Positions 1 through 64,000 of a DNA stretch of 64,000 bases are shown one piece after another. Origin of the DNA: Paenibacillus sp. FSL K6-3182. GTDB lineage: Bacteria > Bacillota > Bacilli > Paenibacillales > Paenibacillaceae. The stretch lies in NCBI RefSeq assembly GCF_037976325.1, contig NZ_CP150265.1:2599501-2663500 (forward strand), read 5' to 3'. Below the pieces are notes generated by a model. The model searched no databases. It saw only the letters and a program-made list of their open reading frames with translations, and had not been told where the DNA came from. The position numbers were made by a program, and so were the translations under genes. The first letter of the stretch is position 1, and each line of letters opens with the position of its first letter.

Positions 1-1728
1 TCTTTTTCGGCGAGGCTTCAGGTGACGGGTGATGGATTATCTATTCCGGTCACCCACAAGGCATCGCCATTATTTGATCTTGTTTATGTATTATCTGATC
101 GCAATGAGCGGGGAATTACAACGCTTAACGGGATGCAGGATAACTATGAAATCATTTGCAATATTCTGCTGTTGAAAAACAGGAGGAGAAAGGAAACACA
201 GGTACAATCGAGTGACGTAAGCTACAACAACTCTTCTTTCAAAAACAGTCTTATGACGGAATCCGGAAGACAGGGGTTCGTATCAGCGGGGTTGTCCAAG
301 GTGAAACGACCGAATCATTCGATTGCGTTAACCGTCCTTTATCATTTCTTTAAACAAATAAAAGAGCGGCTGGAAATTGCTGACCTGCAGGGCAGCAAGG
401 AAAAGCTGTCCTTCTTTGGGCTGGATTCAGCTGCGATGGACACTAGAATGCTCGATCTCGTACCAAGCGAGGACAGTCTCATCGATATGTCTGGTCTTCT
501 GACGAACAACATTCGTTATGATCAACTGCGGCGCATGTCGCTGCGCGAGGCAGAGGAAGCCTTGTTCGGGGATGGCTGCACCATCTTCTTCCGTAAGCAT
601 TTCACTAGTTCAGCTGAGGTGAACTTAGGTTATGTGAAGGCTTCAGATGAGCTGCGAGCCACTGTAAACCGTAATATGAAAGATCAGCCATTGTATAGCT
701 TTTTCCAGGTCGCCAAGTGGACAGACGAGAAAAACGAGACAGACAGCGTCATGACAGCTGTTCGCGCTCGAATGCGCGATTTGGTCAGAGAGATTGATAT
801 CGCTCAGGATGAGCTGGGTCGAATCCGCGAACAACGTGTGGATGATTTGAAATTTCAGCGTCTTCCATTTATGGACAAGCAAAATGTTCGATCCTTTATA
901 CGCGCTTTTTTTGATGCGGTGTACCGGCTGGAATGGCAGCTTTTACGACTTGAGACTGAGCTTGCGTTGTACCGAAAATTTGCTGCTGAGCTGGAGCGTC
1001 TTCATGAGAAATACCGAATTCGCGTAGAACAGATGGCGCTGCTAGAGGAAACGCTAAATGCGGCGGCTCAGCACAGTATCCGTTCAGCGGATGATTATAT
1101 CGGGCAGAACATCTTCGAGTATTATGAGCGAGTCACTGCAGCTGTCATGAAGGATATTGAAGAGAAACGCGGCGCATCCATATTTTTTGAGGAACCATTT
1201 CTCGGCAATATGACCGAGCTTCTGCAGCAGGGAGATTCCGCGTTTCTGGAGCGATTAATGGAGATTTGCCGAAAGTACATTTTGACAGCAGAGCCTTTTG
1301 CACAGACTTTCGAGGAGGAGCTGCTGCTGCGTGCCAATGTATCCGTTGCATACAGCAATCGTAAAGCTTTATCGAGGGACGAGCTGTTTCACCGATTATA
1401 CCGGACACTGGAAGAGCATGCGGTCGTTCATATTCGTCTTCTCGACTATACACATGAGCATCGTTATGAGGAAAAGTATCTGTTCGGAGATCGCGAGAGT
1501 GAATTTATCCGATATGCACTTGGCGTTGACGAATCTTCACGCATTTACAAGCTGGGGTGTGTACATGAGAAGCGCAGCAGCGGTGTAGAAAAGTTGAATA
1601 TTATGGGCGGCTTTCATTTAGAAGATTTGATGTATTATCGAAACGGCAAAGTGTATTATGAGACCTATTTGCAAAATGGGTACGAATTTCACACGCTTGA
1701 TCCTGCTCTGCTGCCTGATCTTCGCTGA
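1..1728 (+). CDS. Probable tubulin-like protein, C-terminal part (5' end outside window)
   Basis: The frame is open from base 1, so the gene begins before the window; the GTG at 22 is only the first possible start visible. About 570 residues are seen. An early segment, PLFDLVYVLSDRNERG, resembles the stretch in bacterial tubulin-like proteins (Tubulin_2 type) that follows the nucleotide-binding region, but the glycine-rich GTP-binding loop itself is not in the window. The middle (about residues 240-340) is charged and heptad-like, suggesting coiled coil. The end is a compact domain with a CVHEKRSSGVEKLNIMGG patch. It lies 56 bp before the vWA gene and leads the GTPase cluster. The tubulin assignment is from memory of the family; a generic coiled-coil scaffold is the alternative. 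Confidence 0.5.
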   Translation, partial: SFSARLQVTGDGLSIPVTHKASPLFDLVYVLSDRNERGITTLNGMQDNYEIICNILLLKNRRRKETQVQSSDVSYNNSSFKNSLMTESGRQGFVSAGLSKVKRPNHSIALTVLYHFFKQIKERLEIADLQGSKEKLSFFGLDSAAMDTRMLDLVPSEDSLIDMSGLLTNNIRYDQLRRMSLREAEEALFGDGCTIFFRKHFTSSAEVNLGYVKASDELRATVNRNMKDQPLYSFFQVAKWTDEKNETDSVMTAVRARMRDLVREIDIAQDELGRIREQRVDDLKFQRLPFMDKQNVRSFIRAFFDAVYRLEWQLLRLETELALYRKFAAELERLHEKYRIRVEQMALLEETLNAAAQHSIRSADDYIGQNIFEYYERVTAAVMKDIEEKRGASIFFEEPFLGNMTELLQQGDSAFLERLMEICRKYILTAEPFAQTFEEELLLRANVSVAYSNRKALSRDELFHRLYRTLEEHAVVHIRLLDYTHEHRYEEKYLFGDRESEFIRYALGVDESSRIYKLGCVHEKRSSGVEKLNIMGGFHLEDLMYYRNGKVYYETYLQNGYEFHTLDPALLPDLR

Positions 1729-1784
1729 CCGATATACATCAACAATGCTGCGGTCCACTAGCAAGTAGAAAGGGTGCTGTTATT

Positions 1785-3071
1785 ATGCAACGAAAAATAA
1801 ATGGGCTTCTCTTACTGTTCAGCTTGATAGGAGGCGCAGTAGGATTCGTCATCGGGGAAATCATACTGGGGGCGCTGTCAGAAATCTGGCCGCGCTTTGC
1901 CGTCGTTGGGCTATACTTTGGCGTTCTTGCTTTATGCATTGGACTGGCCTGCCTGATTGCTGAAATGATTTCTCCTCGTTTGAACGGAACTTCGTGGCGT
2001 CAGCGTTATACCGGATTATCGTGGCAGCTGCTCGTACCAGCAACGTTAGTTCTGCTGTTTGCAGTCGGCGGATTGCTGCAATTTATTTACGGCGCACATT
2101 TTGGCGGTGCGAAGCAGGTAAAGGATATTGTGCTTGTTATCGATAATTCAGGAAGCATGCTGGAGACCGATCCTGATAACGAGCGTTATTCGGCTGCGAA
2201 GCAATTGATTCAAAACATGGAAAGCGATAAGCGTGTGGCGGTGGTTGCATTTCACAATACCGCACAATTGATTCAGCCGTTTGTTAAAGTAAGCACACAG
2301 GAAGAGAAAGATAAAGTAAATGCCGCAATCGACTCACTTGAGCCGACGGATGGCGGTACAAACTTTAGTCTAGCGCTTGGCGAAGCAATGAAGACGATTA
2401 AGGATAAGGAAAAGGCTGGGCGCGGGACAATGGTTATTCTGTTGTCGGACGGTTTCAGCGAATCCGATATCAATAAGCAAATTGCACAGTTCCAAGAGCA
2501 GCAAATTGTCATTAATACGGTAGGCCTTAGCGTTGCAGATTCCAAAGGCTCTGCCTTGCTGCAGCAAATAGCTGATTCCACCAATGGAAGCTATTACGAT
2601 GTGTCGGAAGCGAACGGGCTGGCGCTCGTATTCCAAAATATTTACAATACAATCGATAATCGGACGCTTCTAACTGAAAGAACGGGATCGCTTGCGGACA
2701 GCACGCTGTATACACTGCTTCGTATTTTATCCTTAGCCATTATCGGTGCAGCTTTAGGAATGTCGCTAGGATTGTTTTTCGACAATCGGTTTTTGGCATT
2801 AAGCTTTGGGGCGGGCGGTATTGTAGGCGGTTTGCTGGCTGGCTTCATTTTGGACTCCGGTTTGTCCGGGGATATGCTCTCTGACGGTTTATCACGTCTA
2901 TTCGCTGTTCTTGTACTGGCAGCCATTATTAGCATTTTCACACTTGTTGTTCCGATAAGGGATAATAACAGTACAAACCGTTATGATGGCGGCAGAAAAA
3001 ACAGCAATAGAGATCAGTCCACAAAGGCGTTAGGCGAACGGACGAAGGACAGCCGCAGTCATGGATTTTAA
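1785..3071 (+). CDS. Membrane-anchored von Willebrand factor A (vWA) domain protein
   Basis: 428 residues. Three hydrophobic segments lie at about residues 7-30, 38-60 and 78-102. A vWA domain follows, with the metal-binding MIDAS motif DNSGS at 120-124, a GGTN threonine loop and an LSDGFS aspartate, so all usual MIDAS elements are present. Three more hydrophobic segments follow near residues 305-395 and the tail is charged. vWA domains bind protein partners through a divalent metal. Here the domain sits between two membrane blocks, so its side of the membrane depends on topology. It belongs to the same run as the GTPase gene, with a 23 bp gap to the next gene. It probably acts as a membrane-bound partner or sensor for the GTPase/GAP1 pair; that role is inference. 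Confidence 0.8.
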   Translation: MQRKINGLLLLFSLIGGAVGFVIGEIILGALSEIWPRFAVVGLYFGVLALCIGLACLIAEMISPRLNGTSWRQRYTGLSWQLLVPATLVLLFAVGGLLQFIYGAHFGGAKQVKDIVLVIDNSGSMLETDPDNERYSAAKQLIQNMESDKRVAVVAFHNTAQLIQPFVKVSTQEEKDKVNAAIDSLEPTDGGTNFSLALGEAMKTIKDKEKAGRGTMVILLSDGFSESDINKQIAQFQEQQIVINTVGLSVADSKGSALLQQIADSTNGSYYDVSEANGLALVFQNIYNTIDNRTLLTERTGSLADSTLYTLLRILSLAIIGAALGMSLGLFFDNRFLALSFGAGGIVGGLLAGFILDSGLSGDMLSDGLSRLFAVLVLAAIISIFTLVVPIRDNNSTNRYDGGRKNSNRDQSTKALGERTKDSRSHGF

Positions 3072-3094
3072 ACGATGCGGGAGGCGGATATAAA

Positions 3095-3730
3095 ATGCGG
3101 TTTATCGATGCAGAGGATGGTTCTCCGATTATCAGCGGTTTAACTCGCGTGTTGGAGGAGGACCGCTGCACGCTGCGCTGGATTTGGCCGGGCGGTATAG
3201 AAGCGGTTTACATTGGGAAAACACCGGCTGAGCAGGCGGCGGAAAGCCCTGTGGATATAGGAACTGTCAAGTTATACACGAAGGCAGAATATAAAGCGAA
3301 TAATGGCTATCATAGCCGATTAGAGGGCATCGGACGTTTGGTCTTTACGGTATATGCCGCACTGGAAGGGAGTGGCGGTCCGCAGCTCATCCTTCAGCCC
3401 AATCATGAGAACAGCATAGAAATAAGTGCTGGCCGAGCTAAGATTCATTATTCGATTACAAATAAGAGCGGTTTGTTCAGAAAGTTCAAAACGATTCAAA
3501 TTCAAGTTTCAACAGAGGTACCGATTGGGAAAGACGTACTTTGTTATGTGAAAAAGCAGGGCAGCTATCCCGCGAATAAAGAAGACGGCATGCTGTATCC
3601 GTTCGTTGCGCCTTTCGCAGCTGGAAAAACCGTTTTGCCTGCCATTGAGGTTGGCAAACAGGATTTTATACGATTGTTTTTCACTGATGGCCGAACGTCT
3701 GGACAGATGTACGAATTGATTTCAGTATAA
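3095..3730 (+). CDS. Small protein of GTPase cluster, probable beta-sandwich adaptor
   Basis: 211 residues with no signal peptide or membrane segment. It is not matched to a family I can name with confidence. The sequence alternates short hydrophobic strands and turns, and the opening RCTLRWIWPGGIEAVYIGK resembles a fibronectin III-like strand pair with an aromatic W-W core. A second similar half may start near residue 110. The invariant position between the vWA gene (23 bp gap) and the GTPase gene (14 bp gap) suggests an accessory or adaptor of the same complex. Homologous GTPase systems in actinomycetes, as I recall them, also carry beta-sandwich proteins starting with a tryptophan-rich strand. 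Structure prediction would test this. Confidence 0.55.
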   Translation: MRFIDAEDGSPIISGLTRVLEEDRCTLRWIWPGGIEAVYIGKTPAEQAAESPVDIGTVKLYTKAEYKANNGYHSRLEGIGRLVFTVYAALEGSGGPQLILQPNHENSIEISAGRAKIHYSITNKSGLFRKFKTIQIQVSTEVPIGKDVLCYVKKQGSYPANKEDGMLYPFVAPFAAGKTVLPAIEVGKQDFIRLFFTDGRTSGQMYELISV

Positions 3731-3744
3731 AGGAGGAAGATCGC

Positions 3745-5004
3745 ATGGGTATTTTCGATCTTTTCAAGAAAAAGCCGGAAGCAAAGCAAAGGCCTTTGTT
3801 TTATGATATTGTTTGCCCCTATTGTTTTAGTAAATTTACACCGGATGAGGTTGTATTCCGCGCTTCACATTCCCGTGAGGATGATGAGGATTATGCGCTT
3901 GGAGAAGATGATGAGCTGAATAAGTATCGTGAGCGTTTTGGCCTTGATTCTGTACATGATATGGAAGCGGTTCTCTATCCAAACGACGTGCCTGAAGAGC
4001 ATCGGATTTACTCAGACCATGTATTAATTGGAATTAATGACCGCTATGGCGAGCTGACACGCAGAAGACTTTGTCCAAAATGCCACAACGAAATTCCAGT
4101 AACGGCAGGCAAGGTGCCGAGCAATATTATTTCTATCATTGGCGCTTCACAAGTAGGCAAGTCGGTGTATATGACCGCGTTGATACATACGCTGCAGAAC
4201 ACGACAGCGGATCATTTTAATGCAGCCTGCATGCCGCTTAACGCTGAAATTAGCCGGAAATTCCGAACCTATTACGAGGAGCCGCTGTTTGAGCGCGGCG
4301 ATCTGCTTGCGTCTACCCAAAAGGAAAAGATGCAGGAGCCTTTTATTTTTCAATTTGTTTTTAAAGATGAATCGAAGCCACCGCTCACTCTCGTATTTTT
4401 TGATGTCGCTGGCGAGGGCATGGTAGAGCAGGATTATCTTGGTTTGCATGGTCAGCATATCAAAAATTCAGCAGGCATTTTGCTGATGGTAGATCCGCTG
4501 CAAATTCGCTCCATTCGCGAGAAAATTAGAATGAATCTGGGCGATAAGCCCGGTGAATGGGTTTCCCAATACGACGAGCCGCGCGACGTTGTTCTGACGA
4601 TGTTTGGCGACTTTATTGCTTATCAGGAAAACAACAAAACGGATATTCCGACCGCTGTCGTTTTAACGAAGAGCGATATGCTTCATTCCCTAAAGGATGA
4701 AGATGGTGAATATATTAAATCGAACAGCAATATTTTCAACAACATGGTGCATCGCAATTATTTTAACCTGACTGAGTTTGAGAATATTGATGGAGAAATC
4801 CGCCGTTTCATCGAGAAGGTTGATCGTCCCTTTAAAGGTACGATGGATGTTTATTTTAAGGATACGGCTTATTATGCGGTTTCCGCACTCGGCAGCAATC
4901 CCGTCGATCAGAAGCTGCAAACCGTCGTCAGTCCCATTCGGGTAGACGAGCCCTTCATTTGGCTGCTTTATAAGCTGAACTTCATTGAGGGGAGAAGAGA
5001 ATAG
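3745..5004 (+). CDS. Zinc-ribbon P-loop GTPase (double-GTPase/TRAFAC-like)
   Basis: 419 residues. Two CxxC pairs (C24/C27 and C110/C113) can form a split zinc ribbon before the nucleotide-binding domain. The P-loop GASQVGKS is at 133-140, the switch II region DVAGEG at 220-225, and TKSD at 308-311 matches the NKxD guanine-specificity motif, so GTP is the likely substrate. There is no membrane segment. A good ribosome-binding site (aaggagga) precedes the ATG. The gene overlaps the next one by a single base, implying translational coupling with the GAP1-like partner. The family resembles the double-GTPase (DO-GTPase) proteins predicted to act in NTP-dependent conflict or signalling systems. GTPase is well supported; the biological role is not known. 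Confidence 0.8.
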   Translation: MGIFDLFKKKPEAKQRPLFYDIVCPYCFSKFTPDEVVFRASHSREDDEDYALGEDDELNKYRERFGLDSVHDMEAVLYPNDVPEEHRIYSDHVLIGINDRYGELTRRRLCPKCHNEIPVTAGKVPSNIISIIGASQVGKSVYMTALIHTLQNTTADHFNAACMPLNAEISRKFRTYYEEPLFERGDLLASTQKEKMQEPFIFQFVFKDESKPPLTLVFFDVAGEGMVEQDYLGLHGQHIKNSAGILLMVDPLQIRSIREKIRMNLGDKPGEWVSQYDEPRDVVLTMFGDFIAYQENNKTDIPTAVVLTKSDMLHSLKDEDGEYIKSNSNIFNNMVHRNYFNLTEFENIDGEIRRFIEKVDRPFKGTMDVYFKDTAYYAVSALGSNPVDQKLQTVVSPIRVDEPFIWLLYKLNFIEGRRE

Positions 5005-7937
5005 TGCGCGATTCTACGCCCAGCAGGATGATTCAGCAGCAGATGTATGCACGGGAAAGACGCGGCATTTTCAGATCCACGGAAGGTTATGACACGATCG
5101 CCAAATCAAGCGGTTTGGAAGCATCATTTGTCAAAAAAGTGCTTCATCCGTTTTGTGTTTATGATGCCCCGACTGAGCTGGCTACCCGCGGTGAGAAGGA
5201 CGGTTCCGCGTATCCAGAGACGATGCACCTACTTCATTTGGATAATGGCGATGTGCTGCTTGGCAGAAGCGTTTATCAGGCAGCCGACTTCACAGGTCTG
5301 CGCAGCGCGTTTTTTACGCATAACTTTATTATTCCAAGCGGTCATAGCAGCAAGCCTGCAAGTGATTATATGAACTGGCTGCAAGCCGCTTTCGCAGATC
5401 AATATAATATTGACAGCGGTACGGAAATAGCAGAGCTGCTAGAGCTTCCGATTCAGAGTGCAGCAGCGATTAAGCCGTCTGCTCGTTCGATCCTTTCTTT
5501 GCTGAACATTTCAGAAAAATCGTTTAAACAGCTGCTCTTTGCGGTAATGGCAGCAGTCGGAGGTAAGAAAAAGATCTATGTTTCGCTTGATGTACCAATC
5601 AAACAGCTGCCGGACAAGGCAAAACAGCTGCTTGGTGTGCTATATGCGAGTTTACCCTACGCCTTCCGCAAGCAGCTTGGTTTCATCACCTATGCGAAAG
5701 AACCGGTAAGCCGCAAATCGGTTCATCTTACGTTCGTAGAGCAAGGAAGCCTCCGCCATGGGGATCGCAGCATCGAGAAGGATTTTACGTTTGATTTCGG
5801 CAACGACCGAATGATGAATGTTGATCTGGACGGTATAGATCAGCCATTTTTGGATTTTGCATGGGATAACTTGGATCGTCCTGACCGTACGGATAGCTTC
5901 TTTCAATTCGCTGAGCTGATGCTGGCAGACATGGGGGAGGAGCGCGAACTCGCAGCAGCCAGTTATCATGAGCTATGCGTCGTTTACCAAATCGAGGAAG
6001 GCAACGAAAAGTTATATGAATCGCATAAAAGCGCGGTAATGCGGAGCTTGATGGATTATTTGCAGCCATCCGGCGCATTGGATGCCAAGATGCGCTTGAA
6101 TGATTTATTTCTTTCTCGATTTGATTATGAGTTTGACCGCGCTAGGCAAGGAGTAGTGCCGGAAACCTTCATTGTAGATGTGTTTACACAATACTATCAA
6201 ATTGAAGGTAAACATATCGAAAATAAGCTGGTTTCCTTTTTCATTTTGGCATTGCTAAATGCAAGAAAACAGAGTGAGCAAGACGCGGCGGCTTCCTTCT
6301 ATGCGGCAGTTGAAAGCAATCCTGCTTTTAGCATAGCTTTTTTCACAAGAGTCTTAGTAGATGCGAAGCTAAGTGCAAACTTATTTATTCCATTCCTTGA
6401 GCAAAAGCTTAAAGCAGCTGCAGGAGCCAAAAGTGTTCTGCAGCTCATTGAGCAGTGGGGCAATGCTCATCCTAAGCTGTACGGTGATGAAGACTTTTTT
6501 GTGCTGGTCCGCCAGCAGCTCATCGAGAAGCTGAAACGGGAGCGCCACTCGCTGCCAGCGACGAGCAAAGCGCTTGAGCAATTGCGCAGCTTAGCAAGTG
6601 AAGGCAAGTTTGGCGTGCGAAAACAGCTGCCATCTCATGATGCGGTAGAGTTTTATACGGAGCTCGAGCTTGCAGCTTATCGAGCAATGTTAATTGAACT
6701 TGATATGGAAAGATTGACGAAGGATCAGCTCATGCTGGGCGAGTTTCTCAAATCGAAGGAGCAGCTGAAAAAATGGAATGGACAGCTGAACGATCCGAGG
6801 CAGAAATCAGCAGCGCTTGAGCTGCAGGCGCTTTACGAATGCTTCGCATTCCCGGAGCCAACGGTAGATTTATTCGATAATCTATCCCCAGCAGAGATCG
6901 ACCGGGTGCAGCTCGTTGGTCGCCGATTGCTTGCCAATCAGCTGGAGTTAGCCGAATTTCCGCGTCTCGTGCTATTGTTTCTTCGCAGTTCGGATATGGA
7001 ATCAGTGGATTATGCCACGCTCCTCAACTATTTGCAGCAAAACGCGTCTCAAAAAGATACGGTATATCTATTTTTCCGATGGGCAGAAAAACATCCTAGT
7101 TTCATGCGCTCAAGAGGTTTTGTTCCTGCCTATGTAACTGCAGTAGTCAGCTATTTCACAAAACATGACCGGGATGCATTTAAGAAACGAGCCAATTGGA
7201 AGCAGCATTTTGACAAAGCGGGTCCTATTCTTAAAGGTGTATATAAACAGGCGGAGCGCGAGCTATCCTCACCGCTGACTAAATTTTTTCGCAGGAATCG
7301 TAAATCGACGTTTATAACATCGTTATCGGCTATAGGTATTGTACTAATCGTAGCCGGCATTATGTTTGCCTTCGGCGGCAAGGATGATGTGAAGCCTGGT
7401 GGTGCTGTTTTGCCTGAAACGACTCCTGAACCGAGCATCAGCCAGCCGGATACAATCGTATACGTGGAGCAAAATGCTGCATCAGAGGGGAAGAAGGCTG
7501 CGACCACCCTCGTCTTCGCATTTAAGGAAGCAGCAGCTTGCGGACTGTTTAAGCCTAGCTCATTGACGGTAGAAACGCCGGATGCAGAAGCTGTTGCGTA
7601 CACCACACTTGAAGTTGAATCTGATTGCAAAGCGGATACAGGGAATAGCAGCACGGAAGGGAATCAAGTTGAAAGCTCATCACAGCCGACGGAAACAACG
7701 GATTCGACTGCCAAAGAATCCGATAAGCCGACGCCAACGCCGGCTGAAACTGATTCACTGCCGACAGCTACCGATTCTCAGACGGAGCAACCGAGCAATA
7801 CTGCAATAAATGAAGCAGACTATACGAACCGGGTTGTAGTTAACCTCGGTAAGCAGGTTGATATACCTGAGAAAAGCATTATCACGGTCGGTGAATCGAA
7901 GTATGAGATTTCCGTGCTGCGTGTTGCTGCGCCATAA
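5004..7937 (+). CDS. GTPase-associated protein 1 (GAP1)-like, membrane-anchored
   Basis: 977 residues. The GTG start overlaps the GTPase stop by one base and has gaggggagaa upstream; ATG 5028 is an alternative. The N-terminus (MIQQQMYARERRGIF, then a LTTR-less mixed domain with SAFFTHNFIIP) resembles the GAP1-N2 domain of proteins encoded beside double GTPases. A long alpha-helical middle follows to about residue 750. A single hydrophobic segment lies at about 768-790, followed by a Pro/Thr/Ser/Glu-rich linker and a short C-terminal beta-rich module, which would be extracellular if the large N-terminal part is cytoplasmic. It would regulate or read out the GTPase at the membrane. Family match is recalled, not searched; the anchored C-terminal extension looks unusual. 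Confidence 0.65.
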   Translation: MRDSTPSRMIQQQMYARERRGIFRSTEGYDTIAKSSGLEASFVKKVLHPFCVYDAPTELATRGEKDGSAYPETMHLLHLDNGDVLLGRSVYQAADFTGLRSAFFTHNFIIPSGHSSKPASDYMNWLQAAFADQYNIDSGTEIAELLELPIQSAAAIKPSARSILSLLNISEKSFKQLLFAVMAAVGGKKKIYVSLDVPIKQLPDKAKQLLGVLYASLPYAFRKQLGFITYAKEPVSRKSVHLTFVEQGSLRHGDRSIEKDFTFDFGNDRMMNVDLDGIDQPFLDFAWDNLDRPDRTDSFFQFAELMLADMGEERELAAASYHELCVVYQIEEGNEKLYESHKSAVMRSLMDYLQPSGALDAKMRLNDLFLSRFDYEFDRARQGVVPETFIVDVFTQYYQIEGKHIENKLVSFFILALLNARKQSEQDAAASFYAAVESNPAFSIAFFTRVLVDAKLSANLFIPFLEQKLKAAAGAKSVLQLIEQWGNAHPKLYGDEDFFVLVRQQLIEKLKRERHSLPATSKALEQLRSLASEGKFGVRKQLPSHDAVEFYTELELAAYRAMLIELDMERLTKDQLMLGEFLKSKEQLKKWNGQLNDPRQKSAALELQALYECFAFPEPTVDLFDNLSPAEIDRVQLVGRRLLANQLELAEFPRLVLLFLRSSDMESVDYATLLNYLQQNASQKDTVYLFFRWAEKHPSFMRSRGFVPAYVTAVVSYFTKHDRDAFKKRANWKQHFDKAGPILKGVYKQAERELSSPLTKFFRRNRKSTFITSLSAIGIVLIVAGIMFAFGGKDDVKPGGAVLPETTPEPSISQPDTIVYVEQNAASEGKKAATTLVFAFKEAAACGLFKPSSLTVETPDAEAVAYTTLEVESDCKADTGNSSTEGNQVESSSQPTETTDSTAKESDKPTPTPAETDSLPTATDSQTEQPSNTAINEADYTNRVVVNLGKQVDIPEKSIITVGESKYEISVLRVAAP

Positions 7938-7964
7938 CCAAAGCAACGTATTTATAAGAATAGG

Positions 7965-8018
7965 AAGGGTTGTTCCGTTAGTAGTTTTACTACTGTTGGA
8001 ACGACCCTTTTTTTCTTT
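7965..8018 (+). terminator. Rho-independent terminator of the GTPase cluster
   Basis: An inverted repeat with arms aagggttgttcc and ggaacgaccctt is followed by a run of T residues. It lies 28 bases after the GAP1-like stop codon and closes the five-gene unit. Confidence 0.9.
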
Positions 8019-8157
8019 TTAGCTAATCGGCTATTAAAATGATGAAAATGATTAATGTCATAAAAGTGGATAAGAAAGTTGAATTTATGATAGAGACATA
8101 GGGTCTGCAATATTTTACAATATCGGTACTACAACACGAACAAGGAGCTGTTTTTCG

Positions 8158-9048
8158 ATGAAAGGTATTAATAATCCGATAGTCCCAGGCTGGTATGCTG
8201 ATCCTGAAGCGAGAACGTATGAAGGCAAGCATTGGATTTATGCGACCAGGTCCATTACGGAATATACGAAGCAATTGAATTTGGATGCGTTCAGCTCAAG
8301 CGATCTGATCCATTGGGAGAAGCATGAGAGCATTATTGAAATGTCAGACTTTCCATGGATGTGGAGAGCGGTTTGGGCACCTACGATTACCCAGAAACGA
8401 GGAAAATATTATTTGGTTTTTGCAACAAACGATATTCAAAGCAACGATGAAATCGGCGGTTTAGAGATAGCCGTATCAGACCGTCCTGAAGGACCATTCA
8501 GAGGATATTTGGGAAAACCGCTCATTGATCGATTCATTCATTCCGCTCAGCCGATTGATGCTCATTTGTTCAAGGATGATGATGGAACGATCTATTTATA
8601 TTATGGCGGCTGGCGTCATTGCAATGTAGCGAAAATGAATGATGACATGACGGGGTTCATTCCACTTGAAAATGGTGAAACCTTTCTCTCCATTACGCCT
8701 GATGGTTATGTTGAAGGACCTTGTATGATAAAGAAGGATGGACTTTATTACCTCATGTGGTCGCAAGGAGACTGGGTTAACGGTTCTTATTGTGTTGCGT
8801 ATGGCGTGAGTGAGAATCCATTGGGTCCATTCGAGAATAAGGGTATCGTGCTTGAGCGACAAGAGCCTATTGCGGAAGGGCCAGGACATCATGGGTTCCT
8901 TCATTTGCCTGAGAGTGATGAATGGCTCATTGTTTATCATCGCCGTATTATTGGTGACCCTGAAGCGGGTAATCGTATGCTCTGTATAGATAAAATGATT
9001 ATTGCTGACGGGGAGATAAAACCGATAGTTATGACAAATGCTTGGTAG
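8158..9048 (+). CDS. Glycoside hydrolase family 43 protein (intracellular)
   Basis: 296 residues without a signal peptide, so cytoplasmic. The five-bladed beta-propeller family is indicated by the three acidic residues in their usual settings: D15 in GWYADPEA (general base), D134 in PIDAHLF (pKa modulator) and E186 in YVEGPCMIK (general acid), plus the WAP motif at 73-76. GH43 enzymes hydrolyse terminal arabinofuranosyl, xylosyl or galactosyl groups; the substrate cannot be fixed here. The length matches single-domain GH43 members. It has its own upstream region after a strong terminator and an aaggag ribosome-binding site ten bases before the ATG. No transporter is adjacent, so it may serve oligosaccharides brought in by another locus. 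Confidence 0.9.
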   Translation: MKGINNPIVPGWYADPEARTYEGKHWIYATRSITEYTKQLNLDAFSSSDLIHWEKHESIIEMSDFPWMWRAVWAPTITQKRGKYYLVFATNDIQSNDEIGGLEIAVSDRPEGPFRGYLGKPLIDRFIHSAQPIDAHLFKDDDGTIYLYYGGWRHCNVAKMNDDMTGFIPLENGETFLSITPDGYVEGPCMIKKDGLYYLMWSQGDWVNGSYCVAYGVSENPLGPFENKGIVLERQEPIAEGPGHHGFLHLPESDEWLIVYHRRIIGDPEAGNRMLCIDKMIIADGEIKPIVMTNAW

Positions 9049-9160
9049 TTGTTATCCCTTGAAATGTTTCTTTAGAAAAGCTATTATCGAAGTTAAAAGG
9101 CTTGTATTTGCTTGCAACTAGAGATGTCAGGCAAAATAAAATGTGGAAAGGAAGAGCGTG

Positions 9161-9439
9161 ATGTGCCGAAATATTAAAACGTTATTTAACTTCGATCCAC
9201 CGGCAACAGAAGAGGAAGTAGCTGCCGCTTCACTCCAGTTTGTTCGAAAGCTATCGGGATATCAGTCACCATCGAAAGCCAATGAAGAAGCATTCAATGT
9301 TGCGATACAAGAGGTGGCTGCGGCAGCCCAGAAATTGCTCGACACGCTAGTTACCCAAGCTGAGCCGCGTGATCGAGATGTCGAAATCGAGCGTGCCCGC
9401 GCAAGAAACGCCAAAAGATTCGGTACGGCGGAAGCTTAG
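9161..9439 (+). CDS. DUF2277 family protein
   Basis: 92 residues from the ATG at 9161, which is preceded by a ggaaaggaag ribosome-binding site; a GTG at 9143 in the same frame overlaps that site and is less likely. The start MCRNIKTLFNFDPPATEEEV and the later LRKLSGYQSPSKANEEAF-type segment (VRKLSGYQ...) are characteristic of the conserved DUF2277 family. That family is small, helical and of unknown function, found widely in bacteria. The cysteine next to the initiator and the arginine-rich tail are conserved features of the family. It stands alone, ended by a hairpin shared with the convergent acetyltransferase gene. Confidence 0.85.
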   Translation: MCRNIKTLFNFDPPATEEEVAAASLQFVRKLSGYQSPSKANEEAFNVAIQEVAAAAQKLLDTLVTQAEPRDRDVEIERARARNAKRFGTAEA

Positions 9440-9466
9440 CGGTTGGAGTTCTTATACCTCTTATAG

Positions 9467-9502
9467 TCAAATGAACCTCAGACTTCTCTGAGGTTTATTT
9501 GA
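9467..9502. terminator. Bidirectional hairpin between convergent genes
   Basis: A 15-bp stem (tcaaatgaacctcag against ctgaggtttatttga, one G-T wobble) with a six-base loop lies between the DUF2277 stop and the end of the convergent acetyltransferase gene. It has only a weak T tract on either side, so termination strength is uncertain. Confidence 0.6.
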
Positions 9503-9539
9503 TTAGGACATCTATAAGGAGATAGTAAAGCCTTTTTTG

Positions 9540-10415
9540 TTATGATGATGAGGCTTTTGCTATTTTCCATTGTTCATGAGCAAGCTGTATTCTTTTCCAT
9601 AGTTCATCCCTCTCTTGACGGCTGTAGTTGACGAGTTTCTCTTCAAAAACCTCACCCAACACCTCGAGCCACTGGGATTGACTCACTAATTCCGTCTGCC
9701 TCACACCGTCAGTTCCTCGTTCATTCCAAATGCAGCCTCGGATTTCATTACTTCCGCCAGCATGTCTGTTTCTAATTAAAAACATATTGATCCATGGAGA
9801 TTCTGCGGAGCGGCTGTAATGCTCATGCTTGGGCTCAAACTCTGTCATATCCGCCAAAACGGCAGCATCATAATCCACGCCAACAAATGACGCAGATGGA
9901 TCATGCTCTAAGCGCCATCCCTTTGGAACAACAAGAGATTCTGTTACTTTATAAATAAAAGGGTTTTGGTTATACGTTCCAACAAGAAGTGGCAGCGGCT
10001 CAAAAGGCATATCGCCTAATCCAACATCAATAATCCATTGTTCTTCTTCGTTGTTTTCGTTCAACAAGTGAGCGGTTAGTCCAAGGTGAAACGAGTTGAT
10101 ACGAGGCTCGGCACCTAGTGGCTGTACACCTGCCCGGTGGAATGAAACCTTGTAGCCTAATGAACGCAGAAGCTGGCTAAATGCGCCATTTAAATGAAAA
10201 CAATATCCGCTTCTGCCATGGATAAGGAGCGGGACGGATTGATTGAGTTGAATTCCTGCGGGTTTACCTGCAAAAACATCAATGGTTTGCCAAGAAAAAA
10301 CTCTTACATGGGCTCTATGAAGCTCAAATAGAAATGCCTTGGTCGGCTCCTGAATTTCTGAGATGCCGAGCCTGCTTAAATAAGCTTTTATTTCTTCTCT
10401 CGTCAACGGTTCCAT
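9540..10415 (-). CDS. Arylamine N-acetyltransferase (NAT family)
   Basis: 291 residues. The family catalytic triad is visible: C72 in GRSGYCFHLN, H110 in RINSFHLGL and D130 in WIIDVGLG. NAT enzymes move an acetyl group from acetyl-CoA to arylamines or hydrazines through a cysteine thioester and are cytoplasmic. The length is close to the usual 270-290 residues. The start ATG is preceded by agaggtgaa. It is transcribed away from cotJA, with a 205 bp intergenic region holding a perfect 14-bp palindrome and a sporulation-type promoter. The physiological acceptor is unknown; detoxification is the usual assumption. Confidence 0.9.
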   Translation of the reverse strand: MEPLTREEIKAYLSRLGISEIQEPTKAFLFELHRAHVRVFSWQTIDVFAGKPAGIQLNQSVPLLIHGRSGYCFHLNGAFSQLLRSLGYKVSFHRAGVQPLGAEPRINSFHLGLTAHLLNENNEEEQWIIDVGLGDMPFEPLPLLVGTYNQNPFIYKVTESLVVPKGWRLEHDPSASFVGVDYDAAVLADMTEFEPKHEHYSRSAESPWINMFLIRNRHAGGSNEIRGCIWNERGTDGVRQTELVSQSQWLEVLGEVFEEKLVNYSRQERDELWKRIQLAHEQWKIAKASSS

Positions 10416-10522
10416 AACGATTCACCTCTATGGCTCAAACATCGTTTTGAGCTTCTTTATTTTATTGCCTTTATCACATCCTAAACGAGAAAGAGCTAGA
10501 GAACAATGTAGAAATGCAAAGA

Positions 10523-10536
10523 CTGTACCGGTACAG
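10523..10536. promoter_or_regulatory. Perfect 14-bp palindrome between NAT and cotJA
   Basis: ctgtaccggtacag is a perfect palindrome lying between two divergent genes, upstream of the cotJ promoter candidate. Its size suits a dimeric repressor operator. No regulator is assigned. Confidence 0.4.
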
Positions 10537-10557
10537 CGTCATTCAATGAATGGTTAG

Positions 10558-10587
10558 TCATGATGACCAAGTCCTTATACATATACT
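10558..10587 (+). promoter_or_regulatory. Candidate sigma-E promoter of cotJABC
   Basis: tcatgat, a 15-base spacer and catatact resemble the mother-cell sigma-E consensus (-35 KMATATT, -10 CATACAnT). The position, about 34 bases before the cotJA start, is suitable. The cotJ operon of Bacillus subtilis is known to be sigma-E dependent, which supports the reading. Confidence 0.5.
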
Positions 10588-10620
10588 TTTTTGAAGAGCA
10601 TACCGAGAGGAGACATCTGC

Positions 10621-10845
10621 GTGAATAATCAGGTGCGTTATTATAAGCCGTTTATTAGCCCTTTAGATCCCTGCCCGCCTATAAAAGTAAAAAGCTTCAG
10701 CACGCCGCCTCAATTATTTATTACCTTTCAACCGCCCAATTTACCTCAGTTTTCACCTCATGAAGCATTGAGATATGGTACACTCTGGCCCATTTTGTAT
10801 AGCCCATATGATCCGAAAAACGACAGACAGGAAGAAGGTGATTAA
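10621..10845 (+). CDS. cotJA: Spore coat-associated protein CotJA
   Basis: 74 residues from a GTG at 10621 that has gagaggaga seven bases upstream; an in-frame TTG at 10591 is less likely. The sequence is short and proline-rich (PFISPLDPCPPIKVK, then QPPNLPQFSPHEALRYGTLW), matching CotJA, a small coat or membrane-associated protein made in the mother cell. It is the first gene of a complete cotJABC operon; the cotJB GTG starts two bases after its stop. Function in detail is unclear even in model species, but the operon is linked to inner spore coat assembly. Confidence 0.85.
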   Translation: MNNQVRYYKPFISPLDPCPPIKVKSFSTPPQLFITFQPPNLPQFSPHEALRYGTLWPILYSPYDPKNDRQEEGD

Positions 10846-10847
10846 CG

Positions 10848-11111
10848 GTGGCAATCATACTTGATGAAGAGTATTACAAGCTGCTGCATGATTTGCAGGC
10901 GGTAGATTTTGTACTCGTGGAGCTGAATTTATATTTGGATACTCATCCTACAGATTCAAATGCCATACATCAATACAATCAGTTCGCACAGCTAAGATTG
11001 CCTATTGTACAGCAGTATGAATCGAAGTACGGGCCTTTAAAACATTTTGGCCAAAGCTTCTCCACGAACCCTTGGTCATGGAATGATACGCCATGGCCAT
11101 GGCAGGTATAA
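10848..11111 (+). CDS. cotJB: Spore coat protein CotJB
   Basis: 87 residues, GTG start with aaggtgatt just upstream inside the end of cotJA. The family signature is clear: YYKLLHDLQAVDFVLVELNLYLDTHP near the start, and a tryptophan-rich end NPWSWNDTPWPWQV. CotJB is a small coat protein whose assembly depends on CotJC in Bacillus. It lies between cotJA and cotJC in the standard order. The length is typical. Confidence 0.92.
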   Translation: MAIILDEEYYKLLHDLQAVDFVLVELNLYLDTHPTDSNAIHQYNQFAQLRLPIVQQYESKYGPLKHFGQSFSTNPWSWNDTPWPWQV

Positions 11112-11154
11112 ATAGTGGATAGAGCCAGTAGGAAAACTAGAGGAGGCACCGTAC

Positions 11155-11724
11155 ATGTGGGTTTATGAGAAAAAACTGCAATATCCCGTTCGCGTAAGCA
11201 AATGCGATCCAATGATGGCTAAGTTTCTAATGGAGCAATATGGCGGTGCTGACGGTGAGCTTGCAGCAGCGCTTCGGTATTTAAACCAGAGGTACACGAT
11301 TCCGGATAAAGTCATTGGATTGCTAACAGATATAGGCACTGAAGAATTTGCCCACTTGGAAATGATTGCTACAATGATATATAAATTGACAAAAGATGCT
11401 ACGCCTGAGCAGTTAAAGGCTGCTGGACTTGGTGCTCATTATGTGGCTCATGACAGCGCCTTGTTTTATGAGAATGCAGGCGGCGTACCCTTTACGGCTA
11501 CCTATATTCAAGCGAAAGGCGATCCAATTGCGGATCTATATGAGGACATAGCAGCGGAGGAGAAGGCTAGGGCGACGTATCAGTGGCTGATTGACTTGAC
11601 GGATGACGTGGATTTGCAGGATAGTTTGAAGTTTCTGCGGGAGCGGGAGATTATACATTCACTGCGGTTTCGTGAAGCGGTGGAGATCCTTAAGGAAAAG
11701 CGGGATGAGAAGATATTTTATTAG
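11155..11724 (+). CDS. cotJC: Spore coat protein CotJC (manganese catalase family)
   Basis: 189 residues. It belongs to the di-manganese catalase-like family: helical, with glutamates and histidines of a ferritin-like metal site, for example EEFAHLEMIATMI and EEKARATYQWL. A ribosome-binding site agaggagg precedes the ATG. It is the last gene of the cotJ operon and is followed by a strong terminator. CotJC is a spore coat or inner-coat component with possible peroxide-scavenging activity. A nearly identical 3' two thirds of this gene recurs at 25282-25662 as a truncated copy. Confidence 0.93.
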   Translation: MWVYEKKLQYPVRVSKCDPMMAKFLMEQYGGADGELAAALRYLNQRYTIPDKVIGLLTDIGTEEFAHLEMIATMIYKLTKDATPEQLKAAGLGAHYVAHDSALFYENAGGVPFTATYIQAKGDPIADLYEDIAAEEKARATYQWLIDLTDDVDLQDSLKFLREREIIHSLRFREAVEILKEKRDEKIFY

Positions 11725-11729
11725 AGGTG

Positions 11730-11766
11730 AACCTCTCTGCAGGGTGCTGCGGGGAGGTTTTTTGTT
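11730..11766 (+). terminator. Terminator of cotJABC
   Basis: A 13-bp stem (aacctctctgcag against ctgcggggaggtt, with G-T wobbles), a four-base loop and a T run six bases after the cotJC stop. The same terminator recurs after the truncated second cotJC. Confidence 0.92.
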
Positions 11767-11793
11767 ATATTTACTTAATGATGTTTTTAATCT

Positions 11794-11916
11794 GACTTTA
11801 TTGCAATAGGAAATTCGATAAATGGCCCACTTGGTTATTATGGAGCCGACCTAGATGGGCTTGATGATTGTTGTTATGGAGGGTTCGGAGTGACCAAGCT
11901 GGGCAAAATTCTATGA
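11794..11916 (+). pseudogene. Barstar-family fragment
   Basis: An open stretch of 40 codons carries FIAIGNSINGPLGYYGADLD followed by a GLDDCCYGGFG segment, which matches the conserved core of barstar-like ribonuclease inhibitors (pattern NGPgGYfG..lDaL.DC..GGFG). The N-terminal strand and the C-terminal helix are missing: there is no start codon and the frame closes at a TGA. A one-base shift would continue into SWAKFYELIATFF, suggesting a frameshift. Barstar homologues act as immunity proteins against barnase-like toxins. The last 30 bases and the following 45 are repeated at 45026. Confidence 0.6.
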
Positions 11917-11957
11917 ATTAATCGCTACTTTTTTTATGAAATTACAACAACTACCTT
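11882..11957 (+). repeat. 76-bp direct repeat, copy 1
   Basis: From ggttcggagtgaccaagctg to the ctacctt at 11957, this stretch recurs nearly identically at 45026-45102, 33 kb away. It covers the end of the barstar-like fragment and its 3' flank. The sequence on both outer sides differs between copies. Confidence 0.85.
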
Positions 11958-11958
11958 T

Positions 11959-12002
11959 ACCTGTACATACAGCTGTACATATGTATACCTGTATGTACAG
12001 GT
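11959..12002. repeat. Inverted repeat around TGTACA motifs
   Basis: Arms acctgtacatac and gtatgtacaggt enclose agctgtacat and atgtatacct, giving several TGTACA words in 44 bases. It has no T tract, so it is more like a protein-binding or recombination site than a terminator. It directly follows the 76-bp repeat. Confidence 0.6.
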
Positions 12003-12248
12003 GCTGTAGTTGAACACAATTATTTGAAGCCCTGACTTATTAGAGAGGGTTTGTCACTTCCATTATATCAAGGAGAAATGAACTTTTATTACTTCTCCTC
12101 TATACTCCAAGTGAACTGATTACGTTCTGGGATCCATTTTCGTTATTTTTCCGGTCACAGGTTGATCCCAGTTCCATACAATCAACTTTACTAATAATTT
12201 AAAAACTTTATCCGGTGGGATGGACTGGAAAAATAAAATATTTTCAAA

Positions 12249-12288
12249 TAAAAAAAGCAGTCAGAAACTTTTTTTTGTTTCAGCTGCT
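12249..12288 (-). terminator. Terminator of the dead minus-strand gene
   Basis: On the minus strand, agcag..gaaac pairs with gtttc..ctgct around an A-rich loop and is followed by seven T residues. It lies 22 bases past the stop of the pseudogene at 12310-12890. Confidence 0.6.
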
Positions 12289-12309
12289 CTATGAATATAT
12301 TTTATTGAG

Positions 12310-12890
12310 TTATTTACCCTCTAAATTAAATGCATTCCATAGTGTACGAAGTAATGATCTTAGTATAGCAGTAGAGTCTACGTTTGAAACAGGATCTATC
12401 CACAACTCTGGCAATTGAATGAAATCATCATCTATTTCATACTCCGATAAACGAAAAGAGTAGGAACTCGAATCTGCTTGCACTCCACGTACTCCGATCA
12501 GTTTACAATTGAATAGAAAGGATCTTGCATTTCCATGACTCTATAATTACGTAGATGCCTATCTAGATTAGTAGTTAGCTGTTGGGCAGTATAAGATAGT
12601 AACAACTCCACCGATGGATTGGTTTTCCTTTCATCTATCATGAATACGTTGGCACTACCCTGCTCAATAATACCGTTTCTGAATATCTATGTAAAACCGT
12701 GTTCTTTACCTGATGCACGATTTAATATGCCGTGCACATTAATAACAGGATTAGAACCAGAATCAGTAAATGCAGGAACTTGCAGTTCTATCTTCTTATC
12801 AATAACCGGATACTCATTCCCTATATCAAATGCTCCAAGTGGGACATAATGATTAGTAAAGATGGTGTTGGCAAATGATAAACATTTCAA
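12310..12890 (-). pseudogene. Decayed gene of unknown family
   Basis: Reading the minus strand in shifting frames gives a continuous protein-like trail: an opening with AFDIGNEYPVIDKKIELQVP, a middle with NGIIEQGSANVFMIDERKTN and SYTAQQLTTNLDRHLRNYRV, and an end with DDDFIQLPELWIDPVSN and LLRTLWNAFNLEGK before a TAA. Several frame changes separate the parts, so it cannot make one protein. I do not recognise the family. The presence of a terminator at its end supports a former real gene of roughly 190 or more residues. Confidence 0.5.
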
Positions 12891-12908
12891 GCTTTCTCGA
12901 TCCTTATC

Positions 12909-13281
12909 TGGAAATTAGATCGACTTGGTCGGACGACAAAGCAGTTAATCGAGCTTTCGCATGACCTTAAAGAAAGAGGAGTCAGTCTGGATCATCACCC
13001 TAGGAGTAGATACAAGCACACCAGCTGGTAAGCTTTTTTTCGCTATTATGGCTGGTTTAGCTGAAATGGAGGCAGAGACAATTCGAGAATGAACCCAGGC
13101 CAGCTTACAAGCTGCTAGGGCTCGAGGTAGAAAAGGAGGAAGACCGCCGTTGGATAAGAGCAAAGTTGAAATGGCGTTGCTTCTGTATGAAAGTCGGAGA
13201 TATACGACAAAAGAAATAACAGAGCAGACCGGAGTATCTAATGCAAAGCTATATCAAGTTCTCAAGAATAAAAAAGCTTGA
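12909..13281 (+). pseudogene. Serine recombinase (resolvase/invertase) pseudogene
   Basis: The first frame reads LDRLGRTTKQLIELSHDLKE, then shifts to GVDTSTPAGKLFFAIMAGLA and EMEAETIRE followed by a stop where RERT is normal, then AARARGRKGGRPPLDKSKVE and a helix-turn-helix tail ending LYQVLKNKKA. These are the classic catalytic-domain E-helix and C-terminal DNA-binding parts of small serine recombinases. The N-terminal 60 or so residues with the active serine are missing. It carries at least one frameshift and one internal stop and is inactive. Confidence 0.85.
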
Positions 13282-13625
13282 AACTGAAATTTCACTTACA
13301 GGTCTATAATTTAAGATATCGGCTTCATCTGTGCGTCGTTGTTCCGAATCATATTTGTGCTGCTGTTCCAGCAAAAGAATTGGTTTCGTCTGCTCGAAAG
13401 CCAAAGGGGCACAAATTACCCCGGGAAAAATGCGGTTTATCGCTTTATCAACCACAGCGGATACGCTTGGCGCTGCGTATGTAAACACAGTTTTAAATAT
13501 GCCGCTGTTGTTAGCTTCTTCGCGTATTTACCTTGCTGGGTTTCAGACGCTCGATCTGTGAATGTTCTCGTACATATTGGCGCTTCCCATTTACCAAACG
13601 AAGAAAATAGCTTATGCTTGTCCAT
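13249..13625 (-). pseudogene. IS4-type transposase remnant
   Basis: On the minus strand an ATG at 13625 opens MDKHKLFSSFGKWEAPICTR and continues to KYAKKLTTAAYLKLCLHTQR, which resembles the N-terminal DUF4372 region of IS4-group transposases (short MDK start, then Y.KKLTT..YLKL). The frame then breaks at about 13437 and a second frame continues to 13249 without clear catalytic motifs. No inverted repeats were identified. The call rests on a short match. Confidence 0.4.
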
Positions 13626-13791
13626 GAGATGATCCTTTTCAGTGGATTATGGACAGGGTCACCTACCATATGTATTGTAAAGAATTTTTTTATGTGCAAG
13701 TTTTGATTAAACAGAAAGTTGTGAATATTCAGACAACATTAATGCAATGCTATTGAACATGAATAATACTATTCTGTTAAAAGAGGAAAAA

Positions 13792-14682
13792 ATGAAAAAA
13801 AATAATGCACTGGTTTTCGAAGGGCCGACGGAAACGCCTGATTTTCCGGTGCGGATCTCCTACAACGACTCCCGGAATGTGGTGAATGATTCGGACAGGC
13901 TTGTGTACTGTCATTACCATTCCGAATATGAATTAATCTATGTGACCGAGGGAAGTATCATGATGGAGATCGATACCAATCTCATCCATGTCCGTACGGG
14001 AGATGCTGTCATAATCAACGGAAACGAGATCCATAGCGGTTATTGCGTGAATCAGGAGAATTGCCAAATGTACGGAATCATCTTCAAACTGGATATGCTG
14101 AGCAGTCATGAGCAAGACGCCTGTCAAAGCAAGTATCTCGATCCCTTTCTTTGCGGACAGTATAAATTCCCCTCTTATATTCCAAACGAATCCGGCTGGC
14201 AAGCGAAGGTGATATCCGAAATGGTTAGCATCGTCGAGATGTACCGGCAACAGCCCTTCGGTTACGAATGGAAAATCAAATCCTGCTTATTCTCCATCGT
14301 AGCGGAAATCATTGCGAACAAAGCATTTCTAGCCCATAACGAGCAGGCAGTCATACCCAGTGCAAAGCTTGAACGGTTTCAAAAATCCATTGCGTACATA
14401 CAGGAACATTATTATAGCCACATTTCGATAGAAGATCTTGCTGGAGTAGCGGGGATCAGCGTGGATCATTTTTATAAAATTTTCAAGCAGATATCGGGGG
14501 AAACCCCGGTGACGTACGTCAACCGACATCGGACGCGGATGGCCGCCAACCTGTTGAAGTATACCGATTTATCCGTTCTAGACATTGCCCTCCAGACCGG
14601 CTTCGATAATGTCAGCTATTTTATCAAGACCTTTAAGAAATACACAGGCTTCACGCCAAGTGCCTGGAGAAAAATGGATTGA
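13792..14682 (+). CDS. AraC family transcriptional regulator
   Basis: 296 residues from the ATG at 13792, which has agaggaaaa five bases upstream; an in-frame start at 13747 lacks such a site. The N-terminal half is a cupin-like sensor (HYHSEYELIYVTEGSIMMEI, then GDAVIINGNEIHSG), and residues about 195-295 hold two helix-turn-helix motifs ending IALQTGFDNVSYFIKTFKKY. Such proteins usually sense a sugar and activate neighbouring catabolic genes. The nearest plausible target is the GH63-like enzyme at 15266 and the transporter behind it. A terminator follows at 14799. Confidence 0.9.
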   Translation: MKKNNALVFEGPTETPDFPVRISYNDSRNVVNDSDRLVYCHYHSEYELIYVTEGSIMMEIDTNLIHVRTGDAVIINGNEIHSGYCVNQENCQMYGIIFKLDMLSSHEQDACQSKYLDPFLCGQYKFPSYIPNESGWQAKVISEMVSIVEMYRQQPFGYEWKIKSCLFSIVAEIIANKAFLAHNEQAVIPSAKLERFQKSIAYIQEHYYSHISIEDLAGVAGISVDHFYKIFKQISGETPVTYVNRHRTRMAANLLKYTDLSVLDIALQTGFDNVSYFIKTFKKYTGFTPSAWRKMD

Positions 14683-14798
14683 ATGGAAACAAAAGGAGCA
14701 CGACTCGCGTAATTCTGCTTTATGAGTTCGGGGGGGGAACCATATCGCGCAAAAATCTAACAGTTCTTTAAGACATTACATGAATAGCAAGTGGCTGT

Positions 14799-14827
14799 AC
14801 CGGCGGAAGTACCGTCGGTCTTTTTTT
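14799..14827 (+). terminator. Terminator after AraC gene
   Basis: accggcgg and ccgtcggt pair (one wobble) around a short loop, followed by seven T residues. Confidence 0.75.
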
Positions 14828-14854
14828 GTGCCAAAAAACAGAGAGGAAACTAGA

Positions 14855-15133
14855 ATGACAGCAACGAAGGAGAAACAACTTGAGGTAATCGCGACGGGAA
14901 AAACGGCTTTTCAGATTGAGAAGGATAAACTTCTCGATGCACTATTGCTTTGCGCGAAAGTAGTTCAGAAAACATCGGCGATTCCGTTATTTTCCTGCAT
15001 CAAATTCGATTTTAAGGGTGAAACGCTTTTCATCATCGCGATGGATATTACCCAAGCAGTGCTTCGTATGTTAAAACTCACCAACGACAACTTCGTATAC
15101 CAGTACTTTTTTATTTTTATTTTTCCTATTTAA
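14855..15133 (+). pseudogene. Truncated DNA polymerase III beta clamp (DnaN-like)
   Basis: The ATG at 14855 has a gagaggaaac site upstream. The product would be 92 residues, of which about 60 (FQIEKDKLLDALLLCAKVVQ, then SAIPLFSCIKFDFKG and LFIIAMDITQAV) match the first part of a sliding clamp N-terminal domain. After that the frame runs through unrelated AT-rich codons to a stop. A real clamp has about 370 residues in three domains, so this cannot form a ring. It has the look of a plasmid- or phage-type dnaN copy cut short. Whether the ORF is still translated is unknown. Confidence 0.7.
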
Positions 15134-15265
15134 CAGAATAATTTTATATATAAATGTTTTTATGCGAGATATTACAGTTAATTAACATTATCCTTATACT
15201 ATGCAAACGGAAGGACTTATGTTCAAGAAGAAAAAAAGAATTAATTAATCGGGAGGTTTGAAGTA

Positions 15266-16762
15266 ATGAGCTATTTGGATATGTATGTGGATAACCGGTT
15301 CGTAAAAGAAAATGTCTTTTTGCAGATGGCGGCAGAAAAGGAAGATCTGCCGATTTTCGAAGATGTGAAGGGGGATTTGCCGAGACCGTTTTGGGAAGGC
15401 TATGAAAATGCCATTTCTTGCTATTGGAAAGCATGGGAACTGGCTTTTAAAAACCTGAGAAAGCCGACGAGGAAGAACGGTTTCGTTACGAACTACATTG
15501 ACACCGCCTTTAACGATTGTCTGTTCATGTGGGATTCCTGTTTTATCTTGCTCTTTGCAAGATATGGAAAGCATGCCTTTGATTTTCAAAAGACCCTGAA
15601 CAACCTTTATGCCAAGCAGCACGGGGACGGTTTTATCTGCAGGGAGATCAACGAGGTAGACGGCAAGGACCGGTTTCACCGCTTTGACGTGGTCAGCACG
15701 GGACCGAACATACTACCTTTAACGGAGTGGGAATATTATTTGAATTACAAGGACAAGGAACGCTTGGAAAAGGTGTTTCCGGTATTGGCCGCTTATCACT
15801 TATGGCTGAAGGAATTCAGAACCTGGACTGATGGAAGCTATTGGTCATCTGGCTGGGGATGCGGCATGGACAACACCCCCCGATTGGAAAAGAAATACGA
15901 TCATTCCTTTTCCCATGGGCACATGGTCTGGGTGGATGCCTGCTTGCAGCAGATTCTAAGCGCTAAATTGCTCGTGAAGATGAGCGACGTTATCGATAGA
16001 AGACAGGAAATGCGGGATTTCGAGGAGGAGATCGTTATACTTACGGATTTTGTGAACCGTAATCTGTGGGATCACGACAGTGCTTTTTACTACGATCTCT
16101 GGAAAAGCGGGGAGCTGAACCATGTCAAGACCATCGGGTCTTACTGGGCTTTGCTCGCCGATATCGTCCCGGAGGATCAAAAGGACAGGTTCATCTCCCA
16201 TTTGGGCAACGAAAACGAGTTTAAACGTCCCCATCCGATTCCAACGCTTTCCGCCGATCATCCTGAGTACGAAGAGGACGGCGGCTACTGGAGAGGCGGA
16301 GTTTGGGCGCCGACCAACTACATGGTGCTGAAAGGCCTTCATGAAAACGGGTATGACGCCTTGGCTCATGAGATTGCCATGAAGCATTTGGACAATGTCT
16401 TGAAGGTTTATGAGAGCACAGAAACCCTCTGGGAAAACTATTCTCCGGAGAAAGCGACTCCCGGCAACCCGGCCAAGTCGGATTTCGTCGGATGGTCAGG
16501 GCTTTCGCCAATCGCTATCCTTTTCGAATATGTCTTTGGCCTGAAGCCGGATGTGCCCAGTGCTACCCTAGAATGGGATGTAAGGCTTCTCGATGCCCAT
16601 GGCATCTCCAGATACCCCTTCGGAAACGACGGTCTCCTGGAGCTCCGCTGTGAGAAGCGAACGTCTTCGAAGGAGAAGCCGGTGATCACTGCGGTATCCA
16701 ATATTCCCGTTACCCTTGTAATAAAATGGGAAAATGGGGAAGAAACCTTAAATCTGGAGTAA
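15266..16762 (+). CDS. GH63/MGH1-like glycoside hydrolase
   Basis: 498 residues, no signal peptide. The sequence has the (alpha/alpha)6-barrel pattern of trehalase/GH63-type enzymes: an early YIDTAFNDCLFMWDSCF with an acidic residue, a central MDNTPRLE loop, and EEDGGYWRGGVWAPTNYMVL followed by an ENYSPEK segment where family members place the catalytic base. These enzymes act on alpha-linked glucosides or mannosylglycerate-type substrates in the cytoplasm. The exact substrate is open. A gggaggtt site precedes the ATG. The gene stands 220 bp before a sugar-binding lipoprotein gene and probably processes what that transporter imports. Confidence 0.75.
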   Translation: MSYLDMYVDNRFVKENVFLQMAAEKEDLPIFEDVKGDLPRPFWEGYENAISCYWKAWELAFKNLRKPTRKNGFVTNYIDTAFNDCLFMWDSCFILLFARYGKHAFDFQKTLNNLYAKQHGDGFICREINEVDGKDRFHRFDVVSTGPNILPLTEWEYYLNYKDKERLEKVFPVLAAYHLWLKEFRTWTDGSYWSSGWGCGMDNTPRLEKKYDHSFSHGHMVWVDACLQQILSAKLLVKMSDVIDRRQEMRDFEEEIVILTDFVNRNLWDHDSAFYYDLWKSGELNHVKTIGSYWALLADIVPEDQKDRFISHLGNENEFKRPHPIPTLSADHPEYEEDGGYWRGGVWAPTNYMVLKGLHENGYDALAHEIAMKHLDNVLKVYESTETLWENYSPEKATPGNPAKSDFVGWSGLSPIAILFEYVFGLKPDVPSATLEWDVRLLDAHGISRYPFGNDGLLELRCEKRTSSKEKPVITAVSNIPVTLVIKWENGEETLNLE

Positions 16763-16827
16763 GAGTACCTCTATATAAACGCCGATCAATGTACATTTTT
16801 ATTTGGTGTTCTGGGAGGGATTCGTTC

Positions 16828-16902
16828 ATGAATCAAACTAAACGTGTCGCAGGCATCTTCAAACAGGTGACTATCCTACAAATTAGTACCATTAGATTTT
16901 AA
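16828..16902 (+). CDS. Possible small ORF, 24 residues
   Basis: A strong gggaggga site stands eight bases before an ATG that opens MNQTKRVAGIFKQVTILQIS and stops after 24 codons. It could be a leader peptide of the transporter genes behind it or the remnant N-terminus of a lost gene. There is no homology I can name. Confidence 0.25.
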   Translation: MNQTKRVAGIFKQVTILQISTIRF

Positions 16903-16984
16903 AATTTTATCATTCCATCTAAATACTACACAATGATAAATTGAGATTGTAAAATATCTTATTAGTACGGGGGAGATTACATCA

Positions 16985-18640
16985 ATGCAATCTAAGAAAA
17001 TCAAGCGTTTGATCTTGTTCATGCTTCTCTTTTCATTAACGGCTATTCCGTTATACGGTTGTTCAAGTAATAATAGCGAGCAAGCTGCAGAGAAGTCTGA
17101 GTTTAAAGATGGGAAATTTAATCCACCTGTTACTATTAATTATGTTCGTGAAGTTGGCAATGAAATCAAGTTTCGTGATGGGGAAACGATTAACGATAAT
17201 GTGCACACAAGATGGGCAAAAGATGAATTGGGTATTATAATTAATCATCCATGGACAACTCCTGGTGGATCCGACCAATTTTCCCAGAAGATTAGATTGT
17301 CACTTTCCGCGAATGAAGAGCTTCCTGATGTAATGATGGTTAATGGTACACTGTTAACGGATCTTGTTGATTCTGGCAAATTCCTGTCCATCGATGAAGC
17401 GATTGATCAGTTTGCATCAGATCGGCTAAAAGCGCTTTATAAACAATTTCCTGAATCGTTTTATTCAGCTATGAAAGATGGTAAAAGATACGGTCTTCCT
17501 GTATTCTCTGGCGGTAACGGTTCAGATCCCGTCATGTGGATCAGACAAGATTGGCTTGACAAGCTTCAGATGAAAGCACCAACGACATTGGCGGAGCTTG
17601 AGCAATTAATGGACGCCTTCGTGAATAAAGATCCCGATGGGAATAACAAGAAAGATACGGTTGCACTTGCTATCGGAAGTAGCATAGCATCTTGGATTGC
17701 TGATTCAAGCTTTCTCTGGGGCGCTTTAGGTTCTCATGGATTGCCATTCAGATGGTATGAGAATTCGGAAGGCAAATTGCAATATGGGTCCATTGTTCCG
17801 GAGACGAAGGCCGCTCTTGGCAAGTTAAAGGAATGGACGGATAAAGGCTATGTGGATAAAGATTTTATGATCAATGATTCAGGCAAAGCTGCTGAGAGGT
17901 TTACAGCCGGCAATGAAGGAATCATCTTCGGGCCAGCGTGGATGGTTGGTTGGCCGAATCCAGATGTCCTCAAGAATGTACCAAGTGCAGTATTAAAGCC
18001 ATACCCAATAGTTTCAGGACCTAATGGTGAAATCGGACGTACGGGTGAAGGCTTAACCGTTGGATATTTTGTCTTCAACAAAAATTTCAAACATATGGAT
18101 GCGTTCTTCCGTTATCTAGATGCGCTTTATGGTTTTCAGTATGGGGATGAGAAGTACTTCAAGAATGGTTGGTATGAAGGATATGACTTTGTTATTAAGC
18201 CGGACGGAAGCGTTAGCTATGATGATAAGGATATTCCTGGAGGTAAACTGGATCCTTCGAAGTATGCGTTGACGAGAAATGCTCCAGATATCCCATTCAA
18301 AGCCTACGATACAATGAAGAAATTGTCCGATGGACTTGAACCAATAACGGTTTTTGAGAAACAATTGGCAACCAGTGTTAACGTTGATAGGGAAGCAGCG
18401 ACTATTACGACCGATCAGAATAAGTATCGGATCGCGGATATGTTCACGGGTAGCCCAACAACTACAATGAAGAGCAAGAAACAGTTTCTGGATAAGATGG
18501 AGCAGGAGGTAATCGCTAAAATTGTTTTGGGTAAATCCCCATTGGATGACTTCGATAAATTCGTAGAGGAATGGAAGTCCGGCGGTGGAGATGATATCAC
18601 GAACGAAGTGAATGAATGGTACAAATCTATAAAAAAATAG
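16985..18640 (+). CDS. Sugar ABC transporter substrate-binding lipoprotein
   Basis: 551 residues. A lipoprotein signal peptide ends in LYGC with the lipidated cysteine at residue 26. The rest matches the large LplA-like extracellular solute-binding proteins of CUT1 importers: a start such as VTINYVREVGNE, a tryptophan-rich RQDWLDKLQMKAPTTLAELE segment and the DPDGNNKKDTVAL calcium-like loop. The protein would capture an oligosaccharide outside the membrane for the two permeases at 22224 and 23144. It is followed by a strong terminator before the kinase gene, so the binding protein can be made in excess over the rest. A gggggaga site precedes the ATG. Confidence 0.92.
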   Translation: MQSKKIKRLILFMLLFSLTAIPLYGCSSNNSEQAAEKSEFKDGKFNPPVTINYVREVGNEIKFRDGETINDNVHTRWAKDELGIIINHPWTTPGGSDQFSQKIRLSLSANEELPDVMMVNGTLLTDLVDSGKFLSIDEAIDQFASDRLKALYKQFPESFYSAMKDGKRYGLPVFSGGNGSDPVMWIRQDWLDKLQMKAPTTLAELEQLMDAFVNKDPDGNNKKDTVALAIGSSIASWIADSSFLWGALGSHGLPFRWYENSEGKLQYGSIVPETKAALGKLKEWTDKGYVDKDFMINDSGKAAERFTAGNEGIIFGPAWMVGWPNPDVLKNVPSAVLKPYPIVSGPNGEIGRTGEGLTVGYFVFNKNFKHMDAFFRYLDALYGFQYGDEKYFKNGWYEGYDFVIKPDGSVSYDDKDIPGGKLDPSKYALTRNAPDIPFKAYDTMKKLSDGLEPITVFEKQLATSVNVDREAATITTDQNKYRIADMFTGSPTTTMKSKKQFLDKMEQEVIAKIVLGKSPLDDFDKFVEEWKSGGGDDITNEVNEWYKSIKK

Positions 18641-18653
18641 TATGAAGGGTTTC

Positions 18654-18690
18654 AAGACCTAATCAGTATCAATCTGATTAGGTCTTTTAC
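18654..18690 (+). terminator. Terminator between binding protein and sensor kinase
   Basis: A perfect 13-bp stem (aagacctaatcag and ctgattaggtctt) with a seven-base loop and T-rich tail. Partial read-through would give differential expression of the upstream binding protein and downstream regulatory and permease genes. Confidence 0.85.
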
Positions 18691-18736
18691 TCAGCTAATG
18701 TCAAGGATCAGAAGGCTGAAAGTAGGTTGATGGCAT

Positions 18737-20446
18737 ATGTTTTTCAAAAAGAAAAGCATTTATACGAAGACGTTATGGAGCATATCACTGTTGGTTACGC
18801 TGATTGTCCTCTTATATGCATATTCAAATTACATGAGCTTGACTGTGATCAAGCATGAAATAAAAACATCAAATTTGAATCGATTATCGTTCCTTCGTAC
18901 TCAAATGGATACAATGATGAAGCAAATAGATCAGTCTGTGTCGATTATAAGTCGGGACTCGGTGGTCAACACCTTCTCTTTGATGGACGATTCTGATTTA
19001 TATGAATTTCTAATAACCAATCAGGAAATACGCGAGCGATTATTAATAAATAAAGCTGCCAGCAATTGGAGTAATGACTTCACGCTATATTTTTCAAATA
19101 AACAAATTATTAGTACGATGAGATATGCCCATCAATACAATTTAAAGGATATAGAAAAGAATTTATCCTTTTCTTGGACCCCTTACCTATGGGAATACGG
19201 GCAAATGAAAGAAAAACGTTTTATAAAGCATTTTGTATTGCCCGATACGAATGGTCTTGTAATCGCGGTTAGTTTTGAGGAAAGCAATATAGTTGAAATG
19301 TTGAATAGCTTTAAGAAGGCGAACAATGGAGATCCATTTCTATACACGAATCAGAAGAAGATCATACCGAACCGAACGGCCCAAGGGGCTTTGATCTCAT
19401 CGGTATTGCGTTTATTTGATGAAAACTCTACTGGTGAATCCGGCTATCGCCAAGTGAACATAGACGGAAAAGCTTATTTATTTCTTTATGTAAAGCTACA
19501 GGAAACAGACTGGTATCTCATTGATTACGTGTCTCTGGACACTATCTTCAAGCCGATTGAGAGGAGCAGTTATTTATTTTATGCTTCTATCGGATTCGTT
19601 GTTATCACGAGTATCTTTGCATTATTAATGTTATATCGCTACGTTCAAATACCGATAAGGAAACTGGTTTCCGCAGTAGGGAAATTAAAATCGGGAGATT
19701 TTTCAACACGCATTCAAACCGGCTCTAATAATGAGTTCGGTTATCTATATATTCGTTTTAATGAAATGGCAGTTCAAATTCAAGAATTAATCGAAAAGGT
19801 ATATGTTGAACAAATTCAGACGAGAGATGCGAATATGAAGCAACTTCAATCTCAGATCAACCCTCATTTCCTTTATAATTCACTGGAATATATCAACAGT
19901 GCGATACGTATGAAGCAATTGGATGCTGCGGAAAGAATGACGTATAATCTGGGCGATTACTATCGTTATATGACACGTGTGGAAAATCAAATGGTAACAG
20001 TAAGGGAAGAGATGGATCTAGTTGAAAATTATCTAGAGATTCAATCGATGCGTGCTAGTCGAATTTATTATGAGATCGAAATGGATGAAGTTCTTCAGTC
20101 CCAAGTCATCCCTCGTTTGTGTATTCAGCCTATTGTCGAGAATGCTCTTATTCATGGTCTTGAAGGAAAAGCGGGATACGGCACCATTCATATTAGGGGA
20201 ATTAAAGAGGAGAATTACTATCGAATAGAAGTAACGGATAACGGTGTCGGAATGGAAGAGAAGGCAATTGGACAACTATTGAAGCAGTTGCAAACAAGGG
20301 ATTTAGACAATATAAGTTGTGGATTGTGGAACGTTCACAATCGTCTGAGATACAAGTTCGGGGAAGACTCCGGTATTTTACTGAGAACCAATAAGGAAAG
20401 CGGATTAACCGTTATCTTACAATGGAAAAGTGCTGAATCCGTGTAA
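18737..20446 (+). CDS. YesM-type sensor histidine kinase
   Basis: 569 residues. A membrane segment at about 14-33 and another at about 278-302 flank an extracellular sensor domain; a HAMP region follows. The His_kinase domain has the phosphoacceptor H377 in QINPHFLYNSLEYIN, and the ATP-binding domain ends with DNGVGMEEKAIG and a CGLWNVHNRLRYKFG G2-like box. It should sense an extracellular sugar or the loaded binding protein and phosphorylate the regulator encoded 38 bases downstream. The organisation binding protein, kinase, regulator, permeases is common in Paenibacillus. Confidence 0.92.
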   Translation: MFFKKKSIYTKTLWSISLLVTLIVLLYAYSNYMSLTVIKHEIKTSNLNRLSFLRTQMDTMMKQIDQSVSIISRDSVVNTFSLMDDSDLYEFLITNQEIRERLLINKAASNWSNDFTLYFSNKQIISTMRYAHQYNLKDIEKNLSFSWTPYLWEYGQMKEKRFIKHFVLPDTNGLVIAVSFEESNIVEMLNSFKKANNGDPFLYTNQKKIIPNRTAQGALISSVLRLFDENSTGESGYRQVNIDGKAYLFLYVKLQETDWYLIDYVSLDTIFKPIERSSYLFYASIGFVVITSIFALLMLYRYVQIPIRKLVSAVGKLKSGDFSTRIQTGSNNEFGYLYIRFNEMAVQIQELIEKVYVEQIQTRDANMKQLQSQINPHFLYNSLEYINSAIRMKQLDAAERMTYNLGDYYRYMTRVENQMVTVREEMDLVENYLEIQSMRASRIYYEIEMDEVLQSQVIPRLCIQPIVENALIHGLEGKAGYGTIHIRGIKEENYYRIEVTDNGVGMEEKAIGQLLKQLQTRDLDNISCGLWNVHNRLRYKFGEDSGILLRTNKESGLTVILQWKSAESV

Positions 20447-20484
20447 GTTAGAGGTTGATGGCGTATATAGAGGAGTTGATCGCT

Positions 20485-22131
20485 ATGTATAGTGTATTGC
20501 TAGTTGATGATGAGATCCATCTAATTGAAAGCTTGGAAGAGACTATAGACTGGAAAGCGCTTGAAATATCCAATCTATACTTGGCTTATTCTGTAGATGA
20601 AGGCATCGATATACTTTTAAACCACTCCATCGATATTGTAATAACAGATATTCGAATGCCCCCAAAAAATGGGTTGGCATTAATACAAGAAATTTCGATT
20701 AAATGGCCAAGGATTAGATGCATTCTGCTATCAGGCTATGCAGAATTCGAATATGCCATCAAAGCTATTGAACTGAAGGTGATCGAATATTTGATGAAGC
20801 CAATACGGATCGATCAATTTATTCAAGCTGTTCAAAAGGCGGTTTCCCTTATTAAGGAAGAAGGCGAAAAGATCGTTTCAACCCAACACCTACAGCGTCA
20901 GATAAAAGAAAACTTACCAATAATTCGGGCAAGTCTGTTAAAAGAAATGCTCCGAGGTAGGAAATATACACATGAAGAACTTCTGGCGAAGCTGAGTTTT
21001 TGTAAATTGTCCTTTGATCCGCTACACGAATGCTCTATGTTCATCATTCGGTTGGAAGAGCCATTCGGCAACTTTCTAGACTCAGATCGAACCATTCTGG
21101 AATATGCCGTAGTAAACATAGTAGAAGAATTAATAAAACCGGAGTTACTTATGTGGTATTGCAAAGATATTCATGAAAATCTGGTGTTCCTTGTGCAAAT
21201 GAAAGAGAAAGACCAGTCACCTCGAATCTCTGGACCTGCCAAGATCACCTTACTTGAGAAACTAACGATAGAGATTCAACATAATGTGCAGATTTATTTA
21301 AAAGGTCATATCTCTTTGATCGTGGGTGAATGGGTTGAGTTTGCCAATGGAATCGGACCTTTGTATAAGAAGTGTATTGCTCTTCTGAGGCAACATGCAT
21401 CTGTTCAGGACGAAATCTTCATGACCATATATGATGTGAAAAAAAACTCCTGGGTGAAAGCATTAGACGGCTTATACGAGCCTCCCCTATTATCCCAGCT
21501 TCTTGAGGCGGGCAAATGGGATCTCATTGATGAAAAACTAGAACAAGTTTTTAATGAAATTAAGCAATTACAAAATTCTCCAAAAGAGCATTTACATGAA
21601 GCTGCCCTAGCTATCTCGAGCGCGATTATCCATATGCTTCATAATAATGGTTTAGTCCTTTATGAAGTGTTTGGAAATGAACAGCAAGGCTTCCATCATG
21701 TAAGTAGTTTCAATCAAATATATGATTTGGAGAGATGGACGTCCATTGTCTTTCAGCAAGTTCGAAAGCATTTCGAGGAAAAAACGCAGGAGAATAACGA
21801 ATCCATCGTGGCTTCCGTTCACCGGATTATTCATGCATTACCCCTGCAGGAGCTGACAGTAGGGTTGATTGCGGATCAGATGTCGCTGCATCCGGCTTAT
21901 TTATCAAAGATATATAAAACGGAAACAGGCGAGAATATATCAGATCATATTATCCACTTGAAGCTCGAACGTGCTAAACAACTGCTCCTAGGGACCAATG
22001 ATAAAGTTTATGAGATTACAGATCAGCTAGGTTATCAGAACCCTCAATATATGATTAAGATATTCAAGAGGCATTATGGAGTAACGCCTCAAGAATACCG
22101 AGATCAAAAAACAAAATCTTCAGGTCATTAA
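20485..22131 (+). CDS. YesN-type response regulator with AraC output domain
   Basis: 548 residues from the ATG at 20485, which has gaggag nine bases upstream and gives the usual MYSVLLVDDE start; a GTG 30 bases earlier is unlikely. The receiver domain has D55 in DIVITDIRMP as the phosphorylation site. A long central linker follows, and the last 100 residues are an AraC-type double helix-turn-helix (LSKIYKTETGENISDHIIHL, ending YMIKIFKRHYGVTPQEYRDQ). It should activate the adjacent transporter genes on phosphorylation by the kinase at 18737. Confidence 0.93.
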   Translation: MYSVLLVDDEIHLIESLEETIDWKALEISNLYLAYSVDEGIDILLNHSIDIVITDIRMPPKNGLALIQEISIKWPRIRCILLSGYAEFEYAIKAIELKVIEYLMKPIRIDQFIQAVQKAVSLIKEEGEKIVSTQHLQRQIKENLPIIRASLLKEMLRGRKYTHEELLAKLSFCKLSFDPLHECSMFIIRLEEPFGNFLDSDRTILEYAVVNIVEELIKPELLMWYCKDIHENLVFLVQMKEKDQSPRISGPAKITLLEKLTIEIQHNVQIYLKGHISLIVGEWVEFANGIGPLYKKCIALLRQHASVQDEIFMTIYDVKKNSWVKALDGLYEPPLLSQLLEAGKWDLIDEKLEQVFNEIKQLQNSPKEHLHEAALAISSAIIHMLHNNGLVLYEVFGNEQQGFHHVSSFNQIYDLERWTSIVFQQVRKHFEEKTQENNESIVASVHRIIHALPLQELTVGLIADQMSLHPAYLSKIYKTETGENISDHIIHLKLERAKQLLLGTNDKVYEITDQLGYQNPQYMIKIFKRHYGVTPQEYRDQKTKSSGH

Positions 22132-22223
22132 AATCCTACCATTTGAGATGAGATTTGTGCCCTATAAACATCTATTTCTCGCTTGTTATAATGTTTGTAC
22201 AAACAGAGAAAAGGAGTTTTTAA

Positions 22224-23129
22224 ATGGGAAATCGTTCATTGTACAAGCGGAATTATCAGCTTTATCTGATGATCATACCGGGAATAATAAGTGCTTTCAT
22301 TTTTTACTATCTCCCGATGGCTGGTGCTATCATGGCTTTTCAGGACTTTAAACCTTGGTTGGGTTTTATAGAATCACCATGGGTTGGGTTTAAGCATTTT
22401 CATACTATATTCCAATATGATGAATCTAAACAGGTCATCTGGAATACGCTGGTGATTGCAAGTTTGAAGATAGTCTTTGGATTAATTGTTCCTGTTACGT
22501 TCGCACTCCTGTTAAATGAAGTTCGAAATACGAAACTTAAAAAAACAGTTCAAACCTTGGTTTATTTTCCGCACTTTCTCTCCTGGGTATTATTGGGGGG
22601 GGTATTACTAGACATTTTATCTCCCAATGGGGGACTCCTGAACCGATTCATAGAAGGTGTTTTTGGAATTGAACCATTCTTTTTCCTAGGAGATGGCACT
22701 TCATTCCGGATTACGGTTATCGTGAGTGATGTATGGAAAGAATTCGGGTTTTCAACAATTGTATTTTTGGCCTCATTAGCAGGTATTAGTCCTACACTGT
22801 ACGAAGCTTCTGTCATGGACGGGGCTAATCGTTGGAAACAGACCGTTCATGTGACAATCCCCGGCATACTCCCTATCATCATTGTAATGGGGACCCTCGC
22901 GCTAGGTAATGTTCTAAATGCAGGGTTCGACCAGATATTTAACTTGTATAATCCGTTAGTATATGACAAGGGCGATATTATCGATACGTATGTATATCGC
23001 ATGTCTATCATTAATGGTGATTACAGCTTTGGTACAGCGGTTGGATTATTCAAATCTATTGTCGCTATGATTCTCATTATTATTTCGTACAGATTAGCTT
23101 ATAAATTTGCGAATTACCGGATCTTTTAG
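22224..23129 (+). CDS. Sugar ABC transporter permease, LplB type
   Basis: 301 residues with six predicted membrane helices. The start MGNRSLYKRNYQLYLMIIPG and the EAA loop (YEASVMDGANRWKQTVHVTI) identify the first permease of a CUT1 importer; the loop docks the ATPase. The aaaggag site lies before the ATG. The partner permease starts 14 bases after the stop. No ATPase gene is in the window, as usual for systems sharing an MsmX-like ATPase. Confidence 0.93.
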   Translation: MGNRSLYKRNYQLYLMIIPGIISAFIFYYLPMAGAIMAFQDFKPWLGFIESPWVGFKHFHTIFQYDESKQVIWNTLVIASLKIVFGLIVPVTFALLLNEVRNTKLKKTVQTLVYFPHFLSWVLLGGVLLDILSPNGGLLNRFIEGVFGIEPFFFLGDGTSFRITVIVSDVWKEFGFSTIVFLASLAGISPTLYEASVMDGANRWKQTVHVTIPGILPIIIVMGTLALGNVLNAGFDQIFNLYNPLVYDKGDIIDTYVYRMSIINGDYSFGTAVGLFKSIVAMILIIISYRLAYKFANYRIF

Positions 23130-23143
23130 CAGGGGGCAACGAT

Positions 23144-24022
23144 ATGAATAAGGTAAAGCGTGGATATTCTATATTTACAATCGGAAACAATGTGTTTTTA
23201 ATTTTAGTCGCATTATTGTGTATCATTCCATTGATCCATATTCTAGCAGTTTCTTTTAGCGGACGCGCCGCAGCAAATGCCAATATTGTCGGCCTATGGC
23301 CGGTAGATTTTAATGTAGATGCCTACGTTAAGACGATAGGTAACGAACAATTTGTCAATGCAATATGGACTACGATTAAACGAACAGTTCTGGGCACGGC
23401 CATCGGCATGGCTATTACTATTTTAACCGCTTATCCGCTCTCTAAAGAAAGCAACGTATTTAAAGGTAGAACCGTATTCGCTTGGGCACTAGTGTTTACA
23501 ATGCTATTTAGCGGTGGTTTAGTGCCAACATACATCCTGGTTCAGAAGTTACATTTGTTTAATACGATATGGGCGTTAATTCTACCCGGAATCGTAGGTG
23601 TTTATAATATTATTCTGATGTTGAACTTCTTTCGAATTATACCGAAGGAACTAGAAGAAGCTTCGCTGATCGATGGTGCCAATCACATAACGATCTTGCT
23701 ACGTGTATACTTGCCTATTTCGTTACCGTCGCTTGCAACTCTCATACTATTTACTATGGTTGGGCATTGGAATTCATGGTTTGATGGATTAATATATATG
23801 ACCAAACCAGAAAACTATCCACTTGCTACTTATTTACAAACGGTCATTGTCCAGCAAGATTTCAGTAAAATATCAGTGAAAGCTGAGGACTTGGCTAATA
23901 TATCCCAAAGAACGGTCAAATCAGCGCAAATTTTTATTGGAATGCTACCTATTCTTCTTATTTATCCATTTTTTCAAAGGTTCTTTGTTAAAGGAATTGT
24001 TGTTGGGGCTGTAAAAGAATAG
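23144..24022 (+). CDS. Sugar ABC transporter permease, LplC type
   Basis: 292 residues, six membrane helices. The EAA loop is LEEASLIDGANHITILLRVY and the protein ends FVKGIVVGAVKE, the typical end of LplC/YtcP-like permeases. It pairs with the permease at 22224 to form the channel. It is the last gene of the transporter set; no strong terminator follows, and decayed DNA with a GH30 end begins about 260 bases later. Confidence 0.93.
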   Translation: MNKVKRGYSIFTIGNNVFLILVALLCIIPLIHILAVSFSGRAAANANIVGLWPVDFNVDAYVKTIGNEQFVNAIWTTIKRTVLGTAIGMAITILTAYPLSKESNVFKGRTVFAWALVFTMLFSGGLVPTYILVQKLHLFNTIWALILPGIVGVYNIILMLNFFRIIPKELEEASLIDGANHITILLRVYLPISLPSLATLILFTMVGHWNSWFDGLIYMTKPENYPLATYLQTVIVQQDFSKISVKAEDLANISQRTVKSAQIFIGMLPILLIYPFFQRFFVKGIVVGAVKE

Positions 24023-24284
24023 TATATAAGTCTTCATATTGAGGGGGAAGTAAGGAAGTCTTAGACTAGATGATATTAGTTCCTTATTGACTTACTATAA
24101 TAAACAAATGGTTGAACCAGTGAACATAATCCCTGAGTTCAATATGAAGTTGCTCTGAATTAAAAAAACAACGACAACCAATTAACGTACAGAACTTGTT
24201 TTCAGCCTCCTGGAGAAACTATACACCTGAAATTAAATTAACGGGCACTTCGGTCGATTTGTTTGTCCGGGATCGCATATTATT

Positions 24285-24458
24285 GCATCCAGCTACGGGT
24301 CGGCAGCCAGTGTGTCTAATGTTGCGTTTCTAAGTTCTTCCGGCAAACAGGTTATTGTAGTCCTATTCAATGAAAACGAAGCGCCGCAGCCATTTACGCT
24401 GGTTTGGGATGACAAACAGGCAACAGGCATTTTGCACGAACAAAATGAACGGCGATAA
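24285..24458 (+). pseudogene. C-terminal fragment of a GH30-like glycosidase
   Basis: An open frame reads ASSYGSAASVSNVAFLSSSG, then KQVIVVLFNENEAPQPFTLV and WDDKQATG before a TAA. This resembles the C-terminal beta-sandwich of GH30 enzymes, where SNVAF, an NPDG-like turn and a valine-rich strand recur. The catalytic barrel is gone. The fragment sits right after the transporter set, so a GH30 enzyme may once have belonged to that locus. It ends exactly where the IS110 remnant begins. Confidence 0.5.
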
Positions 24459-25147
24459 TCTCCGTTTCTACCGTTTGTAAATGCAGGCAAGCAAGATCGT
24501 ACTCATCGAGCAGCTGCTTCAAGTGGAGCTTGTAGGCATGTGTGGCTTGCTCAGAACCCACAGATCTGCTAGCCAATGAGATAAGAGCTCGAGCTTTTCG
24601 ATCACCAGAATGCCGTTTCATAAGCGTTTTCCAGCCCCGTAAGATATCTTGAGGCTGTAATTTACACAATTCTTCGGGCGTTGGGAAAAGACGAAGTGTC
24701 GCCAATGAACCGATACACATGATGTTTTTAAAAACTTGTCGTAACTCAGGAAAAACAACGTCGACCCAGCGGTGAATTTGGTTCTTCGCACTAACGAGTC
24801 TCGTTACGACAGAGTCACGGTTTGAGAGAAAGACACGTAGTTATTCAAATGCCGGGTGAAAGAGTAGTAGCCGTTTTTGACCATGTCTGCAATGACGAGA
24901 GCATCCTTTTTGTCACTCTTGGATGGGAATTGTCGCGGTTTTCATTATTCTTTTTCACGAGATGTGGATTGACTAGAACAACTTCAAACTGACGATTTGA
25001 GAGCCCTTTGGATAGATTAAGTCAGTAGTGTCTGGTAGGCTCCATTCCAACAATGGCTGCCGTTAAAGCGTGAGTGGTTTGCAGCGACTGGATCCACCGA
25101 AGAAGGCTGTTAAAACCTTCAATGCTATTGCTAATTATGCGAAAGAT
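24459..25147 (-). pseudogene. IS110-family transposase remnant
   Basis: On the minus strand, in shifting frames, it reads ISNSIEGFNSLLRWIQ, then AIVGMEPTRHY, LNLSKGLSNRQFEVVLVNPH and HLVKKN, and later SLATLRLFPTPEELCKLQPQ and ASRSVGSEQATHAYKLHLKQ. These follow the order of IS110-family transposases (RuvC-like N-terminal domain with GMEPTGHY, then the linker). The C-terminal serine-containing domain is missing and there are several stops and shifts. It lies between a GH30 fragment and a cotJC fragment. Confidence 0.8.
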
Positions 25148-25281
25148 GATGCTTTTTGGTTGAAAATAATTTTTTTGACTAGTGGAGGTGAAGATTTTTT
25201 CGATATTAAACAAAATTATTCGAAATCGAAAAGCCTTACTGTGTATAGGAAAATCATCACTGTTAATTACTATGTACCAAC

Positions 25282-25662
25282 GAATTTGCACACCTTGAGA
25301 TGATTGCGACCATGATTTACAAGCTGACAAAAGATGCAACGCCAGAACAGCTTAAGGCTGCAGGTCTAGGTGCTCATTATGTGGCTCATGACAGCGCTTT
25401 GTTTTATGAGAATGCAGGCGGCGTACCCTTTACGGCTACGTACATTCAGGCCAAAGGTGATCCAATTGCGGATCTATATGAGGACATAGCGGCGGAGGAG
25501 AAGGCTAGGGCGACGTATCAGTGGCTAATTGATCTTACGGATGATGTGGATCTGCAGGATAGCTTGAAGTATTTGCGGGAGCGGGAGATTATACACTCTC
25601 TGCGGTTCCGGGAAGCGGTGGAAATACTTAAGGATAAGCGGGATGAGAAGATATTCTATTAG
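25282..25662 (+). pseudogene. Truncated second cotJC
   Basis: From gaatttgcacac at 25282 the DNA encodes EFAHLEMIATMI and then 120 residues that differ from the CotJC at 11155 at only two positions (F to Y and E to D). The first 65 or so codons and any start signal are absent; sequence upstream is unrelated AT-rich DNA next to the IS110 relic. Nucleotide differences are mostly silent. An internal ATG at 25300 could start a short product, but it would lack part of the metal-binding helical bundle. The cotJ terminator is copied too. Confidence 0.88.
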
Positions 25663-25666
25663 AGGG

Positions 25667-25709
25667 AACCTCTCTGCAGGGTGCTGCGGGGAGGTTTTTT
25701 CTTTTGCCT
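25667..25709 (+). terminator. Copied cotJ terminator
   Basis: The stem aacctctctgcag/ctgcggggaggtt and the T run are the same as at 11730, showing that the duplicated segment extended past the gene. Confidence 0.88.
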
Positions 25710-25866
25710 GCTGATGTTAAGCTAACAGGAAGAAGAGTGTGGTGGAACCGCTATTTATTATCGCTCTATCTTTTGCCAGAGAAACACGTCCGCTAAACCT
25801 ACAATTTGATTGATTTAACAAGTCCAACAGGAGCTAAGCGGAATTTCAGCTATACGCTTATACGCA

Positions 25867-27132
25867 GTGGTGTACACAGAAGAGTTGGAAGCAAACCGAC
25901 TTAGATGGAATGAAGTAAACCGAAGGACGTACGAGGTCGTTCATCCCTTTTGGGCGTATCAACGTTTTGTTCTTAACGAGAGAACATCAGATACCGGCAT
26001 TAGAATGGGATTTGGACTTATGCAGGCTGGAATGAAATGTGTGGGATATGCGGAATGTGATACAAAATGCGAAACATGCCTAACATTCACGCAGCATGAA
26101 GCTCATCCTAAAAAAAGTATTACACAATCTGCCTAACGTGCGGATCTCCCAAAAAACAACCTACTCCCGAGAGTTTTAAAATCTTACATGATCCAAACGA
26201 AAGGATGTGGAGTGCTTATGTTGGTTGCGGGATTTCCTTGCCAGGCTTTCTCCATTGCTGGAAAGCGTGAAGGATTTAACGACGCTATTAGAGGGACAGT
26301 ATTCTTTGAGATCATCAGGTTCGCATCTATTCTCAAACCTGAATTTATATGCCTTGAAAACGTCATAGGACTCCTCAGTCATGACAAAGGGAGAACGTTC
26401 GAGACTATCATCGGAACGTTGGATGAGTTGGGGTACGTGGGGGAGTGGTATGTGCTTAACAGCTCGGCCTATGTGCCACAAAACAGAGAACGAGTCTTCA
26501 GTGTCGCAAGTCTTAGAGGATCAAGTGGACGAAAAATATTTCCTTTCAGAGGAGAAAACAACAAGCCTGCTAAAGACTCTAAAACAATAGCTTCTAGGGT
26601 CATGATCGCTGGAAATGTAAATCCAAGCAGAAGAGGTATGAATGGCCAAGTAATTGCAGCAAACGGACTAGCGCCGACACTTACAACGAATAAGGGTGAA
26701 GGTAACAAAATTTTAGTTAATGTATCACAAAAGACAGGTGTCAACGAAGCAGGAGAAGCAGCTTGTTTAGATGCAAGTTATTTCAAAGGATTAGGAGCCA
26801 ATCAAGCTCGAACAGGGGTCATTGAACCCATGGCTGTATTAACACCTGACCGCGAAGAGAAAAGGCAGAACGGACGTCGATTTAAGGAGCCAGGGGAACC
26901 ATCTTTTACGCTAACAGCACAGGACAAACATGGAATCTATGATGGTTATCGTATTCGCAAACTGACACCTCTTGAATGTTTTCGACTGCAGTCTTTTCCG
27001 GACGATTGGTTTTATACACTCAAAGGATATGGGATAAGCGATTCCCAATTATATAAAATGGCAGGCAATGCTGTAACGAGCCGAGTTGCTTATGAAATCG
27101 GTAAACGATTGATGGATTCCTTCAGATTTTAA
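25867..27132 (+). pseudogene. DNA (cytosine-5-)-methyltransferase, frameshifted
   Basis: The first frame (25867-26136) contains TGIRMGFGLMQAGMKCVGYA, which corresponds to motif I (SAM binding) and the start of motif II. It ends at a stop. A second frame (26188-27132) carries the catalytic motif IV AGFPCQAFSIAGKREGF, ENVIGLLSHDKG (motif VI), QNRERVF (motif VIII), a target-recognition region, and the late motifs LTPLECFRLQSFPD and YKMAGNAVTSRVAYEIG. About 50 bases and a frame separate the halves, so SAM binding and catalysis are not on one polypeptide. No restriction gene is near; it resembles a phage-type orphan Dcm enzyme that died. Confidence 0.8.
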
Positions 27133-27265
27133 TGTACTTGAGTAATGCAGTCTGTTCTGTGCTGCATTAATTTTTTGTATAAACAGTATCTACATTGTTA
27201 TCTAAGGGTAATAAAAGTAGTACATGTTAGGTTATCAGCATTATCATTTCCCTCAACTAATAAAA

Positions 27266-27298
27266 AGAAGCAGCCGATCATTATGATTGGCTGCTTCT
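27266..27298. terminator. Bidirectional terminator
   Basis: A 15-bp stem (agaagcagccgatca against tgattggctgcttct) with a three-base loop. On the minus strand a T run follows, ending the operon 27448-30149; on the plus strand the tail is less T-rich. The rest of 27133-27447 holds no gene that I can see. Confidence 0.85.
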
Positions 27299-27447
27299 GT
27301 GTATTTTTGAACTATGGTTTCCCGTTAGTTCAACGATTTATTGATTTTAGACTTCAATTCTGTTTTCATAACAAGAAAAACACTAATTCAATCAAATCTT
27401 CCACATTGTTACTCCTCCATATTAGCAAACACCCAGACTTACTTACA

Positions 27448-28155
27448 TCACCAATTGATTAGTTTACCATCTCTGAAGAACCCACAGCGTGGTCGTTCCG
27501 CCCCCAATTTTATCAACCCGAGGATCAACTCGGCAGCATGTTTTGGAGTTCTTGGAGCGGACGAACCTCCCATATCCGAGCTGACCCACCCTGGATCGGC
27601 TGCATAAATTTTTATATGTCCTTTGACTTCGGCTGCTGCCAATTGGGTCAATGCATTCATGGCAAGTTTGGAGATCTTGTATGCACCAGCACCTTCAGAT
27701 GACATGGCACTCATGGTTCCATATTCCGAGGAGACATTAATTATTGTTCCATATCCTCGCTCTTCCATAAGTGGTACAAACGAACGCATGACATGATAAA
27801 CACCGTATAAATTCGTTGTCATTGTGATCTCGAGAATTGTTGGATCCATCGATAATAAGTTGTTATCCCCGTCAAGATAAATACCAGCATTATTAATTAG
27901 TATATCTAATCGCCCAACGGTCTCTGTGATAGTCATTGCAGCTTGACGAATGCTTTCTTGATCCGTTACATCAATTAAAATAAAGGAGACATCAAATCCC
28001 GATTCGGCAAGCTGTTGCGCAACTGCAGTGCCCTTGTTTGTATCTCTGCTTGCTAATATGACCTTGAAACCCATGCAAGCTAATTGTTTGACGAGTTCAT
28101 GTCCGATGCCACGATTCGCTCCTGTGACCAGAGCTACCTGCTTATCTATCATCAT
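27448..28155 (-). CDS. Short-chain dehydrogenase/reductase (SDR)
   Basis: 235 residues from the ATG at 28155, with ggagg six bases upstream; a TTG at 28161 is possible but less likely. The NAD(P)-binding TGANRGIG, the NNAG motif and the catalytic S/Y/K set (VSSEYG, then YKISK) identify a classical SDR oxidoreductase, and the end is of the carbonyl reductase kind (YAADPGWVSSDMGG). It is the last gene of a three-gene operon and its start overlaps the MFS stop. Substrate unknown; a small carbonyl compound is likely. Confidence 0.9.
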   Translation of the reverse strand: MMIDKQVALVTGANRGIGHELVKQLACMGFKVILASRDTNKGTAVAQQLAESGFDVSFILIDVTDQESIRQAAMTITETVGRLDILINNAGIYLDGDNNLLSMDPTILEITMTTNLYGVYHVMRSFVPLMEERGYGTIINVSSEYGTMSAMSSEGAGAYKISKLAMNALTQLAAAEVKGHIKIYAADPGWVSSDMGGSSAPRTPKHAAELILGLIKLGAERPRCGFFRDGKLINW

Positions 28156-29320
28156 GAGCAACCTCCAATCGACCCTCTATTGATATTTTTGGATAAATGG
28201 ACGCAATGCTTAATACAACGAACAAGATCCCTCCAAGTAAGACGTATGGCGCCCCCATTCCCGTTATGAAAAGCCCACATACGCTTGCGCCTATTGTTGT
28301 GCCCAAGTTAGCAGATGTCAGGAAGATTCCGTTTGCGAATTCAGGCGCATCCGGCGCTGAAGTGACAATCCAATATTGAGTAATATTGCCGCCAATCCCT
28401 CCCAATACTCCCCAGATCAGAATCATACAGACCATGGGTACGCTGAACTGGCCGAGGAATAACATGAGGATGTAGACGCCACCTAATACAAACGGATATC
28501 GCTTTATTGTACTTAATGCATGATGAGTAAGCAGTCTCCCTGCGATTATGTTTCCAATCATATTAGCCGCACCGTAAAGGAATAACATCAAACTAATGGT
28601 GTTCCAAGTCAATTGGGTCACGATTTCCAAGTATTCCGCAAGATAACTGTACACTCCGAACAAGGCTCCGTTCATGAAGATAACCGCGGCAATGGACAAC
28701 CAAACTGCTGATCTTCTTAAGACTCGCAATTGAACGCCATAAGAAGGCTTATTCGCTACAGGCATAGACGGAACGAATAAAAGCGTTGCGATGAAGGCGG
28801 CTATATTTACCACCGCAAAGAACAACATCGCATAAGCAAGCGATGTTGCGCTTGCGATTATGCTGGCGACCGGTACCCCAATTACCATGCCCGCAGAAAC
28901 GCCAATGAAGACTTTCGCTACTGCCTTTGATGCTTCTTCTTTGTTAACGGTAGCGGCTGCGACCGTAAAGGCCATGGAACAATAAATCGGGTGAAAAAAA
29001 GCGGGTACGACACGTGCAATCAATAACACGGTAAAGTCTGATGTAATAGCGGAAACGAAATTGCCCACAATAAAAATGCCAAGTGCAAGTAGCATGATTT
29101 TTTTACGATTTATCCCCGAGAACAATGAGGGCAAAATGGGACCAGAGATGGCAACCGCAAGCGCAAAGAGGCTAACGATCAGCCCCGCAGCGGAGATGCT
29201 GACCTGGAAGTGGTCCGAGATTAAAGGCAAAATTCCGATAACGCCCATTTCAGTATTTAAAATACCAAATACCCCAAAAGTTAATACATAGACAACTAAA
29301 TGGTTGCGATTAATCCTCAT
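28142..29320 (-). CDS. MFS transporter, drug/sugar efflux (DHA1) type
   Basis: 392 residues from the ATG at 29320, giving MRINRNHLVVYVLTFGVFG; upstream in-frame starts fall inside the preceding SDR gene. Twelve hydrophobic segments are visible, and the first carries GILNTEMGVIGILP typical of AraJ-like arabinose efflux permeases. The loop GINRKKIM matches the loop 2-3 signature. The start overlaps the SDR stop by 11 bases (translational coupling). Probably exports a small toxic or signalling compound. Confidence 0.9.
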   Translation of the reverse strand: MRINRNHLVVYVLTFGVFGILNTEMGVIGILPLISDHFQVSISAAGLIVSLFALAVAISGPILPSLFSGINRKKIMLLALGIFIVGNFVSAITSDFTVLLIARVVPAFFHPIYCSMAFTVAAATVNKEEASKAVAKVFIGVSAGMVIGVPVASIIASATSLAYAMLFFAVVNIAAFIATLLFVPSMPVANKPSYGVQLRVLRRSAVWLSIAAVIFMNGALFGVYSYLAEYLEIVTQLTWNTISLMLFLYGAANMIGNIIAGRLLTHHALSTIKRYPFVLGGVYILMLFLGQFSVPMVCMILIWGVLGGIGGNITQYWIVTSAPDAPEFANGIFLTSANLGTTIGASVCGLFITGMGAPYVLLGGILFVVLSIASIYPKISIEGRLEVAHDDR

Positions 29321-30149
29321 ACGCCATAGCTGACGAAAGCTCTCGGTAGGCATTAACTTGAGCTTGAAGATCGACAATCTTCTGCTCAGCAATACCCATC
29401 GCGTCAGCGCCTCCGATAAAGCGTTTCGGTGGATCAATCTCACTTACAATCTTGAGAATCGCATTCGCGAGCTTGGTTGGATCACCAGATTGTTGCCCAT
29501 TTTGTTCTTTGAAAAATGACAGGAAGCTTGCTCTGCGATCCTCGTAATCTTCGAGTAAGTTTTTGGCGTAAGTCGACGAGGACTCTGTCAGAAATTCCGT
29601 ACGGAAAAAGCCCGGATTGACAATCGTCGTATGAATGCCGAAAGGAGCTATTTCAGGTGAGAGGGACTCCATCCAGCCCTCAAGCGCGAATTTCGATGCA
29701 CTGTAGGCTGAGTTAAACTCAAAGCCGGAAATGCCTGCACCGGAAGAAATCGAGACGATATGACCGGTACGCTGCTTGCGCATGACAGGCAACACCGCAC
29801 GGGTAACGTTCATAGGCCCTATCAATGACACGTGTAATTGCTCATCGATTTGGACGGGGGTCAGTTCTTCAAAGAAACCTCCATAAAATTGCGCGGCATT
29901 ATTAACAAGCACATCGATAGTGCCGAAGCGATCAATTGCAGCCTTAACTGCCGACTGAGCATCATCAGGACGGGTAACATCCAATTTAACGACCAAGGCA
30001 TTCTCAGAATCACCGATCGCTTTAGCCACCGCGTCTGTATTGCGTCCTGTAGCCACAACCTTATGTCCTGCATTCAAGGCAGCTTTCACGATTATTTTGC
30101 CCATACCTCGGCCAGTTCCCGTGATAAACCAAACCTTTTCTCTAACCAT
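29310..30149 (-). CDS. Short-chain dehydrogenase/reductase (SDR)
   Basis: 279 residues from the ATG at 30149, with ggagg nine bases upstream; longer in-frame starts run into the promoter. TGTGRGMG, NNA, and SSGAG with YSASK mark a classical SDR, and the C-terminal part GFFRTEFL with a long tail resembles retinol-dehydrogenase-like family members common in soil bacteria. It is the first gene of the operon controlled from 30208-30236, next to a divergent LysR gene. Confidence 0.9.
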   Translation of the reverse strand: MVREKVWFITGTGRGMGKIIVKAALNAGHKVVATGRNTDAVAKAIGDSENALVVKLDVTRPDDAQSAVKAAIDRFGTIDVLVNNAAQFYGGFFEELTPVQIDEQLHVSLIGPMNVTRAVLPVMRKQRTGHIVSISSGAGISGFEFNSAYSASKFALEGWMESLSPEIAPFGIHTTIVNPGFFRTEFLTESSSTYAKNLLEDYEDRRASFLSFFKEQNGQQSGDPTKLANAILKIVSEIDPPKRFIGGADAMGIAEQKIVDLQAQVNAYRELSSAMAYED

Positions 30150-30207
30150 GTTTAAAATCCCTCCGATTTCTTTATAACAATGTGGATCAAAAAAGCTGAT
30201 TGTATTT

Positions 30208-30236
30208 ATTTTAGACGTGCTATTATCACATAACAA
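30208..30236 (-). promoter_or_regulatory. Promoter of the SDR-MFS-SDR operon
   Basis: On the minus strand, ttgtta, a 17-base spacer and taaaat form a good sigma-A promoter about 60 bases before the first gene. Confidence 0.6.
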
Positions 30237-30242
30237 ATACTT

Positions 30243-30261
30243 ATATCTCATAACTTGATAT
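30243..30261. promoter_or_regulatory. LysR-type operator (ATC-N9-GAT)
   Basis: atatc, nine bases, gatat is an exact match to the LysR box form ATC-N9-GAT (T-N11-A). It lies between the -35 boxes of two divergent promoters, the normal place for LysR autoregulation and activation. Confidence 0.6.
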
Positions 30262-30263
30262 GC

Positions 30264-30292
30264 TTGAAAAGCATTTCTTGAACATGTAGTAT
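30264..30292 (+). promoter_or_regulatory. Promoter of the LysR gene
   Basis: ttgaaa, a 17-base spacer and tagtat resemble a sigma-A promoter 25 bases before the LysR ribosome-binding region. Confidence 0.65.
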
Positions 30293-30316
30293 GGAAACAA
30301 AAAAGGAGATATGTCG

Positions 30317-31207
30317 ATGGAGGTAAGAGTATTACGTTATTTCCTTACTGTCGCTAGAGAAGGGAGCATTACGGCAGCTGCAGACTTTTTACATCTAACA
30401 CAGCCAACCTTGTCCAGACAATTAAAGGATCTTGAACAAACGTTAGGAAAAAAACTATTTATTCGCAGTAGCCACCATATTGTCCTCACAGAAGAAGGAA
30501 CGCTTTTGAGAAGAAGAGCTGAAGAAATCATTGAGATGGTTGATAAATTAGAGACTGAGTTCCGGTCTATGGAGGAAACTGTTAGTGGGGATGTATATAT
30601 AGGTGGCGGGGAAACAGAAGCCATGAAACAAATTGCTCGAGTAGTAAAGAAATTGCATTCAAAATATCCGCATATACGGTATCATCTCTACAGCGGGAAT
30701 GAAGATGACGTAACGGAGCGGATCAATAGGGGCCTGCTTGACTTTGGCATACTCATTCAACCGGCTGATGTTTCGAAATACAATTATTTGAATTTGCCCG
30801 CCAAAGACGTTTGGGGCGTTGTGATGAGAAAAGATAGTCCACTAGCTTGCAAGGATGTAATTCAACCCGCTGACTTACTACAAGTTCCGCTCATTTGCTC
30901 TAGACAGGCGCTAAAGCAAACATTTTCAAAGAATGATTTTGCGGATTGGTTTGGTGACGATTTCGATAAACTAAATATCATAGCCACTTACAACCTGGCC
31001 TATAATGCCTCAATCATGGTTGAAGAAGGCATCGGTTATGCTCTAACACTAGATAAGATCGTAAATACGTCGTTTGATAGCAACCTTTGTTTTAGACCTC
31101 TCGAGCCAAGAGTAGAGTCCGGATTGAATATGGTTTGGAAAAAACATCAGGTCTTTTCCGCTGCTGCAAAAACATTCTTGACTCATATTCAAGATTTCTA
31201 TGGATAG
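30317..31207 (+). CDS. LysR family transcriptional regulator
   Basis: 296 residues from the ATG at 30317, eight bases after aaggag; the ATG at 30311 is too close to that site. The N-terminal winged helix MEVRVLRYFLTVAREGSITA with TQPTLSRQLKDLEQ is classic, and the remainder is a periplasmic-binding-protein-like effector domain. It is divergent from the SDR/MFS operon, with an ATC-N9-GAT site between the two promoters, so it most likely controls that operon in response to a small molecule. Confidence 0.92.
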   Translation: MEVRVLRYFLTVAREGSITAAADFLHLTQPTLSRQLKDLEQTLGKKLFIRSSHHIVLTEEGTLLRRRAEEIIEMVDKLETEFRSMEETVSGDVYIGGGETEAMKQIARVVKKLHSKYPHIRYHLYSGNEDDVTERINRGLLDFGILIQPADVSKYNYLNLPAKDVWGVVMRKDSPLACKDVIQPADLLQVPLICSRQALKQTFSKNDFADWFGDDFDKLNIIATYNLAYNASIMVEEGIGYALTLDKIVNTSFDSNLCFRPLEPRVESGLNMVWKKHQVFSAAAKTFLTHIQDFYG

Positions 31208-31733
31208 TGTTACAACTTTCCAAAATTCCGCGGGCCACGACCAGCTCTGCCAATAAGTTCTACCCAATATGTTTATATATCGCAATAGGTCCAATCTTGA
31301 ACCTTCTGCCAAAAGCGAGTTTACCTCTCGATAATAGTATGGTATACACGTTACCGCGCTTTATCCTTCTCTTCATCTGGCGACTGGGTATATGAAGACC
31401 AATTACTAATCAAGATTTCGATGATTATACCGTATCAAAAGTGTGTCCAGAAAATGAAACGTTCCAAAAATCAAATATACAGTTTTTGAAACACTTTATT
31501 GTGTCTTTTTTTAGTGTATCAAAAAGCATGCATTTTGAAAGGATAGGATGGTGACTAAGGCTATACCGGTATATAATTCAATCCAGATACTTCAATATGT
31601 GAAAAAAGACAATTTACCTTTCTTGTACAATAAGGGACACTCTTCTGAATTAACGTAATGGACAAAGAGTATGAGTTATAAACCTACAAGGGAGAGAAGA
31701 CATAGATATCTTTATAGAGAAGGAGGAGTATTA
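31208..31733. other. Gene-free stretch
   Basis: No ORF with recognisable content. It holds AT-rich sequence with a short inverted pair around 31473-31500 (gtttttgaaacac) and cgctataccggtatata-like words ahead of the recombinase relic. Probably leftover flank of a mobile element. Confidence 0.4.
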
Positions 31734-32221
31734 ATGATGGAGATGGGCTACGCGCGTGTTTCTACTAAGGTGCAAAATCCGGAAAGGCAACTGCTGATAA
31801 ATTGAGCGGCAAAGACTTCAATCGACCTCAGTATCAGGCTAAGTGTCTTATGTTGAGACAAGGTGATTTAGTTTACATCCATTCGTTAGATCGATAGGGA
31901 CGAGATTACGAAGGAATCATAGATGAGTGGGAATATATTACTCGTGAGATTGTAGCGGATATTGTTTGTTTGGATAACGAGCTGCTCTTTGATTCTAGAA
32001 AGTATCGAACCATGGGTAACTTCGGAAAGGTCCTGGAGAGTCAATTTCTTAGTTTGCTTGCCTATGTAGCAGAACAAGAGTGTAAAAAGAATCTGGAGCG
32101 ACAAGCTGAAGGAATTGCAGTGGCTAAATCTGAAGGAGTTAAGTTTGGCAGGCCGCGAAAGGAAATTGAATCAAATTTTATTGAAGTGTATCAAGCTTGG
32201 AAAGCTTCCGTAAATCTATAG
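31734..32221 (+). pseudogene. Serine recombinase (resolvase) pseudogene
   Basis: An aaggaggag site precedes ATG codons at 31734 and 31737 and the frame reads MEMGYARVSTKVQNPERQLL, the N-terminal strand with the active serine of serine recombinases (Y.RVST). It then meets a stop, shifts frame, gives IHSLDR with another stop where GR is normal, and recovers as YVAEQECKKNLERQAEGIAV with KSEGVKFGRPRKE before the helix-turn-helix region. It differs from the relic at 12909. It cannot be active. Confidence 0.85.
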
Positions 32222-32297
32222 CGTATGTCACAAGGCAGATGGAGGAAAATATAAGATTTCTGCTTAGGCTACGCTTTAACGACTAGCAACTCAAATT

Positions 32298-32333
32298 ACC
32301 GCTGGCTAGTCAAAAAGCCGAGCGGTTTTTTTG
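32298..32333 (+). terminator. Terminator-like hairpin after recombinase relic
   Basis: accgctggct pairs with agccgagcggt (one-base bulge) around an eight-base loop, followed by a T run. Confidence 0.7.
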
Positions 32334-33050
32334 GCCAACCTGAGAGCGCATAGCTCGTTTAATACCTACCACAGACATCATAGCTAGTACGGTTAAGAGG
32401 TGTGCCATAACGCCGTGAAGCAATGTCGCCGTATGAAATCAAGACGTTGAGCATTGCTCTCTCTCCTTCTAATTTATTGTTGCCTCTGTGATTAAGAGAC
32501 GCATACGCCAACCGTATCCTGCTCGGTTAAACCTTATGAGCAAGCTACTCGTGCGGCGGCTGTAACGGTTATCATCAGGGCATTATCTCTGTAGTTGCGA
32601 ACAGCCCCAGTAGACTGAACATTTGAGAAATGTTTAGTCTGTGATGTTTTCTATGAGGCCAACGCCAGCCGTTTCACCCCATTCAGAAAAGAATCGTCGT
32701 AAGAACGCAAAATAAACTACGACATCACAATTAACTAATGGGTATTTCCAAGCCGGGTATCGAAGGTATAGGGGAGAATGAGACCGAGAAGAAGCAGTCC
32801 AGTATGCTGGCAAAAAATCGATTAGGAAGCGTCCCCAATGTTTGAATTAGAATTGAACTGACTCACTATCCGCATTGCAATCAAAAGTCCTTTGTCTTAT
32901 TGGCGTCCTGCGTTTCAAGCTTCATCGTCTGCTTCTTGAACCTTCTGAATATTTTGCAACTCAGGAACCGAGAATATTGAATTATTAAGCGCTCTCTTGG
33001 ATGATACAATGTTACTGCAAACAACCACAATAAAGAGAGGGGCATCATCC
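32334..33050. other. Gene-free stretch upstream of fructan locus
   Basis: No convincing ORF. A hairpin at 32612-32640 (agactgaacattt against aaatgtttagtct) has no T tract. Composition shifts from AT-rich to GC-richer near 32990, where the fructan locus begins. The promoter of the binding-protein gene must lie near the end, but I could not place it with confidence. Confidence 0.5.
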
Positions 33051-34424
33051 TTGAAAAAGTCAAAACTTGCTGCCATCGGCACAAGCGCGCTGCTCGTCAC
33101 TGCCTTCCTTGCAGGCTGCTCATCCAACAACAATGTGAACACCGCCAGCCCGTCGGGAACTGCTTCAGGAAGCGCATCCACGTCGTCTACATCGGCTTCT
33201 GACAAGCCCACATCCGGCGAACAGGTCAAGCTGACCTTCTGGCGCAATTCCGGCAATGACGCCGAAAACTCCGCTTACGATCAATTGGTGAAGGCATTCA
33301 ATGCGAACAATCCAGACATCAAGGTCGAGATGAGTCCGATTCCTTATTCGGACTACGATGCGAAGCTGCGGACCTCGATTGCAGCGAACAATCCGCCGGA
33401 TATTATGGCAATCGATGCACCGAACATGGCATCCTACGCGCAATCAGGAGCATTGCAATCGTTGACGAATTATTTCAAGGTGGACGGCAATCTCGACGAT
33501 ATTCCGGCGGGTACAATTGGGGCTTATACTTACAAGGACAACATTTACATGGCACCGCTTACCGAATCGTCCATTGCACTTTTCTACAATAAGAAGATGT
33601 TCGAGGCAGCAGGTATTCCGCTACCGTCCAAAAACCCGGATGAGCCGATGACATGGGATCAAGTGCGCGAAGCGGCTATCAAGCTGACTGACGCGAAAAA
33701 GCGCATTTATGGCATCGATCCGGCCCAAGGCTTTGGGAACGCGGGAGCGGCCGCTTACTTCAAGTACCCGATCATCTGGCAGTTCGGTGGGGAGATCATG
33801 GACAAGGATGGTATGACATCTAAGGGCTACCTGGATATGCCGGAGACGAAGAAGGCGGTACAATTCTTCGCGGATCTGTATAATAAGGACAAAGTATCGT
33901 CGCTGGAATACCCGCCGGATCCGTTCCCTACAGGCAAGCTTGCGATGACGGTCGACGGCTCCTGGTCGTTGTCCTTCTTGGCCGAGAAGTTCCCGAATTT
34001 CAAGCTCGGTGAGGATTGGGACGTCGCGCCGCTGCCTAAAGAAACGAAGCAAGCGGTGGCCAACGGCTCTTGGTCCCTCGCCATCTCTTCCCAGAGTAAG
34101 AACGCGGACGCAGCCTGGAAGTTCGTGAACTACGTGACTGGAGCGGAAGGCTCCAAGCTGTACAGCAGCGTGACGAAAGATATTCCGGTTCGCTACTCCG
34201 TCGCGAAGCAGTTCCCTGAGCTGAACGAATATCCGAAGAACGTCTTTGTCATCCAGAACCAGAAATACGGTCGCTCGCGTCCGATTACGCCGATCTTCCC
34301 GCAGATGTCGGATGCCGTCAACAAGATGCTTGAAGACGTAACTATTGGTAAACGCAACGTCGATACGGCGATTGCTGATGCCATCAAGAAGATCGACAAG
34401 GCTTACGCCGATATGCCGAAGTAA
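33051..34424 (+). CDS. Fructo-oligosaccharide ABC transporter binding lipoprotein
   Basis: 457 residues from a TTG at 33051, chosen because gagaggggc lies eight bases upstream and the signal peptide MKKSKLAAIGTSALLVTAFL then starts correctly; an ATG 54 bases earlier gives an improbable N-terminal extension. The lipobox is LAGC with C23. A serine/threonine-rich spacer leads into an extracellular solute-binding domain of the MalE/UgpB kind (LTFWRNSG, then NPDIKVEMSPIPYSDYDAKL). Substrate is inferred from the GH32 and fructokinase genes in the same locus. A strong terminator follows the gene. Confidence 0.92.
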   Translation: MKKSKLAAIGTSALLVTAFLAGCSSNNNVNTASPSGTASGSASTSSTSASDKPTSGEQVKLTFWRNSGNDAENSAYDQLVKAFNANNPDIKVEMSPIPYSDYDAKLRTSIAANNPPDIMAIDAPNMASYAQSGALQSLTNYFKVDGNLDDIPAGTIGAYTYKDNIYMAPLTESSIALFYNKKMFEAAGIPLPSKNPDEPMTWDQVREAAIKLTDAKKRIYGIDPAQGFGNAGAAAYFKYPIIWQFGGEIMDKDGMTSKGYLDMPETKKAVQFFADLYNKDKVSSLEYPPDPFPTGKLAMTVDGSWSLSFLAEKFPNFKLGEDWDVAPLPKETKQAVANGSWSLAISSQSKNADAAWKFVNYVTGAEGSKLYSSVTKDIPVRYSVAKQFPELNEYPKNVFVIQNQKYGRSRPITPIFPQMSDAVNKMLEDVTIGKRNVDTAIADAIKKIDKAYADMPK

Positions 34425-34438
34425 GAAATAAAGGATAA

Positions 34439-34485
34439 CCTGAAAAAGACGTCCGCTATTTGCGGATCGTCTTTTTCAGGCTTTT
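34439..34485 (+). terminator. Terminator after fructan binding protein
   Basis: A long stem (cctgaaaaagacg..ccgc with gcgg..cgtctttttcagg), five-base loop. The arm itself is T-rich and is followed by cttttg. It allows higher expression of the binding protein than of the kinase behind it. Confidence 0.85.
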
Positions 34486-34530
34486 GCGTTCAAATAGCTC
34501 TCATCTTACATTCACCGGAGGCCTGACGAC

Positions 34531-36333
34531 ATGCTCTACTCGCTTCGAAGCCGACTTATGGTTGCTTTCTCCATCCTGCTTATTTTCCCGTTCGTTTCGT
34601 TGGTCTATATTCTGACTTCCGCGTCGGCGAACCTTATTAAGAATTCCCTTGAAATATCCGCTTCGCAGACGATCGAGCAGTATGCTTCCCACGTAACGAC
34701 CTTGATGAAGCAGTTGGAGGATATCGGCAACCAGGTTCTCGGAAGCTCGATTACCCAGACTTGGCTGGCCGATCTGCGCAATAGCGAAGACCTGGAGAGA
34801 GAAGAACTGCTGGCGAAGCGCAGGGTACGGGATTTTCTGTCCTCCTATGCGGTGAATAATTCCAACGGAATCTCGATCAGTCTTTTTACTATAGCGAAGG
34901 GCGGATTGTGGAAGCAGGATCGCACATATGAACAGCAACCTTGGTTTCTGGATTACAAGGAGCAGAATGTGAAATGGACCGGGTCTCACCTGGACGAGGA
35001 CCAGCCGGATGAGAACATGAGGAACCGCAATGTGAACGGCTACCTGCTGCCTCTTGTTGAGCTTCAGACGTTGACCAGCGTTGGCATCGTTAAGGTCAAC
35101 TATCCGACGAGCGTTCTGCGGGATCCACTTGAACGGATTCATTTCGGCGAGACGGGCCGCGTCTTCCTGCTGGACATCGATGGGCGGAGCGTGCTAGGCC
35201 AGCAGTTTACAGGAGTAGCGGGCATCTTGCAGGAAGGGATAAGCAAGCTTGCCAAAGTCCGGCAGACCAATCAGGCGGGGAAGCGAGAGAGGGAGAGCGG
35301 CGTGTTAGCCGTACGAAATCAGGGCAAGCCTTACCTGGTCTTCTACGAGGAGCTGCCAGATCAGAACTGGACGATCATGGGCGTCGTGCCGGAACGGGAA
35401 TTGTATGCGAAGCTGAACCGCATTAAGGAGACGATGCTGCTCGTAAGCGGAATTCTGCTGGTGATCGTGCTTGTCGTGGCATTCGGCCTGTCCAAAAGCG
35501 TCACGAATCCCCTTACGCGAATGGCCCGATCCATGAAGCTTGTGAAGCGAGGCGAGTTCGACGAAGCGATTAAACAGATGCCCAACACCCAGCGGGGGCA
35601 CAGTGAGATCGGTTATGTGACCGGCGCTTTCGGACAGATGACGCACCGGCTGAAGTACCTGATCGAAACGGAATACGAGACGAACCTGAGGCGTAAAAAC
35701 GCCGAATACAAAGCGTTGCTGCTGCAGATCAACCCGCATTTTTACAACAATACGCTCGAAATTATTAGTGGTCTGGCCGCTATGAAGCGCAATGACCTCG
35801 TTATGGATGCAACCGAGTCGTTGGGACAGATGATGCGGTATTCGCTGGATTTGAGCTCTGATCAGGTGTGGGTGCCGGAAGAACTCGATTATATCCGGGA
35901 TTATTTGTTCATCCTAAAGCTAAGGTATGACGATCGACTACAGGTACGGATCGAAGAGGCGCCGGGGGCCCGTGAACTTAAGATGCCTAAGTTTATTCTG
36001 CAGCCCTTGGTTGAGAATGCGGTTAAATACAGTTTGGAAAACGGGGAAATAGCGATTGTTGAACTAGGTGCCGAGGCCCGCGACGGTTGGCTGTACTTGA
36101 CCATCTCCGACAACGGAATCGGCATGAATGGGGAACTGGCAGCCGATTTGCAGAGGGGGCTGTCTGGGGCGGATACGACGGCGATCCTCCACACGGAGGG
36201 GAACAGCATCGGACTCCGAAACGTGCTGGCGCGCTGCAGGGTGCAATACGGCGATGCCTTTGAAGTCCACATTGCTTCATCACCGGATTTCGGCACAACG
36301 ATAACGATGCGGTTGCCCGCAAGAAGGAATTGA
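34531..36333 (+). CDS. YesM-type sensor histidine kinase
   Basis: 600 residues. Membrane segments lie at about 10-30 and 305-325 with an extracellular sensor between them, then HAMP. The phosphoacceptor is H403 in QINPHFYNNTLEIISG (the usual FLYN replaced by FYNN), and the ATPase domain has DNGIGMNGEL and a GLRNVLARCRVQYG box. A cggagg site lies before the ATG. It forms a pair with the regulator that starts five bases after its stop and should respond to extracellular fructo-oligosaccharide or loaded binding protein. Confidence 0.92.
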   Translation: MLYSLRSRLMVAFSILLIFPFVSLVYILTSASANLIKNSLEISASQTIEQYASHVTTLMKQLEDIGNQVLGSSITQTWLADLRNSEDLEREELLAKRRVRDFLSSYAVNNSNGISISLFTIAKGGLWKQDRTYEQQPWFLDYKEQNVKWTGSHLDEDQPDENMRNRNVNGYLLPLVELQTLTSVGIVKVNYPTSVLRDPLERIHFGETGRVFLLDIDGRSVLGQQFTGVAGILQEGISKLAKVRQTNQAGKRERESGVLAVRNQGKPYLVFYEELPDQNWTIMGVVPERELYAKLNRIKETMLLVSGILLVIVLVVAFGLSKSVTNPLTRMARSMKLVKRGEFDEAIKQMPNTQRGHSEIGYVTGAFGQMTHRLKYLIETEYETNLRRKNAEYKALLLQINPHFYNNTLEIISGLAAMKRNDLVMDATESLGQMMRYSLDLSSDQVWVPEELDYIRDYLFILKLRYDDRLQVRIEEAPGARELKMPKFILQPLVENAVKYSLENGEIAIVELGAEARDGWLYLTISDNGIGMNGELAADLQRGLSGADTTAILHTEGNSIGLRNVLARCRVQYGDAFEVHIASSPDFGTTITMRLPARRN

Positions 36334-36338
36334 TCATC

Positions 36339-37970
36339 ATGTACCGTGTAATGCTCGTAGACGATGAAGCCGGTGTTCGCAATAGCATCCGGGCGAAGAT
36401 TGATTGGGAGAGTGCCGGATTCGTCATCGCTTACGAAGCGTCCGATGGAGAGGAAGCACTCCGTATGCTTGCCGAGGCGGTGGTTCGTCCGGATATCATC
36501 ATCTCGGACATTAGAATGCCGAAAATGGACGGGATCACCTTCATCCGAGCTTGCAAGGAGGCCTATCCGGAACTGCGTGTTATCGTCTTGTCCGGCTATT
36601 CGGACTTCGATTATATGAAGTCGGCCATTCAGCTCGGTGTCAAGGATTACCTGCTGAAGCCTGTAGTGCGGGCGGAGCTCTCATCGCTGCTCGGGAAGCT
36701 GGCGGGCGAGTTGAAGGAGGAACGACTGCTGGAAGGTGAGCGCCAGCGGGAGAAGGTTCAGCGTAACCAGCAGCTGCGGCAAATGCAGGAGCATTTCCTC
36801 CTTCAATTGGTGAAAGAGGAAGGCGTAGGCGAGTCTGCGGTGAGAGATCGACTGCACCATTTGCAGCTCGCCAAGCTCGACGGCGAAGCGCTAAGCCTAC
36901 GCTTTGCGACACTAGAGATGCGCTTGCCGCCGGGACGGCTGCGAAGCTGGGAGGGACGCCGCGATCTGCTGCAGCTGGCATTCCGCATGCTCTGCCGGGA
37001 GACGGCCGATAAGCGTGAGGAAGTGTACCCATTCTATGACGTGGGGCACCCGTCGATGATGTTTTTCCTGCTGGTGGACACGGGAAGTAAGGAGTCTGGG
37101 GACGCAGCCGCGGAGCAGTTCGTTCGCGAGCTGAGGCGCAATGCGGCGATGTACCTGCGGCTTGAGAGCGTCGGCGGCATAGGCGAGCCCGTGTCGGGGT
37201 GGCGCGAAGCGAAAAACGGCTATGCCAGCTGTATGCTGGCCTGGAGCCGCGAGACGATCGATGGATCGGCCACCGCATCGACCCAGCAGGGAGTACTGGA
37301 TTGGGCGCAGTCATTCACGGCTGAGACGGAGCGAAGGCTGATTCAGGCGATCGAGACATTGAATCGGCAAGCTTTTTCCGCTCAATTACTCGAGCTGTTC
37401 CCGTCGAATCGAGACATGCCGATGTTCGCCTTCACCTTCCTGGCACTGCGGGTCATTCTAACCTTCGGTTCACTTGCGAAAAAGTTTGAACTGGGCGATA
37501 CCTCGCTTCAACAGGTGCTATGGAATTGCCAAGCTTCGATTGCGACCTATCGGAGTCGGGAAGAGGTAATTGCGCAAATTGAACGGATCGCCGATTTGGT
37601 CATGGATGCGGTGCGAAGCAGCCGAACCTCTAGCGGCCAGCTGCAGGCGGAGGCGGTCCGCAAGTATGTGGATGAGAATTATCCTTACGAGTTGACGTTG
37701 TCTCAGTTGGCCAGTATGTTTCACATGAACGAGACTTACCTGTCGGGCTTGTTCAAGCAGAACGCTGGCGTTACTTTCAGTGACTATTTGACGCGGCTCC
37801 GGATGACGCGCGCCGCCGAGCTGCTGAGCGGGACAGATCTGAAGTTGACGGATATCGCGATGCTGGTTGGCTACTCCAGCTCCAGCTATTTCAGCACCTC
37901 TTTTAAAAAGTATTACGGCTGCAGCCCAAAGGAATACCGGGAGAAGCGGCAGACAACGAATGAGAGCTAA
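36339..37970 (+). CDS. YesN-type response regulator with AraC output domain
   Basis: 543 residues from the ATG at 36339 (MYRVMLVDDEAGVRNSIRAK), preceded by aaggaa; a TTG three codons earlier overlaps the kinase stop. Phosphorylation site D57 is in IIISDIRMPKMDG, and the conserved lysine is in KDYLLKP. The C-terminal AraC domain ends MLVGYSSSSYFSTSFKKYYG then CSPKEYRE. It should activate the GH32 and permease genes 170 bases downstream. Confidence 0.93.
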   Translation: MYRVMLVDDEAGVRNSIRAKIDWESAGFVIAYEASDGEEALRMLAEAVVRPDIIISDIRMPKMDGITFIRACKEAYPELRVIVLSGYSDFDYMKSAIQLGVKDYLLKPVVRAELSSLLGKLAGELKEERLLEGERQREKVQRNQQLRQMQEHFLLQLVKEEGVGESAVRDRLHHLQLAKLDGEALSLRFATLEMRLPPGRLRSWEGRRDLLQLAFRMLCRETADKREEVYPFYDVGHPSMMFFLLVDTGSKESGDAAAEQFVRELRRNAAMYLRLESVGGIGEPVSGWREAKNGYASCMLAWSRETIDGSATASTQQGVLDWAQSFTAETERRLIQAIETLNRQAFSAQLLELFPSNRDMPMFAFTFLALRVILTFGSLAKKFELGDTSLQQVLWNCQASIATYRSREEVIAQIERIADLVMDAVRSSRTSSGQLQAEAVRKYVDENYPYELTLSQLASMFHMNETYLSGLFKQNAGVTFSDYLTRLRMTRAAELLSGTDLKLTDIAMLVGYSSSSYFSTSFKKYYGCSPKEYREKRQTTNES

Positions 37971-38139
37971 CAGCTTTTATAGAAGAAGTCATCCCTTCCC
38001 ACTATTCGCTACTTCCTCCCCCCACCCAGCATTTTAAAAGTTGCTCCCCGAGCATAGTGAAAGTCTTGGCCCTTCCCGCAGCCTTACAATAGAGGCAATC
38101 GAAACAAATATGGAAAGCTGCGGGAAGGAAGAATTCGAC

Positions 38140-39690
38140 ATGACAAACACGAACACGAGGCAAGACAGCCGCCAATCCGAGCATGAGGAGGCGCTTAAGA
38201 TAGCGGAGGAAGCGGTACAGGCCGGAGCCGCTCGGGCGGCGCAAGATCCGTTCCGCCTGCGCTATCACCTGATGGCGCCGTCGGGCTGGATGAACGATCC
38301 GAACGGACTTATTCATTTTAAAGGCGAGTACCATGCCTTCTATCAACATTTCCCATTCGGTGATTATCAAGGCCCGATGTACTGGGGACATGCGGTCAGC
38401 CGGGACTTGGTGTGGTGGGAGCATCGCCCGGTTGCCCTTGCACCGACGGAGCCCTACGAGTTCGGTTCGTCTGAAGGCGGCTGCGGCTGTTGGTCGGGCA
38501 GTGCGGTGGAGCACGAGGGACAATTGGTGCTTTTCTATACCGCACACGTCGATGGGCGTACCCCGGAGGAAGTGCAGACTATGGCGACGAGCGAGGATGG
38601 AATCCGCTTCGTTAAGCATCCGGTGCCCGTCATTCAAGGCAGTCCGGACGGTGAATGCTTCGGCTTTCGCGACCCGAAGGTGTGGAAGCATGAAGAGCGC
38701 TGGTATATGGTCATTGGCTCAGGTAAAAACGGTCGCGGCCGCGCCCTCCTATACGAGTCTCCCAACATTTTGGATTGGTCGTACCGGGGTGTCGCGGCGG
38801 AGAGCGACGGGACGCAGGGAGATATGTGGGAATGCCCGGATTTGTTCCCGCTAGGAGGCAAGTACGTCCTAATCGTTTCACCGATGAACATGGACGGCGT
38901 CAAAAATCTCTACATGATCGGTGAGATGGACTTCGCTGCAGGTCGTTTTATCCCCGAGAGCAGCGGCATCATCGATGACGGACCGGACTTCTATGCCGCG
39001 CAAACGATGTTGGACAGCAACGGACGCCGCATCCTGATCGCTTGGATGGACATGTGGGGATCGCGACTCATTAAGACGGGACGCGCCTGGTATGGGGCTA
39101 TGACGCTTGCCCGAGAGCTTCAGATGACCGAAGATGGGCGTCTGGCCTCGAGGCCAGTAGAGGAACTAGCTTCTCTTCGAGGACAAGAGATTTCGAAATT
39201 AGACAACGGACTCCATCTGCAGCCTGGCGAAGAACGAATCTGGTTGCTGCCGCCGGCCTTTGAATGGCAAGCCGATATTGATTTGTCTGCAACAGAGGCG
39301 CAGGAGCTTCGGATCTTAATTAGTGGAGCATGCGAGGATTTATCCGACGCTGAGTCCGTAAAGACTTCGCGGTCCGTCACAGACCAAATCACTAAGATCC
39401 GCTGGCTGGCTGCGCAGCGCCGCATCGAATTGAACCGCAATGAGGCGGGAATTGGCGATCCCGGCGTGTACGTATCCGACCTTCCGGCTTCTGCCGCCAC
39501 TCGCCTGAGTCTCCGTCTGTTCTCAGACAATTCATCCATAGAGTTGTTTGTCAACGATGGCGATCGAGTGTTGACAAGCCGCATTTATCCTCTGGCTTCA
39601 GGACGCAGACTGGAGATTCAGGCGGTGGGAGGAACCATTGTTTTCGAAGCCATGCGGCTCTGGACTATGGATGGACTGGAGGTTAAGTAA
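38140..39690 (+). CDS. GH32 beta-fructosidase, intracellular
   Basis: 516 residues from the ATG at 38140, preceded by gggaaggaag; an upstream in-frame start adds 33 unlikely residues. No signal peptide. All GH32 catalytic motifs are intact: WMNDPNG at 50-56 (nucleophile D53), RDP at 177-179 (stabiliser D178) and ECPD at 231-234 (acid/base E231). It should release fructose from imported fructo-oligosaccharides or sucrose in the cytoplasm. It overlaps the next gene by TAATG, so both are translated from one message. It might also hydrolyse phosphorylated sugars, but no PTS gene is near. Confidence 0.93.
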   Translation: MTNTNTRQDSRQSEHEEALKIAEEAVQAGAARAAQDPFRLRYHLMAPSGWMNDPNGLIHFKGEYHAFYQHFPFGDYQGPMYWGHAVSRDLVWWEHRPVALAPTEPYEFGSSEGGCGCWSGSAVEHEGQLVLFYTAHVDGRTPEEVQTMATSEDGIRFVKHPVPVIQGSPDGECFGFRDPKVWKHEERWYMVIGSGKNGRGRALLYESPNILDWSYRGVAAESDGTQGDMWECPDLFPLGGKYVLIVSPMNMDGVKNLYMIGEMDFAAGRFIPESSGIIDDGPDFYAAQTMLDSNGRRILIAWMDMWGSRLIKTGRAWYGAMTLARELQMTEDGRLASRPVEELASLRGQEISKLDNGLHLQPGEERIWLLPPAFEWQADIDLSATEAQELRILISGACEDLSDAESVKTSRSVTDQITKIRWLAAQRRIELNRNEAGIGDPGVYVSDLPASAATRLSLRLFSDNSSIELFVNDGDRVLTSRIYPLASGRRLEIQAVGGTIVFEAMRLWTMDGLEVK

Positions 39691-41600
39691 TGAGCGGGAT
39701 TCCGAAAAAGTCTATGTCGGCCCTAGCCACGATCGCTATCGGCACCGTGGTTGTGCTCGCGATAGGAGGAGCGATCTGGATGTCGTTCCACTCCGATTCA
39801 ATTAAAGATTCCGCTGGAAAAACCAACAAGGCGGAGGATATCTACGCGACGCCCGCACCTTTCCGATTCAACCCGATCGCGAATTATTACACGGAACGCT
39901 ATCGCCCGCAGTACCACTTAAGTGTCGAGACCGGCAACATGAGTGATCCAAACGGCATGGTGTATTACGAGGGAGAGTACCATCAGTTTTACCAGAACAG
40001 CGGTCAGTGGGGGCATGCGGTCAGTCAGGATCTCTTGCATTGGGAGCATCTTCCGGTCGCCTTGATTCGCGATGAGCTCGGCGAAATATGGTCGGGCAGC
40101 GCGGTTGTGGACTGGAACGATACGAGCGGTTTTTTCCAAGGTAAATCCGGGCTGGTTGCAATCTTTACGCATTTCCAGAGCGGCGTGCAGTCGCAGAGCA
40201 TCGCGTACAGCAGCGACCGCGGGCGCACCTGGACAAAGTATGAGGGTAATCCGGTCATTCCGAATCCCGGAATCAAGGATTTCCGCGATCCGAAGGTTAT
40301 CTGGCACGAAGCGAGCAAGCGTTGGATCATGGTGGTATCAGTCGACAATCATGTTAGATTCTACTCATCGCCCGATCTCCGAAACTGGACCAAGACAGGT
40401 GAATTCGGCATAAATCAAGGTTCGCATGCCGCCGTATGGGAATGTCCAGATCTGTTCGAGCTTCCGGTAGACGGCAGTGGTAATCACAAGTGGGTGTTGA
40501 CGCTGAGCGTCGGCAACAACGAGGCGACCAAAGGCTCGACAGCGCAATATTTCATCGGAGAGTTCGACGGAAAAACCTTCCATAATGATAATCCCGCCGA
40601 TAAAGTGTTGTGGACGGATTACGGTAAGGACTTCTATGCGGCGGTCTCGTATTCGGACATCCCGGAGAAGGACGGACGGCGTATCTGGCTCGGCTGGATG
40701 TCCAACTGGCGCTACCCGTTTACGATGCCGACCGATCCTTGGAAAGGCAACATGTCCGTTCCCCGCGAGCTTACACTTCGCGATATTCCTGGTGAAGGGA
40801 TCCGTCTCATTCAACAACCAGTCAAGGAACTCGATTCGCTGCGCGGCACCGTACTTAAGCTCGAAGCGCAGCAGCTCGCGACCAACTCGAACGCGTTCGG
40901 GAAGTGGCGCGGAACCTCTTATGAGCTGGATACGACTTTCACCGTTTCGGCTGATGCTGCGTTTGCACTCAAGGTAAGGACTGATGGTACGGGGGCGGAG
41001 GAAACCATCATCCGCTACAATGCCGCAGCAGGAACACTTACAATCGACCGTTCGAAATCTGGCGCTGTTTCGTTCGAGCCGGGCTTCGCGGAGAGCTTTG
41101 CGGCTCCGGTGAAGCCGTCTGCAGACGGAAGGTTACCTCTTCGGATCTATGTAGACGAAGACACGCTCGAAGTGTTTGCTGAAGACGGAGCGAAGGTGCT
41201 ATCCGCCATCGTGTTCCCCGAGCCGTTAAGCAATGGCTTGTCGCTAGAACTTGAGCGGGGTAGCGTCAAGCTAGATGAAGCCTCATTCTACCCGATGCGC
41301 TCGGTGTGGCGTGACGAGAATCCTGATTCCAACGTACCGAGCCGCATCCTCATCGGCAAGGAAAGTGTGGACGTGGCGGTTGGCGCCCATGTAACCGTGA
41401 AGTCGTCCGTGCTGCCGCTGTCCGCCTCCCAACAGCTCGAATGGGCGTCCAGCGACATGTCAGTCGCTAAAGTGACACATGCAGCGGACGGCAACGGTGT
41501 TGACATCTCCGGCATAAGTGCAGGACAAGCCGACTTGATCGCGAAAACGCCTGACGGCAAAGTGACGGCGACGATGAGCGTGTTTGTCTTCGAGCCGTAA
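39690..41600 (+). CDS. Exported GH32 levanase/fructanase with Ig-like domain
   Basis: 636 residues. A hydrophobic segment at about 10-31 acts as signal anchor, and no clear cleavage site is seen, so it is likely cell-surface bound. The GH32 domain keeps D86 in NMSDPNG (83-89), RDP at 199-201 and ECPD at 251-254. Position 83 is N in place of the near-universal W, and 85 is S in place of N. A beta-sandwich follows, then a bacterial Ig-like (BIG2-type) module at about 553-634 (GKESVDVAVGAHVTVKSSVL and VAKVT...GQADLIA). It should attack levan or inulin outside the membrane and feed the binding protein. TAATG overlap with the preceding gene implies coupled translation. Confidence 0.9.
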   Translation: MSGIPKKSMSALATIAIGTVVVLAIGGAIWMSFHSDSIKDSAGKTNKAEDIYATPAPFRFNPIANYYTERYRPQYHLSVETGNMSDPNGMVYYEGEYHQFYQNSGQWGHAVSQDLLHWEHLPVALIRDELGEIWSGSAVVDWNDTSGFFQGKSGLVAIFTHFQSGVQSQSIAYSSDRGRTWTKYEGNPVIPNPGIKDFRDPKVIWHEASKRWIMVVSVDNHVRFYSSPDLRNWTKTGEFGINQGSHAAVWECPDLFELPVDGSGNHKWVLTLSVGNNEATKGSTAQYFIGEFDGKTFHNDNPADKVLWTDYGKDFYAAVSYSDIPEKDGRRIWLGWMSNWRYPFTMPTDPWKGNMSVPRELTLRDIPGEGIRLIQQPVKELDSLRGTVLKLEAQQLATNSNAFGKWRGTSYELDTTFTVSADAAFALKVRTDGTGAEETIIRYNAAAGTLTIDRSKSGAVSFEPGFAESFAAPVKPSADGRLPLRIYVDEDTLEVFAEDGAKVLSAIVFPEPLSNGLSLELERGSVKLDEASFYPMRSVWRDENPDSNVPSRILIGKESVDVAVGAHVTVKSSVLPLSASQQLEWASSDMSVAKVTHAADGNGVDISGISAGQADLIAKTPDGKVTATMSVFVFEP

Positions 41601-41664
41601 AGGGCGATAGCTCTCTGAATCAAGTTTATTCACCAAACCACCAAACTGAAAGGAAGGGAAAACC

Positions 41665-42597
41665 ATGGCACACACCGAGCTGGCTCCATCGATATCCAAG
41701 CGCTGCAAAGGAAATCCCTTCGGCCGGGCACTGCGCCAGGAAGAGAGAACGGCTTGGCTGTTCATCTTGCCTGCGTTGGCAGCGCTTCTGCTCTTTGTCT
41801 TCTACCCGATGGTCCAAGCATTCTTCATCAGCTTCCAGAACTACAACATGGTAGGCGGATCCCGTTCTTTTAACGGCATAGATAATTACCGGACGCTGAT
41901 GAATGACTCTGAGTTTCTGGCAAGTCTTCGGCATTCACTATTCTTCGCGGTCATTGTCATTCCGGTACAGACAGCGATCTCGCTAGGCCTCGCGTTGATG
42001 ATTCAGCGAGCCGGGCGTTTTACAAGCCTGTTTCGCACGGCTTATTTTATCCCAGTCGTGATCTCGACCTCGGTCGCAGCCACGGTGTTCAAGCTCATCT
42101 ACAACAAGGACTTCGGCATCCTGAATCAGCTTCTCAAGTCGATGGGACTGCCGCTGACGAACTTTTTATCCAATCCGGATACCGCGATGTACGGCATAAT
42201 CATTCTCGGCATTTGGAAAGCATCTGGGTTTTTCATGATTATTTTTCTTGCGGGACTGAACAACATCTCTCAAGACTTATATGAGGCGGCTCGGGTTGAC
42301 GGAGCAAGCCGAGCGCAGCAGTTCTTCCGCATTACGCTGCCGATGCTGAACCGGACGATGGCTTTCGTTGTCATCATGACGACGATCGATGCAATCAAGC
42401 TGGGTGGTATCGTCTTCGTCCTCACCAATGGAGGACCGAACGGGTCCACCCAGACAGTCGTGTATTACATCTGGAAAACGGCTTTTCAGCAAATGCAAAT
42501 GGGCTACGGCACAGCGGCAGCTTTTGCTCTGTTCGCTATCGTGCTGATCATCTCGCTTGCGCAAATGACCTACTTCAATAAGAAAGCTGACTACTAG
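41665..42597 (+). CDS. Sugar ABC transporter permease, MalF/UgpA type
   Basis: 310 residues with six membrane helices, the first at about 28-52. The EAA loop is YEAARVDGASRAQQFFRITL. An aaggaag site precedes the ATG. With the permease starting ten bases after its stop, and the binding protein at 33051, it forms the CUT1 importer of the fructan locus. The ATPase must come from elsewhere. Confidence 0.93.
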   Translation: MAHTELAPSISKRCKGNPFGRALRQEERTAWLFILPALAALLLFVFYPMVQAFFISFQNYNMVGGSRSFNGIDNYRTLMNDSEFLASLRHSLFFAVIVIPVQTAISLGLALMIQRAGRFTSLFRTAYFIPVVISTSVAATVFKLIYNKDFGILNQLLKSMGLPLTNFLSNPDTAMYGIIILGIWKASGFFMIIFLAGLNNISQDLYEAARVDGASRAQQFFRITLPMLNRTMAFVVIMTTIDAIKLGGIVFVLTNGGPNGSTQTVVYYIWKTAFQQMQMGYGTAAAFALFAIVLIISLAQMTYFNKKADY

Positions 42598-42607
42598 GGG
42601 GATTATT

Positions 42608-43447
42608 ATGCGGCAAATGGGGTTTGCGCTTAAATACATCATGATGACGCTCATCGCCATCGTCTGCATCATTCCGATCGTATGGATGGTCGCTGGATCT
42701 CTGCGTCCTTATGAGGAACTGTTCCAATATTCATCGAGCTTGAATTGGCATATGTTCGTGCCAGTCAAGTTCACCTGGGAGAACTACAAAAACGTTATTT
42801 TCAGCGATACGAATCCATTCCTACGCTACATTTGGAACACAGTGATCGTCGCTGGATCCGTAACCGTCATCGTGCTCGTCGTAAGCGCCTTGGCCGCCTT
42901 CGCTTTCGCGAAGCTGCGATTCCGTGGCAAGTCGATCGTCTTCGCCTTGTTCATGTCGGCGATGGTTATTCCGGGTGAAGTAACGCTCGTGCCAAACTAC
43001 TTGCTGATGAACAATTTCGGGTGGGTCAACTCGTACGCTAGTCTCATTGTGCCTTCCTCGCTGTCGGTGTTCGGCATCTTCCTGCTGCGGCAGTTTTTCG
43101 CGGACATTCCGAATGAGATTATGGAAGCGGCGAAGATTGACGGTGCTTCGGTTATGCGTGTGTTCATTAGAATCGTCGTTCCGGCGGCCGTTCCGGCGCT
43201 AATAACACTCGGCCTTATGACGTTTCTCGGCAACTGGGACTCGTATCTCTGGCCTCTTATCGTCATCAACGACGAAAAGAAGCAGATGCTTCAAGTCGCG
43301 ATTGCGTCGTTCTCTTCGCTAGCCGGTACCGATTGGTCCAAAATTTTGGCGGCTAGCACGATAGCAACGGCTCCAATTCTGATTCTGTTCTTGTTTCTGC
43401 AGCGCTACTACATTCAGGGCATCACGATGTCGGGGGTCAAAGGGTAA
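42608..43447 (+). CDS. Sugar ABC transporter permease, MalG/UgpE type
   Basis: 279 residues, six membrane helices. The EAA loop is MEAAKIDGASVMRVFIRIVV and the end QRYYIQGITMSGVKG is typical for MalG-like proteins. The stop codon overlaps the fructokinase ATG (TAATG), so import and phosphorylation are coupled at translation. Confidence 0.93.
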   Translation: MRQMGFALKYIMMTLIAIVCIIPIVWMVAGSLRPYEELFQYSSSLNWHMFVPVKFTWENYKNVIFSDTNPFLRYIWNTVIVAGSVTVIVLVVSALAAFAFAKLRFRGKSIVFALFMSAMVIPGEVTLVPNYLLMNNFGWVNSYASLIVPSSLSVFGIFLLRQFFADIPNEIMEAAKIDGASVMRVFIRIVVPAAVPALITLGLMTFLGNWDSYLWPLIVINDEKKQMLQVAIASFSSLAGTDWSKILAASTIATAPILILFLFLQRYYIQGITMSGVKG

Positions 43448-44436
43448 TGGGGCACAAAATTTACGATGCGGTGGCACTTGGCGAGTATTTGATCGATTTC
43501 GTGCCGGAGGGCGTATCGGTATCCGGGGAGCCTTTGTTGGAACGCAACCCCGGCGGCGCTCCGGTTAATGTACTGGCGGCGCTCGCAAAACTGGGCAACA
43601 AGACTGCCTTTATCGGCAAGGTCGGGCAGGATCCGTTCGGCGAGTATTTGCGGGATGTGCTGATCCGGCAAGGAATCGCAGATGAGGGGCTTGTGTTGAG
43701 CCGGGACGCACATACGACGATGGCGTTCGTACATTTGGACGAGCGGGGAGAGCGTTCGTTCCACTTCGCCCGTCAGCCGGGAGCGGACGCGCTGCTTACG
43801 GAGGCCGAAGTGCGGCCGGAACTTACAAGGGGAACGCGTCTGTTCCACTTCGGCTCCATCTCGCTAACATCGGAGCCTTCGCGCCATGCGACGATTCATG
43901 CAGTTGAGGCGGCGCGGCAAGCAGGCGCGATCATCTCCTACGATCCGAACTGGCGTCCATCTCTGTGGGAGACCGAGGAACTCGGGCTTGTATGGATGAA
44001 GAGTGGGCTTGAACAGGCTCACATTGTTAAGGTGTCGGATGAGGAACTGGCGCTGCTGACGGGCCTGCCTGACGCCGGCACACTGGATATTGCTGCCGGA
44101 GCCGAAGAGCTTGTCCTTCGCTACGGGCTGGACGTACTGCTTGTCACGCGAGGAGCAGCAGGGACGTATTATCGGACGGCGCGCTATGCCGGCGAAGTGG
44201 CAGCCAACCGTGTCGTTCCAGTCGATACGACCGGGGCGGGCGACGCTTTCATGGGCGCGTTTCTGCACTGTGTGCTCGGCAGCGAGACGAAGGCGGCGAA
44301 CTGGAGCGAGGAGGAACTGCACAGAACAGTCGCCTTCGCCAACGCCGGCGGGGCGCTCGCTACGACTCGTAAGGGCGCCATTCATTCGCTCGGGACGCTG
44401 GAAGAAATCGAAGAGTTGCTTCTCGGGAGACGTTAA
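43447..44436 (+). CDS. Fructokinase (PfkB/ribokinase family)
   Basis: 329 residues. The family signature 1 (NPGGAPVNVLAALAKLGNKT at about 34-53) and signature 2 (DTTGAGDAFMGAF) are present, with catalytic base D266. The enzyme should phosphorylate fructose released by the GH32 enzymes to fructose-6-phosphate with ATP. PfkB fructokinases start with an ALGEYLIDFVP-type strand as seen here. Last gene of the fructan operon, closed by a strong terminator. Confidence 0.92.
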   Translation: MGHKIYDAVALGEYLIDFVPEGVSVSGEPLLERNPGGAPVNVLAALAKLGNKTAFIGKVGQDPFGEYLRDVLIRQGIADEGLVLSRDAHTTMAFVHLDERGERSFHFARQPGADALLTEAEVRPELTRGTRLFHFGSISLTSEPSRHATIHAVEAARQAGAIISYDPNWRPSLWETEELGLVWMKSGLEQAHIVKVSDEELALLTGLPDAGTLDIAAGAEELVLRYGLDVLLVTRGAAGTYYRTARYAGEVAANRVVPVDTTGAGDAFMGAFLHCVLGSETKAANWSEEELHRTVAFANAGGALATTRKGAIHSLGTLEEIEELLLGRR

Positions 44437-44442
44437 CCCCGA

Positions 44443-44477
44443 AAAGCCAGAGTCAGTTGTCTGACTCTGGCTTTTTT
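44443..44477 (+). terminator. Terminator of the fructan operon
   Basis: A 14-bp perfect stem (aaagccagagtcag and ctgactctggcttt) with a four-base loop and seven T residues. Confidence 0.95.
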
Positions 44478-44618
44478 TGTGCACCGTACCGTCTAAGAGG
44501 CTCCAGTAAATTAATTTGATCAGTTCTGAGAGTCTGATCGGTAATCTAAATGATATTTTGGAAATGCCACTGGATGGTTAACGTTGGATGTTCTCAAATA
44601 TTGAAGGAGGATAAAAGC

Positions 44619-44799
44619 ATAAAACTCGGGTTTATCGGATGCGGCGGCATTTCAGATGTGCATCTTAAAGGGATCGTTGAGTTATGAAAGGAAAACAGGC
44701 AACCTTCGAGCCGTCTATATCGATTACAAGGAGATGCTCGTACTTGGCTGCATCCTCCAGCATCTTCCATCCGAAGGACGGGGAACGTTAGTTGAATAG
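44619..44799 (+). pseudogene. Gfo/Idh/MocA-type oxidoreductase relic
   Basis: A gaaggagg site leads to ATA where the start ATG would be, followed by KLGFIGCGGISDVHLKGIVE, the Rossmann N-terminus of this family. The frame stops after about 20 codons. A second frame gives IDYKEMLVLGCILQHLPSEG up to a TAG at 44797, which could be the other end of the same gene. If so, about 300 codons were deleted. The assignment of the second part is weaker. Confidence 0.6.
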
Positions 44800-44959
44800 C
44801 TTAAGATGAAGCTTTCCGACCTCGTGAGTTCGGGTTTTTTGATTTTTTAGTCATGTTAATGGCCCGTTTTTTATTAAACTAATGGGAAGGTTAGCGCAAA
44901 AAAAGAGATTTACAAGCCGTATACTTAGTGAGTCAGCGAAATGAGATTAAGAGGAAAGA

Positions 44960-45022
44960 ATGAAATATTTAACTAAAGAGTTGTACGAAGAAATGCAGAT
45001 AAGAGGATATATGGAGTATTAA
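44960..45022 (+). pseudogene. N-terminal fragment resembling DUF4085
   Basis: An agaggaaag site precedes an ATG that opens MKYLTKELYEEMQIRGYMEY and stops. The start resembles the N-terminus of DUF4085 proteins (MKyfTKElYe.Mq..gf). The 76-bp repeat begins four bases after the stop, so the gene was probably cut by the event that put the repeat here. Confidence 0.4.
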
Positions 45023-45025
45023 ACA

Positions 45026-45102
45026 AGGTTCGGAGTGACCAAGCTGGGCAAAATTCTATGAATTAATCGCTACTTTTTTTAAGAAATTACATCAACTACC
45101 TT
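45026..45102 (+). repeat. 76-bp direct repeat, copy 2
   Basis: Nearly identical to 11882-11957 with a one-base indel and two or three substitutions. It contains the last codons of a barstar-like gene but not the diagnostic core, which is present only in copy 1. Confidence 0.85.
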
Positions 45103-45872
45103 GATAACACCGTGAGCGCAGAAAAGACTTACAAGCACTGTTCAATATTGACCGATGATATAAATCTATACTGTATGAGAAGTGCGGTTCCCTCTGGCAG
45201 ATCATCATTTTTCTATACAGGGGTTTCTTACAACACTACGATTTATTATTAGGTAACATTAACGCATTTAGCCCTTTCGGCAGTCCCTTTGGGAAAAGGG
45301 ATTTATACGATTCTTTACTCAATTGGCATGCAGATACTGGATGTATCGATCCTGTCGGCCCGGCTCCTTCACGAATCGAAACAGGGTGGTGTTACGTTTG
45401 GCAATGGTCATTCAGTCGAAGTTGTGCTCCATGAGGAACACGAAAAAAATCCTTACCACTGATCCAGGGCATCTATAAGCACACGAGACGTTTCGTGAAG
45501 CATCAGGATCCTTTTCTTTAAACTCGCTTAAGACGCGATTGGGCAGTATGAGCAAGGAGGAGGCGAGTGCTTATATCCGCCACTGGATGAGCATAAGCCG
45601 GACGGAAAGCCGGTAGAACAGATCTATCTGAAGATTCTGCTTGCTGCCGCCGCTCGAAACCTAGAACTGATATAAGAAGGCGATGTCGTCCAGGTGCTTA
45701 CCGATATGGATCGACAGCGAGACGTTACCAATTAACTCAAAATTTCCCCATACTCCCATTGTTGGCGTCTGCCGCTCCTTATTCACATGGCCTATAAGTC
45801 AATGAGAAGTAACATTTGACTCACTGACGGGCAATGAGAGCTAATTAAGTATAATGAGAAGGTGCTGCGGAC
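45103..45872. other. Decayed coding DNA, not identified
   Basis: No long ORF, but protein-like stretches appear in changing plus-strand frames: FGKRDLYDSLLNWHADTGCI with DPVGPAPSRIETGWCYVWQW near 45290-45410, and YPPLDEHKPDGKPVEQIYLK with ILLAAAARNLELI then EGDVVQVLTDMDRQRD near 45570-45730. They look like one or two dead genes. I do not recognise the families. Confidence 0.45.
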
Positions 45873-46343
45873 ATGAACAAAGAGGTGTTTCTAAAGGAAC
45901 TCGATGAAATAGTAGAAGATAAAATGTTCATTGGAAATGATATCGATGACTTAGAAGACGAAATTTCACAAAACACATGGTCAATTTCGATGAGTCAACA
46001 GTTAGCTAGTGAGTTTACAGTTGGTGAGATAGGAAACTTTTTTTGTAATGTAATTACAAATAGAACTGAACAAATGACAAAAGCAGACTGTAATAGAATG
46101 CTTTTTTATGTATGGTTCGATTGGCTATCTGGAAGGTTGCGCTTTAATTTCATTTCAGACATCCATACAAAACTACCTTTTAAATGTGAAATTGAAACAG
46201 TAGAAAACATAGATTCGATAATAAATGTGTTTTTAAAATATCAGTATCATGATGGTATTCCTTTTGAGGAAGCAAGAGATGAAGATAAGCAAACTGTGGA
46301 AAATATAAAAGTAAATTCACTTAATGTTTTTTGTACGAATTGA
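45873..46343 (+). CDS. Hypothetical acidic protein, 156 residues
   Basis: The ATG has gagaaggtg upstream and the ORF is open for 156 codons, with low-GC codon use like its surroundings. The product is acidic, without signal peptide or membrane segment, and aromatic in the middle (MLFYVWFDWLSGRLRFNFIS). No family is recognised. Size, acidity and position next to barstar-like and DUF4085-like fragments would suit an immunity protein of a polymorphic toxin system, but that is a guess from context. A dispersed repeat follows 20 bases after the stop. Confidence 0.6.
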   Translation: MNKEVFLKELDEIVEDKMFIGNDIDDLEDEISQNTWSISMSQQLASEFTVGEIGNFFCNVITNRTEQMTKADCNRMLFYVWFDWLSGRLRFNFISDIHTKLPFKCEIETVENIDSIINVFLKYQYHDGIPFEEARDEDKQTVENIKVNSLNVFCTN

Positions 46344-46362
46344 GAAGTTAGAGGAACAAATT

Positions 46363-46431
46363 GATAAGCTAACAGGGAACGATAGCACAATAAACACCTA
46401 TGATGAAGCTGCCGGAACGATGGGCAGCTTC
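46363..46431 (+). repeat. Dispersed AAGCTAAC-GGAACGATAGC element with hairpin
   Basis: gataagctaacagggaac followed by gatagcacaata is close to the element at 50513. A 9-bp hairpin (gaagctgcc/ggcagcttc) follows at 46404-46431. Related, weaker copies are at 25716, 44873 and 50584. Confidence 0.5.
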
Positions 46432-46677
46432 ATTACGTTAACGAGCAGAATACGTTAATCACCTCTGTAAGTAGAAAACCATTTACATAGTTATTTTTCT
46501 CATGCTACAATTTTCCATATTAGAAAGGATTGAGAACAATATAGTCGAAATAACTCTTATTCTCGAGCAAGGTCTTCACCTACTTTACGTGGTGTGGGTT
46601 CTCAAATTGATAGATGCGATTTTTAATATTACTTATTATGTAAAAGTACATGAAGCGTATATTGGGAGAGTTGAAAG

Positions 46678-47232
46678 ATGATCGTTATAAGAAAGGCCTT
46701 GGCTTGTGATTTGGATTTCATATTTAGTATAGATTTTAAAAGTGAAGGAACGACAACAACAAATGCCGATAAGACACCTGAAGAAATAATGGAGCACCGG
46801 CATACAGTTTCTTCCTTTATAGAGAATGATGATAATGGAATAGGTGCATTTATTTGTGAAGACCAATCATACAAGAAAAAGATTGGATTATTGATGTATC
46901 GAGTAAGAAATCGTGACGATGTTCCTGATTTTAGTATTTTACGGAGGATAGATCGAGCTTTGTTTCCCGAAGATGGTCAGCTTATGGAAGTTTACCAACT
47001 ATGGGTCGATAAAGATTATCGTAAACGAGGGATCGCCTACGAACTTAAGCTAAAATTAGAAGAGGAAGCACGAATTAAGGGTGTACAATTAGTCTACTCC
47101 CATACTGAAGAATCAAATATCCCCGTGATTAAAATGAATAGTAAGTTAGATTACGAAGTGGTATGGCGCGGGCCTATATGGGATGATCAAATAGTACGAA
47201 TTGCATTTATAAAACACCTCGTATCGAGCTAA
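46678..47232 (+). CDS. GNAT family N-acetyltransferase
   Basis: 184 residues. The start MIVIRKALACDLDFIFSIDF is a typical GNAT first strand and helix. The acetyl-CoA-binding motif A is LWVDKDYRKRGIAYELKLKL (R-K-R-G-I-A in place of R/QxxGxG/A). The tail with KMNSKLDYEVVWRG matches the last strands. Acceptor unknown; such single genes often acetylate antibiotics, amino acids or proteins. gggagagttg lies before the ATG. A terminator closes it at 47331. Confidence 0.85.
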   Translation: MIVIRKALACDLDFIFSIDFKSEGTTTTNADKTPEEIMEHRHTVSSFIENDDNGIGAFICEDQSYKKKIGLLMYRVRNRDDVPDFSILRRIDRALFPEDGQLMEVYQLWVDKDYRKRGIAYELKLKLEEEARIKGVQLVYSHTEESNIPVIKMNSKLDYEVVWRGPIWDDQIVRIAFIKHLVSS

Positions 47233-47330
47233 CCGTTCACGATGTTGAATGGAGACAATAAGAGGCATCCGAGCACAAGTCCGTGAATCGGAATTATAGG
47301 ACTGAGGTAACTTAATTCATTTTTAATCGT

Positions 47331-47369
47331 AAACAGCCTGCCAGATCACTCCGGCAGGCTGTTTAGCTA
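47331..47369. terminator. Bidirectional terminator
   Basis: aaacagcctgcc and ggcaggctgttt pair perfectly around a ten-base loop, between the GNAT gene and the convergent kinase fragment. Confidence 0.8.
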
Positions 47370-47384
47370 TCAACACTTTGAATG

Positions 47385-47750
47385 CTATGACGAAGAATCT
47401 AAAAGAAACCTTGGATTTCTCAAAATCTCATCTACAACTTCCTCAATATCAGTGTGCGTTGTATTCATGATGTGCTTCTCAGGTGGATTTGACTTTAGTA
47501 TCTCGTTAAGCCCTATAATACAACGATCACCCATTTGATGTCTAAGAGGTCTCTGACTATCTCTTCGTAATAACTCATTCTTGTCAACCAGCAATACAAT
47601 AAATTTAATGTCAATGTTTAAATCTCTTGATGCTTCCATCATATAACTCGTTTTATCACTATAGGTAACGTAATAGTCGATAACAACATCATGATTATTA
47701 TTCAAAAAATTCTTTGTTAAGGATAAAATGTTAAGCCATATCAAATTCAA
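47385..47750 (-). pseudogene. P-loop kinase-like protein lacking its P-loop
   Basis: 121 residues on the minus strand. VVIDYYVTYSDKTSYMM, FIVLLVDKNELLRRDSQRP with QMGDRCIIGLNEIL and a VVDEILRNPRFLLDS end resemble the C-terminal two thirds of small AAA_33-type nucleotide/antibiotic kinases, including the lid arginines. The N-terminal GxxxxGKS loop is missing. A separate ATG upstream gives MVRIIEFDMA and a stop, so the 5' part has been lost or shifted. It is not likely to be active. Confidence 0.55.
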
Positions 47751-47790
47751 TTATGCGAACCATTTTTTGAGCCTTCATAAATACCTTAAA

Positions 47791-47813
47791 CCCTTGTGCA
47801 ACAAGGGTTTAAC
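47791..47813 (+). repeat. Putative recombination-site-like repeat, left
   Basis: cccttgtgcaacaagggtttaac: arms cccttg and caaggg around a short core, followed by gttta-type tail. A similar site, same orientation, is at 50409. Together they bracket the PAF-acetylhydrolase-like gene and a tyrosine recombinase relic. The rest of 47814-48209 holds no gene I can see. Confidence 0.4.
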
Positions 47814-48209
47814 CTATTTCCCTACTTCGCTTTTGGTGCTTTGTTTTCGCATAACTTTGATTTTTTTAGCTTAGATATACGAATCAGGTGTTCACGGTTT
47901 ATGCGCAGAAAAGGATTTGCGAACCTGAATTTCACGAGATATACGAAGCTGATACTGTCATATTACTTATGAAAGATATAATAGTCGTTTGCAACATGTC
48001 CATGCTTTCTCAAAGCGATAATGGGTTTACCGTATACATGTGAAACAGATAAAGGAGAACTAGCTTATAGCGAACCACAACATCATAAGCTGCAACCTCT
48101 GGGCAATCCAGCGTTTTTTTAATGCAGCCAAAAGGAATATTTTTGCAACCAATCGAACCACACATTCGTTATGTATAAGACCACCAACAACTTATATAAT
48201 GGAGAAATC

Positions 48210-49655
48210 ATGAGAACTTTCGAAATATTATTAACTCTTTTGTCTTTTGTCATGCTGTTTCAGCAAAAAATGCCGAGAAAGCTTGCGGCGTCAGCCGGAT
48301 TTGCGAACATTGGCTTATTGGCGGGACAGCTTTTTTTTGAGGGGTACAGATGGCAAATGGTTTTGATCTATCTGATCTCCGTCGTCCTCGCCTTTATCGC
48401 GATCTTCGGAAAAAGGTTTCATATCAGGATGTGGAAGCCGTTGAAATATGGCTTGTATGTTCTAACAATCGCCATGCTGGCGGTCTCCGTCTTCCTGTCT
48501 GTATACCTGCCCGTTTTCGATTTGCCTAAGCCTGACGGTGCTTATTCGGTCGGGACGAAGATGTTTCATTTGACCGACCGTGGCAGAGAAGAAACGCTGA
48601 CAAAAAATCCGCACGATCATAGAGAACTGATGGTCCAAGTATGGTACCCCGCACAAGGTTTGAATGGACAGAAACAGGCACCTCTCTTTTCCGAAGACGC
48701 AAGCACATTTCACGAGTATATCGAGAGGTTCGCAGATGGATTCGGCCTTCCCGCGTTTGCTTTGGACTATTGGCGCTATATCAAAACTAACTCATACGAA
48801 AACACCACGATTTCATTAGCTGAAGCCCGATATCCAGTCGTCGTAATCAGCCACGGCTTCGGAACAAGCCGGCTGCTGCACGCTTCCCAAGCCGAGCATC
48901 TGGCAAGTCATGGATTTGTCGCAGTGGCTATCGATCATACTTACAGCACAATGGCAACGGCTTTTCCAGACGGACGGGTGACAGGCTTAACAACCGAGCC
49001 ATATATGAACGGAGTTTCCGAAAACATCAGCAAGCTCGGGAACATTTGGACGCACGACGCCGACTTTGTCATCAACCAGTTGGATCAGCTGAATCGTGAT
49101 GCCTTTGAGGGAAAACTCGATATGGATAACATCGGGATGATGGGTCACTCATTCGGCGGCGCCACGGCGTTTAACGCCGCATATTCAAATCACAGAATTA
49201 AAGCAGGAATCAACATGGACGGTTCATTGTACAATGTCAACGACAAGCAGGCGATTTCAAAGCCGTTTCTGTTCATGGAATCGACCAGCTTTATGAACAT
49301 CAAAAACAAGGCGCTGAGTGGAAAGATTTCTGATGAAGAAATCAAAAATTCGGGTTTAACGAAAGAAGAATTCAACAAGATGATTGAGGAACGAAAAAAG
49401 GAATACAAAATCATAGACCAAGCATCAATGGTGTATATTGAAGGTACGGAGCATTACAACTTCACCGACTTACAGCTTTATTCAAAACTTTTGAAGCAGC
49501 TCGGCATGACGGGCGACATTGACGGCGAACGAAGCGCGGATATCGTGAACCGGTACGTTTTGGATTTTTTCAACAAGCATTTAAAAGAAACCGGCGGTGG
49601 CTTGATCAGCAAGCCGAATCCGTCATATCCGGAGGTTGAGTTTCTGAAGGAATAA
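48210..49655 (+). CDS. Membrane-linked PAF-acetylhydrolase-like alpha/beta hydrolase
   Basis: 481 residues from the ATG at 48210, which follows ggag by six bases; a start at 48171 lacks a site. Three or four hydrophobic segments occupy residues 1-115. Residues from about 115 on form an alpha/beta hydrolase related to platelet-activating factor acetylhydrolase: VVVISHGFGTSR (oxyanion region), GMMGHSFGGAT with nucleophile S314, an MDGSLYN acidic loop and EHYNFTD with the likely histidine. It would act on esters or phospholipids at the outer membrane face. A decayed tyrosine recombinase lies behind it, hinting at acquisition. Confidence 0.85.
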   Translation: MRTFEILLTLLSFVMLFQQKMPRKLAASAGFANIGLLAGQLFFEGYRWQMVLIYLISVVLAFIAIFGKRFHIRMWKPLKYGLYVLTIAMLAVSVFLSVYLPVFDLPKPDGAYSVGTKMFHLTDRGREETLTKNPHDHRELMVQVWYPAQGLNGQKQAPLFSEDASTFHEYIERFADGFGLPAFALDYWRYIKTNSYENTTISLAEARYPVVVISHGFGTSRLLHASQAEHLASHGFVAVAIDHTYSTMATAFPDGRVTGLTTEPYMNGVSENISKLGNIWTHDADFVINQLDQLNRDAFEGKLDMDNIGMMGHSFGGATAFNAAYSNHRIKAGINMDGSLYNVNDKQAISKPFLFMESTSFMNIKNKALSGKISDEEIKNSGLTKEEFNKMIEERKKEYKIIDQASMVYIEGTEHYNFTDLQLYSKLLKQLGMTGDIDGERSADIVNRYVLDFFNKHLKETGGGLISKPNPSYPEVEFLKE

Positions 49656-49872
49656 ACCGAAAACTACAGAAAGGGTGCCGACGGTGGCACACTCTCTTTC
49701 TTATTAACATATACAACAAGGATGAAAGAACTAAATATTTTTCGTTCTGGCATGCTACAGAGATGCCTTTTCACTAATTGGCCGCTAAACTCGGCATATC
49801 GGAATTGTGTAGCTTGTAACTCCGCGTCATGCACGGCGTCGCTAAGATGCGTTTCATGTTTTCCACCGGACT

Positions 49873-50088
49873 CTATTTTTTATGCTGCTGTTTTATATCG
49901 CTGCTGAATAATTTGACATAGTAATCGACCATATCGAGGGTGGCATGTCCCAAAATGCGCCGAAGAGTCAACGGATCGCCTCCGTTCAAAATGTGAAACT
50001 TCGCCATCGTGTGCCGGAACGTATGAGGAGAGACTCTCACTCCCGAAATGTTTGCCGCGTGACCATAGGCATGCATCTTATATTGCAA
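49873..50088 (-). pseudogene. Tyrosine recombinase (phage integrase) C-terminal fragment
   Basis: 72 residues on the minus strand contain VSPHTFRHTMAKFHILNGGD, ILGHATLDMVDYYVKLFSSD and end IKQQHKK. These are box II of tyrosine recombinases (HxxR, H/W and the nucleophile tyrosine). The core-binding domain and the first catalytic arginine are absent, so it is dead. Confidence 0.85.
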
Positions 50089-50408
50089 TGCGCGCGCGTA
50101 CTGATTGGCTCATTATTGATGAAAGAACCTTTCAGGAACAAAAAGTCTCATTAGATATGTATACGAAATAAGCTTCGAGATTTACAATTCTGAAGAAAGA
50201 ATTGCACAGCAGCGTTCCAATTGACGTTCATGATGAAGTGATCTTGGTTTTGCACTTCGCATATCCTTATGAAGTTATGCGAACCAAAACGGATATACGA
50301 AGGAGGAGGGGAGAACTCGTATAACTATGGGATATACGATTTCATATAACTTTCACGAAAAATCGGAATATTTGCAGTCGATTGGGATTGTTTTACAAAT
50401 GACATGAT

Positions 50409-50431
50409 CCCTTGATCCATAAGGGTTTATC
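50409..50431 (+). repeat. Putative recombination-site-like repeat, right
   Basis: cccttgatccataagggtttatc shares cccttg-N6-aagggttta with the site at 47791. Located 320 bases beyond the recombinase fragment. Confidence 0.4.
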
Positions 50432-50512
50432 GGGAATTTAGAGGTCTGGAATCACCTGCTTCCAGCTCGTATAACACCATATTCACGCTTCGGGCCATTC
50501 GGCTCTCGGTCC

Positions 50513-50612
50513 TTTAAGCTAACGGGAAACGATAGCTGAGTAATACACATTGATGAGCAAGGGCTAAGGTATCCTGCTCTTTTTATTAAGCAAACGGATA
50601 GGATAACGTGGT
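50513..50612 (+). repeat. Two tandem copies of the dispersed AAGCTAACGGGAAACGATAGC element
   Basis: tttaagctaacgggaaac plus gatagctgag at 50513-50540 is followed by an imperfect hairpin (gagca/tgctc) and T run, then by a diverged second copy (attaagcaaacggataggat) from 50584. See also 46363. Confidence 0.5.
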
Positions 50613-50711
50613 GGTCATTCCGAAAGAACTAAAGTTCTCCGTTAGAGCTAACCGTTGTATGCAAGCAGTAGTAACTTTTTTTATTTCCGCAACTTCTGAC
50701 AAGTGTATCTT

Positions 50712-50973
50712 TCAAAACGCTATGACGGGTTTCGCTATTGCCGTTTGAGGGGATTGCGGAATGCGACTAAGCAAGCGCTCATGACCGCAGCCGAGCAGAA
50801 CATGAAAAAGATTGCCCTTCTCCTAGAAAGGAGGGCAATCTAGGGAATATTCCTTTAACCTCTCTTCAAACCGTGTCTTAAAAAAGAGAAACCCATTGCA
50901 TCGGAAAAAGCTTGGGTTTCTCTACAGCTGACAATTGATCTAATAAGATCAATTGTCTTTTTCATATTTAGGT
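50712..50973 (+). pseudogene. IS1182-family transposase C-terminal remnant
   Basis: One plus-strand frame reads [40 protein letters not shown], two stops, and then LKKEKPIASEKAWVSLQLTI. This matches the end of IS1182 transposases (H/YG.RY.R.RGL, then Q.L..AA.QN.KKIA.LL). The catalytic DDE domain is gone. Hairpins at 50811-50844 and 50931-50965 fall inside this remnant. Confidence 0.65.
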
Positions 50974-51246
50974 ACGAATGCTTTGGGCGGATGAAACTCT
51001 GACAAATAGCTTGTCAATATTTCCAGTAAAACAACTCGAAATCGTATGTTATAGTGAGTCTGAAGAAGGATGAGCAGAGAACATTAATGCAACGTTAGTA
51101 AAATGAGATACAAAGTAGCATATCGATGAAGGCGATGCCCATTCAGCATTTCATTTTAACACGCGTCCATCGACAGCTTAAAAAGCTGTCCCTCTAGGTA
51201 TTCCACCTTGTGTGACAGACCTTAGCAAAGATGCAAGCCACTGATC

Positions 51247-53232
51247 TTATAAAGTTAGAATATCTACTCCCAGAGCTGGTAGCGTCATCTTCTGTTCCGA
51301 TATCTCGCTCGTCAACAAGCTGCGATAGGGAACATCGAGAGTAACCTCTCGTTGCTCATTCGTCAAATTGATCAGGAACAGGAAGCTTTCCTCACCCTTC
51401 GTTCGAATCGACAGCTCCACACCTTCTGGCAGTTGGAGCTTGGGAGACAAGCCTTTTTCCTTCAATATCCCTTCGAACAGCTGATAGAAATACGATGGCT
51501 CCGGCCAAGTGCCGACATAATACACTTCACCTTCACCAAGCTTATTGACAGTAACTGCCGGCACACCTTCGTAAAAGTCGTTGTCATACCAGGCAATCGG
51601 TTCTGCTCCTCGCAATTCCAGCAAATCACACCATTGCTTCGCAGCGAATGTCTGTCCCTCCGCGTTCCGTATTCGATGTACGCTGTTGCCGATTGCATCA
51701 TATTCACTCACGACAACACCCGCCGCTTCCGCAAGCAGCCCTGGCAGAGGCAGCATCTGACATACATTCCTCATGTTCTTCACGCCTGTCCGATTGGTGA
51801 GGACGACCGTGCCACCCCCGGCTGCGAATCGCTCCAGCCGCTGCGCTGTTTCTTCACTTAACAGAAAGAGGGAAGGGACAATGACCAGCTTGTAGCCATC
51901 GAGCTCCTCGGTCCAGTTGATAACGTCCGTACCGACGCCCATTTTCAGAAATGCATTGTGCATAGAGGACAAGTTGTCCATATAGTGCATCCCCCCTTCC
52001 GCTTGCGCCTGAAGGGAAAGCGCCGTATGCTGATCATGCGAATGCAGAATCGCAACCTGGGTAACGATTGTGGAGCCTGCCAGTAGTTCTCCTAGCTGGT
52101 TCACCTCGCGAGTAAGCTCCGCGAACTCCCTGAACCTGCGTCCAGGAACATTGCTATGGTCGATGAGTCCATGCCAGAACTGTTCGGCTCCCACGGCAGC
52201 ACTCCGCCAGCGGAAATGGACGACCATATCGGCGCCGCGGGCGATTGTCTGCCAGGAACGAGCTCGGATCAGTCCGGGATAAGGGGTACGCTGAATTGGC
52301 ATCCAGGCGCCTTGCGCTCCGCTCAACTGTTCCATTACCCAGAAATTGCGGCGCTTTATGCCGCGAACCAAGTCCAGTGTCAGCGCTCCGTTCCTCGGAA
52401 ACCGATCGCCATGATCGCGATACAGCTCATTCGGATAATAATCGACAGAGGCGAAGTCCAGCTCTTTGTAGAGATCATAATAGTCCAGGCTATTCGGGAA
52501 TTGCCACATGTTATGCGTCACGAATTTGCCGGGACAGTTTCTGCGTAGAATTTCAAGCTGCCATCCCAGCAGATAGCCTACGCTGTCCGAGCAGAATCGC
52601 TTGTACTCCAGAAGATAAGAAGGGTTCATCGGCTTGCTGGTACCGAGCGGCGTCGTTACCTCGGCCCAACTGCTGTACTCTCCGCTCCAGACGACCATGC
52701 CCCACTCCCGGTTTATCTCATCCAGACTGGAATAACGCTTCTGCAGCCAAGCGACAAATGCACGATTGCACGTATCACAATGGCATTCCTGGTAGTGCAT
52801 CTCGTTATCGATTTGCCAGCCAATGACGGCGGGATGCTTCGCATAGCGCTGTGACATCACTTCGACAAATCTAGAGCCCAGCATTCTCAAGGAATAGCTG
52901 TTGTTGCAACGATGTCCACGCACACCCGGCCGGATGATTTGACGTTGCTCATCCATTGGCAGCACATCCGGATAACGGGTTGTCATCCAGTTCGGCGGCG
53001 TATTGGTAGGTGTGCATAACACGATCTCCATGCCGCGTGCGGCGAATACTTCTATAGCCGCATCTAACCATTCAAACCGATAATGACCCTCGGTCGGCTC
53101 CATTCGGCTCCAGGCGAACTCCGCGAATCGTACAACTGCAACACCCGTCTCTTGCATAAGCGCAGCATCCTTCTCCCAAAGCTCGGGAGTCCATTGCTCT
53201 GGATAATAATCAATTCCGATCTTAATCGTCAT
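51247..53232 (-). CDS. GH42 beta-galactosidase
   Basis: 661 residues from the ATG at 53232, with aaaggaga upstream; the ATG pair eight codons earlier overlaps that site. No signal peptide. Residues 1-380 form the TIM barrel: acid/base E144 in IGWQIDNEMHY, nucleophile E301 in WVMEQLSGAQG. C109, C150, C152 and C155 form the GH42 zinc site. A trimerisation-type domain and a beta domain complete the usual length. It should hydrolyse beta-galactosides (lactose, galacto-oligosaccharides) in the cytoplasm. The gene is divergent from an AraC regulator at 53349 that likely controls it. Confidence 0.95.
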   Translation of the reverse strand: MTIKIGIDYYPEQWTPELWEKDAALMQETGVAVVRFAEFAWSRMEPTEGHYRFEWLDAAIEVFAARGMEIVLCTPTNTPPNWMTTRYPDVLPMDEQRQIIRPGVRGHRCNNSYSLRMLGSRFVEVMSQRYAKHPAVIGWQIDNEMHYQECHCDTCNRAFVAWLQKRYSSLDEINREWGMVVWSGEYSSWAEVTTPLGTSKPMNPSYLLEYKRFCSDSVGYLLGWQLEILRRNCPGKFVTHNMWQFPNSLDYYDLYKELDFASVDYYPNELYRDHGDRFPRNGALTLDLVRGIKRRNFWVMEQLSGAQGAWMPIQRTPYPGLIRARSWQTIARGADMVVHFRWRSAAVGAEQFWHGLIDHSNVPGRRFREFAELTREVNQLGELLAGSTIVTQVAILHSHDQHTALSLQAQAEGGMHYMDNLSSMHNAFLKMGVGTDVINWTEELDGYKLVIVPSLFLLSEETAQRLERFAAGGGTVVLTNRTGVKNMRNVCQMLPLPGLLAEAAGVVVSEYDAIGNSVHRIRNAEGQTFAAKQWCDLLELRGAEPIAWYDNDFYEGVPAVTVNKLGEGEVYYVGTWPEPSYFYQLFEGILKEKGLSPKLQLPEGVELSIRTKGEESFLFLINLTNEQREVTLDVPYRSLLTSEISEQKMTLPALGVDILTL

Positions 53233-53348
53233 CCTGTAATCTCCTTTGTTCATCAATATATTGCGATTATATGATATATTAAGTGGAGTTAAAATCTTAA
53301 ATAATTAATACAGTATAATAATATTAAGATAATAGGAGAGTTGGTCGC

Positions 53349-54191
53349 ATGCCTCATCCCAATCGCGCTTTCCCAGTACTTTCCGCTCGAGACAAGCTGC
53401 TCCCTTTTTATTTGCTTGGCATTGGTCTGCATCATGACCAGGAGCATATTCGCCGAGACCCAGGCATTCTCGATTATCAGTGGATTCAATGCCGCAATGG
53501 CGAGGGCAAGCTCAAGCTAAGCGAAACGGAGTATATCGTCAAGCAAGGCATGGGCATGCTGCTGTTCCCCGGTCAGAAGCACGAATACTATGCTTTGTCG
53601 GGGAACTGGGAAGTCGACTGGATTATCTTTGATGGCAGCGGGTCAGCGAGCTTGTTTGAAACAGTCGGCATTGTAGACACATGCGTATTCGCGCTCGCAT
53701 CGCCCGAATACCTTTTATCCCGAATGCGGGAGTTGCTGCAAGCTGCCCTTACGCCGCAAGAGCAAACGTTAAGCAATTACTCCTGTTCCGCCATCCTCTA
53801 TACCTTATTGACGGAGATTATTCAGCGCGTCTCTGTCGAGGGCAGCGATACCGTCGGGCAGCAGTATGAGCGGTTAAAACCGGTCATGGATTACATTGAC
53901 CAGCATTATGCCGAAGAGATTGCTTTGCATACGCTCGCCGGACTGATGTGTGTCACACCGGAATACTTCTGCCATTTGTTCAAGAAGACGACAGGCATTC
54001 GCCCTATCAGCTATGTCAATCAGGTAAGGATCAACAAGAGCAAGGAACTGCTGCTCGACAATGTGCAGCGCGGGATGCAGGACATTGCTCATCAAGTTGG
54101 CTTCGAATCTGCTAGCTATTATGGAGCTATCTTCAAGAAGCTGGAACGGCTGACACCTGGTGCCTTCCGCCGTAGCTATCAGAAGTCATAA
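53349..54191 (+). CDS. AraC family regulator, divergent from GH42
   Basis: 280 residues. An N-terminal AraC-binding cupin (HHDQEHIRRDPGILDYQWIQ, then KQGMGMLLFPGQKHEYYAL) and a C-terminal pair of helix-turn-helix motifs (YFCHLFKKTTGIRPISYVNQ, ending AHQVGFESASYYGAIFKKLE) are clear. A taggagag site precedes the ATG. It faces away from the beta-galactosidase gene across 116 bases that include a tataat -10-like word at 53314, so it is the likely activator of that gene, with galactose or a galactoside as effector. Confidence 0.92.
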   Translation: MPHPNRAFPVLSARDKLLPFYLLGIGLHHDQEHIRRDPGILDYQWIQCRNGEGKLKLSETEYIVKQGMGMLLFPGQKHEYYALSGNWEVDWIIFDGSGSASLFETVGIVDTCVFALASPEYLLSRMRELLQAALTPQEQTLSNYSCSAILYTLLTEIIQRVSVEGSDTVGQQYERLKPVMDYIDQHYAEEIALHTLAGLMCVTPEYFCHLFKKTTGIRPISYVNQVRINKSKELLLDNVQRGMQDIAHQVGFESASYYGAIFKKLERLTPGAFRRSYQKS

Positions 54192-54264
54192 CATATGTGC
54201 TGTCTAAGTGCGTTCGGGGAGTAAATGTGTTTCTAGTTAACTTGGAAGCAAATTCATTGGACAT

Positions 54265-54303
54265 AAAAATCGCGTTATCCAAATGGGATAACGCGATTTT
54301 TTT
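54265..54303 (+). terminator. Terminator after AraC gene
   Basis: aaaaatcgcgttatcc pairs perfectly with gggataacgcgattttt around aaat, with T residues following. Confidence 0.95.
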
Positions 54304-54754
54304 AGGATTTCAGTGAAATGCCAGCTTTGCTTGAGCAGGCATTAGGCTAAGATTACTTAAAGCACTCTGATAGGAAGATGCGGAAGAACAATGTAATGCC
54401 ATACTGTATGCGTATATAAGTTTCGTCAGCAGCCTCAACGCGGACAACTTCTTCTGTAGACAAATCGGAGATTGGAGCAGAGCCCGGGAGTCGAATATAT
54501 TTGACCTGAATTCGAAGATAACAACGTGCATGCGAGACTTGATCCGGGTCCGGGTTCCGGGGTGTTTATGAGCAAGATGATTAAAACGATCTGAACTGCA
54601 GGCGTTTCCTTTTATTTCGAACAGTGTTGCATTAGCGTGGTTTTTCGAAAGCGAAGCAGAGACCAATTTCATCTTATTCTAAGAGTAAAGGAGCTAAATA
54701 TTTAAATGACTGTAACAGTAACGATACATTAAAGATCAGAATTCGCCTGAGAAT

Positions 54755-54969
54755 ATGAATGCCTTTTTGGTAAGAGCATTTAACTCTAAACAGCTGGTTT
54801 ATATAAGCAACAAATATCAGAAAAAAGGCTTGGTAAATCTCTGAGTTTGGGAAAAGAATGAGAATGCTATTGATTTTTATAAAAAATGGGTTTTGTTCAA
54901 ACGGGAGCTCACTCCTTTTATATGGGAGATGAAGAACACATAGATTTTATTATGACCATACACTCTTAG
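54755..54969 (+). pseudogene. GNAT acetyltransferase relic
   Basis: The frame reads MNAFLVRAFNSKQLVYISNK, then a stop, VWEKNENAIDFYKKW and, one base shifted, GFVQTGAHSFYMGDEEHIDF. The NAIDFYKKxGF motif is the characteristic end of GNAT enzymes. A stop and a frameshift make it inactive. Confidence 0.75.
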
Positions 54970-54998
54970 AACCTTAGTAAAGGCAGCAGGATGAATTA

Positions 54999-55817
54999 TC
55001 ATTGGGTTTCTGATCGGTAATTCTTAGGGGAAGCTCCTTTTATCTTTTTAAACATTTTGGAGAAGAGCAAAGGGTCATTGTAGCCGACAGAGCGGGAGAT
55101 ATCACCTATCGTCAGCTCAACATTCCCCATCATTTCACATGCTTTTTGGACCCTAATACGAATTAAGTATTCCTGGATACTAGTATTCATTTGTTGTTTG
55201 AATAACGAACAAAGATAGCTTCGATTGAGTCCGATGATGCGGGCAATGTCCTCAATGGTAATTTTCTGAGCAAAGTTAGTTTCGACGATTTCCTTCACCT
55301 TTTCTACGTAAATTTCCGCACGACTATCCTGTTGCTCAATTGGCGTTACCGGTCCATATTCTGCAAGTAGGGATAATAATAAGTAAAGCAAACCGGTCAG
55401 TCTTGTTTCTCTCGTTTTTTGATTTCCATTGGACTCGGCCATTAACATCAAAAATTTATAAATCATATCGTCTTTACCACAGTTGAGTATTGGGCATACC
55501 CTCGTTAATCCTGCTTGCTTGAGGAGCAATTCTGCCAGTGTTCCGTCAAAACCAAACCAGCAATATGACCATGGGATTTTGGAATCGGCTTGATAATAAG
55601 TAATGACAGCCGGGCATATAAGAAAACCCTGACCTTTCTGAAGCCGGTATTTGTTTCCATCGACTTCAAAAATCCCTTCTCCGTCCCAAATATAATGAAG
55701 AAGAAAGTGACTTCTTATGGCTGGCCCAAAAAAATGACTCGGAATACATTCTTCAATTCCAAATTGTGTTAGATACAATTCAGTGTGCTGTTTGCTTCGT
55801 GACAAATACTCAATCAT
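54999..55817 (-). CDS. AraC family regulator, divergent from GH36
   Basis: 272 residues. N-terminal cupin (FLLHYIWDGEGIFEVDGNKY, GFLICPAVITYYQ, then SYCWFGFDG), C-terminal double helix-turn-helix (ARIIGLNRSYLCSLFKQQMN and SVGYNDPLLFSKMFKKIKGA). This arrangement resembles the RafR/MsmR regulators that sit beside alpha-galactosidase genes and respond to melibiose or raffinose. It is divergent from the GH36 gene across 200 bases carrying a sigma-A promoter for the latter. Confidence 0.92.
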   Translation of the reverse strand: MIEYLSRSKQHTELYLTQFGIEECIPSHFFGPAIRSHFLLHYIWDGEGIFEVDGNKYRLQKGQGFLICPAVITYYQADSKIPWSYCWFGFDGTLAELLLKQAGLTRVCPILNCGKDDMIYKFLMLMAESNGNQKTRETRLTGLLYLLLSLLAEYGPVTPIEQQDSRAEIYVEKVKEIVETNFAQKITIEDIARIIGLNRSYLCSLFKQQMNTSIQEYLIRIRVQKACEMMGNVELTIGDISRSVGYNDPLLFSKMFKKIKGASPKNYRSETQ

Positions 55818-55917
55818 GGTATAACCCCTTAATATTAAATTCCAAGCATTATAACATAATTAGTGAGCATCAAGCTATGTACTCAATATTAAGTATTGAT
55901 ATATTATTCCTGTATAG

Positions 55918-55946
55918 TTGACAAATAATCTATTAATTAGTACCAA
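55918..55946 (+). promoter_or_regulatory. Promoter of GH36 gene
   Basis: A perfect ttgaca -35, a 17-base spacer and taccaa (-10, four of six) about 75 bases before the start codon. Confidence 0.55.
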
Positions 55947-56020
55947 GCTTAAAACCATATTTTATTTTGAGAACACTAAAACATTTGCTCCGAGAGGGTA
56001 GTGTTGAGAGGAGAAGTTTT

Positions 56021-58198
56021 ATGGGCATCATTGTTCAAGAGAATACGGGGCTTTTTCACCTGCAGTCGGCCGGCATGAGTTATCTTATTCAAATTAAGGA
56101 CGGATATCCTATCCATGTGTATTGGGGGGGCAATCTGAAGCATCGGGAACCCATGGCGGATTTATTAATTCACACTCCCGAGAAGGCTGGATTGGATCGC
56201 TTATTCCAAGAATACCCTCAATACGGGAGCGGGGATTTTCGTAACCCGGCTTATCAAGTAGAGCTTGAGGATGGAACCCGAATTACGGAGTTAAAGTACG
56301 TAGGTTATAAGCTCATTAAGGGGAAGCCCTCATTAGCTGGACTTCCAGCCGTTTATGTAGAAAATGAAGCCGAAGCAGAGACTTTGGAGCTGGAGCTGAA
56401 GGATGCCTATTCGGGTCTAAAAGTAGTCCTTATTTATACTGTTTTTGTTGATCGGAATGTCATTATCCGTTCAACACGCTTGAGTAATGAAGGGGGAAAG
56501 AAGCTTCGGCTTCTCCGTGCTCTAAGTGCAAGTGTAGACTTCCTGGATAAAGGGGACTTAGAAATCATTTATCTTTCTGGAGCCTGGGCTCGAGAAGGTA
56601 ATATGACCCGCAGAGCTCTTCATCAAGGTGAAACTCGAATAGATAGCAAGAGAGGCATGAGCAGCCATCAATTAAACCCCTTTTACGCGTTGGTCACTCC
56701 GGAAACAACGGAAAACCATGGTGATGCTTACGGCTTCAGCTTAGTTTACAGCGGCGGATTTGAAGCGGTTGCTGAAGTGGATTCATTCAACACTACGCGA
56801 ATTAGCATGGGAGTGAATTCTTTTGACTTCACATGGCTACTGAATCCAAGTGATAGTTTCCAAACACCGGAAGTCGTTATGGTTTACTCTAAGCAAGGGT
56901 TGGGCGATATGTCGCGTACTTATCATCGCTTGTACCGGACAAGGCTATGCAGAGGGGAATATAGAGATAAAGAGCGGCCGATTCTAGTTAATAACTGGGA
57001 GGCTACTTATTTTAATTTTAATGCTGAAAAGTTGTTAGCAATTGCGGAAGAAGGGGAGAAGCTAGGAATTGAGCTGTTCGTCTTGGATGACGGCTGGTTC
57101 GGCAAGAGGGATTCGGATAATTCATCTCTTGGTGATTGGTACGAGGATCGCCGGAAGCTGCCGAACGGACTTGCTGATGTGGCGGAACGCATTAATCGGC
57201 TTGGGCTTAAATTCGGACTTTGGTTTGAACCCGAGATGATATCGCCGGACAGCGATCTTTACCGGGAGCATCCGGACTGGTGTCTTCATGTTCCTGGACG
57301 CAGGCGCAGCGAAGCAAGGTGGCAGCTCGTGCTGGATTATACTCGAAAGGAAGTTCGAGATTACATTTATGACTCCCTTTCAGCGATCTTCTCCAGCGTG
57401 CCGGTCTCTTATGTGAAATGGGACATGAACCGCGCTCTGACTGAAATGGGTTCCGCTTCACTGCCCTCTGAACGTCAATCGGAGACGGCCCATCGCTATG
57501 TGCTAGGATTGTACGAGCTGTTGGAACGCATCACCACGGCATACCCGAATATTCTGTTTGAGAGTTGCTCAAGTGGTGGAGGCCGCTTCGACCCTGGAAT
57601 GCTCTACTACATGCCTCAAACCTGGACAAGTGATAATACGGATGCTGTAGAACGGTTAAAGATACAATATGGTACTAGCATTGTTTATCCTGTAAGTGCA
57701 ATTGGAGCCCATGTATCAGCCGTTCCTAACCATCAAGTTGGACGGATAACGCCACTTGATTTTCGTGGGAACGTCGCCATGTCTGGAAACTTTGGATATG
57801 AGCTTGATCTAACCAAATTCAGCGATGAAGACAAAGAGATTGTCAAAAAACAAGTCATAACATACAAGCAAATTCGTGGATTAGTTCAAAAGGGTGACTT
57901 GTATCGCTTGAAGAGTCCATTTGAAGGGAACGAATCGGCTTGGATGTTTGTATCTGAAGACAAAGAGGAAGCCGTTGTGTACTATTTTCAAGTGATGGCC
58001 GTGCCGAATGCAACGCGAAGAACCTTGCTGCTTGATGGGCTTAACCCGGATCTTGAATACGAAGTTTGGTCAGGTAATTATGGAGAAAAGTCAAGCTATG
58101 GGGGAGACAGGCTCATGCAATTGGGACTACACCTAGCTTATCATCAGAAAGACTATGAAAGTGGATGGTTCAGACTTAAAGCAGTTAAGGCTGGGTAA
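56021..58198 (+). CDS. GH36 alpha-galactosidase
   Basis: 725 residues from the ATG at 56021 that follows gagaggagaag; an upstream in-frame start is 54 bases earlier and lacks a site. The N-terminal beta-supersandwich, (beta/alpha)8 barrel and C-terminal sheet fit the usual 720-730 residues of tetrameric GH36 enzymes. Nucleophile D468 is in VKWDMNR, acid/base D538 in TWTSDNTDAVERL, and CSSGGGRFDPGM is the family hallmark. No signal peptide. It should remove alpha-1,6-galactose from raffinose-type sugars or galactomannan fragments in the cytoplasm. The neighbouring GH26 mannanase and regulator point to galactomannan use. Confidence 0.95.
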   Translation: MGIIVQENTGLFHLQSAGMSYLIQIKDGYPIHVYWGGNLKHREPMADLLIHTPEKAGLDRLFQEYPQYGSGDFRNPAYQVELEDGTRITELKYVGYKLIKGKPSLAGLPAVYVENEAEAETLELELKDAYSGLKVVLIYTVFVDRNVIIRSTRLSNEGGKKLRLLRALSASVDFLDKGDLEIIYLSGAWAREGNMTRRALHQGETRIDSKRGMSSHQLNPFYALVTPETTENHGDAYGFSLVYSGGFEAVAEVDSFNTTRISMGVNSFDFTWLLNPSDSFQTPEVVMVYSKQGLGDMSRTYHRLYRTRLCRGEYRDKERPILVNNWEATYFNFNAEKLLAIAEEGEKLGIELFVLDDGWFGKRDSDNSSLGDWYEDRRKLPNGLADVAERINRLGLKFGLWFEPEMISPDSDLYREHPDWCLHVPGRRRSEARWQLVLDYTRKEVRDYIYDSLSAIFSSVPVSYVKWDMNRALTEMGSASLPSERQSETAHRYVLGLYELLERITTAYPNILFESCSSGGGRFDPGMLYYMPQTWTSDNTDAVERLKIQYGTSIVYPVSAIGAHVSAVPNHQVGRITPLDFRGNVAMSGNFGYELDLTKFSDEDKEIVKKQVITYKQIRGLVQKGDLYRLKSPFEGNESAWMFVSEDKEEAVVYYFQVMAVPNATRRTLLLDGLNPDLEYEVWSGNYGEKSSYGGDRLMQLGLHLAYHQKDYESGWFRLKAVKAG

Positions 58199-58241
58199 GG
58201 CCTGACTTCATTAATGTTCTAGAGAAATTTGGTCGTCCGGA

Positions 58242-58597
58242 AAAAAATTCCGTTGGCTGAATCATATGAATGACATTGGATTGCTCGATCCGGAAAGCTT
58301 TGTGCAGAAGACTGACTAGTTTAAAGCTAAGGTAGCTTCGGGTCGGTCGTCGGCGGTGACTTCAAGGATTCAACTTTATATTATTTTACTTGCAATTATT
58401 CGGAGGTGCTGACAGGGAATTACAGTGAACCGGAAAAAGATGCTCTGAAAGCCTATAATATCGAGCATTGGAAAGACCTATTCCCTCAAGAAGAATTCAA
58501 AATGAGAGCATACGGAGCGGCATACACGATGTCCCTTCCATATGACGACCCAGCTGTTATCCTGGGGGCTAATGGTCTTCCAAGTAATTTATTTTGA
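58242..58597 (+). pseudogene. Sugar-binding protein (LplA type) relic
   Basis: Broken frames read FRWLNHMNDIGLLDPESFVQ, a stop, FKAKVASGR, then after a shift YYFTCNYSEVLTGNYSEPEK and FKMRAYGAAYTMSLPYDDPA. These match the C-terminal half of large solute-binding lipoproteins (LN.M...GLLDPESFVQ). The N-terminal half and signal peptide are absent. It was probably the binding protein of an earlier transporter beside the GH36 gene, now replaced by the one at 60180-63749. Confidence 0.65.
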
Positions 58598-58607
58598 TTG
58601 AAAAGTT

Positions 58608-58653
58608 AAGGGACATTCTCCGTCCCAGCGGAGGTGGAACGGCCCTTTTTTAT
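58608..58653 (+). terminator. Terminator ahead of GH26 gene
   Basis: Imperfect stem aaggg..ctccg with cggag..cccttt and a T run. Confidence 0.7.
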
Positions 58654-58701
58654 GCACTGTCTGATTTAATGCCAAATCTATACCTAATGAGGAAGTGACC
58701 C

Positions 58702-59679
58702 ATGAGAAATCCGAATCTCGCTGCTATGGTACCTTGCAATCCGAATGCTTCTAAAGAAGTAAAAGCAGTACTACGGTACTTAAGCGGGATAGCTGGCAAA
58801 GCTATTATTACCGGTCAACACACGCAAACCAATTTGCAAAAGGAACTCCAGTACATCGAAAAGGTTACGGGGAGGCTTCCTGCGCTTTGTGGCTTTGAGT
58901 TGTTAAGTTATTCGCCGAATATTAATTATGAAAACAGCAGTCCAGAGTGCCTGCTTGAAATTGATGAGAACCGAAACACGCTTGACCGTGCTTGGGAATG
59001 GGCAGAACGAAAAGGTATGATCACCTTCACCTGGCATTGGTTCTCTCCTTTTGGAAGCTGGGATAAGGGATTCTATTCGAATAATACAACATTTGACGCC
59101 TCCAATGCTGTAATAGAAGGAACGGAGGAGTATGAGGCATTGATTTCCGATATGGATCATATGGCCGATATCCTGAAACCTTTTTGCGAGAATCGGATTC
59201 CGATTCTGTGGAGACCCTTCCATGAATCCGAGGGGGAATGGTTCTGGTGGGGTCACAAAGGGCCAGAGGTTGCAAAGCAGTTGTACCGTATTATGTATGA
59301 CCGATATACACACATTCATGCTCTGAATAATCTAATCTGGGTCTGGAACTCACCTTTGGCGGAAGGATATGCAGGTGATGATGTGACTGATGTGATATCA
59401 AGAGACCTGTACCCTCCCAAGAATACGCATACGGATTTACAGCCCGAATATGAGGAACTCATGCGCATAACCTCAGAACCGAAGTTAGTTGCATTAGGAG
59501 AGATTGGGGTGCTGCCTAGCATAAATCAACTCTCTATAACTAGAATTCCGTGGGTTTGGTACATGATCTGGTCAAACGAATTTGGATCGACTGCAGAGTG
59601 GACTTCCGAGGAGGAACTACTCCAGGCTTACCATCATGAATATGCGATTACACTCGATAAATTACCCGTATTGTATTAA
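58702..59679 (+). CDS. GH26 beta-mannanase/mannosidase, intracellular
   Basis: 325 residues, no signal peptide. The GH26 clan A barrel is shown by ITGQH at 36-40, acid/base E175 in ILWRPFHESEGEWFWWG and nucleophile E267 in ALGEIG, with the aromatic MIWSNEFG loop near the end. GH26 enzymes hydrolyse beta-1,4-mannan. Without an export signal it should act on imported manno- or galactomanno-oligosaccharides after GH36 has removed galactose. A gaggaag site precedes the ATG. Confidence 0.93.
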   Translation: MRNPNLAAMVPCNPNASKEVKAVLRYLSGIAGKAIITGQHTQTNLQKELQYIEKVTGRLPALCGFELLSYSPNINYENSSPECLLEIDENRNTLDRAWEWAERKGMITFTWHWFSPFGSWDKGFYSNNTTFDASNAVIEGTEEYEALISDMDHMADILKPFCENRIPILWRPFHESEGEWFWWGHKGPEVAKQLYRIMYDRYTHIHALNNLIWVWNSPLAEGYAGDDVTDVISRDLYPPKNTHTDLQPEYEELMRITSEPKLVALGEIGVLPSINQLSITRIPWVWYMIWSNEFGSTAEWTSEEELLQAYHHEYAITLDKLPVLY

Positions 59680-59698
59680 ACCAGTTGAGTTCTAAACA

Positions 59699-59736
59699 GG
59701 CCGTCTCGGAATAAACGGAGACGGCCGATTTTTTTC
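59699..59736 (+). terminator. Terminator after GH26 gene
   Basis: ggccgtctc and gagacggcc pair around a ten-base loop, followed by gattttttt. Confidence 0.92.
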
Positions 59737-59789
59737 ATGTGTAGGTGTCACTACTACTTAGCGCTGTGTGGTACAGTCACGTTTACAGC

Positions 59790-59990
59790 AGCAACGCGCT
59801 TTTTCAACATTTTGTGGATGACGGTCTTGCCGGCTGTGCTGTTCGGTTGTTCATCGCGGGAAAACGATCTACGAAGACTATTTCGGTTATGCGGATCTGG
59901 CGGAAAAACGTCCGTTCGGCCCGATTATCTTTATGCAATGACCAAGGCAATCACCAACGAGTCCCATTCGAATTATGGATTTGTTTTTTA
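59790..59990 (+). pseudogene. Beta-lactamase-family serine hydrolase relic
   Basis: Shifting frames give LFQHFVDDGLAGCAVRLFIA, then TIYEDYFGYADLAEKRPFGP and PDYLYAMTKAITN. This matches the N-terminal region of class C beta-lactamase-like hydrolases (ending YRI.SMTKAIT). The position of the catalytic serine in SMTK is alanine here (AMTK), and everything beyond is missing. Confidence 0.65.
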
Positions 59991-60179
59991 AGAAAAGAAT
60001 CAAGTTCATCCGAATCTCTCTCGAGAGAAAAGACGAAGATTTTAACAAATGGCCTCATGGCCGCCTATTTTTGTTATCGAACAAAGAGCAAATCATTACG
60101 ATGAAAATCCAATCAACGTTATATGGTTTACCTAACTGAAACCCCTTACAATGTATTACAGAAGGAGGAATGCGACATC

Positions 60180-61073
60180 ATGTTAGCACAACTATACAAA
60201 TATCGTTGGCAGTATGTCATGATTTTACCGGCTGTTTTGCTTTTGTTTCTATTTAATTATGTTCCTATGGCGGGCATTCAAATCGCATTTCGCGATTTTC
60301 AGATCGGGTCATCTATATGGGACAGCGCGTGGGTTGGAATTCAAAACTTCACGTTTCTGCAAGAGCCTCAGTTTTGGATTGTCGTGAAAAATACGTTGTT
60401 CATTTCGGTTTTGAAATTCGTATTCGGATTTCCGGCTCCAATTGTATTGGCCATTATGATTAATGAATTGGTGAGCGCAGGCTTCAAAAGATTCGTCCAA
60501 TCGGTTAGCTACCTGCCTCATTTCTTCTCATGGATTGTCGTCGCTTATATTTTACAATCGTTTCTTACGTTAGACGGCGGCTTGGCGAATGATTTGATTA
60601 CAAAAATGGGCGGAGAGCCTATCTTCTTCCTAGGCTCGGAGAGCTGGTTTCGGCCGATGATCGTCTCCAGCGGATTGTGGAAGGAAGTAGGCTGGAATAC
60701 GATTCTTTATCTCGCGGCAATTACAGCCATTGATCCCCAGCAGTATGAAGCGGCCAAGGTGGAAGGCGCAGGGAAATGGGCGCAAATCCGGCATGTTACG
60801 CTGCCAGGCATGATCCCGACGGTTTCAATCGTTCTCATTCTTAGCATTCCAAGTTTGATTACCGTGGGCATGGATCAAATTTATCCGCTCTTGAATCCGG
60901 CGAACATGCAGGTGGCGGACGTTCTCGATACGTATGTGCTTCGAACCGGCCTTCAACAGGGGTATTTCGGAATGGCTACAGCAATCGGTCTCCTGTCATC
61001 CGTTATCGGTCTTATTCTAGTGGTGCTCACGAATCAGATATCTAGAAAATTGAATGGCGAGGGGTTATGGTAA
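60180..61073 (+). CDS. Sugar ABC transporter permease, LplB type
   Basis: 297 residues from the ATG at 60180, eleven bases after aaggagg; a start at 60123 adds an unlikely leader. Six membrane helices; the first reads YVMILPAVLLLFLFNYVPMA. The EAA loop is YEAAKVEGAGKWAQIRHVTL. First gene of a permease-permease-binding protein set that probably supplies substrates to the GH26 and GH36 enzymes. No ATPase gene is present. Confidence 0.93.
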   Translation: MLAQLYKYRWQYVMILPAVLLLFLFNYVPMAGIQIAFRDFQIGSSIWDSAWVGIQNFTFLQEPQFWIVVKNTLFISVLKFVFGFPAPIVLAIMINELVSAGFKRFVQSVSYLPHFFSWIVVAYILQSFLTLDGGLANDLITKMGGEPIFFLGSESWFRPMIVSSGLWKEVGWNTILYLAAITAIDPQQYEAAKVEGAGKWAQIRHVTLPGMIPTVSIVLILSIPSLITVGMDQIYPLLNPANMQVADVLDTYVLRTGLQQGYFGMATAIGLLSSVIGLILVVLTNQISRKLNGEGLW

Positions 61074-61076
61074 TCG

Positions 61077-61973
61077 ATGAAACGTACATCTGGTGAGATC
61101 ATTTCCCAAATCATTCTTATTGTTCTTATGCTTCTGCTGTGTTTATCCGTGCTCTATCCATTCGCGTATATGCTGGCGATCTCGCTGAATGAGGGAACCG
61201 ACGCAGCGAAGGGCGGCGTATATTTGTTGCCACGGGCATTTACACTAATCAACTATGAAATCGTACTCGGTAACGAAGTGATTCAGCACGCATATCTAAT
61301 TACGATCTTGCGTACTATCGCGGGTACAATAGCTGGCCTCATGGTCACGCTGATGGTGGCATTCGGCTTATCGTATACGAAGGTTCCATTCCGTAAATCG
61401 ATTCTCAGCTATATTTTGCTGACCATGCTTTTCAGCGGAGGGCTTGTACCTCTTTATATCCAGCTTTATAATTTGGGGCTTATTAATAACTTCTTGGTTT
61501 ATATCATACCTGGAATGTTCTCGGCTTGGAATATGTTTGTCATGCTGAAGTTCATTCAAGGCATCCCAGAGGCACTTGTCGAGTCGGCGGAGCTGGATGG
61601 TGCAGGGCCGTTCCGCGTATTGCTCCAAATTATCGTTCCGCTGTCGAAGCCAATGCTTGCGGCAATCGGATTGTTCACCGCTGTCGGCCATTGGAATGAT
61701 TGGTTCGCCGGAGCGTTCTACGTCACTAAGCAGGATCTCATTCCGGTACAAACGTTTCTCCAGCAGTTATTGTCGGCGCAGGATATGTCAGCAATCCTGG
61801 GCTCGAACTCGAATCAGGAAGCACTAGCCAGAGGATCGCAAATGCAGAACGTGACACTCATGTCAGTCAAAATGGCAACCGTAATGGTAAGCGCGATTCC
61901 GATTCTATGTGTTTATCCGTTCCTTCAGAAGTATTTCGTGAAGGGCGTATTGATCGGCTCCGTCAAAGGTTAA
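61077..61973 (+). CDS. Sugar ABC transporter permease, LplC type
   Basis: 298 residues, six membrane helices, starting three bases after the partner permease stop. The EAA loop is VESAELDGAGPFRVLLQIIV and the end is LQKYFVKGVLIGSVKG, typical of the LplC/YtcP group. Pairs with the permease at 60180. Confidence 0.93.
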   Translation: MKRTSGEIISQIILIVLMLLLCLSVLYPFAYMLAISLNEGTDAAKGGVYLLPRAFTLINYEIVLGNEVIQHAYLITILRTIAGTIAGLMVTLMVAFGLSYTKVPFRKSILSYILLTMLFSGGLVPLYIQLYNLGLINNFLVYIIPGMFSAWNMFVMLKFIQGIPEALVESAELDGAGPFRVLLQIIVPLSKPMLAAIGLFTAVGHWNDWFAGAFYVTKQDLIPVQTFLQQLLSAQDMSAILGSNSNQEALARGSQMQNVTLMSVKMATVMVSAIPILCVYPFLQKYFVKGVLIGSVKG

Positions 61974-62048
61974 GAGCCACCGTTAATGAGGGTATAGGGC
62001 TTCATCACATACCGTAACTTAGGTAAGCGAAAAGGGGAGAAAAGAAGC

Positions 62049-63749
62049 ATGCAGAACAAATGGGTAAAGAAGACCGGTTTAATGGCTATGTCCGGTGTCG
62101 TATTGCTATCTGTCATCGCAGGATGTTCCGGTTCGAATGCATCGAAGAACGATCCGAAAAGCACGAACGCAGCGCAAGGCGGAACGGAAACGACAAAAGG
62201 CTCCAACAAGTTCAATCTATGGCTGGGCTGGTCGGCAACGGTTAATAATGATAGCCTTGTCCAAAAAAATTGGAAGGAAACGGAGCCAGGCATTGAGGTT
62301 GTGCTTGAAGCTACTCAAGGTGATGCAGTTACGGCGCTTAACTTGAAGCTGAATACGGGCGGCTTCGAAGATGCAGCTGTCTTCAATCGAAGTGAAATCG
62401 TGAAAGCAGCGATGATTCGCTCCAATAAAATTTTGTCAGTCGAGCAATATTTCGATATGCCTGATCAATATCCCAACCTTGCAGCGATTCCTAAGCAATA
62501 TTTGGACCAAATGAAGGATGCGGACGGGCATATTTGGTCCATTCCAACCTGGTTCGAACAAAATCCTGACAATCCATGGCCGGGCTGGGCATCGCAAACA
62601 TGGCTTGTCCGTACGGACGTGCTTGAGAAAGCGGGAATGACCACAACTGATTTGGCTACGATTGAAGGTGTTGAAGCGTACTTGAAAAAAGCCTCTGAGC
62701 AAAAAGACGCGTCAGGCAAGCCGCTGATTCCGCTTAGCTTCTTAATGGATCCTAACGATACGGCAGGCTGGAACGATGAAAATACGGTTTTGAGCACGTT
62801 TGGCGTAACGACGGGAGGCGGTATTATCCCGGTAGAGAAGAAGGGTGACGAACTTGTCCTCTTGTATGACGACCCACAGTATAAAGTGGCTTACCAATGG
62901 ATGAACAAAATGTATCGTTCCAATCTGGTGGACCCAGAGGTCGTAACCGATAAAAAGGAACGCTACAAAGAGAAAAACAAAGCTGGACGCGTAGCGATGA
63001 ACGTAGGCTCCTTCTTTAACGTGGATAATTCGATCTGGGAGACGTTGGACGGCCCGACTGAGCCAGGCTGGTTCTATCAAGTCGTTCCATTCCCTAAGGT
63101 AGAGGGCGTTGAGAAGCTTGGAGCGAACACTGTCATCAACCCGTATCCAGGATATGACGTCTACATTAGCAAAAATTCCAAAAATCTAGAGGCGGTTTTG
63201 AAGTTTCTTGATTACTCACTTAAGCCTGGAGCGGATCAGCAGCAAGTCATTAACGAAGGACCAGAAGGAAAGTTCTGGGGCTGGATCGATCAGCCGCTAG
63301 GACGATGGAATTATATTGATGCAGAATATGATAAAGCGCGTAATTCTGGCGAGCCTGCACAGAAAGCGAAAGTAACGCCAGAGCTGTATATGATTTCTTC
63401 CTACAATAACGACTGGTATCCGTGGTGGAATTACGGCACAGGTGATAAAGTCGGAAACGAAAAAACGTCGAAATTCACGGCAACGGTAGGACAGATGGGC
63501 GCCGTGCGTAGCACGCAAACCTATGACTTGGTTAAAGCGAAGTCAGGCGGTCTGCTAGAGAAATACTTGCCTGAGCTCGAAAATATTCGCAAAGAGTATA
63601 GAGCGAAACTCATTATGTCCAAAAGCGGCGAGCAGTTCGAAGCAACCTGGACGGCTTTCCGCGATGCTCTTGAGAAACGTGGACACTGGACTGAAGTTAA
63701 GCAAGAATGGCAGGAGCAATATGAAGTATTGCTGAAAGAGCAAGGATAG
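62049..63749 (+). CDS. Sugar ABC transporter substrate-binding lipoprotein
   Basis: 566 residues. Signal peptide with lipobox IAGC, lipidated C26, then a Ser/Asn/Thr-rich spacer. The body matches large LplA-like binding proteins (NLWLGWSATVNN, EQNPDNPWPGWASQTWLVRT and a tryptophan-rich YNNDWYPWWNYGTG segment near the end). Substrate is inferred to be a mannan- or galactomannan-derived oligosaccharide from context. gaaaaggggag lies before the ATG. A terminator separates it from the following kinase gene. Confidence 0.92.
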   Translation: MQNKWVKKTGLMAMSGVVLLSVIAGCSGSNASKNDPKSTNAAQGGTETTKGSNKFNLWLGWSATVNNDSLVQKNWKETEPGIEVVLEATQGDAVTALNLKLNTGGFEDAAVFNRSEIVKAAMIRSNKILSVEQYFDMPDQYPNLAAIPKQYLDQMKDADGHIWSIPTWFEQNPDNPWPGWASQTWLVRTDVLEKAGMTTTDLATIEGVEAYLKKASEQKDASGKPLIPLSFLMDPNDTAGWNDENTVLSTFGVTTGGGIIPVEKKGDELVLLYDDPQYKVAYQWMNKMYRSNLVDPEVVTDKKERYKEKNKAGRVAMNVGSFFNVDNSIWETLDGPTEPGWFYQVVPFPKVEGVEKLGANTVINPYPGYDVYISKNSKNLEAVLKFLDYSLKPGADQQQVINEGPEGKFWGWIDQPLGRWNYIDAEYDKARNSGEPAQKAKVTPELYMISSYNNDWYPWWNYGTGDKVGNEKTSKFTATVGQMGAVRSTQTYDLVKAKSGGLLEKYLPELENIRKEYRAKLIMSKSGEQFEATWTAFRDALEKRGHWTEVKQEWQEQYEVLLKEQG

Positions 63750-63762
63750 CGGTACACCAAAA

Positions 63763-63800
63763 TGGAGCACTCCTTTCTGGGAGGTTGCTCCCTTTTCCAT
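63763..63800 (+). terminator. Terminator after binding protein
   Basis: ggagca..ctcc pairs with gggag..tgctcc around a short loop, followed by ctttt. Same arrangement (binding protein, terminator, kinase) as at 18654 and 34439. Confidence 0.75.
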
Positions 63801-63839
63801 TGTTGCGAATGCGATTACAATACGGAAAGGAGGGATATG

Positions 63840-64000
63840 ATGCAGTTTCGCCGCAGCCTTGAACGAATCGTTATCAAGTACACCCGGAAAATGAATCTTC
63901 GTACAAAAATATTAATTCTTTATGGAGCGATTATTTTTATTCCCACGATCTTTTTAGGTATCGGAGCGGGCTATCTTGCGCTTGAAAGCTTCAGAGCGAA
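63840..64000 (+). CDS. Sensor histidine kinase, N-terminus (runs off window)
   Basis: The second of two adjacent ATG codons (63840) lies five bases after aaaggaggg. The visible 53 residues read MQFRRSLERIVIKYTRKMNL and a membrane segment ILILYGAIIFIPTIFLGIGA. This start, with the position behind a binding-protein gene and terminator, is that of a YesM-type kinase as at 18737 and 34531. Confidence 0.75.
   Translation, partial: MQFRRSLERIVIKYTRKMNLRTKILILYGAIIFIPTIFLGIGAGYLALESFRA

Follow-up and report, generated by a model that had tools for sequence, protein, structure and literature searches.

The window analyzed here is the whole 64,000-nucleotide stretch at positions 2599501-2663500 of the 7.56-Mb chromosome of Paenibacillus sp. 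FSL K6-3182, and it opens inside an operon on the plus strand. Five ORFs of this operon lie in the window: the 3' part of Tub2 (1..1728), vWA2 (1785..3071), a gene for a 211-aa protein (3095..3730), a DO-GTPase gene (3745..5004), and a GAP1-N2 gene (5004..7937). They are spaced by gaps of 56, 23, and 14 bases and then a one-base overlap, and the operon is closed on the same strand by an intrinsic terminator at 7958..8015 (RNA fold of -32.5 kcal/mol, z of -8.5, then a T-run), a hairpin that a simple consensus scan for terminators did not list. The same-strand arrangement, the spacing, and the single terminator after the last gene had been described in the initial annotation, and the ORF coordinates and the fold bear them out. 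Its description of a five-gene system led by a tubulin-like protein does not hold. Reading the chromosome upstream revealed that the window cuts a larger operon, which begins 5.9 kb before the window with vWA1 (L003:13613-15388, 591 aa) and continues with Tub1 (L003:15413-18802, 1129 aa) and with Tub2, which straddles the window edge and whose whole gene (L004:1802-4228, 808 aa) begins 699 bases upstream. The order on the plus strand is vWA1-Tub1-Tub2-vWA2-FN3-DO-GTPase-GAP1. Hence, vWA1 leads, the first gene of the window seems to be a second, degenerate tubulin, and the tubulin with a GTP loop lies outside. On the strand opposite to the operon, the gene ZnTM (L003:12354-13307, 317 aa) adjoins vWA1, and a 51-codon ORF, smTM (L003:13304-13459, minus strand), lies between the two, also upstream of the window. 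The full cassette has TmX (in some genomes), ZnTM, and smTM on one strand and the seven-gene operon on the other; TmX is absent from the window's genome.

The two tubulin-related proteins differ in their nucleotide-binding motifs. Tub1 is a member of Pfam Tubulin_2 (PF13809; E=8.5e-76), and the GTP-loop patterns GxGGTG and SGGTGSG are found in Tub1 at 61/61 loci and in Tub2 at 0/61. Tub2 reaches Tubulin_2 at E=3.8e-4, below the cut-off and only over profile positions 220-354 (the C-terminal part). Its AF2 model (pLDDT 81.5, with a helix at 525-595) matches CetZ2 (E=3.3e-4) and TubZ (E=7.7e-4) with a TM of 0.39 each by target length, and a Tub2-Tub1 profile comparison gave P=0.0022 with a probability of only 13, which is weak alone. 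We read Tub2 as a second, degenerate tubulin that would have kept a tubulin-like fold and lost the GTP loops. The tubulin-like call for the window's first gene stands as regards the fold and needs correction as regards the sequence, which falls below the Tubulin_2 cut-off and has no GTP loop. In public databases Tub2 is often called "transcription initiation factor TFIID"; this looks like a misannotation, and a search for that name with Paenibacillus gave no relevant literature by title.

The GTPase and GAP1 were predicted well by the initial annotation, which had called a zinc-ribbon GTPase with G1, G3, and G4 motifs and a GAP1-like protein with its own membrane anchor. Two Pfam families match the GTPase over the cut-off (PF19993, PF19975), DO-GTPase2 at E=9.1e-7 and DO-GTPase1 at E=9.6e-7. 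Over 61 loci, the G1, G3, G4, and G5 patterns are present in 61, 60, 55, and 60, and one split C..C...C..C motif in all 61. GAP1, which stands for GTPase-associated protein 1 in passages of Kaur 2020 (PMC7159879), has the domains GAP1-N2 (PF20013; E=1.5e-43) and GAP1-M (PF20014; E=1.9e-26), a further soluble part, one hydrophobic segment (767-794), and a polar C-terminal tail. All 61 loci have such a segment past residue 600, with a median of 229 residues beyond it, whose polar composition was judged by eye.

The remaining operon products are two vWA proteins and the 211-aa protein. In vWA2, the vWA domain (Pfam VWA, E=3.2e-21) is flanked by two blocks of three hydrophobic segments, DxSxS is found in 61/61 loci, and D120, S122, S124, T192, and D222 are invariant, which agrees with the earlier call of a complete MIDAS between two membrane blocks. 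Hydropathy and charge, read by eye, suggest that this domain is extracellular. vWA1 (VWA, E=3.5e-15) has hydrophobic segments at 7-29 and 448-478 and no Pfam YtkA match at E<=5. The 211-aa protein has no Pfam match, and among 67 relatives the only matches were at E>=0.0088. Its AF2 model is a beta protein (pLDDT 90.1) whose best PDB match is NCAM FN3 1-2 (E=6.9e-5, whole-chain TM of 0.30), in line with the beta-sandwich proposed for the third gene and pointing to a probable tandem FN3. It is often called "beta-mannanase" in public databases, a name that also looks like a misannotation. The structure predictions used alignments of 67 and 58 hand-picked rows. Together, the hydrophobic segments of vWA2 and GAP1 agree with the membrane location that had been predicted for the system.

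The genes of the cassette form one conserved system, as had been proposed. Their order is identical in 60/60 loci from 10 genera, hand-picked for spread among the matches listed rather than drawn at random and including one (L116) of the same species as the window; this indicates that the genes are linked more than by chance. Tub1 was found in 42/299 genomes of the class; 26 of these belong to the same family, 15 to family f22, and 1 to f11. From the latter two families we fetched 9 loci (of 16 matches), and all 9 have the eight main genes in the same order, with vWA2 and ZnTM in shorter or split ORFs that look broken in one of them (L193). Within the family, GAP1-N2 occurs in 253/394 genomes, in 251 of them as a single copy; the other two (G068, G133) have several weaker matches each, perhaps from a broken gene. 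ZnTM was found in 252/394 genomes: of the 254 genomes with the cassette, among them one of Paenibacillus polymyxa (L112), 251 have both markers, 2 have GAP1-N2 only (G065, G339), 1 has ZnTM only (G246), and 140 have neither. The three genomes with a single marker are 85%, 84%, and 71% complete, respectively. The cassette is thus absent from 140/394 genomes of the family.

In the divergent arm, ZnTM, which has no Pfam family over the cut-off, is adjacent to the operon in 60/60 loci, with two hydrophobic segments and a C..C...C..C motif in 60/61. The start of ZnTM is overlapped by 4 bases by smTM, of about 50 aa and with one hydrophobic stretch. A smTM-like ORF is present in 63/69 loci; among those of the same family it is found in 55/61, whereas 40 shuffles gave 3.6 on average and never more than 9. 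Mismatches in smTM number 800, 649, and 1713 at the three codon positions, and a protein search gave 10 matches, "hypothetical protein" where named. TmX (about 580-615 aa where complete, with one N-terminal hydrophobic stretch by eye) accompanies 30/60 loci, a count in which 2 of the 30 loci without it (L144, L145) had no flank and belong to genomes that do have TmX. All 9 loci from families f22 and f11 contain it, split in two in the case of L192. Of the 134/394 genomes with a TmX match, 133 have the cassette; the match in the remaining one (G024) is weak and partial (E=5e-4). A bacterial SH3_3 domain was identified in 5/12 scanned members, with E=5.9e-11 in L191. A candidate ECF-sigma promoter between the two arms, GAAAC-N-CGT in 43/61 intergenic regions versus 1.3 in shuffles, was dropped because in the window's genome the pattern overlies the coding start of smTM, a conserved ORF, on the other strand. 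The sporulation, sigma-A, and other promoters tried on the 61 intergenic regions gave small counts, at most 6/61.

Most of the features listed for this kind of machinery in earlier work were tested and found here, and we conclude that the cassette belongs to it. Main-text passages of Kaur 2020 (PMC7159879) describe a firmicute layout with two tubulins, two vWA genes, and GAP1-N2 with a DO-GTPase, for which a conflict role is predicted. Parts of Makarova & Koonin 2010 (PMC2875224) describe FtsZl1/vWA/GTPase operons with a predicted role in membrane remodeling. As in the former passages, we found a DO-GTPase gene, here over the Pfam cut-off; a GAP1 with N2 and M domains and a highly polar C-terminal extension; two tubulin-domain genes, with a C-terminal coiled coil there and the helix at 525-595 of the Tub2 model here; two vWA genes, one of them multi-TM, whose vWA domain we place outside by eye; and an FN3-type protein, here by fold only and with a low whole-chain TM. 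The GTPase described there usually has two N-terminal zinc ribbons, and here at least one split motif is present in 61/61 loci; the YtkA domain reported there on one vWA protein gave no Pfam match at E<=5 in vWA1. ZnTM, smTM, and TmX are unmentioned in these main-text passages, which also do not state the GTP-loop loss of Tub2, the rate split, or the cross-genus placements. In the operons of Makarova & Koonin 2010, too, a GTP-loop Tubulin_2 protein is encoded alongside vWA and GTPase genes, and Brevibacillus brevis is among the aligned sequences. The relevant parts of that paper name no GAP1, Tub2, or divergent arm, and their unnamed associated families A1-A2 and B1-B9 could include GAP1, Tub2, or parts of the arm. 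Relative to these parts of the literature, the present analysis appears to contribute the divergent arm, the GTP-loop loss of Tub2, the gradient of rates, and a small number of placements across genera. The system had been presented as not characterized: no experimental study of it was recognized in the open-licence literature searched, but the relevant parts of these two papers show that its kind had already been printed. In a 2023 FtsZ/tubulin paper, the part consulted keeps Tubulin_2 apart, as a group that is FtsZ-like but divergent.

The components evolve at very different rates. Across 60 loci, the median identity to the window's genome is 86% for the GTPase, 83% for Tub1, 64% for vWA1, 55% for vWA2 and FN3, 53% for Tub2, 43% for ZnTM, and 41% for GAP1; FtsZ, which is also present in 60/60 of these genomes, has identities of 84-100% with a median of 87%. 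(In a separate 80-locus comparison, ORFs running off an edge were dropped, leaving vWA1 from 52/80, and the loci were fetched by GTPase similarity, which biases the GTPase identity upward.) In a set of 20 genomes, 19 of the 60 plus the window's, we compared the cassette with the 3 of 8 reference ORFs that were present in all. The median uncorrected distances are 0.133 for FtsZ, 0.160 for GTPase, 0.182 for Tub1, 0.226 for FtsA, 0.387 for vWA1, 0.461 for vWA2, 0.465 for FN3, 0.484 for Tub2, 0.535 for a DivIB-like protein, 0.577 for ZnTM, and 0.620 for GAP1. Hence, GTPase and Tub1 lie between FtsZ and FtsA, and the DivIB-like protein is the nearer reference for GAP1, ZnTM, Tub2, FN3, and vWA2. 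This gradient resembles that of the divisome, slow in the cytoskeletal core and fast in the membrane parts, although it is not simply one of core versus membrane, since Tub2 and FN3 are fast and have no predicted membrane segment. The likeness to the FtsZ-FtsA-DivIB divisome, where a slow cytoskeletal core is joined to a fast bitopic membrane protein, is a works-like comparison only: unlike the divisome, the cassette is missing from 140/394 relatives and is related to it only through the tubulin superfamily.

How is such a cassette inherited? Any two of the eight gene trees have 33-48 of 58 splits in common, and the cassette therefore largely moves together. A tree of the 61 cassettes recovers genera g3, g13, and g17 as clades but not g1, g5, g9, and g10, with 12 changes of genus label versus a minimum of 9. 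AU tests, on two sets of 32 and 29 of the 61 loci and 3 of the 8 genes, rejected the clades of g9 (6e-11) and g1 (1e-26) and did not reject that of g5 (0.14); L120 was flagged by the program for its long branch and odd composition. When L120, L122, and L133 were removed, g1 formed a clade with one g16 locus (support 100), g1 alone was rejected (4e-5), as was g9 (2e-49), and g9 without L163 was only just rejected (0.047). By these trees, the firm discordant placements are few: L120 and L122 with L133, L135 inside g1, and L163 inside g10. The cassettes of L120 and L122, both of g1, carry TmX and group with L133 of genus g2, which is possibly the result of a transfer. The contamination assigned to the genomes of L135 and L133 is 8% and 7%, and could still be a source of their placements. 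Distances of the cassette and of ftsZ/ftsA/divIB have a Pearson correlation of 0.56 (reached by 0/2000 permutations) and a Spearman correlation of 0.29, and the two trees have 2/17 splits in common, with only three housekeeping genes in the reference. Strictly vertical inheritance as a core operon was dropped, given the rejection of the g1 and g9 clades and the few cross-genus placements. The trees rather suggest that the cassette mostly follows the genera, with a few cross-genus placements. Patchy presence and tree discordance would also suit an accessory or a defense cassette.

The best reading of these data, on which we are evenly balanced, is an accessory envelope-spanning tubulin machine that serves the remodeling or the integrity of the envelope. 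Beneath the membrane, a GTP-dependent assembly would be formed or capped by Tub1, with intact GTP loops, and Tub2, which lost them. Its switch would be the zinc-ribbon DO-GTPase, acting as a pair with the membrane-anchored GAP1. The MIDAS domains of vWA1 and vWA2 would face the exterior. In genomes that have TmX, this protein would contact the wall, in certain lineages via a bacterial SH3 domain. Such a machine would link tubulins assembled in the cytoplasm with the wall or surface. We infer from the components the polymerization, the Tub1-Tub2 pairing, the GTPase-GAP1 switching, the topology, the wall binding, and the physiological role. Several results count for this reading: the same gene order in 60/60 and 9/9 loci, the split of GTP loops between Tub1 and Tub2, SH3_3 in 5/12 TmX members, divisome-like rates, the presence of a single copy in 251/253 genomes, Pfam-named neighbors that are mostly glycosidases, a glycosyltransferase, and spore-coat genes, the lack of a PADLOC match for nine of ten genes tested around the cassette, and, for the eight main components, the lack of a Pfam effector domain (also lacking in 12 TmX members) and of a PADLOC match better than E 0.011. 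The role predicted in membrane-related stress by the part consulted of a 2024 PSP paper, which reports that some pspFABC operons include a DO-GTPase gene, also fits an envelope role. The absence from 140/394 genomes, the cross-genus placements, the 2/17 common splits, the rank correlation of 0.29, and the fast divergence of Tub2, FN3, and ZnTM count against this reading.

These last points are also where an anti-phage conflict system gains ground. In such a system, FN3 and vWA proteins would sense invasion, the DO-GTPase and GAP1 would set a threshold, and the tubulins would contain or kill. The family and the theme match the prediction in the passages of Kaur 2020, the 140/394 genomes without the cassette make its presence patchy, some cross-genus placements involve the whole cassette, and GAP1, Tub2, and FN3 diverge fast. 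Still, Tub1, which would be the effector, diverges more slowly than nearly all other parts and its gene context is constant in 60/60 loci, the cassette is kept in one copy per genome in 251/253, Pfam searches of the eight main components and of 12 TmX members found no effector domain, and PADLOC gave no strong match in the eight main components (best E of 0.011) and none for nine of ten genes tested around the cassette. We regard this explanation as less probable than the envelope reading, yet as a serious contender. A defense-island context was rejected on these ten genes: nine gave no PADLOC match, and the tenth, with many, is a DNA methyltransferase 18 kb downstream. This ORF, at window positions 26188-27132, strongly matches DNA cytosine methyltransferase models (PADLOC oMTase, 3e-72). 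Carriage by phages or plasmids was also considered and set aside: the GTPase, the one component searched against phages, gave no match, and Tub1, the one searched against plasmids, gave one weak match at 27% identity; both results count for the envelope reading. The two predictions for this machinery in the parts of the literature cited, membrane remodeling and conflict, disagree. The fuller parts list for Paenibacillus and relatives, with divergent-strand parts, a GTP-loop and a degenerate tubulin, and a rate gradient, makes both directly testable. A more elaborate form of the envelope machine seems unlikely to us on present data, namely a ten-gene transmembrane cytoskeleton in which an active/inactive tubulin pair would build a GTP-driven assembly that membrane parts tie physically to outside MIDAS vWA domains and a peptidoglycan-binding SH3 protein, tuned by the putative membrane microprotein smTM and the zinc-ribbon membrane protein ZnTM, and occasionally passed between genera as a unit. 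It would work like the link from integrins to the cytoskeleton.

The neighbors of the cassette raise another question: could it serve to assemble or export material for the S-layer, the spore surface, or polysaccharide, for example, on a tubulin scaffold? The vWA, SH3, and FN3-like parts would suit such a surface device, as would the CotJB, Mn-catalase, and glycosyltransferase genes among the neighbors in the window's genome. However, such neighbors are not common to the loci: in flanks of about 3 kb per locus, the widest cluster besides TmX is found in 9/60 loci, on mixed sides. No secretion ATPase or channel was recognized in the cassette, and 140/394 genomes of the family do without it. A surface device is improbable in our view, and an envelope-remodeling or integrity machine remains the preferred reading. 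As for the surroundings themselves, CotJB and a Mn-catalase-family protein, presumably CotJC-like, are encoded at window positions 10848-11724, about 3 kb downstream of the operon. Upstream, three similar glycosyltransferase-like genes lie within L003:5051-9339, the one tested matching Glyco_trans_1_2 and DUF3880, and the ORFs of that region include apparent polysaccharide deacetylases (by eye).
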